Below, piece after piece: positions 1 through 26,228 of a DNA stretch of 26,228 nt. The notes below the pieces were generated by a model, which ran no database searches, was not told the DNA's origin, and was given only the letters and a program-made list of their open reading frames with translations. This DNA comes from a virus. The translations under genes were made by a program, and so were the position numbers. Position 1 is the stretch's first letter; the number at the start of each line of letters is the position of its first letter. Location: IMG/VR virus record IMGVR_UViG_3300028394_000280, positions 1-26,228 of that record; one strand, written 5' to 3'.

Positions 1-1106
1 GTAAATCCACAAAGGTAATTATTGTATCCACACCTCATGGTATGAATCACTTCTACCGTATGTGGCATGACGCTGAGAAGGGCAAAAATGAATATGTCCC
101 TACAGATGTTCATTGGTCAGAAGTGCCTGGTAGGGACGCCAAATGGAAGGCATCCACGATTGCCAACACCAGTGAACAACAGTTCAAAGTTGAGTTTGAA
201 TGCGAATTCTTAGGATCTGTTGATACTCTGATCAATCCCACAAAATTAAGAACCTTAATTTATGAAGATCCATCAAAGAGAAGTAAAGGACTTGATGTTT
301 ATGAAGATCCAAAAGAAGAACATAATTATCTAATTACTGTTGATGTGGCAAGAGGAGTTGGAAGTGACTATTCGGCATTTATAGTCTTCGATATTACCAA
401 TTTTCCTTATAAAACAGTGGCAAAATATAAAAATAATGAAATAAAACCAATGATGTTTCCAAGTATCATTTATGAGGTAGCGAAAGCATATGATGATGCA
501 TGGTTATTGGTAGAAGTAAATGATATTGGAGATCAGGTAGCAAATATTCTTCACTTCGATCTTGAATATGATAATGTTTTGATGTGTGCAATGAGAGGAC
601 GTGCAGGGCAGATTGTTGGATCAGGATTTAGTGGAAAAAAATCACAACTTGGTGTTCGCATGACATCCGCAGTTAAAAAATTGGGATGTTCAAATTTAAG
701 AACATTAATTGAGGATGATAAACTTACAATTAATGATTATGACATGATCTCCGAACTTACAACTTTCATTCAAAAAGGTAGATCGTTTGAGGCAGAAGAG
801 GGTTGTAATGATGATCTTGCAATGTGTCTTGTTATATTCTCATGGTTAGTGGCACAAGACTATTTTAAGGAGATGACTAACAATGATGTTCGCAAAAGAA
901 TTTATGAGGAACACAAAAATCAAATTGAACAAGATATGGCACCTTTTGGATTTATTTTGGATGGACTGGATGATACTGATGCTTTCATAGAACCAGAAAC
1001 TGGGGATAGATGGATGTTTGCAACAGCACAAAATGAAAATCAACCACTAGAAGTCTGGAATGTTGATGAGTATGGTGATCGTTCTCATATGTGGGACTAT
1101 CGCTAA
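1..1106 (+). CDS. gp17: Terminase large subunit gp17, C-terminal part (5' end outside window)
   Basis: This is the DNA-packaging motor protein that cuts the concatemer and pumps DNA into the prohead through the portal. The reading frame is open from base 3, so the gene starts before the window and the N-terminal Walker motifs are missing. The visible start, VSTPHGMNHFYRMW, fits the coupling motif at the end of the ATPase domain. The RNase H-like nuclease domain follows, with three acidic positions: Asp in LITVDVARGVGSD, Glu in LLVEVNDIGDQ, and Asp in EEGCNDDLAM. The gene order 17-18-19-20 is that of T4. The identification is firm; only the N-terminus is unseen. Confidence 0.95.
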   Translation, partial: KSTKVIIVSTPHGMNHFYRMWHDAEKGKNEYVPTDVHWSEVPGRDAKWKASTIANTSEQQFKVEFECEFLGSVDTLINPTKLRTLIYEDPSKRSKGLDVYEDPKEEHNYLITVDVARGVGSDYSAFIVFDITNFPYKTVAKYKNNEIKPMMFPSIIYEVAKAYDDAWLLVEVNDIGDQVANILHFDLEYDNVLMCAMRGRAGQIVGSGFSGKKSQLGVRMTSAVKKLGCSNLRTLIEDDKLTINDYDMISELTTFIQKGRSFEAEEGCNDDLAMCLVIFSWLVAQDYFKEMTNNDVRKRIYEEHKNQIEQDMAPFGFILDGLDDTDAFIEPETGDRWMFATAQNENQPLEVWNVDEYGDRSHMWDYR

Positions 1107-1118
1107 AGAGGCGAAAAT

Positions 1119-1126
1119 TATAAATA
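1119..1126 (+). promoter_or_regulatory. T4-type late promoter TATAAATA before gp18
   Basis: There is an exact TATAAATA 36 bases before the gp18 ATG. This is the octamer recognised by the gp55 late sigma factor in T4-like phages, and gp55 is encoded in this window. The spacing gives a leader of about 30 bases. Confidence 0.8.
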
Positions 1127-1162
1127 CTTTTAGAATAATTCTGGACCTGACGGGGAATACAA

Positions 1163-3340
1163 ATGGCGCTAAATTTAGCATCTCCTGGAATTGTAGTAAG
1201 AGAAGTTGATTTAACAGTTGGTAGAGTCGCACCAACTTCTAATAAAATTGGTGCAATTGTTGCTCCCTTCGCAAAGGGGCCTGTAGGTTCACCAATTTTA
1301 GTAGAGAATGAGCAAGATCTTCTAAACAATTTCGGTGAACCATATGCAGTTGATAAGCACTATGAGCATTGGTTAACTGCATCATCTTATCTTGCTTATG
1401 GTGGATCATTGAGAGTCATAAGATCTGATGATTCAGATTTGAAGAATGGATTTGTTGGTACTGCATCCAGTGTTAAAGTTAAAAGTTTAGATCATTACCT
1501 CGAATTGGGATTTAGTGAAAATCCAATTAGTGGTGTGACTGTTGTGGCAAGAAATCCAGGATCTTGGTCGAATGGTATTCGTGTTGGATTAATTGATGCA
1601 AAGGCTGATCAAATTCTTGGAGTCAGTACAACAAATATTATTGTTGGGCACGGAGTTACTCAATCAGTAGTAGGAAAAGTTAAGGCAGGTGCTGGTGGAA
1701 CATCGGTTCTTGACGGTGTACTTAAGGGTATTGTTACTGAAATTGGTGCCGGAAAACTTTCAGTAAAGGTTTTGAGTCATGTTTCTGCTGCAGGAACTGA
1801 AACAGTCGTTGATTATCAACCTGCAGGAATTTATTCATTTTCCGCCACAACACAATTAGGAATTACAACTGCTAATGGCACATCAGTAGTTACACCTACT
1901 CCAACTTCACAAATAGATTGGTTTGATCAACAAAATCTCACCATTACTACCGCACCTGTTGGATCTGCAACCACTGAGATAACAATTCCTTGGAATACCG
2001 TTGCTGATCGCCCATTTACTTCAGATTATGCAAATACGAGAGGAGCAAGATTTGATGAATTCCATATTGTAGTTATTGATGCATCCGGATCAATTACTGG
2101 AAATGCAGGAACAATTCTTGAAAAGCACTTGAATATTTCCAAAGCATCTGATGCTCAATATTCTGTTGGAAGTCCAGCATATTGGAGAAAGTATCTGGAA
2201 AATAATTCCACATTCATTTTTGGTGGTTCTGCTCCTGCAGGAATTACTTCAACTGGATTTAGTTCTGGATTTGTTCCACAAACAGATTTTGCCTGGGATC
2301 AGGAAGCAGATAGTGCAATTTTTGGTGCAATTGGTCCTAAGAATTTTGTTCTTAGTGGAGGTAAAAATTACGATGGTTCTACTACAATCTCGGCAAATGG
2401 GGCATTGACTTCAACCATATCAGATATTTCTTCTGGATATGATTTATTTGAAAATACTGATAATTATAAAGTTGATTTTCTTTTAATGGGATCAGCAAAT
2501 TATACAATGGAAAATGCTCAGGCACTTGCAGAAAAATTAATTTCTGTTGCGGAACTGAGAAAAGATGCGCTTGCATTCATTTCACCATATAGGGGATCTG
2601 CTCTTACGGATACTTCAGATCAAACTGCAGTAACAGTCAGATCTGCATCTGATATTACTGATAAAGTACTTCAATTCTATTCACCAATTACATCTTCAAC
2701 TTATGCAGTTTTTGATAGTGGTTACAAGTACATGTACGATAGATTCTCCGATACTTTCAGATATATTCCTCTGAATGGTGATATTGCAGGAACTTGTGCT
2801 CGTAATGATATTAATAATTTCCCATGGTATTCTCCAGCAGGAACTTCAAGAGGTGCTATCTTAAATGCAGTAAAACTTGCATATAATCCTTCCAAGTCTC
2901 AGAGAGATCGTCTTTATTCAAATAGAATTAATCCTATCATCTTCTCACCTGGTGCAGGAATTGTTCTCTTTGGAGATAAGACTGGATATGGTAAGGCATC
3001 AGCATTCGATAGAATCAACGTTCGCAGACTCTTTGTTTACTTAGAAACTGCAATCGCCGCAGCTGCTAAGGATCAACTATTTGAATTCAACGATGAGATC
3101 ACAAGAACAAATTTTGTAAATATTGTTGAACCTTTCTTACGTGATGTTCAGGCAAAGAGAGGAATCTATGATTATGTAGTTGTTTGTGATGAAACAAACA
3201 ACACAGCGGCCGTCATCGACTCAAATGAATTCGTCGCTGATATCTACATTAAACCAGCAAGATCAATTAACTTCATTGGTCTTACTTTTGTTGCCACCAG
3301 AACTGGTGTTTCGTTTGATGAAGTAATCGGTCAATTCTAA
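1163..3340 (+). CDS. gp18: Tail sheath protein gp18
   Basis: This is the contractile tail sheath subunit; rings of it surround the gp19 tube and shorten during DNA injection. It is 725 residues, somewhat longer than T4 gp18 (about 660). The N-terminus (LASPGIVVREVDLTVGRVAPTSNKIG) is typical of sheath proteins. So is the C-terminal part, with GYGKASAFDRINVRRLF around residues 610-630 and a final beta-rich stretch ending in FVATRTGVSFDEVIGQF. The region from about 150 to 400 is glycine, serine and threonine rich and probably forms the variable surface domains. It lies between gp17 and gp19 as in T4 and has its own late promoter. The ATG at 1163 is the first in frame. Confidence 0.95.
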   Translation: MALNLASPGIVVREVDLTVGRVAPTSNKIGAIVAPFAKGPVGSPILVENEQDLLNNFGEPYAVDKHYEHWLTASSYLAYGGSLRVIRSDDSDLKNGFVGTASSVKVKSLDHYLELGFSENPISGVTVVARNPGSWSNGIRVGLIDAKADQILGVSTTNIIVGHGVTQSVVGKVKAGAGGTSVLDGVLKGIVTEIGAGKLSVKVLSHVSAAGTETVVDYQPAGIYSFSATTQLGITTANGTSVVTPTPTSQIDWFDQQNLTITTAPVGSATTEITIPWNTVADRPFTSDYANTRGARFDEFHIVVIDASGSITGNAGTILEKHLNISKASDAQYSVGSPAYWRKYLENNSTFIFGGSAPAGITSTGFSSGFVPQTDFAWDQEADSAIFGAIGPKNFVLSGGKNYDGSTTISANGALTSTISDISSGYDLFENTDNYKVDFLLMGSANYTMENAQALAEKLISVAELRKDALAFISPYRGSALTDTSDQTAVTVRSASDITDKVLQFYSPITSSTYAVFDSGYKYMYDRFSDTFRYIPLNGDIAGTCARNDINNFPWYSPAGTSRGAILNAVKLAYNPSKSQRDRLYSNRINPIIFSPGAGIVLFGDKTGYGKASAFDRINVRRLFVYLETAIAAAAKDQLFEFNDEITRTNFVNIVEPFLRDVQAKRGIYDYVVVCDETNNTAAVIDSNEFVADIYIKPARSINFIGLTFVATRTGVSFDEVIGQF

Positions 3341-3346
3341 TTAACA

Positions 3347-3355
3347 AGAGGTAAA
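3347..3355 (+). promoter_or_regulatory. Ribosome binding site AGAGGTAAA of gp19
   Basis: AGAGGT lies 8 bases before the gp19 ATG and fixes that start. The same nine bases precede gp23, while most other genes in the window have weak or no recognisable Shine-Dalgarno sequence. Confidence 0.65.
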
Positions 3356-3360
3356 CAATC

Positions 3361-3954
3361 ATGGCAACTAGATCTCAACTAAATCCACCTCCTTTAAGGA
3401 AGATTACCGACTTCAAGAGTAAACTCTCTGGTGGTGGCGCTCGTGCAAATCTTTTCGAAGTAGTATTATCTTTTCCAAGTTCTGCACCAACCGATAGTAA
3501 TGTTCTTGATAAGTCAAGATTCTTAATAAAAGCAGCTGCTCTTCCAGCATCAACAATTGGACCAGTTAATGTTCCATTTAGAGGAAGAATTCTCAAGATT
3601 GCTGGAGACAGAACTTTCGAATCTTGGACTGTTACTATTATCAACGATACAGATTTTTCAATTCGCTCTGCTCTTGAAACTTGGATCAATTCAATTAATA
3701 AAGTTTCTGATGCCACTGGTGCTACCGATCCAGCACTATATCAAGCAGATGCTTTTGTCTATCAACTTGATCGTGATGGTTCTACACTGAGAGCATATCA
3801 CATGTACGATATTTTCCCAACAAATATTGCCCAAATTGCTCTTTCAACCGAAACCGTTGATGCAATTGAAGAGTTCACTTGTGAATTCCAAGTTCAATGG
3901 TGGGAAGCAGTTAAGGGTACTGGAACAAATGCTGGTGGTGGCAATATCAACTAA
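3361..3954 (+). CDS. gp19: Tail tube protein gp19
   Basis: This is the subunit of the inner tail tube through which DNA passes. It is 197 residues, longer than T4 gp19 (163). The order is as expected for the family: an N-terminal arm, a central strand region (LPASTIGPVNVPFRGRILKI, then FESWTVTIINDTDFSIRSALETWINSIN) and a C-terminal strand pair ending TVDAIEEFTCEFQVQWWEAV. It follows gp18 after 20 bases and precedes the portal gene. A good AGAGGT ribosome site sits 8 bases upstream. The last residues (GTGTNAGGGNIN) are a low-complexity tail. Confidence 0.93.
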   Translation: MATRSQLNPPPLRKITDFKSKLSGGGARANLFEVVLSFPSSAPTDSNVLDKSRFLIKAAALPASTIGPVNVPFRGRILKIAGDRTFESWTVTIINDTDFSIRSALETWINSINKVSDATGATDPALYQADAFVYQLDRDGSTLRAYHMYDIFPTNIAQIALSTETVDAIEEFTCEFQVQWWEAVKGTGTNAGGGNIN

Positions 3955-3957
3955 ATA
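3950..3957 (+). promoter_or_regulatory. Possible variant late promoter ACTAAATA before gp20
   Basis: The octamer differs from TATAAATA at the first two bases, overlaps the gp19 stop codon and lies 24 bases before the gp20 ATG, the same spacing as the exact late promoters. No other signal is seen in the 27-base gap, and read-through from upstream could equally serve gp20. Confidence 0.35.
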
Positions 3958-3981
3958 GAACATACGGTCTAAACTTATAAG

Positions 3982-5700
3982 ATGGCAAAACTTTTTGGAT
4001 TTTCGATTGATGATTCTAATGATAAGTTAAAATCTAAATCTATTGTCTCCCCCGTTCCACCTAACAATGACGACGGGGTAGACAATTTTATTGCAAGTGG
4101 ATTTTATGGGCAGTATCTGGACATTGAGGGTGTCTATAGAACTGAATTTGATTTAATTAAAAGATATCGTGAAATGGCACTTCATCCAGAATGTGATGGT
4201 GCTATTGAAGATGTTGTAAATGAAGCAATTGTAAGTGATCTTTATGATTCTCCAGTTGAAATTGAACTTTCAAATTTAAATGCAAGTGATAAATTAAAGG
4301 AAAAAATTAGAGAAGAATTCAAATATATTAAAGAATTATTGGATTTTGATAAAAAATCCCATGAAATTTTTAGGAATTGGTATGTTGATGGAAAATTATA
4401 TTATCTAAAGGTTATTGATATTAAAAAACCTCAAGAGGGTATTCAGGATCTTAGATATATTGATCCCATGAAAATGAAATTTGTTCGCCAAGAAAAGAAG
4501 GCGAATAAGAATGGCATGATGAATATGAATGCCATTCAGGAAACTGACAAGGTATTTTATCCGGAAATAGAAGAATATTTTCTATATTCACCTGTACCAT
4601 CATACCCATCTCCAGGAATGATATCTGGTGGTGGTGCCACAAAACAAATTAAGATTGCAAAGGATTCTATCACATATGTTACTTCTGGATTGATAGATAG
4701 AAACAAAGGTACTATTCTTTCATATCTACACAAGGCAATTAAGGCACTCAATCAACTTCGAATGATTGAAGATTCTCTTGTTATCTATAGACTGTCTCGT
4801 GCTCCAGAACGTAGAATTTTCTATATTGATGTTGGCAATCTCCCAAAGGTAAAGGCAGAACAATATCTCAAAGAGGTTATGTCTCGCTACAGAAATAAAC
4901 TTGTTTATGATGCAGGAACTGGTGAAGTTCGTGATGATCGCAAGTTTATGTCTATGATGGAAGATTTCTGGTTACCACGTAGAGAAGGTGGACGTGGAAC
5001 AGAAATCACAACTCTTCCTGGTGGGCAGAATCTTGGAGAACTTAGTGATATTGAGTATTTTCAGAAAAAACTTTACAGATCACTTAATGTTCCAGAATCC
5101 AGAATTGCTGGTGGTGGAGATGGATTTAATCTTGGACGTTCATCAGAAATTCTGAGAGATGAATTGAAATTTGCAAAATTTGTAGGTCGTTTGAGAAAGC
5201 GTTTTGCAAATATGTTTAATGATATGCTCAAAACACAACTAGTTTTGAAGAATATTGTTAGTCCAAAAGATTGGGATTTGATGACAGATCATATTCAATA
5301 TGATTTCTTGTATGATAATCAGTTTGCAGAATTAAAAGAATCAGAACTACTGAATGAGAGACTTGGTACTCTTGCAACGATTGAACCTTATATTGGAAAA
5401 TATTTCTCCAAAGAATATGTTCGTAGAAAAGTTCTTCGTCAGACTGATAGTGAGATCATTGAAATTGATCAACAAATTAAGACCGAAATCAAGAAGGGAA
5501 TTATTCCAGATCCAAATTCAATAGATCCAATTACTGGAGAACCTTTGCCACCAGCAGAAGGAGATCCTGGAATGGGAATAGATTCTGGCATGGGAATTCA
5601 AAATCCACTAGGAGAAATTCCCGAAGATCCAAATCTTGATCAGCAAGGACAACAGACAAATGCTCAGATGCAAAAAGATACTAAAAAAGCAGAGATATAA
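3982..5700 (+). CDS. gp20: Portal protein gp20
   Basis: This is the dodecameric portal vertex protein: it nucleates prohead assembly, is the channel for DNA packaging and joins head to tail. It is 572 residues (T4 gp20 is 524). Recognisable family segments are REMALHPECDGAIEDVVNEA near residues 65-85, FRNWYVDGKLYYLKVID near 131-147, and RIFYIDVGNLPKVKAEQYL near 278-296, followed by the region with LPGGQNLGELSDIEYFQKKL. The last 60 residues form an unusual tail rich in Gly, Pro, Met and Gln, which looks disordered. It sits between gp19 and the prohead core genes as in T4. Confidence 0.95.
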   Translation: MAKLFGFSIDDSNDKLKSKSIVSPVPPNNDDGVDNFIASGFYGQYLDIEGVYRTEFDLIKRYREMALHPECDGAIEDVVNEAIVSDLYDSPVEIELSNLNASDKLKEKIREEFKYIKELLDFDKKSHEIFRNWYVDGKLYYLKVIDIKKPQEGIQDLRYIDPMKMKFVRQEKKANKNGMMNMNAIQETDKVFYPEIEEYFLYSPVPSYPSPGMISGGGATKQIKIAKDSITYVTSGLIDRNKGTILSYLHKAIKALNQLRMIEDSLVIYRLSRAPERRIFYIDVGNLPKVKAEQYLKEVMSRYRNKLVYDAGTGEVRDDRKFMSMMEDFWLPRREGGRGTEITTLPGGQNLGELSDIEYFQKKLYRSLNVPESRIAGGGDGFNLGRSSEILRDELKFAKFVGRLRKRFANMFNDMLKTQLVLKNIVSPKDWDLMTDHIQYDFLYDNQFAELKESELLNERLGTLATIEPYIGKYFSKEYVRRKVLRQTDSEIIEIDQQIKTEIKKGIIPDPNSIDPITGEPLPPAEGDPGMGIDSGMGIQNPLGEIPEDPNLDQQGQQTNAQMQKDTKKAEI

Positions 5701-5703
5701 ATA
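5696..5703 (+). promoter_or_regulatory. T4-type late promoter TATAAATA before the gp67-like gene
   Basis: An exact TATAAATA overlaps the gp20 stop codon and lies 28 bases before the next ATG. It should drive the gp67-like, small unknown and gp21 genes, which are almost contiguous. Confidence 0.75.
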
Positions 5704-5731
5704 ATTATTATAATAATACATTAAAATTTTT

Positions 5732-5896
5732 ATGGAAGAACTTATCGATTTGATTGCCACAGATTCTTCTGCTTCAGAAGTTACCGATAAAATCAAAGAT
5801 CTACTGTTTGCTAAGGCAGCGGAAAGAGTTGATGGTGCTAGACCACATGTTGCTTCTGCAATGTTTGGTGAGGAAGATGTTGAGGATCAAGAATAA
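5732..5896 (+). CDS. gp67: Prohead core protein, gp67-like (54 aa)
   Basis: This is a small acidic protein of 54 residues, starting MEELIDLIATDSS and ending FGEEDVEDQE. Like T4 gp67 (80 residues) it starts with a ME-LI--I pattern, continues with an amphipathic helix containing AKAAERVDGARPH, and ends in a run of acidic residues after a GEE. In T4 this gene also lies between 20 and 21, and its product is part of the prohead scaffolding core. The acidic tail here is much shorter. The stop overlaps the next start codon by one base (TAATG), suggesting translational coupling. The call rests on position and pattern, since the protein is very short. Confidence 0.7.
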   Translation: MEELIDLIATDSSASEVTDKIKDLLFAKAAERVDGARPHVASAMFGEEDVEDQE

Positions 5897-6162
5897 TGCA
5901 AATCACAAAGGTCATCACAACTGAAGTAAATACTGCAACTACTGCTGGTACTGCAACCAGTATTGGTGAGGCAACTTGTGTTCGTATATTCAACAACCAA
6001 ACCGGAATTGTTACAGTTGGATTAAATACTTCGGTTGGTGCTGCGACCACAAATTTCTTTACAATGCCCGGTTCATCTGTGGAATTCCTACAGAAACTTA
6101 GTACCGATGTTATTTGGACATCAGTGGCAATTAAAGCAAATAAAGTAGCGTTCACAAACTAA
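5896..6162 (+). CDS. Small unknown protein of the head assembly cluster (88 aa)
   Basis: I do not recognise this protein. It is 88 residues, rich in Thr, Ala, Val and Gly, with alternating hydrophobic residues that suggest a beta-sandwich: ATCVRIFNNQTGIVTVGL in the first half, then FFTMPGSSVEFLQKLS, then a final VIWTSVAIKANKVAFTN. There is no signal peptide or membrane segment. It takes the place of T4 gene 68 but does not resemble that scaffold protein. Its start overlaps the gp67-like stop by one base and gp21 starts two bases after its end, so it is co-expressed with the head core genes. A small virion or decoration protein is possible but unproven. Confidence 0.75.
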   Translation: MQITKVITTEVNTATTAGTATSIGEATCVRIFNNQTGIVTVGLNTSVGAATTNFFTMPGSSVEFLQKLSTDVIWTSVAIKANKVAFTN

Positions 6163-6163
6163 A

Positions 6164-6814
6164 ATGAAACTCATCACCGAAGAAGTACAACAAGTCAAAT
6201 TCATCACCGAAGGCAAAGGTGCTCAAAAGAAAATGTTTATTGAAGGAGTTTTCCTTCAAGGTGATATCTGCAATCGTAACGGCAGAATGTATCCAATGCA
6301 AACTCTTGCAAAAGAGGTAATGAGATACAATGAGTCCTTTATTAATAGGGGTCGTGCTCTTGGAGAACTTGGACACCCAGATGGTCCTACCGTCAATCTT
6401 GATCGAGTTTCTCATAAAATTATTTCTCTTGAACAAAAGGGAAGCAATTTTATTGGTAAGGCACAACTTCTAGAGACTCCAATGGGTAAGATTGCTAAGG
6501 CACTTATTGGTGAAGGTGTTTGTCTTGGAGTTTCTTCTCGTGGTGTAGGTTCACTTAGATTAACTAATGAAGGTCATAAAATTGTTGGTGAAGATTTTAT
6601 GCTAGCAACCGCTGCCGATATTGTTGCAGATCCTTCTGCTCCTGATGCATTTGTTCAGGGAATTATGGAAGGAAAGGAATGGGTTTGGGAAGGTGGAGTT
6701 CTTCGTGAAAAAGTTGCCGAGAAAACTAAGCGTAGAATTAATACTCTTATTGATGAAAAAATACTTCAGGAACATAAAATTGAATTATTTCAAGATTTCT
6801 TAGCAAATCTTTAA
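6164..6814 (+). CDS. gp21: Prohead core protease gp21
   Basis: This serine protease digests the scaffold and trims the capsid protein during head maturation. It is 216 residues (T4 gp21 is 212). The catalytic region has His71 in LGELGHPDGP and the serine motif LGVSSRG at 121-127. The N-terminus carries two ITE tripeptides (residues 4-6 and 13-15), which match the (I/L)xE rule for gp21 cleavage and could be self-processing sites. No ribosome site is evident upstream, and the start is placed by the close spacing to the previous gene. The gene lies just before the scaffold gene, as in T4. Confidence 0.93.
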   Translation: MKLITEEVQQVKFITEGKGAQKKMFIEGVFLQGDICNRNGRMYPMQTLAKEVMRYNESFINRGRALGELGHPDGPTVNLDRVSHKIISLEQKGSNFIGKAQLLETPMGKIAKALIGEGVCLGVSSRGVGSLRLTNEGHKIVGEDFMLATAADIVADPSAPDAFVQGIMEGKEWVWEGGVLREKVAEKTKRRINTLIDEKILQEHKIELFQDFLANL

Positions 6815-6816
6815 TT

Positions 6817-6824
6817 TATAAATA
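6817..6824 (+). promoter_or_regulatory. T4-type late promoter TATAAATA before gp22
   Basis: An exact TATAAATA starts two bases after the gp21 stop codon and lies 26 bases before the gp22 ATG. It probably serves gp22 and the major capsid gene gp23, which has no exact octamer of its own. Confidence 0.8.
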
Positions 6825-6850
6825 AATATAGATTATACACAAGATCTAAA

Positions 6851-8026
6851 ATGTCCGTTGGTAGCAATTTACAAGAAATGGAAAACGTAGTAACCAAAGG
6901 AGCCGCACCTGCTGAACCAATGCCAAAGTTGTCCACTGGAATTGCTCCTGGACAAACCGGTGCATGGGAAGATTTGGGTGGACCTACTCCAGAAGATTAT
7001 ACAAATCAACCTGATGGTACAGCAAAACTCAAAGACCCTTCAGCAACTCTTCAACAAGTCAAGAATGTTGTTAATGCTAAGGCTGCAGCAGCAGATCCTA
7101 TGAGAAGCACGATGACAAAAGAAGATGCCGAGTATGACGAAGATGAGGCACTTTTAGAAACCGCAGAAGAAGAAGGTGGCAAAAAGGGCAAAGAAGAAGA
7201 TAAGAAGAAGAAGGGTGGTACTAATAATCCTTCTACATCCGGAAAAGATGATGAGAATAATGGGGATGAGGACGAAGATGAAATGAAGGAAGAGTATGAC
7301 ATCGAAGAAGATGTCAATGCTCTTCTTGCTGGCGAAGAACTCTCCGAAGAATTCCAAGAGAAAGCACGTACCATCTTCGAAACTGCAATCAGATCTAAGG
7401 TTGCAGAAATCAAAGAAGAACTTCAAGAAACCTATGGGAATGCTCTCATAGAAGAAATTGAAATTATTAAGCAAGGACTTGTAGAAAGAGTCGATGCATA
7501 CCTTGAGTATGTTGCCGACGAGTGGGTTGCTGAAAATGCACTCGCTATTGAAGCAGGTCTTAAAACTGAAATGACTGAATCATTCCTTCTGGGAATGAGA
7601 GGTCTTTTTGAAGATCATTATGTATCAATCCCTGAAGAGAAATATGATGTAATCGAGAGTATGGTAGATAAACTTGATGAAATGGAACAAAAACTCAACG
7701 AGCAAATCGAAAGAAATATTGCTCTTAATAACAGATTAGCAGAGTCAGTTGCTGATGTAATCTTTGCCGATGTCGCTGAGGGTCTTGCACTTTCTCAGAA
7801 GGACAAACTCGCTTCTCTTGCTGAAAATGTTGAGTTTGATAGTGAAGCAAACTATCGTGAGAAACTGGTAACTTTGAGGGAATCATACTTCCCAATTAAT
7901 AGCACTAGTACTCAAAAAGAAGTCACTGAGAATCTATCTGAAGAAGTAGATTATTCAAATGCATCCCAAGTAAGTGGTGCTATGGAAAGATACTTGTCAG
8001 TTCTCAGCAGAACATCTAATAAGTGA
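6851..8026 (+). CDS. gp22: Prohead scaffolding core protein gp22
   Basis: This is the main scaffold of the prohead, degraded by gp21 before DNA packaging. It is 391 residues (T4 gp22 is 269). Residues about 95-155 are an extreme run of Glu, Asp, Lys and Gly (KKGKEEDKKKKGG, DEDEDEMKEEYDIEED), followed by helical, coiled-coil-like sequence (SKVAEIKEELQE, DKLDEMEQKLNEQIERN). Several (L/I)xE tripeptides, such as LQE at 7-9 and LSE in the middle, are candidate gp21 cuts. It lies between the protease and the major capsid gene as in T4. The long charged insertion explains most of the extra length. Confidence 0.9.
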   Translation: MSVGSNLQEMENVVTKGAAPAEPMPKLSTGIAPGQTGAWEDLGGPTPEDYTNQPDGTAKLKDPSATLQQVKNVVNAKAAAADPMRSTMTKEDAEYDEDEALLETAEEEGGKKGKEEDKKKKGGTNNPSTSGKDDENNGDEDEDEMKEEYDIEEDVNALLAGEELSEEFQEKARTIFETAIRSKVAEIKEELQETYGNALIEEIEIIKQGLVERVDAYLEYVADEWVAENALAIEAGLKTEMTESFLLGMRGLFEDHYVSIPEEKYDVIESMVDKLDEMEQKLNEQIERNIALNNRLAESVADVIFADVAEGLALSQKDKLASLAENVEFDSEANYREKLVTLRESYFPINSTSTQKEVTENLSEEVDYSNASQVSGAMERYLSVLSRTSNK

Positions 8027-8066
8027 TTTTTAAATCATAAGCAAATCAAACTAACACATTTTAACT

Positions 8067-8075
8067 AGAGGTAAA
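8067..8075 (+). promoter_or_regulatory. Ribosome binding site AGAGGTAAA of gp23
   Basis: AGAGGT lies 7 bases before the ATG at 8080 and favours that start over the second ATG at 8086. It is identical to the site before gp19. Confidence 0.65.
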
Positions 8076-8079
8076 ACAA

Positions 8080-9498
8080 ATGCAAATGTTCAATGCAGAA
8101 TATTTGCAGGAGAAGTGGGCACCAATCCTTGACTATCAAGGACTAGATGGAATCAAAGATTCACATCGTAGAATGGTTACCGCTGTCCTGCTCGAAAACC
8201 AAGAAAAAACTCTCCGCGAAGAGCGTGAGTTTCTTTCCGAATCACCAACCACCAACACACAATCTGGTACTTATGGTGGCACAGGCAATGCTGGTTTCAG
8301 TGGTGGCGCTTCATCACCTGTTGCAGGTTTCGATCCAGTTCTGATCTCCTTGATCAGACGCGCAATGCCTAACTTGGTCGCTTATGACCTCGCAGGTGTT
8401 CAACCAATGAACGGTCCTACTGGACTCATCTTCGCAATGCGTTCGAAGTACAAAAATCAGAGTGGTTCAGAAACCTTCTACAACGAAGTAGATTCTGCAT
8501 ATTCTGGTCAAGGTTCAACATTCACCGAAACTGAAGGATGGACTAATGGTGCAGTTGGTCTTGGTACTACTGCTCAAACCGGTTCAAATCCAGGTCTTCT
8601 TGATGCTGCTGGAACTAATCCAGCACTTTATAATGTCGGTCAAGGTATGCGTACCGATAATGCAGAAAACCTTGGTACTACCGAAGGTGGTCAGTTCAAC
8701 GAGATGTCTTTCTCGATTGAAAAAATCACCGTTACTGCAAAGTCACGTGCTCTGAAAGCTGAGTATTCACTCGAACTCGCACAAGACCTCAAGGCAATTC
8801 ACGGTCTGAATGCAGAAGCTGAGTTGGCAAATCTTCTGTCAACTGAGATTCTTGCTGAAATCAACCGTGAAGTCATCCGTACCATCTATAACGTTGCTAA
8901 GCCTGGTGCTCAGACTAACGTTGCTACTAATGGTACTTTTGACCTTGACGTTGACTCCAACGGTCGTTGGTCTGTTGAGAAGTTCAAAGGTCTTATCTTC
9001 CAAATCGAGCGCGATGCAAACGCAATCGCACAACAAACTCGTAGAGGAAAGGGTAACATGATCCTCTGTTCTGCTGACGTTGCTTCGGCACTCACCATGG
9101 CAGGTGTTCTTGATTACACCCCAGCACTCAACGCTAATCTTAACGTTGATGACACCGGCAATACCTTCGCTGGTATTCTTCAAGGCAAGTATAAGGTCTA
9201 TATCGATCCTTATGCTGGTGGTTTCACAAACTCTGGAACTGTCGGTGGTCAGTATTACGTTGTCGGTTATAAGGGTTCTTCCCCTTATGATGCTGGTCTC
9301 TTCTACTGCCCTTATGTTCCTCTCCAAATGGTTCGTGCCGTTGGTGAGAACACTTTCCAACCAAAAATTGGATTCAAGACTCGTTATGGTATTGTTGCAA
9401 ACCCATTCGCTAAGGGTGCAGACACTGCTAATCCTGGCGTTCTTGAAAGAAACACCAACGTCTACTACAGAAGAGTTGCTGTTGCAAACCTTATGTGA
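8080..9498 (+). CDS. gp23: Major capsid protein gp23
   Basis: This is the main shell protein of the head. It is 472 residues, shorter than T4 gp23 (521). Recognisable segments are FNAEYLQEKWAPILDY at the start, VLISLIRRAMPNLVAYDLAGVQPMNGPTG near 86-115, and SFSIEKITVTAKSRALKAEYS near 210-230. The C-terminal part contains KVYIDPYAGG and ends YYRRVAVANLM. FLSE at residues 51-54 fits the LxE gp21 cleavage rule, so the first 54 residues are probably removed on maturation. Codons end in C far more often than in the neighbouring genes, as in a very highly expressed gene. A strong terminator follows. No gp24-like vertex gene follows, unlike T4. Confidence 0.97.
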   Translation: MQMFNAEYLQEKWAPILDYQGLDGIKDSHRRMVTAVLLENQEKTLREEREFLSESPTTNTQSGTYGGTGNAGFSGGASSPVAGFDPVLISLIRRAMPNLVAYDLAGVQPMNGPTGLIFAMRSKYKNQSGSETFYNEVDSAYSGQGSTFTETEGWTNGAVGLGTTAQTGSNPGLLDAAGTNPALYNVGQGMRTDNAENLGTTEGGQFNEMSFSIEKITVTAKSRALKAEYSLELAQDLKAIHGLNAEAELANLLSTEILAEINREVIRTIYNVAKPGAQTNVATNGTFDLDVDSNGRWSVEKFKGLIFQIERDANAIAQQTRRGKGNMILCSADVASALTMAGVLDYTPALNANLNVDDTGNTFAGILQGKYKVYIDPYAGGFTNSGTVGGQYYVVGYKGSSPYDAGLFYCPYVPLQMVRAVGENTFQPKIGFKTRYGIVANPFAKGADTANPGVLERNTNVYYRRVAVANLM

Positions 9499-9518
9499 GT
9501 CTTTCTCACAAATCTCAT

Positions 9519-9544
9519 GGGGATCCTTCGGGATCCCTTTTTTT
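9519..9544 (+). terminator. Rho-independent terminator after gp23
   Basis: A seven to eight base-pair stem (GGGATCC with GGATCCC) closes a TTCG tetraloop and is followed by seven T. It lies 20 bases after the gp23 stop and should insulate capsid transcription from the genes downstream. Confidence 0.9.
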
Positions 9545-9564
9545 GTCTAAATACAAATAAAACG

Positions 9565-9966
9565 ATGAAGACATTTAAGCAATTTATGGTGGAGGCAACA
9601 CCATTTGCGCTAATGGGTCCCACGAGTGCTTATGGTCCAGGATTGTATGGAAATAAAACTGCAAGTGGTCAAGTTTTAACTCCAAATACTATAGGAATTG
9701 CTCATAAAACACTTCCATTGGGAAGTAATGTTAGACTAACAGATCCCGGAACTAAAAAAAGCATACAAGTACCAGTAATTGATAGAGGTCCTTATGTTGG
9801 TGATCGGCAAGCGGATGTGACAGATGCTACTGTCAAAAAAATGGGATATAGTGGATGGAAAGATTATGGAGTTCGTAATATAGATGTGACTCCAGTAGTG
9901 GCAAAACCTAAACCAGAACCACTAAAGGTAACTAAAAGTAAAGGTTTGATGTCAGGAAAATATTAA
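9565..9966 (+). CDS. RlpA-like double-psi beta-barrel protein with capsid-targeting-like N-terminus
   Basis: This protein has 133 residues. Residues about 30-105 match the RlpA-type double-psi beta-barrel: ASG at 33-35, AHKTLPLG with His47, and VIDRGPY with Asp73, the usual active-site pair of RlpA lytic transglycosylases. The first eleven residues, MKTFKQFMVEA, resemble the start of T4 internal proteins (MKTYQEFIAEA), which directs them into the prohead and is cut by gp21 after the Glu. No signal peptide is present. An in-frame ATG at 9517 lies inside the terminator and is unlikely to be used. I infer a peptidoglycan-acting protein packed in the head or built into the virion. A structural barrel without enzyme activity is also possible. 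Confidence 0.8.
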   Translation: MKTFKQFMVEATPFALMGPTSAYGPGLYGNKTASGQVLTPNTIGIAHKTLPLGSNVRLTDPGTKKSIQVPVIDRGPYVGDRQADVTDATVKKMGYSGWKDYGVRNIDVTPVVAKPKPEPLKVTKSKGLMSGKY

Positions 9967-9967
9967 T

Positions 9968-10534
9968 ATGGCAACTTCACCTCTTGCAAACCAAATTCAA
10001 AATAGAAATTTTTTATCTCCTGCCGGATTTAAATTTACCTTAGCAAAATATCCTAAGGTCTCATTTATGTGCAATTCTGCAAAAATTCCTGAATTGAATT
10101 TAGGTGTTGCAAAACAACCAACATACTTAAAAACAATTGATGTTCCTGGTGAGATATTAGTTTTTGGCGATCTCACATTAAAATTTCTTGTAGACGAGAA
10201 TATGGAAAACTATATGATCATTCACAATTGGTTGACTGCATTGGGTGGTTCTGGAAGTCTTCAAGAATATGCAGATTTAATTACAGATGAAAATGGAACA
10301 AAAGATGGTAAAGAAGCATATAGTGATGGAACTCTTCGTGTTTTAAATAGCAATTATAAAGAAACCGCACTTGTAAAATTTCTAGATCTTTTTCCAGTTT
10401 CTATAACTTCATTAGATTTTGATGCAACAATTGCCGATGTTCAATATTTTACTGCACAAGTGACCTTCAAATACACAATCTATGATATACTAGGAACAGA
10501 TAACAAACCACTTTATCCACTTAAGAAAAAATGA
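9968..10534 (+). CDS. Tail-tube-like virion protein, probably gp3 (tail completion) by position
   Basis: This protein has 188 residues. The layout resembles the gp19/gp54 tube family. It begins with SPAGFKFTLAKYPKVSF, then a strand pair and LTLKFLVDENMENYMIIHNWLTALG near residues 70-95. It continues with a segment ending SDGTLRVLNSNYKETALVKFLDLFP and a final beta pair, QYFTAQVTFKYTIYDIL. In related cyanophages the gene between 23 and uvsY is, as I recall, usually labelled gp3, the tail completion and sheath-stabilising protein. Gp54 or another baseplate tube protein cannot be excluded. It begins one base after the RlpA-like stop and overlaps the uvsY start by four bases. Confidence 0.7.
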   Translation: MATSPLANQIQNRNFLSPAGFKFTLAKYPKVSFMCNSAKIPELNLGVAKQPTYLKTIDVPGEILVFGDLTLKFLVDENMENYMIIHNWLTALGGSGSLQEYADLITDENGTKDGKEAYSDGTLRVLNSNYKETALVKFLDLFPVSITSLDFDATIADVQYFTAQVTFKYTIYDILGTDNKPLYPLKKK

Positions 10535-10962
10535 ATCTTGATGAAATTCAGGAGATGTGGCAGAGAGATTCTGTCATAGATCCCGACAACCTACACGATG
10601 AATCTTTAAAAATTCCACAATTACACTCAAAATATTATACAATATATAATACAATCACTCTTCTTCGTGAAAAGGCAAGAGAAACTTATAATAGAGTACG
10701 TCTAGAACGTTATAACTACTACACAGGAAAGGCACCAGCAGAGGTATATGTAGAAGAACCATTTCCGTATAAGGTAAGAGAGAAGGATGCTATAGAGAGG
10801 CATATGAGTGCGGATGAGAGACTGTCTAAAATTGATTTAAAGGTTAGATATTATGACATTATGCTTAAGTTTTTAGAAGAAGTTATTAAAACCATTTCCA
10901 ATAGAACATACCAAATCAAAAATGCAATAGAGTTTATGAGATTTAGTGCTGGATACAATTAA
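10531..10962 (+). CDS. uvsY: Recombination mediator protein UvsY
   Basis: UvsY loads the UvsX recombinase onto single-stranded DNA coated with gp32. It is 143 residues (T4 UvsY is 137). It aligns by eye with T4 UvsY through most of its length: LDEIQEMWQRDSVIDPDNL at the start, RLERYNYYTGKA in the middle, SADERLSKIDLKVRYYDIML near residues 90-110, and IKNAIEFMRFSAGYN at the end. It overlaps the preceding gene by four bases (ATGA) and ends before a hairpin terminator. In T4 uvsY and uvsW are also neighbours, but here a homing endonuclease gene separates them. Confidence 0.88.
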   Translation: MNLDEIQEMWQRDSVIDPDNLHDESLKIPQLHSKYYTIYNTITLLREKARETYNRVRLERYNYYTGKAPAEVYVEEPFPYKVREKDAIERHMSADERLSKIDLKVRYYDIMLKFLEEVIKTISNRTYQIKNAIEFMRFSAGYN

Positions 10963-10965
10963 CTA

Positions 10966-10989
10966 AGGAGGCAGAAATGCCTCTTTTTT
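10966..10989 (+). terminator. Rho-independent terminator after uvsY
   Basis: The stem GGAGGC pairs with GCCTCT (one G-T pair), has a six-base loop AGAAAT and is followed by a run of six T. It starts four bases after the uvsY stop. A late promoter follows two bases later. Confidence 0.8.
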
Positions 10990-10991
10990 AT

Positions 10992-10999
10992 TATAAATA
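10992..10999 (+). promoter_or_regulatory. T4-type late promoter TATAAATA before the homing endonuclease
   Basis: An exact TATAAATA lies 21 bases before the ATG at 11021, directly after the uvsY terminator. It would give the endonuclease, and probably uvsW behind it, late transcription. Confidence 0.75.
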
Positions 11000-11020
11000 C
11001 TTTGGGATGGAGATATGTTT

Positions 11021-11674
11021 ATGGCATTCATATACAAAATAACCAACAATATAAACGGAAAATTTTATATTGGATTTACTAGTCAAAAAAATCCAAAATT
11101 AAGATTTAATCAACATTTATCATCTGCTCGTAGTAAAAAATCAAACAATCAACCAATTATTAGAGCAATTAAAAAATATGGAGAAGATAATTTTTCATTT
11201 GAGATTTTATTGGAGGGAGATGAAGATTTTCTGTTGAAAAAAGAAGAACCAAGATTAATAGAAGAACTAAAACCAGAATATAATGGAACTTTTGGTGGAG
11301 AAGGAGTATTGGGATATAAACATACACAACAATCAAAGGATATATGCCGTCTCTCAACATTAGGTAAGAAAGAATGTGAGTTTCATAAAGAATGGAGAGC
11401 AAAAAAAATAAAAGATGGATGGGACAATCAATCCAATGAAAAGAAAATAGAAATAGCATCAAATACATTAAATTGCAATACACAAAGAATTGAAATAGAA
11501 GTTGAAGGTATAAAGTTTAAAAGTATTAATGAAGCAGCACGATGGGCAGTAGATAAATACTCTATAGGAAGGAACACCGCAATAAGATATATTAAAGAAG
11601 GTCGTTCATTTTCCAATAAAAAACAATTGAACTATAGTTATAATGGAACCTACAAAGCATCAAAATACCTCTAA
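11021..11674 (+). CDS. GIY-YIG homing endonuclease
   Basis: This is a probable selfish endonuclease of 217 residues. The GIY-YIG domain covers residues 1-100: FIYKITNNINGKFYIGFTS with the YIG at 16-18, the expected catalytic Arg28 in LRFNQH, a Glu-rich segment KKEEPRLIEELKPEYNG that should hold the catalytic Glu, and GGEGV. A GYKHTQQSKDICRLSTLGK segment resembles a NUMOD3 DNA-binding motif. Near residues 165-200, FKSINEAARWAVDKYSIGRNTAIRYIKEG looks like a NUMOD1/helix-turn-helix module. I chose ATG 11021 because GGAG at 11009-11012 is 8 bases away, while the ATG at 11015 is only two. The gene is especially A-rich and its 3' end overlaps uvsW by 32 bases, as expected of an insertion. Confidence 0.88.
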   Translation: MAFIYKITNNINGKFYIGFTSQKNPKLRFNQHLSSARSKKSNNQPIIRAIKKYGEDNFSFEILLEGDEDFLLKKEEPRLIEELKPEYNGTFGGEGVLGYKHTQQSKDICRLSTLGKKECEFHKEWRAKKIKDGWDNQSNEKKIEIASNTLNCNTQRIEIEVEGIKFKSINEAARWAVDKYSIGRNTAIRYIKEGRSFSNKKQLNYSYNGTYKASKYL

Positions 11675-13133
11675 TGGACATATTATAATTCAAAAGAAAA
11701 ATGAGGTGTATTTAACTATTCAAGCAGAACCTCATATCTATTATGAATTAAGAGACGCATTTCAATTTGAAGTTCCAAATGCTAAGTTTTCCCCATCTTA
11801 TAAAAATAAATGGTGGGATGGTCGTATATATTTGTTTAATGTAGATACAAGAGAAATTTATATTGGACTCTTAGACAGAATTATCCGATTCTGTGAGGAT
11901 CATGAATATACGTATGAATTCTCAAACAACAAATTTTACGGACTTCCCTTTGAGATAAATGAGAACATCTCAAAGGAAGGTGTGAAAGATTATATGACTG
12001 CAATCAGTAGACACGCCCCACGTGATTATCAAGTCGAGGGAGTATACGACGCCTTACGACATAATCGAAAATTATTGATATCTCCAACTGCTTCTGGAAA
12101 GTCGTTGATGATATATTCTGTTGTGAGATATTACGTTGAGAGACAACAAAATATTCTGATAGTTGTGCCGACGACTTCCCTTGTAGAACAAATGTATAAA
12201 GATTTTGCAGATTATGGATGGGATGTTGGTTCATACTGCCACAAGATATACGCTGGTAAGGAACGAGAAACTGATTCCCAAGTTATTATTACTACCTGGC
12301 AAAGTATTTACAAATTGCCCAAGCAGTATTTTTCCAGATTTAATGTAGTCGTAGGAGATGAGGCACACCAATTTAAATCCAAGTCATTAATATCTATAAT
12401 GACGAAACTTTGTGATGCAAAATATCGCTTTGGATTCACCGGAACTCTAGATGGAAGTCAGACTCATAAGTGGGTATTGGAAGGATTATTTGGGCCTTCA
12501 TACAAGATTATCAATACCGATGAACTGATGCAAAAAGGACATCTTGCCAAATTAGACATCAAAATACTTCTATTGAAACATCCTCCAAATAAGTTTGATA
12601 TTTTTGAGGATGAGGTTCAATATATCATCAATCATCAAAAGAGAAATAACTTTATCAAAAATCTTGCTCTAGATTTAAAGGGAAATACTCTTGTTTTATT
12701 TTCAAGAGTCGAAGGTCATGGACAACCTTTATATGAACTCATAAATAATGATAAGATTGACGATAGACATGTTTTCTTTGTACATGGCGGTGTAGAAACT
12801 GAAGAACGGGAAAAAGTTAGAGAAATAACCGAAAAGGAGAATAATGCAATCATCGTTGCTTCTTATGGCACTTTTTCTACTGGTGTTAATATTCGAAATC
12901 TTCACAATGTTATCTTTGCTTCTCCCAGTAAATCGAGAATCAGAAATCTTCAATCAATCGGTAGAGTTCTTAGAAAAGGTGAAAACAAAGTAAAAGCAAC
13001 TCTATATGACATTGCCGATGATATCAGTTATAAGTCAAGAAAGAATTATACATTAAATCATCTTATTGAGAGAATTAAAATTTATAATGAAGAAAATTTC
13101 AATTACGATATTGTTAACATACCACTAAAATGA
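11643..13133 (+). CDS. uvsW: Recombination and repair helicase UvsW
   Basis: This is a superfamily 2 helicase that unwinds R-loops and branched DNA, helping the switch from origin-dependent to recombination-dependent replication. It is 496 residues (T4 UvsW is 503). The N-terminal domain contains FSPSYKNKWWDGRIYLF near 49-65, as in T4. Helicase motifs follow: Walker A SPTASGKS at 147-154, DEAH at 239-242, TGT at 266-268, and motif VI QSIGRVLRKG near 440. The start lies inside the preceding endonuclease gene, with no clear ribosome site. No other ATG is available before the conserved region, so the original start may have been altered by the insertion. Confidence 0.93.
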   Translation: MEPTKHQNTSNGHIIIQKKNEVYLTIQAEPHIYYELRDAFQFEVPNAKFSPSYKNKWWDGRIYLFNVDTREIYIGLLDRIIRFCEDHEYTYEFSNNKFYGLPFEINENISKEGVKDYMTAISRHAPRDYQVEGVYDALRHNRKLLISPTASGKSLMIYSVVRYYVERQQNILIVVPTTSLVEQMYKDFADYGWDVGSYCHKIYAGKERETDSQVIITTWQSIYKLPKQYFSRFNVVVGDEAHQFKSKSLISIMTKLCDAKYRFGFTGTLDGSQTHKWVLEGLFGPSYKIINTDELMQKGHLAKLDIKILLLKHPPNKFDIFEDEVQYIINHQKRNNFIKNLALDLKGNTLVLFSRVEGHGQPLYELINNDKIDDRHVFFVHGGVETEEREKVREITEKENNAIIVASYGTFSTGVNIRNLHNVIFASPSKSRIRNLQSIGRVLRKGENKVKATLYDIADDISYKSRKNYTLNHLIERIKIYNEENFNYDIVNIPLK

Positions 13134-13543
13134 TGATGAGTGAAGAGTTTTATTGCATTTTAAAACTTATATCTGGAGAAGAAATTCTATCAATTATCAT
13201 GGTAGATGAGAATGATGGTGATCCAATCATTATTCTTCAAAATCCTGTTGTAATGAAATCCGTCAGTAGTAATGGAAATACTTATATGAAGATAAAACCT
13301 TGGATGGAACTATCTGATGAGGATATCTTTTTTATAAAGTTTGATAGAGTAATTACAATGACTGAAACTGTAAATAAGAGACTCATTACACTCTATCAGC
13401 AATATTTAAGTTATGATGATAGTATAGATGCATATAAACCTTCAGGTGAAGTAAAAATATCAGAACAAAAAGGGTACATATCTTCAGTAGAGTCTGCTCG
13501 TAAAAAACTTGAAGAGTTATATAAAGATATTAAAGAAAGCTAA
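13130..13543 (+). CDS. Small protein of unknown function, possible Sm-like fold
   Basis: This protein has 137 residues. I do not recognise it by name. The first 55 residues read as a short beta-barrel pattern: YCILKLISGEEILSIIM, an acidic turn, then PIIILQNPVVMKS, which recalls Sm/LSm proteins (strand, SGEE turn, strand, NP turn). The middle has a strand-rich stretch with MKIKPWMELSDEDIFFIKFDRVITMTE, and the last 30 residues are a charged helix. Three successive ATG codons open the gene and the first overlaps the uvsW stop (ATGA), so translation is probably coupled. A small RNA-binding or virion protein is possible. Confidence 0.8.
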   Translation: MMMSEEFYCILKLISGEEILSIIMVDENDGDPIIILQNPVVMKSVSSNGNTYMKIKPWMELSDEDIFFIKFDRVITMTETVNKRLITLYQQYLSYDDSIDAYKPSGEVKISEQKGYISSVESARKKLEELYKDIKES

Positions 13544-13592
13544 GTTCTCATCTTCAACCGGGACAAACCTAGTCTATATGGATTTTTGATAG

Positions 13593-13622
13593 TTGTCAAG
13601 CCCCCTTAAAGTGTGCTATAAT
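13593..13622 (+). promoter_or_regulatory. Host-type (sigma-70) promoter before gp55
   Basis: TTGTCA and TATAAT are separated by 18 bases, and TGC directly before the -10 box makes it an extended -10 promoter. It lies in the 112-base gap before gp55, 33 bases from its ATG. This would let host RNA polymerase make the phage late sigma factor early or in mid-infection. Confidence 0.8.
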
Positions 13623-13655
13623 TAACTTAACTTATTAATGGATAAATGAGACCCC

Positions 13656-14177
13656 ATGGCAAAAAAGAAATCGGAGCACTATGTAAACAATAAAGAATTA
13701 CTGGAAGCAATGATATTGTATCGAAGTAAGGTAGATATTGCTCGTGAAAAGTATGTTGAGAAATATGATATTGATCCCCCAAAGTCTGGACCTTGGGAAG
13801 GAAAACCAAGAATTCCAAATTATCTTGGAGATTGTTTTCTAAAAATTGCTACTCACTTATCTTATAAACCTAATTTTGTTAATTATATGTTCCGTGAGGA
13901 TATGATTTCTGATGGGATTGAGAATTGTGTGCAGTATATTCATAACTTTAATCCAGAAAGGTCTCAGAATCCATTCGCATATTTTACTCAGATTATTCAC
14001 TATGCATTTCTGCGTAGAATTCAAAAAGAAAAGAAACAATTAGAAATTAAAAATAAAATCATTGAACGCACTGGATTTGATGAGGTTATGGTGATAGACG
14101 ACAACTTGCTTTCTGGAAGCAATTCCGAGTATAATAGTATGAAGGACAACATCCAGTACAGAAATAACAATCGATGA
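13656..14177 (+). CDS. gp55: Late sigma factor gp55
   Basis: This is the RNA polymerase sigma factor for late genes; with gp33 and the gp45 clamp it directs host polymerase to TATAAATA promoters. It is 173 residues (T4 gp55 is 185). The core resembles sigma region 2: FREDMISDGIENCVQYIHNFNPERSQNPFAYFTQIIHYAFLRRIQKEKKQ at residues 79-128 (quoted in parts: DGIENCVQYIHNF, NPFAYFTQIIHYAFLRRI). The ATG at 13656 is preceded in frame by a stop nine bases upstream, which fixes the start. It has its own host-type promoter, and its stop overlaps the gp47 start (ATGA). Confidence 0.92.
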   Translation: MAKKKSEHYVNNKELLEAMILYRSKVDIAREKYVEKYDIDPPKSGPWEGKPRIPNYLGDCFLKIATHLSYKPNFVNYMFREDMISDGIENCVQYIHNFNPERSQNPFAYFTQIIHYAFLRRIQKEKKQLEIKNKIIERTGFDEVMVIDDNLLSGSNSEYNSMKDNIQYRNNNR

Positions 14178-15214
14178 AAGTTGCAATTTTGAGTGACACC
14201 CATTACGGCGCAAAAAAAGGTTCAAAGCATCTTCATGATCACTTTGAACTTTTCTATAAGAATGTTTTCTTTCCTGGACTAGAAGAGCACGAAGTAGAGA
14301 CAGTCATTCATATGGGTGATGCTTTTGATAGTCGTAAGTCAATTGATTATCAAAGTCTGGAATGGGCAAAGAGAGTTGTATTTGAACCTCTTCGTAAGTA
14401 TGAAGTTCACATGATTGTAGGAAATCATGATTGTTACTACAAGAATACCAATCATGTTAACTCCCCAGACCTTCTTCTTAAGACTTATTCAAATATTAAA
14501 ACTTATAGTTCTCCAACAAATACAAAAGTTGGTGGAATTGATATGGCATTTATTCCCTGGATTTGTAGTGAGAATCATGATGAAACCATGAATGTGATTA
14601 AGAAATCTAAAGCAAAGGTTGCAATGGGACATCTAGAACTTCAAGGTTTCCGTGTAAACAATACTCTAGTCATGGATGAGCACGGATTGGACTCAAATAT
14701 TTTTTCAAAGTTTACAAAGGTATTTTCTGGACACTATCACACTCGTTCCGATAATGGGAAGATTTTTTATCTTGGCAATCCTTACGAAATGTATTGGACG
14801 GATGTGAATGATACTCGGGGATTTCATATTTTTGATACGGAAACTTTAGAGCACACACCAATCAATAATCCTTATAAATTATTTTATAATCTTTATTATG
14901 AAGATACTCCATATCAAACATTTGATGCCAGCAAATATGAGAATAAAATTGTAAAAATTATTGTACGGAAAAAATCTAAACCAAAAGATTTTGAAAAGTT
15001 TGTAGACAAATTATATACGGCAGGTATTCAAGAACTTAAGATTGTTGAGAATTTTGAAATTCAAGAAAATGAAGAATTTGCGGTTGATGAAGAAGAAAAT
15101 ACGATTTCAATTCTAAATCGTTATATTGATGAGGCGGAAGTTCAATTTGATAAAAATATTATTAAGGGAATTCTTCAAAATCTTTATAAGGAGGCTTGCG
15201 AAGTAGCAGACTAA
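14174..15214 (+). CDS. gp47: Recombination endonuclease subunit gp47
   Basis: This is the nuclease of the gp46/gp47 complex, the phage counterpart of Mre11/SbcD, which resects DNA ends for recombination and recombination-dependent replication. It is 346 residues (T4 gp47 is 339). All metallophosphoesterase motifs are visible: DTHYG at 8-12, GDAFD at 48-52, GNHD at 83-86, GHLEL at 152-156 and GHYH at 186-189. The C-terminal third is charged and probably binds gp46. The start overlaps gp55 by four bases. A DUF3110 gene follows by a one-base overlap and separates it from gp46. Confidence 0.95.
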   Translation: MKVAILSDTHYGAKKGSKHLHDHFELFYKNVFFPGLEEHEVETVIHMGDAFDSRKSIDYQSLEWAKRVVFEPLRKYEVHMIVGNHDCYYKNTNHVNSPDLLLKTYSNIKTYSSPTNTKVGGIDMAFIPWICSENHDETMNVIKKSKAKVAMGHLELQGFRVNNTLVMDEHGLDSNIFSKFTKVFSGHYHTRSDNGKIFYLGNPYEMYWTDVNDTRGFHIFDTETLEHTPINNPYKLFYNLYYEDTPYQTFDASKYENKIVKIIVRKKSKPKDFEKFVDKLYTAGIQELKIVENFEIQENEEFAVDEEENTISILNRYIDEAEVQFDKNIIKGILQNLYKEACEVAD

Positions 15215-15480
15215 TGTTTCTTCTTACACTTAAAGATAAAAAAGATGAAGGTGCATTTGCCGTTCAAGATAGGTATGGTGAAAAAGTTTTATTTCTTTTT
15301 GAAGAAGAGGATGATGCGACTCGCTATGCCTTGATGCTTGAAGATCAAGAAAAAAAAGAAATGGATATTGTTGAAGTAGACGATGAACTTGCCATAAAGA
15401 CTTGTAAGATGTACAATTATAAGTATGCAGTGGTTACACCAAACGATATTGTGATTCCTCCTAAAAATGATAACTTTTAA
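15214..15480 (+). CDS. DUF3110 family protein (cyanobacterial type)
   Basis: This protein has 88 residues. The central segment VLFLFEEEDDATRYALMLEDQ (residues 25-45) and the following DIVEVDDELAIKTCKMYNYKY match the pattern of DUF3110, a small family known mainly from cyanobacteria (FEDEDDAxRxAxxLExQ, then VExIDxxEIxxFCxxxGY). Function is unknown. I chose ATG 15214, which overlaps the gp47 stop (TAATG), over a TTG at 15196 that is only one base from the upstream AAGGAGG. The 3' end overlaps gp46 by 14 bases. Sitting inside the 47-46 pair suggests expression with, and possibly a link to, the recombination nuclease. Confidence 0.8.
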   Translation: MFLLTLKDKKDEGAFAVQDRYGEKVLFLFEEEDDATRYALMLEDQEKKEMDIVEVDDELAIKTCKMYNYKYAVVTPNDIVIPPKNDNF

Positions 15481-17182
15481 AAAAATTAAATGGAAGAACT
15501 TTTTAAGTACAGGTAATAACTGGACTGAAATGGACTTTCAAAAGAATCAAACCAACCTTATAGTTGGTACGAATGGTGCTGGAAAGTCCACTGTTCTGGA
15601 TGCACTGACTTTTGTATTGTTTAATCGCCCATTTCGTAAAATTAATAAACCTCAACTTGTTAACAGTACCAATGAAAAGGACTGTTTGGTAGAGATTGAG
15701 TTTACTGTGAATAGTAGGAATTATTTGGTTCGTCGTGGAATCAAACCGAATATTTTTGATATTGAAGTGAATGCAAAGCAACTTCATAAGGAAGCAGATG
15801 ATCGCATTAATCAAAAAATTTTGGAAGAGACTATTCTAAAGGTAAATTATAAATCATTTACTCAAATTGTAATTCTAGGATCAAGTACTTTTGTACCATT
15901 TATGCAACTTACAACATCAAATCGTCGTGAGGTGATTGAAGATTTGTTGGATATTCGTATTTTTTCTTCGATGAATAATATAATTAAAGAAAAAATACGT
16001 CAGAAAAAGGAGCAAATTAAATCTCTGGATTATAAAAAAGAATCTCTTAAGGATAAGGTTCAGATGCAAAAGAACTTTATTGATCAATTAGAAAGTCGTG
16101 GTAAAGATAATATTAAGAATCATAACTCAAAGATTTCTGAACTTCTTAAGGAGAATGATTCTTATATGATTCAAAATTCAATGACTGAAGAAAGTATTTT
16201 TTCATATATTAAAGAGCAGGAAGAAGTTTCTGGTGCAACTGATAAACTGAGAAAGTTGGGAAATTTGAAAGGTAAATTATCTCAGAAAGTATCTACCATT
16301 ACCAATGAGCACAAGTTCTTTACTGAAAATACGGTTTGTCCCACCTGCACTCAAACAATCGAGGAAGAGTTTCGGTTAAATAGAATTACCGACGCTCAAA
16401 ATAGTGCCAAGGAACTCCAACAAGGTTATAAAGATCTTGAAGAGACCATAAAGCAAGAAGAAGAGAGAGAGCGTCAATTTATTGCTCTATCTAAGGAGAT
16501 TACGAAACTCAACAATGACATTTCTCAAAACAATGCTAGGATTTCATCTAACCAACGACAGGTTAGGGATTTGGAAAGTGAAATTCAAACACTTACCGAA
16601 CAACTTGAAAACAAGAATACTGAGCATGGAAAGTTAGAAGAGTTTCAGACCAATCTCCAAAAAGTATTTGAGGATTTGGGCACTAAAAAGGAAGAGATCG
16701 TTCATTATGATTTTGCATATTCTCTTCTTAAAGATGATGGTGTAAAAACCAAAATTATCAAAAAATATCTTCCCTTCATCAATCAACAGGTGAATCGATA
16801 TTTGCAGATGATGGATTTCTACATTAATTTCCATTTGGATGAAGAGTTTAATGAATCCATTCAATCTCCAATTCATGAGAACTTCTCTTATAGTTCTTTT
16901 AGTGAAGGTGAGAAGATGCGAGTGGATTTGAGTCTATTGTTTACCTGGAGAGAAGTTGCCCGACTTAAAAATTCTGTGAATACAAATCTTTTAATTTTAG
17001 ATGAAGTTTTTGACTCTTCTCTCGATGGATTTGGAACTGATGAATTTCTTAAGATTATTCGTTATGTCATAAAGGATGCTAATATATTTGTGATTTCTCA
17101 TAAGACTGGACTTGAGGACAAATTTGAAAGTGTCACAAGGTTTGATAAGAAGGCAGGATTCTCATATAAAATAGAATCATAA
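15467..17182 (+). CDS. gp46: Recombination endonuclease ATPase subunit gp46
   Basis: This is the SMC-like ATPase partner of gp47 (Rad50/SbcC type). It is 571 residues (T4 gp46 is 560). Walker A is GTNGAGKS at 34-41. Two long coiled-coil arms flank a zinc hook CPTC at 291-294. The ABC signature SFSEGEK lies around Ser479, and Walker B LLILDEVFD has Asp512-Glu513, followed by VISHK. The family-typical order is complete. It overlaps the DUF3110 gene by 14 bases, so gp55, gp47, DUF3110 and gp46 form one overlapping operon. Confidence 0.95.
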   Translation: MITFKKIKWKNFLSTGNNWTEMDFQKNQTNLIVGTNGAGKSTVLDALTFVLFNRPFRKINKPQLVNSTNEKDCLVEIEFTVNSRNYLVRRGIKPNIFDIEVNAKQLHKEADDRINQKILEETILKVNYKSFTQIVILGSSTFVPFMQLTTSNRREVIEDLLDIRIFSSMNNIIKEKIRQKKEQIKSLDYKKESLKDKVQMQKNFIDQLESRGKDNIKNHNSKISELLKENDSYMIQNSMTEESIFSYIKEQEEVSGATDKLRKLGNLKGKLSQKVSTITNEHKFFTENTVCPTCTQTIEEEFRLNRITDAQNSAKELQQGYKDLEETIKQEEERERQFIALSKEITKLNNDISQNNARISSNQRQVRDLESEIQTLTEQLENKNTEHGKLEEFQTNLQKVFEDLGTKKEEIVHYDFAYSLLKDDGVKTKIIKKYLPFINQQVNRYLQMMDFYINFHLDEEFNESIQSPIHENFSYSSFSEGEKMRVDLSLLFTWREVARLKNSVNTNLLILDEVFDSSLDGFGTDEFLKIIRYVIKDANIFVISHKTGLEDKFESVTRFDKKAGFSYKIES

Positions 17183-17194
17183 CCAAACAGAACA

Positions 17195-17332
17195 ATGCAA
17201 GTCCCCAATCGCTACCATCACTCTAAGAAGGATCAGAAGCGGAAACTCAAACCGCAGGCCCTCCGACAAGCAAAGGCCCGCCGCCAAGCACTCAAGAAGC
17301 GTCTCACTCAACGAGACGCTTCTTTTTTATAA
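17195..17332 (+). CDS. Tiny very basic ORF, function unknown (45 aa)
   Basis: This is a 45-residue ORF starting MQVPNRYHHSKKDQ, with 15 Lys or Arg and only two Asp and no Glu. It is clearly richer in G+C than its neighbours, with many codons ending in C or G, like gp23. The last twelve codons are encoded by the following terminator stem, and its stop codon lies within the late promoter octamer. No ribosome site is obvious. The biased composition and fully open frame support a real gene, perhaps nucleic-acid binding, but length alone cannot prove it. Confidence 0.5.
   Translation: MQVPNRYHHSKKDQKRKLKPQALRQAKARRQALKKRLTQRDASFL
17294..17328 (+). terminator. Strong Rho-independent terminator after gp46 and the tiny basic ORF
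   Basis: A perfect ten base-pair stem (GAAGCGTCTC with GAGACGCTTC), extended by A-T pairs, has a seven-base loop and a run of six T. It overlaps the end of the 45-residue ORF, and its last T is the first base of a late promoter. Confidence 0.92.
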
Positions 17333-17335
17333 ATA
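17328..17335 (+). promoter_or_regulatory. T4-type late promoter TATAAATA before the first modular protein
   Basis: An exact TATAAATA shares its first T with the terminator run and lies 20 bases before the ATG at 17356. Confidence 0.8.
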
Positions 17336-17355
17336 CTTAAAAAGTTTTTATACCC

Positions 17356-18015
17356 ATGGCACAAGAAGAAGGAAGAGGGGCAAGAAAAAGATATAAAAAT
17401 GCACCATCTTATGATGAAGTAAAGGCAAAAATTGATGCTAAAGAGAAGGCAGCGGCAGAAAGAAAAGCAGCAAGATCTGCCGCAAAAAAACCTTTAACTC
17501 CCGCAGAAAGATATGAGCAAGAAAAGGCAGCGAGAAAGGATAAGTCTGGTGGTTTTTCGCAACATAGAATGACTGGAAGTGGGGGTCATGGATCAGAATA
17601 TCAAAACACTCGTTCAATTCGTGAAGAAGTTCTATCATATCTTCTTGATGAAGGTTTTGCATCTGATGAGAAATCTGCAGAGGCAATCATGGGCGCTATG
17701 AGTGAAGGTTGGATGGAGAGTATTGTTGAAGCAAGAGTAGATGATAATCTTTCTAATAAAGAAAAAAGTAACGTTAGGAATACAAGAAGTGGGATTCCTT
17801 TAAGTGATACATTTACAAGAACCGCTTTACATAAAAAACGTAGGGGAAAACCGCCAGTAAAACCTGAATCGGTAAAACCTACCAAAGACACTCAGGCGGA
17901 TGCTAAGTATAGAATGGCAGTAAATCAACCAGAACATCCTGCTGGTAAGAGAGTTCGTGCAAATTGGACACAAGATACTGCTGAAAGAGGCCCTTCAGGT
18001 AATCGTGGATCATAA
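17356..18015 (+). CDS. Modular late protein A, candidate internal or virion protein (219 aa)
   Basis: Function is unknown. It has three visible parts: a basic, Ala/Lys-rich coiled-coil-like N-terminus with SYDEVKAKIDAKEKAA at 18-33; a short module IREEVLSYLLDEGFASDEKSAEAIMGAMSEGWMESIVEA (88-126, quoted in pieces: EVLSYLLDEGFAS, AEAIMGAMSEGWMES); and a disordered C-terminus rich in Lys, Pro, Gly and Arg. The first two parts recur in the protein at 20289-21635, so the two are paralogues. IVE at 123-125, followed by Ala, fits the gp21 cleavage rule. The late promoter suggests a role in virion assembly. An internal head protein is my inference. Confidence 0.8.
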   Translation: MAQEEGRGARKRYKNAPSYDEVKAKIDAKEKAAAERKAARSAAKKPLTPAERYEQEKAARKDKSGGFSQHRMTGSGGHGSEYQNTRSIREEVLSYLLDEGFASDEKSAEAIMGAMSEGWMESIVEARVDDNLSNKEKSNVRNTRSGIPLSDTFTRTALHKKRRGKPPVKPESVKPTKDTQADAKYRMAVNQPEHPAGKRVRANWTQDTAERGPSGNRGS

Positions 18016-18037
18016 AACCACTTTCCAAACTGGCACA
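18015..18037 (+). repeat. Shared 23-bp box, copy 1 (before the CobT-like gene)
   Basis: AAACCACTTTCCAAACTG, then G, then CACA. It matches the copy at 21644-21666 at 22 of 23 bases. It starts at the stop codon of the modular protein gene and 52 bases before the -10 hexamer. Confidence 0.85.
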
Positions 18038-18040
18038 CTG

Positions 18041-18065
18041 GGGGGTCGCAAGACCTCCTTTTTTT
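18041..18065 (+). terminator. Rho-independent terminator before the CobT-like gene
   Basis: The stem GGGGGTC pairs with GACCTCC (one G-T pair), has a GCAA tetraloop and is followed by seven T. It directly abuts the -10 box of the next promoter. Confidence 0.85.
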
Positions 18066-18066
18066 G

Positions 18067-18072
18067 TATAAT
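18067..18072 (+). promoter_or_regulatory. Host-type -10 box TATAAT before the CobT-like gene
   Basis: TATAAT lies two bases after the terminator T run and 22 bases before the CobT-like ATG. No good -35 hexamer is seen at the usual distance, so an activator binding the 23-bp box upstream may be needed. Confidence 0.6.
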
Positions 18073-18094
18073 ACGGTCAGTTCAAAAAACACCA

Positions 18095-20254
18095 ATGCCA
18101 GTCAATCACGAAATCAAGTCCCAACTCGCCAAACTGCTTGCCACCGAAGACCTTGTGGTTGAGCACAAGAAAGTGGAGACTGCTCAGTTCAATGTACATA
18201 CTCGTGTGCTGACTCTGCCGATGTGGGAGAAAGCGAGCAACACTGTGTATGACCTTCTGGTTGGTCATGAAGTCGGACATGCTCTTTATACTCCTGATGA
18301 GGATTGGACTGAGCAAGTCAAAGTTCCTCCTCAGTTTGTGAATATCGTAGAAGATGCTCGCATCGAAAAACTAATGAAGCGTCGTTATGCTGGTCTTGCC
18401 AAGACTTTCTTCAATGGATACAAAGAACTTGTCGAACAAGACTTCTTTCAAATTGAAGATGAGCAAGTTGATGAGATGAATCTTGCCGACCGTGCCAATC
18501 TTTACTTTAAGATTGGTAACTTTGCCGATATCTTTATTGAACCTGGTGAAGAGACTAAAATTATCAATTTAATTGCCGACGCTGAAACTTTTACTGATGT
18601 TCTGATCGCTTCTGAGGAACTCTATGAGTACTGTAAGCAAAGGAAGCAAGAAGAAACTAAAATCAATCTGGATTCTCATGAAATTCCACAGTCTGGTGGA
18701 AATTCCCCTGCTTCCGATTTCTCAGATCAACCGGAAGGTGAGAATAATCAACCTGAAATGGAAGGTGGTGATGGTAGGAGTTCTGGTGAAATTGGTGAAC
18801 AGAAATCTCAGGAACAAAAACAAGAAGTTAGAGGTAAGCAAGGTGGTGAAACATCTGAACCTGAAGTCAAGACTGTTGGTAATCTTGAAGAAGCACTCAA
18901 AGATCTTGTGAATCGGGATGGTTGGGAAAATGTTTATTTGGAGATTCCCAAATTGAATGTGAATCAAATCATTGTAAATAATGCTGAGATTCACAATCAG
19001 TGCAAGCAATCTTGGGCATCATATCTTGATCATACTGAATATTCTCATGAAGAAATTTTTGGTGAGGTAGATAAAGATTTTCGTGAGTTTAAGCGTTCGG
19101 CACAGAAGGAAGTTAATTATCTGGTAAAAGAGTTTGAGTGTCGTAAGGCAGCAGATTCTTATGCTCGTGCCACAACCGCTCGTACAGGTGTTCTGGACTG
19201 TACCAAACTTCATACCTACAAATATAATGAAGACTTGTTCCGTAAGGTCACAACACTTGCAAACGGTAAGAATCATGGTCTGGTGTTCGTTCTTGACTGG
19301 TCCGGATCAATGAGTCGTGTGATGTTGGACACCGTAAAACAACTTTTTAATTTGATTTGGTTCTGTAAGAAAGTCAATATTCCTTTTGAGGTTTATTCTT
19401 TCACAAATGATTATCCAATTGTTAAGTATGATGAGAATCATAAACCCATTATGCCTCAACCTTTGTATCAGAAAAAGGATGGTGTAATTCAAGTTATAGA
19501 ATACTTCTCTTTGATGAATATGCTTACCAGTAAGACAAATGGTAAGACTCTGGAAGATCAGATGTTGAATATATATCGGATTGCCCGTAGTTTTAGTGAT
19601 CAATATTATTGTCGTTATAGTGTTCCAGTTGGTTGGAATCTTTCAGGAACTCCTTTAAATGAAGCTTTAATTTCTCTTCATGAAATTCTTCCCGCCTTTC
19701 AAAAAGAAAATAAATTGCAGAAAGTTCAGTGTGTAATTCTGACAGATGGTGAGGCAAATACTCCTAAGTATCATAAAGAGTTTAGTCGTCGTCATTTAGA
19801 AGAACCTTATCTTGGTGTAAATTCGATTAGCAGTAATGCATTTCTTCGTGACCGTAAAACTGGAAATACTTATTCTTTGAATGTAGAATGGCATGGTTTT
19901 AGTGATATTCTTCTTCAAAATCTTCGGGATAAGTTTCCTACAGTCAATTTTATTGGTATGAGGATTCTGGAATCTCGTGATACTTCACAGTTTATTCGCA
20001 GATATACTGGATATATTGGTACAGAATATGATAGAATTTTTTCTTCTTGGAAGAAAGAAAAGTCCTTTACTATTAAAAACTCTGGATATCATACATATTT
20101 TGGAATTTCTGCTTCTGCTCTTGCAAATGATGTGGAGTTTGAGGTTGCCGAAGATGCAACTAAGACTCAAATTAAATCTGCATTCATAAAGAGTTTGAAG
20201 AGTAAGAAAATGAACAAGAAAGTTCTTGGGGAATTTATAGAACTGGTTGCATAA
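18095..20254 (+). CDS. cobT: CobT-like protein with zinc-protease motif and VWA domain
   Basis: This protein has 719 residues. The N-terminal part has HEVGH at 58-62 (LLVGHEVGHALY) and VEDARIEKLM near 90-99, a zincin-like metal site. Residues about 190-265 are a Gln/Glu/Gly-rich linker. The C-terminal von Willebrand A domain has the MIDAS motif DWSGS at 401-405, a Thr in LSGTPLNEAL and Asp in ILTDGEANTP. This layout resembles the cobaltochelatase subunit CobT and related VWA partners of MoxR/CobS ATPases. A CobS-like ATPase gene lies 1.5 kb downstream. ATG 18095 follows the -10 box by 22 bases; a longer frame from 17957 overlaps the previous gene and is unlikely. Whether it acts on cobalamin or as a protein-remodelling partner is unknown. 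Confidence 0.85.
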   Translation: MPVNHEIKSQLAKLLATEDLVVEHKKVETAQFNVHTRVLTLPMWEKASNTVYDLLVGHEVGHALYTPDEDWTEQVKVPPQFVNIVEDARIEKLMKRRYAGLAKTFFNGYKELVEQDFFQIEDEQVDEMNLADRANLYFKIGNFADIFIEPGEETKIINLIADAETFTDVLIASEELYEYCKQRKQEETKINLDSHEIPQSGGNSPASDFSDQPEGENNQPEMEGGDGRSSGEIGEQKSQEQKQEVRGKQGGETSEPEVKTVGNLEEALKDLVNRDGWENVYLEIPKLNVNQIIVNNAEIHNQCKQSWASYLDHTEYSHEEIFGEVDKDFREFKRSAQKEVNYLVKEFECRKAADSYARATTARTGVLDCTKLHTYKYNEDLFRKVTTLANGKNHGLVFVLDWSGSMSRVMLDTVKQLFNLIWFCKKVNIPFEVYSFTNDYPIVKYDENHKPIMPQPLYQKKDGVIQVIEYFSLMNMLTSKTNGKTLEDQMLNIYRIARSFSDQYYCRYSVPVGWNLSGTPLNEALISLHEILPAFQKENKLQKVQCVILTDGEANTPKYHKEFSRRHLEEPYLGVNSISSNAFLRDRKTGNTYSLNVEWHGFSDILLQNLRDKFPTVNFIGMRILESRDTSQFIRRYTGYIGTEYDRIFSSWKKEKSFTIKNSGYHTYFGISASALANDVEFEVAEDATKTQIKSAFIKSLKSKKMNKKVLGEFIELVA

Positions 20255-20256
20255 TT

Positions 20257-20264
20257 TATAAATA
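20257..20264 (+). promoter_or_regulatory. T4-type late promoter TATAAATA before the second modular protein
   Basis: An exact TATAAATA begins two bases after the CobT-like stop codon and lies 24 bases before the ATG at 20289. Confidence 0.8.
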
Positions 20265-20288
20265 AGTCTAGGAAAGTATACTGGACTT

Positions 20289-21635
20289 ATGAATACCGAA
20301 CAAATTAAAGACATGCAACTGCTTTATAGTGCAGTTTATAATGAAGAACTTAGAGAGCAGTTTGAGGAATATAACAATACCATCTATGATGAGGATATTG
20401 TAGAAGTTGCCACCGAATACTTCTATTCATATGGACTCAATGAAGATGGTATTGGTATTCTGATTGAAAAGGTTGGTCTTGAGTCTTTTGTTGAGTATGT
20501 TTATGAGTTGTCGGAAGATCTTCATGTTCTTACTGAAGAAAGAAGGGCAAGAAAAAGAACTGGTGGGGATTCTTATGCTGAAGTAAAGGCAAAGATTGAT
20601 GCCAAAGAAGAGGCAAAGAAAAAGGCGAAAGAAGCAGCGACTGAGAAAAATGAAACAGAAAGAAAAGAACCAGAATCACGTGGCGTAGAAAGTCAGGCAA
20701 AGGCGGAGCAACCAAAATCAAAAAAACCAGAGAGGAGTGGAATTGCAAGAGCAATCTCTGGTGCAGTAGATAGAGCAAAACGCGATACTGAACTTCTTAA
20801 AAAATCATGGAATACTGCAAGAGAAGTTGGTAGGGGACATGAAGCAAATGTAGCAAGGGCAGCGGGAACTGTAGCAGGCGCTGCTCATGGTGCTGCGAAA
20901 GTTGCACATCGCTTAGGACAAGAAGCGGGTAAGAGTGAAACTGGTAAGAAAATTAAAAAGGTATTATTTGGTGAAGAAGTTGAAGCATGGGTAAATCAAC
21001 TTGTAGAAGAAGGTTATGACCTGAGTGAGTATACTTGGGATGATATGGTAGAGATTTATAATGAGCAATTTACGTTAGGGAAGAAAAAAACTAAGGAGGA
21101 ACTGGCAAGATATGTAGCGGCTCTTCAAACACTACGAGGTAATAATGAAGAACCTACAACTCGATCCCAATCATCAGGAGAACCAACAAGAAGAAGGCGA
21201 ACTACTAACTTGAAAGATGTTGAGGTTAGGGAAGACATCTATGACACTATCCTCTCACACCTGATTGATGAAGGTTATGCTGAGTCTGTAGAGCAGGCAG
21301 AAGTCATTATGGTGAATATGAGTGAAAATTGGAGAGAAAGCATTTGTGAAGGTCCCGTTGGTGAGTTTGCTGATAAAGTGGCAAGCACTGCAGGGTCAGC
21401 AGTTGGAACTGTTCAACGTGCTGTTAGGGAAGTTCCAAAATATGTGGATCAAAAAATAAAAAATGTTGCCGGAACTTATGAATATGCACGTCAAAGAGCA
21501 GATGCAAACGCTCCTTCTGGAGCTCCTTCTGGAGCAATGAAGACTACACCAAGAAGCAGAGAGTTTTCTCACGGTAATCAAGGTGGGAAACCGGGATCTA
21601 TGAAAAATCCTGGTCCAAACTTTGGTCGTGGATAA
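20289..21635 (+). CDS. Modular late protein B, candidate internal or virion protein (448 aa)
   Basis: Function is unknown. Residues 1-83 form an acidic helical domain (FEEYNNTIYDEDIVEVATEY, then IGILIEKVGLESFVEYVYEL) ending in LTE. Residues 84-115, ERRARKR and SYAEVKAKIDAKEEA, repeat the start of the modular protein at 17356-18015. A long Ala/Lys/Glu-rich segment follows, then EAWVNQLVEEGYDLSEYTWDD near 235-255. Near 315-350 lies YDTILSHLIDEGYAESVEQ, then MSENWRESICE, which repeats the paralogue's second module. The tail is Gly/Ser/Pro-rich. LTE at 81-83 and ICE near 350 fit the gp21 cleavage rule. The late promoter fits a virion role. It lies between the CobT-like and CobS-like genes. Confidence 0.82.
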   Translation: MNTEQIKDMQLLYSAVYNEELREQFEEYNNTIYDEDIVEVATEYFYSYGLNEDGIGILIEKVGLESFVEYVYELSEDLHVLTEERRARKRTGGDSYAEVKAKIDAKEEAKKKAKEAATEKNETERKEPESRGVESQAKAEQPKSKKPERSGIARAISGAVDRAKRDTELLKKSWNTAREVGRGHEANVARAAGTVAGAAHGAAKVAHRLGQEAGKSETGKKIKKVLFGEEVEAWVNQLVEEGYDLSEYTWDDMVEIYNEQFTLGKKKTKEELARYVAALQTLRGNNEEPTTRSQSSGEPTRRRRTTNLKDVEVREDIYDTILSHLIDEGYAESVEQAEVIMVNMSENWRESICEGPVGEFADKVASTAGSAVGTVQRAVREVPKYVDQKIKNVAGTYEYARQRADANAPSGAPSGAMKTTPRSREFSHGNQGGKPGSMKNPGPNFGRG

Positions 21636-21643
21636 TATTTTCT

Positions 21644-21666
21644 AAACCACTTTCCAAACTGTCACA
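21644..21666 (+). repeat. Shared 23-bp box, copy 2 (before the CobS-like gene)
   Basis: AAACCACTTTCCAAACTG, then T, then CACA. It differs from copy 1 by one base and starts 53 bases before the -10 hexamer, against 52 for copy 1. Confidence 0.85.
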
Positions 21667-21691
21667 GGGGGCCCCGACTTCCCCCTTTTTT
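21666..21691 (+). terminator. Rho-independent terminator before the CobS-like gene
   Basis: The stem AGGGGG pairs with CCCCCT, has a nine-base loop and a run of six T. The stem sequence is not the same as at the CobT-like gene, although the position is. Confidence 0.75.
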
Positions 21692-21693
21692 AA

Positions 21694-21702
21694 TGCTATA
21701 CT
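21694..21702 (+). promoter_or_regulatory. Host-type extended -10 promoter before the CobS-like gene
   Basis: TGC directly precedes TATACT, an extended -10 element, 34 bases before the CobS-like ATG. No clear -35 hexamer is seen. The 23-bp box lies just upstream of where the -35 would be. Confidence 0.6.
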
Positions 21703-21736
21703 ATGAGAGTTCAAGACAAAACCACCTAACTACATC

Positions 21737-22870
21737 ATGCCCCGCAAAACTTCTGTGACTGACGATCAACTGTTTGCTGACCTAAAAGAACTCTTCGGTT
21801 CCGAATTTAGTTCTGGCGATATTCGTGGATATTGCGCTTCTCGCAGTATTAATTATCAGACTGTTACACGTCGCCTAGAACCATTTAAGACTGATCGTGG
21901 TCGTTGGAATCTGGAAGTAACTCAAGAGAAGGTAGAGCAAATCGAACGCACATATCAAGCACCTTCTGCCCTTCCTGTTGTAGAACAAAATCTTATTCCT
22001 GATAAAGATGATACCTTCGTCAAGTTTGGTAATTTTAATGACATCAAGAAAATTATTTCTTCCAATCTCTTCTATCCTACGTTCATTACGGGTCTTTCGG
22101 GTAATGGCAAAACGTTTAGTGTGGAGCAAGCGTGTGCTCAACTTAAGCGTGAACTAATTCGTGTAAATATTACAATCGAAACTGATGAAGATGATCTTAT
22201 TGGGGGTTTCCGCCTTATTAACGGCGAAACTGTTTGGCACAACGGGCCCGTTATCGAAGCACTCCAACGAGGTGCTATATTGCTCCTTGACGAGATCGAC
22301 CTCGCAAGTAATAAAATTCTCTGTCTCCAATCCATCCTGGAAGGAAAGGGAGTTTTCCTTAAAAAGATTGGTGCATTCATTAAACCAACAAGTGGATTCA
22401 ACATCATTGCAACCGCCAATACTAAGGGCAAAGGTTCGGACGATGGTAGGTTCATTGGAACTAACGTGCTCAACGAAGCCTTCCTAGAACGCTTTCCCGT
22501 AACCTTTGAGCAGTCTTATCCTGCCCCTGCTACAGAGCAGAAGATCCTGGAAGGTGTTGCTTTGGATCTTGGTGTAGAAGACCGTGACTTCTGCAAGCGA
22601 CTGGTTGACTGGAGTGACGTTATTCGTAAGACTTTTTATGATGGTGGTATTGAAGAAATCATCTCCACCCGCCGTCTCGTTCACATCATTCGTGCTTATA
22701 GTATCTTTGCTGATAAGGCAAAGGCAATTCAAGTTTGTGTGAATCGCTTTGATGATGAAACAAAGCAAGCGTTCTTGGAACTGTATGATAAGGTTGATGC
22801 TGATTTCAAGATGCCTACTGTGGTATCAAATGAAGTTCTTCCAGATCTTGACGAACCTTGCCCTTTCTGA
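21737..22870 (+). CDS. cobS: CobS-like AAA+ ATPase
   Basis: This protein has 377 residues. The N-terminal 60 residues (DDQLFADLKELFGSEFSS, then TVTRRLEPFKTDRGRWNL) may bind a partner. The AAA+ core has Walker A GLSGNGKT at 119-126, Walker B ILLLDE at 181-186, sensor 1 ATANT at 225-229, Arg252 in LERFPVTFE as a candidate arginine finger, and STRRLVHII as a sensor 2 region. This is the MoxR/CobS branch. CobS is the ATPase of the aerobic cobaltochelatase, and cobS-like genes are common in T4-like cyanophages. Pairing with the CobT-like gene upstream suggests the two products work as one complex. The substrate is not known. Confidence 0.9.
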   Translation: MPRKTSVTDDQLFADLKELFGSEFSSGDIRGYCASRSINYQTVTRRLEPFKTDRGRWNLEVTQEKVEQIERTYQAPSALPVVEQNLIPDKDDTFVKFGNFNDIKKIISSNLFYPTFITGLSGNGKTFSVEQACAQLKRELIRVNITIETDEDDLIGGFRLINGETVWHNGPVIEALQRGAILLLDEIDLASNKILCLQSILEGKGVFLKKIGAFIKPTSGFNIIATANTKGKGSDDGRFIGTNVLNEAFLERFPVTFEQSYPAPATEQKILEGVALDLGVEDRDFCKRLVDWSDVIRKTFYDGGIEEIISTRRLVHIIRAYSIFADKAKAIQVCVNRFDDETKQAFLELYDKVDADFKMPTVVSNEVLPDLDEPCPF

Positions 22871-22876
22871 TATAAT
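22848..22876 (+). promoter_or_regulatory. Host-type promoter inside the 3' end of cobS
   Basis: TTGACG and TATAAT are 17 bases apart, with TGA before the -10 box. The -10 box overlaps the last cobS codons and abuts the hairpin. The start of transcription should fall around 22882-22884, within the left arm of the hairpin, so new transcripts would not form the full terminator. Confidence 0.75.
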
Positions 22877-22878
22877 AT

Positions 22879-22903
22879 GGGGAGGTAATGTTCCTCCCTT
22901 TTT
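22879..22903 (+). terminator. Rho-independent terminator after cobS
   Basis: The stem GGGAGG pairs with CCTCCC (plus a G-T pair), has a seven-base loop TAATGTT and five T. It overlaps the expected start site of the promoter at 22848-22876. Confidence 0.8.
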
Positions 22904-22923
22904 GTCCTTTATTTTGAAATTTT

Positions 22924-23577
22924 ATGTCTGAAATTCCTGAAAAGAAAGAAAACTTTGAAACAAGTTATAGTGACTATATTCCAACTGGAAATGCCACGAT
23001 GTTTGGATCAGAATCCAATGATACCATTTCATTTTTAGGTTCTAATCTTCCTGGTGGAATGGGTGATGACCACATTCGTATTAATAATTATTGGGAAGAT
23101 GATGGATTTAGTCTAACTGGAAATCCATATGCTTCTCCAGATGTTTTTAATTTTGGTGCTCCTGTGGCCGCAGTAACATTTGGAAATAATCATAGTACAA
23201 CTATGAGTTCACAATCATTTAATTTGAATAAAATTCCACAGAATGTTAATCTGACTACTTCAGAAAAGACAAATAATGATCATTTTTGGAAGTTTGGTGA
23301 AGGTGAAACTCTGAAGGCAGTGAATGATTATATTGTAAGTACATATAATGCACACTATGCATCTGAAAAGTCTAAGGTTCAGGTGCTTGATATGATTGAT
23401 GCAATTGGTGATGGTGTTCCTTTCTGCCGTGATAATCTCATCAAGTATTCTTCCCGTTTTGGTAAGAAGGATGGGATGTCCCGCCTTGACGCACTGAAGA
23501 TTATCCATTATGGTATTCTTCTATACCACTTTGCTGGTTTTAATAATCAAACTAAGAACAACAATGAAACTTTCTGA
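22924..23577 (+). CDS. DUF3310-like protein with a long low-complexity N-terminus
   Basis: This protein has 217 residues. The last third, VQVLDMIDAIGDGVPFCRDN then LIKYSSRFGKKDG and LDALKIIHYGILLYHF (about 152-203), matches the DUF3310 pattern (a IDxI-x-FxxGNxIKYxxRxGKKD-xxDLxKAxxYL type core), often labelled a phage nucleotide kinase without firm evidence. The usual Gly of GN is Asp here. The first 120 residues are rich in Asn, Ser, Thr, Gly and aromatics and look disordered; I see no known domain there. It has its own promoter and overlaps the gp45 start by 14 bases, so it leads the replication operon. Confidence 0.65.
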   Translation: MSEIPEKKENFETSYSDYIPTGNATMFGSESNDTISFLGSNLPGGMGDDHIRINNYWEDDGFSLTGNPYASPDVFNFGAPVAAVTFGNNHSTTMSSQSFNLNKIPQNVNLTTSEKTNNDHFWKFGEGETLKAVNDYIVSTYNAHYASEKSKVQVLDMIDAIGDGVPFCRDNLIKYSSRFGKKDGMSRLDALKIIHYGILLYHFAGFNNQTKNNNETF

Positions 23578-24229
23578 TAACTCTCTGACTATTCTCAAGA
23601 ACTTTGCCGGAATTAACAATTCAATTCTGGTAAAGAAGGGAACTCGTCTTCGTACTATTTCTGTGGCAAAGAACATTCTTGCTGAAGCAGATATTATTGA
23701 AGAATTTCCTCGTGATTTTGCCGTTTATGATTTGAATCAATTTCTTAATGGTCTGAGTCTACACCAAGATCCTGAATTGGATTTTGGTAATGATTCCCAT
23801 ATCGTGATTCGGGAAGGTAAGCGTAGAGTTAAGTATTTCTATGCTGATCCAAATGTAATTATTTCTCCTCCCGAAAAGGAGATTCAACTACCTTCACAAG
23901 ATGTTTGTTTTCAACTTGAGAGTGCTTCTTTAGAGAAATTGGTTAAGGCAGCTGCAGTTTATCAACTTCCTGACTTTTCTGCAGTTGGGGAAGCAGGTGT
24001 GATACGTCTTGTCGTTCGGGATAAGAAGAATGACACTTCCAATGAATACTCAATCGTGGTTGGTGAGACTGATAAGGAGTTTGTCTTCAACTTTAAGGTT
24101 GAAAACATTAAGATTATTCCTGGTGCTTATGACGTGGTTGTGTCAGAAAAACTACTGTCCCAATTCAGCAACAGCAAGTACAATCTGCAGTATTATATTG
24201 CTCTTGAACCTGATTCCACTTTTTCTTGA
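23564..24229 (+). CDS. gp45: DNA polymerase sliding clamp gp45
   Basis: This is the trimeric ring that tethers the phage DNA polymerase to DNA and also activates late transcription with gp55 and gp33. It is 221 residues (T4 gp45 is 228). It starts MKLSDNSLTILKNFAGINNSI, typical of the family. It has the two-domain pattern, with FYADPNVIISPP in the middle and a second domain containing FNFKVENIKIIPGAYDVVVSEK then SNSKYNLQYYIALEPDS at the end. I chose ATG 23564, since the extra 18 residues from 23510 have no family match and lie inside the previous gene. The stop overlaps the next start (TGATG). Confidence 0.93.
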   Translation: MKLSDNSLTILKNFAGINNSILVKKGTRLRTISVAKNILAEADIIEEFPRDFAVYDLNQFLNGLSLHQDPELDFGNDSHIVIREGKRRVKYFYADPNVIISPPEKEIQLPSQDVCFQLESASLEKLVKAAAVYQLPDFSAVGEAGVIRLVVRDKKNDTSNEYSIVVGETDKEFVFNFKVENIKIIPGAYDVVVSEKLLSQFSNSKYNLQYYIALEPDSTFS

Positions 24230-24651
24230 TGCAATTTCCCCTGTATTTGACTTCTGAAGGAAAGCAATTATTAGATCTGCTCGCAAAAGCACACTTTAAT
24301 ATTCGTGAAAATATTTCTTGGTGCTCTGATGGTTATTATGGTGCAATTATCAAAGAAAATAAGACATTCTTTGTATGCACCAAAAATATTCTTAATGGAC
24401 CTGATCCCAGAAAAAATTTAAATGAAACTGTTTATCACGAAGCACTTCATGCTGCACAACAGTGTAGGGGAATGAATCCAATCGGAATTCCAATTGGAAA
24501 AATGCCTCTACCATTGCATAAAATGAATAATATTGAAAAGTCAATTGCTTTGACCAAAAATAGATCTATTAGAAGACTTGAGCACGAAGCATTTTGGTTT
24601 GAGGATAAACCAAAGCAAGTCATTTATTATTTGAAAAAGTTCTGCTTTTAA
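24229..24651 (+). CDS. Zincin-like protein with HExxH motif, function unknown
   Basis: This protein has 140 residues. The only recognisable feature is VYHEALHAAQ near residues 82-91, a metallopeptidase-type HExxH motif, with a possible third metal ligand in RRLEHEAFWFEDKP about 35 residues later. There is no signal peptide, so a cytoplasmic or virion role is more likely than secretion. The start ATG overlaps the gp45 stop by one base; a TTG three bases upstream is less likely. T4 has no gene between 45 and 44, so this is an extra gene of the replication operon. It may be a small protease or only share the fold. Confidence 0.7.
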   Translation: MQFPLYLTSEGKQLLDLLAKAHFNIRENISWCSDGYYGAIIKENKTFFVCTKNILNGPDPRKNLNETVYHEALHAAQQCRGMNPIGIPIGKMPLPLHKMNNIEKSIALTKNRSIRRLEHEAFWFEDKPKQVIYYLKKFCF

Positions 24652-24653
24652 TT

Positions 24654-25181
24654 ATGAACATCTTTGTAACTGATGTGTCCCCCAGTAAGTCTGCTCAAGT
24701 ACTTCCTGACAAATACTCAGTGAAAATGCCCTTGGAGACCTGTCAGATGGTCTCTGTCATCTTCTCCAAGTGGTACTATGATTGGGGCACTATTCCCAAG
24801 AAAGACGGCACTCCTTACAGTACAGAGAAGGGTGCATTTCGCAATCATCCCTGTACCAAATGGGCAGCAGATAATCACTACAATCTTGCCTGGTTAATTA
24901 CGCACGGAATACATTTATGCTTTGAGTACGAACATCGGTATGGCAAACGACACTCTTGTTTGGGCACTCTAGAAGAAGCAATGGTAATCTTTCATAACAA
25001 TGCTAAGATTTCCATTTCTGAACATACTAATGTAAAAGAATTCACTCGGGCAATGCCTGATGAATATAAACTTGATGATAGCATTGATACTTTCACTGCT
25101 TATAAGATGTATGTTGCATCTAAACCCTGGGTGTGCGATAATTATCTTCGCCGTCCAGAACGGAAACCTGATTGGATTTAA
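24654..25181 (+). CDS. Conserved-looking phage protein of unknown function (175 aa)
   Basis: I do not assign a function. The start, MNIFVTDVSPSKSAQVLPDK then VKMPLETCQMVSVIFSKW, and the central NHPCTKWAADNHYNLAWLITHG followed by FEYEHRYGKRHSC look like a widespread but unnamed phage family with conserved His, Cys and Trp residues. These could bind a metal or a nucleic acid. The C-terminus PWVCDNYLRRPERKPDW is basic and aromatic. Many codons end in C at its start, unlike the preceding gene. It starts two bases after the zincin-like gene and ends two bases before gp44, so it belongs to the clamp and clamp-loader operon. Confidence 0.75.
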   Translation: MNIFVTDVSPSKSAQVLPDKYSVKMPLETCQMVSVIFSKWYYDWGTIPKKDGTPYSTEKGAFRNHPCTKWAADNHYNLAWLITHGIHLCFEYEHRYGKRHSCLGTLEEAMVIFHNNAKISISEHTNVKEFTRAMPDEYKLDDSIDTFTAYKMYVASKPWVCDNYLRRPERKPDWI

Positions 25182-25183
25182 TT

Positions 25184-26128
25184 ATGAGTAATGATTTCTT
25201 GTTCGTTGAAAAATACGCACCAAAGAAAATTGAAGATTGTATTCTTCTTGAGGATATTAAAAAAACATTCAAGGAGTTTGTGGAGAAGGGTGAGATTCCA
25301 AATCTTCTTCTTGCTGGACCTCCTGGAATTGGTAAGACAACAATTGCGAAAGCATTGTGCAATGAATTAGGAGCAGATTATTATGTCATTAATGGATCCG
25401 ACGAAGGACGTTTCCTGGATACTGTGCGGAACCAAGCAAAGAACTTTGCTTCGACCGTCTCACTTACGGGATCTGCTAAACACAAAGTCATCATTATCGA
25501 TGAAGCAGATAACACAGGAAACGACGTACAACTCTTATTACGGGCAAATATTGAGGCATTTTATAGCAACTGTCGATTTATCTTCACCTGCAACTACAAA
25601 AACAAAATTATCGAACCACTCCATTCCCGTTGTGCCGTTGTGGACTTCACAATTAAGGGAAAGCAAAAAGCACAATTGGCAGGATCATTCTTCAAGCGTT
25701 TACAGAGCATCATGGATGCAGAACGTATTGAATATGATCAAAAAGTTCTTGCAGAACTTATAAGTAAGCATTTTCCCGATTTTCGGAGAGTTCTTAACGA
25801 ATGTCAACGGTATTCTTCGAGTGGAAAAATTGACTCTGCGATTCTTGCCACATTTTCTGATGTTAAAGTAAATGATCTCATTAAATATCTCAAAGAAAAG
25901 AACTTTCCAGAAGTTCGTAAATGGGTTGTTGCCAATCTTGATAATGATGCCAGCACTATTCTTCGTATGGTGTATGATGCTCTATATGAATATTTGGATG
26001 GTCCCAGTATCGCTGCTTGCGTACTTATTGTGGCGAAGTATCAGTACCAATCGGCTTTTGTAGCAGATCAAGAGATAAATCTTCTCGCAGCACTAACTGA
26101 AATCATGGTAGAGTGTACGTTTAAATGA
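25184..26128 (+). CDS. gp44: Clamp loader large subunit gp44
   Basis: This is the AAA+ ATPase subunit of the clamp loader, which with gp62 opens the gp45 ring and places it on primed DNA. It is 314 residues (T4 gp44 is 319). Motifs are in the family order: FVEKYAPKKIEDCIL at 7-21, Walker A GPPGIGKT at 45-52, Walker B IIIDEADN at 103-110, sensor 1 TCN at 135-137 and the SRC arginine-finger motif at 148-150. I chose ATG 25184, since the frame upstream offers only a TTG inside the preceding gene. Its stop overlaps the next start by the ATGA pattern. Confidence 0.95.
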   Translation: MSNDFLFVEKYAPKKIEDCILLEDIKKTFKEFVEKGEIPNLLLAGPPGIGKTTIAKALCNELGADYYVINGSDEGRFLDTVRNQAKNFASTVSLTGSAKHKVIIIDEADNTGNDVQLLLRANIEAFYSNCRFIFTCNYKNKIIEPLHSRCAVVDFTIKGKQKAQLAGSFFKRLQSIMDAERIEYDQKVLAELISKHFPDFRRVLNECQRYSSSGKIDSAILATFSDVKVNDLIKYLKEKNFPEVRKWVVANLDNDASTILRMVYDALYEYLDGPSIAACVLIVAKYQYQSAFVADQEINLLAALTEIMVECTFK

Positions 26129-26228
26129 AATTTAACTATCAAGATCTTAAAGAAGGTAGTGTTAAAACTACTCCACAAAATGTTCAGGAAGCAAATGAAA
26201 ATCTTTTTCGTGCTAAGTGGAATCTTCC
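26125..26228 (+). CDS. Start of an unidentified gene after gp44 (cut by window end)
   Basis: Thirty-four codons are visible, beginning MKFNYQDLKEGSVKTTPQ and continuing to the window edge. The ATG overlaps the gp44 stop (ATGA). In T4 the next gene is 62, the small clamp loader subunit, but this N-terminus does not look like gp62 to me, so an inserted gene is as likely. Confidence 0.65.
   Translation, partial: MKFNYQDLKEGSVKTTPQNVQEANENLFRAKWNL

Follow-up and report, generated by a model that had tools for sequence, protein, structure and literature searches.

A palindromic element at a fixed distance from a sigma70-type −10 precedes the cobT- and cobS-like genes, and many other genes, of T4-like cyanophages

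A CobT-like gene and a CobS-like gene of a T4-like virus are each preceded by a late promoter, a modular gene, a conserved box, a hairpin terminator, and a −10 sequence, which raises the question of whether a single regulatory cassette has been copied and then retained because it couples the two genes or whether its parts have separate histories. The window, i.e., the whole stretch of DNA that was analysed, is a 26,228-base virus record (IMGVR_UViG_3300028394_000280) with T4-like gene order: gp17, gp18, gp19, gp20, gp21, gp22, gp23, UvsY, UvsW, gp55, gp47, gp46, cobT-like, cobS-like, gp45, and gp44, with some names assigned from order and homology. The closest isolate found was Synechococcus phage S-SRM01, from a freshwater reservoir, with 74% identity across 74% of the region. 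Elsewhere in the window, a GIY-YIG homing endonuclease gene, preceded by a hairpin terminator and a late promoter, lies between uvsY and uvsW (11015–11674), and positions 9565–9966 encode a small protein that contains a domain of the DPBB type (RlpA-like lytic transglycosylase). Its N-terminus, MKTFKQFMVEA, resembles the N-terminal sequence by which internal proteins of T4 are targeted to the capsid, and the protein is possibly packaged and injected.

An earlier note on this DNA described the same order of features in both blocks, and all of these features were located at both places, on the plus strand. The first block consists of the late promoter TATAAATA (17328–17335), the gene for modular protein A (219 amino acids, 17356–18015), the palindromic box of the cobT promoter (18014–18037, centred near −53.5), a terminator hairpin with a U-run (18040–18065, hairpin 18040–18059) within the spacer between box and −10, and the −10 TATAAT (18067–18072; class matrix score 37.9, spacing 30), which lacks a −35 hexamer. 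These are followed by the CobT-like gene (18095–20254). The second block contains TATAAATA (20257–20264), the gene for modular protein B (448 amino acids, 20289–21635), the box of the cobS promoter (21643–21666, centred near −54.5), a hairpin with a U-run and a weak fold, again within the spacer (21667–21691, hairpin 21667–21684), and the −10 TATACT (21697–21702; score 35.2, spacing 31), also without a −35 hexamer and extended by a preceding TGC; the CobS-like gene occupies 21737–22870. The late promoter is exact in both blocks, as had been claimed, and its sequence occurs six times in the window, every time on the plus strand, compared with once in the control. The modular proteins have two modules in common (77% over 66 nt and 71% over 55 nt), and the boxes match at 22 of 23 positions (AAACCACTTTCCAAACTG[G/T]CACA at 18015–18037 and 21644–21666), for which the chance expectation from shuffles was 0.00. 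The terminator stems are indeed unrelated to each other. A host-type −10 is present at both genes; the cobT copy is TATAAT, and the cobS copy departs from the exact consensus.

The box, 23 bp long, forms the greater part of an imperfect palindrome of 24 bp, TGTGMCASTT-N4-AACTGKCACA, the left arm of which begins one base 5′ of the box. When the box core, AACTG[GT]C[AC]C, was searched in 2.6 Mb of sequence from 13 T4-like cyanophage genomes, 252 occurrences were found, and 58 were followed by a −10 at 30–31 nt (38 at 30 nt and 20 at 31 nt), compared with approximately one per position elsewhere and flat profiles for the control patterns. Although these 58 sites were picked without selection for the left arm, they had on average 6.2 of 10 matches to the mirror sequence, TGTGCCAGTT, compared with 2.5 after shuffling, and the aligned class sites share an initiator near TCATA. 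Such a conserved site with a −10 downstream of it at fixed spacing is the arrangement of a sigma70-type promoter with an upstream activator site. The fixed spacing agrees with the idea, put forward in the earlier note, that position is under selection, and it suggests that the box is a part of the promoter, not of the terminator. The box was rejected as a −35 hexamer, lying 30 nt from the −10 and not 17, and as an RNA hairpin, with just three pairs in one copy and none in the other.

A position weight matrix derived from these sites gave 237 raw matches at a score of at least 18 in the 13 genomes and three in the reversed sequence; the counts are approximate in absolute terms, because these genomes also served to train the matrix. 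After merging, 194 promoters remained, with spacings of 30 nt in 89 and 31 nt in 73. The class definition partly uses the −10, but the spacing peak of the 58 sites comes from the box core only and is independent of the matrix. The merged set comprised 3–33 copies per genome, with a copy number of up to about 30–40 overall, and members are concentrated where small hypothetical genes lie, for example at 42–69 kb of P-SSM2 and 2–23 kb of S-PM2. A TTG at the −35 position was present in 59 of the 194 (about 30%), with a peak at 16–17 nt from the −10, indicating that the −10s of the class behave as sigma70-type promoters, and about 70% have no −35. Considering the regions of small hypothetical genes and the sigma70 type, the timing of the class is inferred to be early or early/middle. 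A class promoter also precedes a helicase-like gene at L019, L024, L037, L051, and about 42.3 kb of P-SSM2.

The window contains a third, weaker member of the class (17114–17172), with its box, GAGGACAAATTTGAAAGTGTCACA, in the 3′ end of gp46 (17114–17137, plus strand, score 22.6), the −10 TAAAAT at 17167–17172, and the initiator TCATA; on the reversed window, the matrix had no match at a score of at least 10. This promoter precedes a basic ORF of 45 amino acids (phrog_3309, 17195–17332, plus strand), the 3′ end of which is overlapped by a strong hairpin terminator (17294–17324, plus strand). At the end of cobS (22848–22899), a strong sigma70 promoter, TTGACG-17-TATAAT, has its start within the stem of the next terminator, so that this hairpin could be formed by read-through transcripts only.

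When cobT and cobS loci were sampled by protein rather than by box, a class promoter was found before 62 of 72 cobT genes and 47 of 73 cobS genes, compared with 0 of 145 reversed controls, and most of the 26 cobS negatives had a visible variant ending in CCACT at unchanged spacing. The earlier proposal of one control scheme for both cob genes is therefore borne out insofar as the element is usual at both, but the scheme is not private to the pair, because class promoters also precede dozens of other, mostly hypothetical, genes. In marine relatives, the distance between the core and the −10 of cobT and cobS is unchanged, with or without a hairpin or U-run, and the element has been kept despite the loss of the hairpin or U-run at P-SSM2 cobT, S-SSM7 cobT and cobS, and S-PM2 cobS.

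The exact box was found at 94 sites in 92 IMG/VR stretches, mostly before cobT or cobS (73 of 94). The notion of a cob-locus-specific box came from this exact-variant search and was dropped when the wider search found other genes. The strict full element occurred in at least 120 viral stretches, with 124 unique viral sites among the matches listed, and had no match in 84,980 prokaryote genomes, where so strict a pattern would miss a degenerate host site; a looser host pattern gave one match, in a Bacteroidales MAG, which is about the chance level. A host regulon borrowed by the phage was rejected on the lack of a strict element in these prokaryote genomes. The palindrome, its fixed spacing, its recurrence as a class, and the lack of a strict match in host genomes are all read directly from the genomes.

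The hairpins in the spacer of the window fold well at cobT (z −3.8) and weakly at cobS (z −0.4), and no family was matched in an Rfam scan. Among the 194 class promoters, 32 had a U-run in the spacer, and 48 had a perfect stem of at least 6, compared with about five in shuffles. At cobT, a spacer terminator was present at 15 of 23 loci with a late promoter on the upstream gene and at 10 of 40 loci without one (Fisher test, P = 0.003, uncorrected for shared ancestry), a pattern consistent with a terminator that shields an early-type gene from read-through of late transcripts; the same comparison at cobS comprised few cases (3 vs. 49). Some spacers contain long inverted repeats without a U-run (e.g., L308 and about 8.6 kb of S-PM2), for which decayed terminators or a second binding site are candidate readings.

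The modular "late" genes are optional, and many marine relatives have none. No modular ORF is annotated at the cob junctions of S-PM2, S-SM2, Bellamy, ACG-2014f, and S-SSM7, and at eight IMG/VR loci (six sites after dereplication) the order is directly cobT, box, cobS. In freshwater-type relatives, an ORF of the modular family, very variable in length, precedes 49 of 61 dereplicated exact-box sites, and a late promoter was present at 32 of the 44 exact-box sites where the 5′ end of the modular ORF was readable. No Pfam family matched modular protein A, and copies of the repeated module of these genes are present in further ORFs within the same genomes. In relatives, the 45-amino-acid ORF, the peptide motif of which was present in 107 of the loci examined, often adjoins cobT as its upstream neighbour, and the box can sit in the coding 3′ end of this ORF; the first modular gene therefore looks like an optional insertion between this ORF and cobT, and modular protein B is likewise a putative optional insertion between cobT and cobS. 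Homing-endonuclease-like genes have been inserted directly downstream of the box and terminator at L007, L010, L015, and L025; the insert at L010 matches phrog_314 and is followed by cobT, and the −10 is altered at L010 and L025.

As to the proteins themselves, an AAA+ protein stands beside a protein with a VWA MIDAS, which is the composition of a MoxR-type AAA+/VWA pair. The CobS-like ATPase (MoxR/CbbQ–NorQ type, phrog_249) matched the Pfam families AAA_5 (64.7 bits) and CbbQ_C (23.4 bits), both above the cut-off, as well as the structures of CobS and NorQ. It was rejected as the cobaltochelatase subunit CobS, with an NCBIfam TIGR01650 score of 66.9 bits against a cut-off of 558.55. In the CobT-like protein (phrog_459 "peptidase"), the Pfam VWA match was below its cut-off, and no solved relative was found by sequence, but the MIDAS residues (DWSGSM, T519, and D551) were invariant in ten CobT-like proteins. 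A zincin-type HEVGH motif (window 18266–18280, residues 58–62) was also invariant in these ten proteins, and it would be unusual for a zincin-type protease to be fused to the VWA protein that partners an AAA+ ATPase. The phage pair resembles the cobaltochelatase CobS/CobT, NorQ/NorD, and MoxR pairs in combining AAA+ with a VWA MIDAS, and differs from them in the invariant HEVGH and the CobS model score below its cut-off. The timing of cobS and cobT expression was not found in the literature text searched.

Several known systems resemble the class in part. The activator-dependent Ogr/Delta late promoters of P2 and P4 have a −10, no good −35, and a dyad near −55 (TGT-N12-ACA in P2). The class likewise has a −10 without a good −35 and a dyad centred near −55, but its dyad is TGTG-N16-CACA near −53.5, and its genes look early, whereas those of P2 are late. 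Ogr_Delta (PF04606) was absent from all 13 cyanophage records and was matched in an E. coli control; membership of the P2 Ogr/Delta regulon was rejected on the dyad spacing and the lack of a homologue. A CRP-like site was also rejected, because the half-sites of the CRP consensus are spaced more narrowly than those of the class palindrome. The Syn9 transcriptome study of Doron et al. 2016 reportedly describes a new element at early genes, together with middle promoters of a host-like kind. That element also lies before early genes of a T4-like cyanophage, and Syn9 carries variant class members; it may be the class element, which would then possibly have been seen already, and this limits how new the class element is. 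In the MotA middle promoters of T4, a sigma70 −10 is combined with a phage upstream box instead of a −35, and the MotA box is non-palindromic and lies near −30. The class shares a phage-specific upstream box in place of the −35, but its box is palindromic and farther upstream. Cyanomyoviruses are reported to lack motA and asiA (PMC2984593), and a MotA-type promoter is disfavoured by this and by the position of the box.

A likeness in layout exists to the PeSLs, cassettes of an early promoter and a stem–loop in T4-like phages (Arbiol 2010; Comeau 2014; both as cited in PMC4503421, according to which dense PeSLs were not found in the S-PM2 region studied). Here, too, a hairpin terminator is fused to a sigma70-type promoter between genes, at gain/loss junctions of T4-like phages, and a stem–loop with an early-type sigma70 promoter is present at both cobT and cobS of the window. 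In the class, however, conservation lies in a palindrome that precedes the hairpin and keeps a fixed distance from the −10, and most members have no terminator. No description of the motif was found in the literature searched, the scope of which did not extend to Doron 2016 and the original PeSL papers.

Our main reading, to which we assign a probability of about 0.7, is that the box is the upstream activator site of a sigma70-type promoter class and that the terminator in the spacer insulates the early-type cob genes. Protein binding, activation, termination at the hairpin, and early or early/middle timing are all predicted from sequence patterns here. A dimeric DNA-binding protein would most likely occupy the palindrome, the centre of which lies about 53.5 bp upstream of the start, and the bound activator dimer would contact the host RNA polymerase in place of the −35 that is missing from about 70% of members. 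In this phage, the hairpin terminator before each cob gene would fit into the spacer of constant length, about 30 bp, and transcripts of the upstream late gene would end there; transcripts from the −10 would start downstream of the hairpin and be unaffected by it.

The box might instead belong to the terminator, as RNA or as DNA, and help transcripts to end just before the next gene, and all 94 exact-box sites do have a hairpin and T-run directly after them. However, the exact variant is found mostly at cob loci, and in the wider class most spacers lack a U-run (162 of 194, and 98 of the 124 sites listed) while the −10 stays at 30–31 nt; other terminators in the window have no box, and Rfam gave no match. 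We rejected this role, which is very unlikely, on the spacing and U-run statistics. The dyad symmetry would also suit a dimeric repressor that closes the promoters later in infection, with the palindrome as its operator. Sites upstream of the −10/−35 region at fixed spacing are typical of activation at sigma70 promoters, and the centre at −53.5, outside the −10/−35 region, the fixed spacing, and the usual lack of a −35 make an operator unlikely.

The duplication of one cassette, from late promoter to host-type promoter, with its retention to couple the cob genes, was the reading of the earlier note. It has in its favour the similarity of the boxes and modules and the recurrence of the arrangement in freshwater relatives. 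It is nevertheless the least probable of the explanations weighed here, given that the box and −10 belong to a genome-wide class found at dozens of other genes, the hairpins are unrelated and optional, and the promoter element occurs at the cob genes of relatives without modular genes. That note had itself named relatives with a single cassette as evidence against duplication, and for the modular part such relatives exist: in S-PM2, cobS alone carries the element, and in S-SM2, cobT alone does, with no modular gene at either place. This pattern of presence and absence points to separate histories of the promoter and modular gene segments. The units might also be mobile recombination cassettes of the PeSL type, whose repeated promoter–terminator units would allow modules such as the modular genes to be exchanged. 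This idea is compatible with a promoter role, and the very different lengths of the modular genes and the homing endonucleases inserted at these junctions in relatives are in line with it, as is the module exchange reported for PeSLs of other T4-like phages (cited in PMC4503421). As the main reason for the conservation it is nonetheless rather doubtful, since the units lie upstream of cobT and cobS at orthologous positions across the family, which suggests that promoter function comes first.

The reading as an upstream activator site points to a candidate switch protein and not to a duplicated cassette. The T4-like cyanophages lack Alt, ModA/B, MotA, and AsiA, and how their early and middle transcription is run has been called unknown (PMC2984593). 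A defined element of 24 bp, fixed in position in approximately 194 promoters of 13 genomes and with no strict host match, offers a concrete bait for such a protein. The core gene pair cobT/cobS would be placed in an early-type regulon, apart from the neighbouring late genes. More tentatively, and with the odds somewhat against it, the palindrome may be read by an activator, encoded by the phage or delivered with the virion and unrelated to MotA and Ogr, that controls the early programme of T4-like cyanophages generally. If so, this activator would be the missing early/middle switch of these phages, with the AAA+/VWA pair among the genes under its control.
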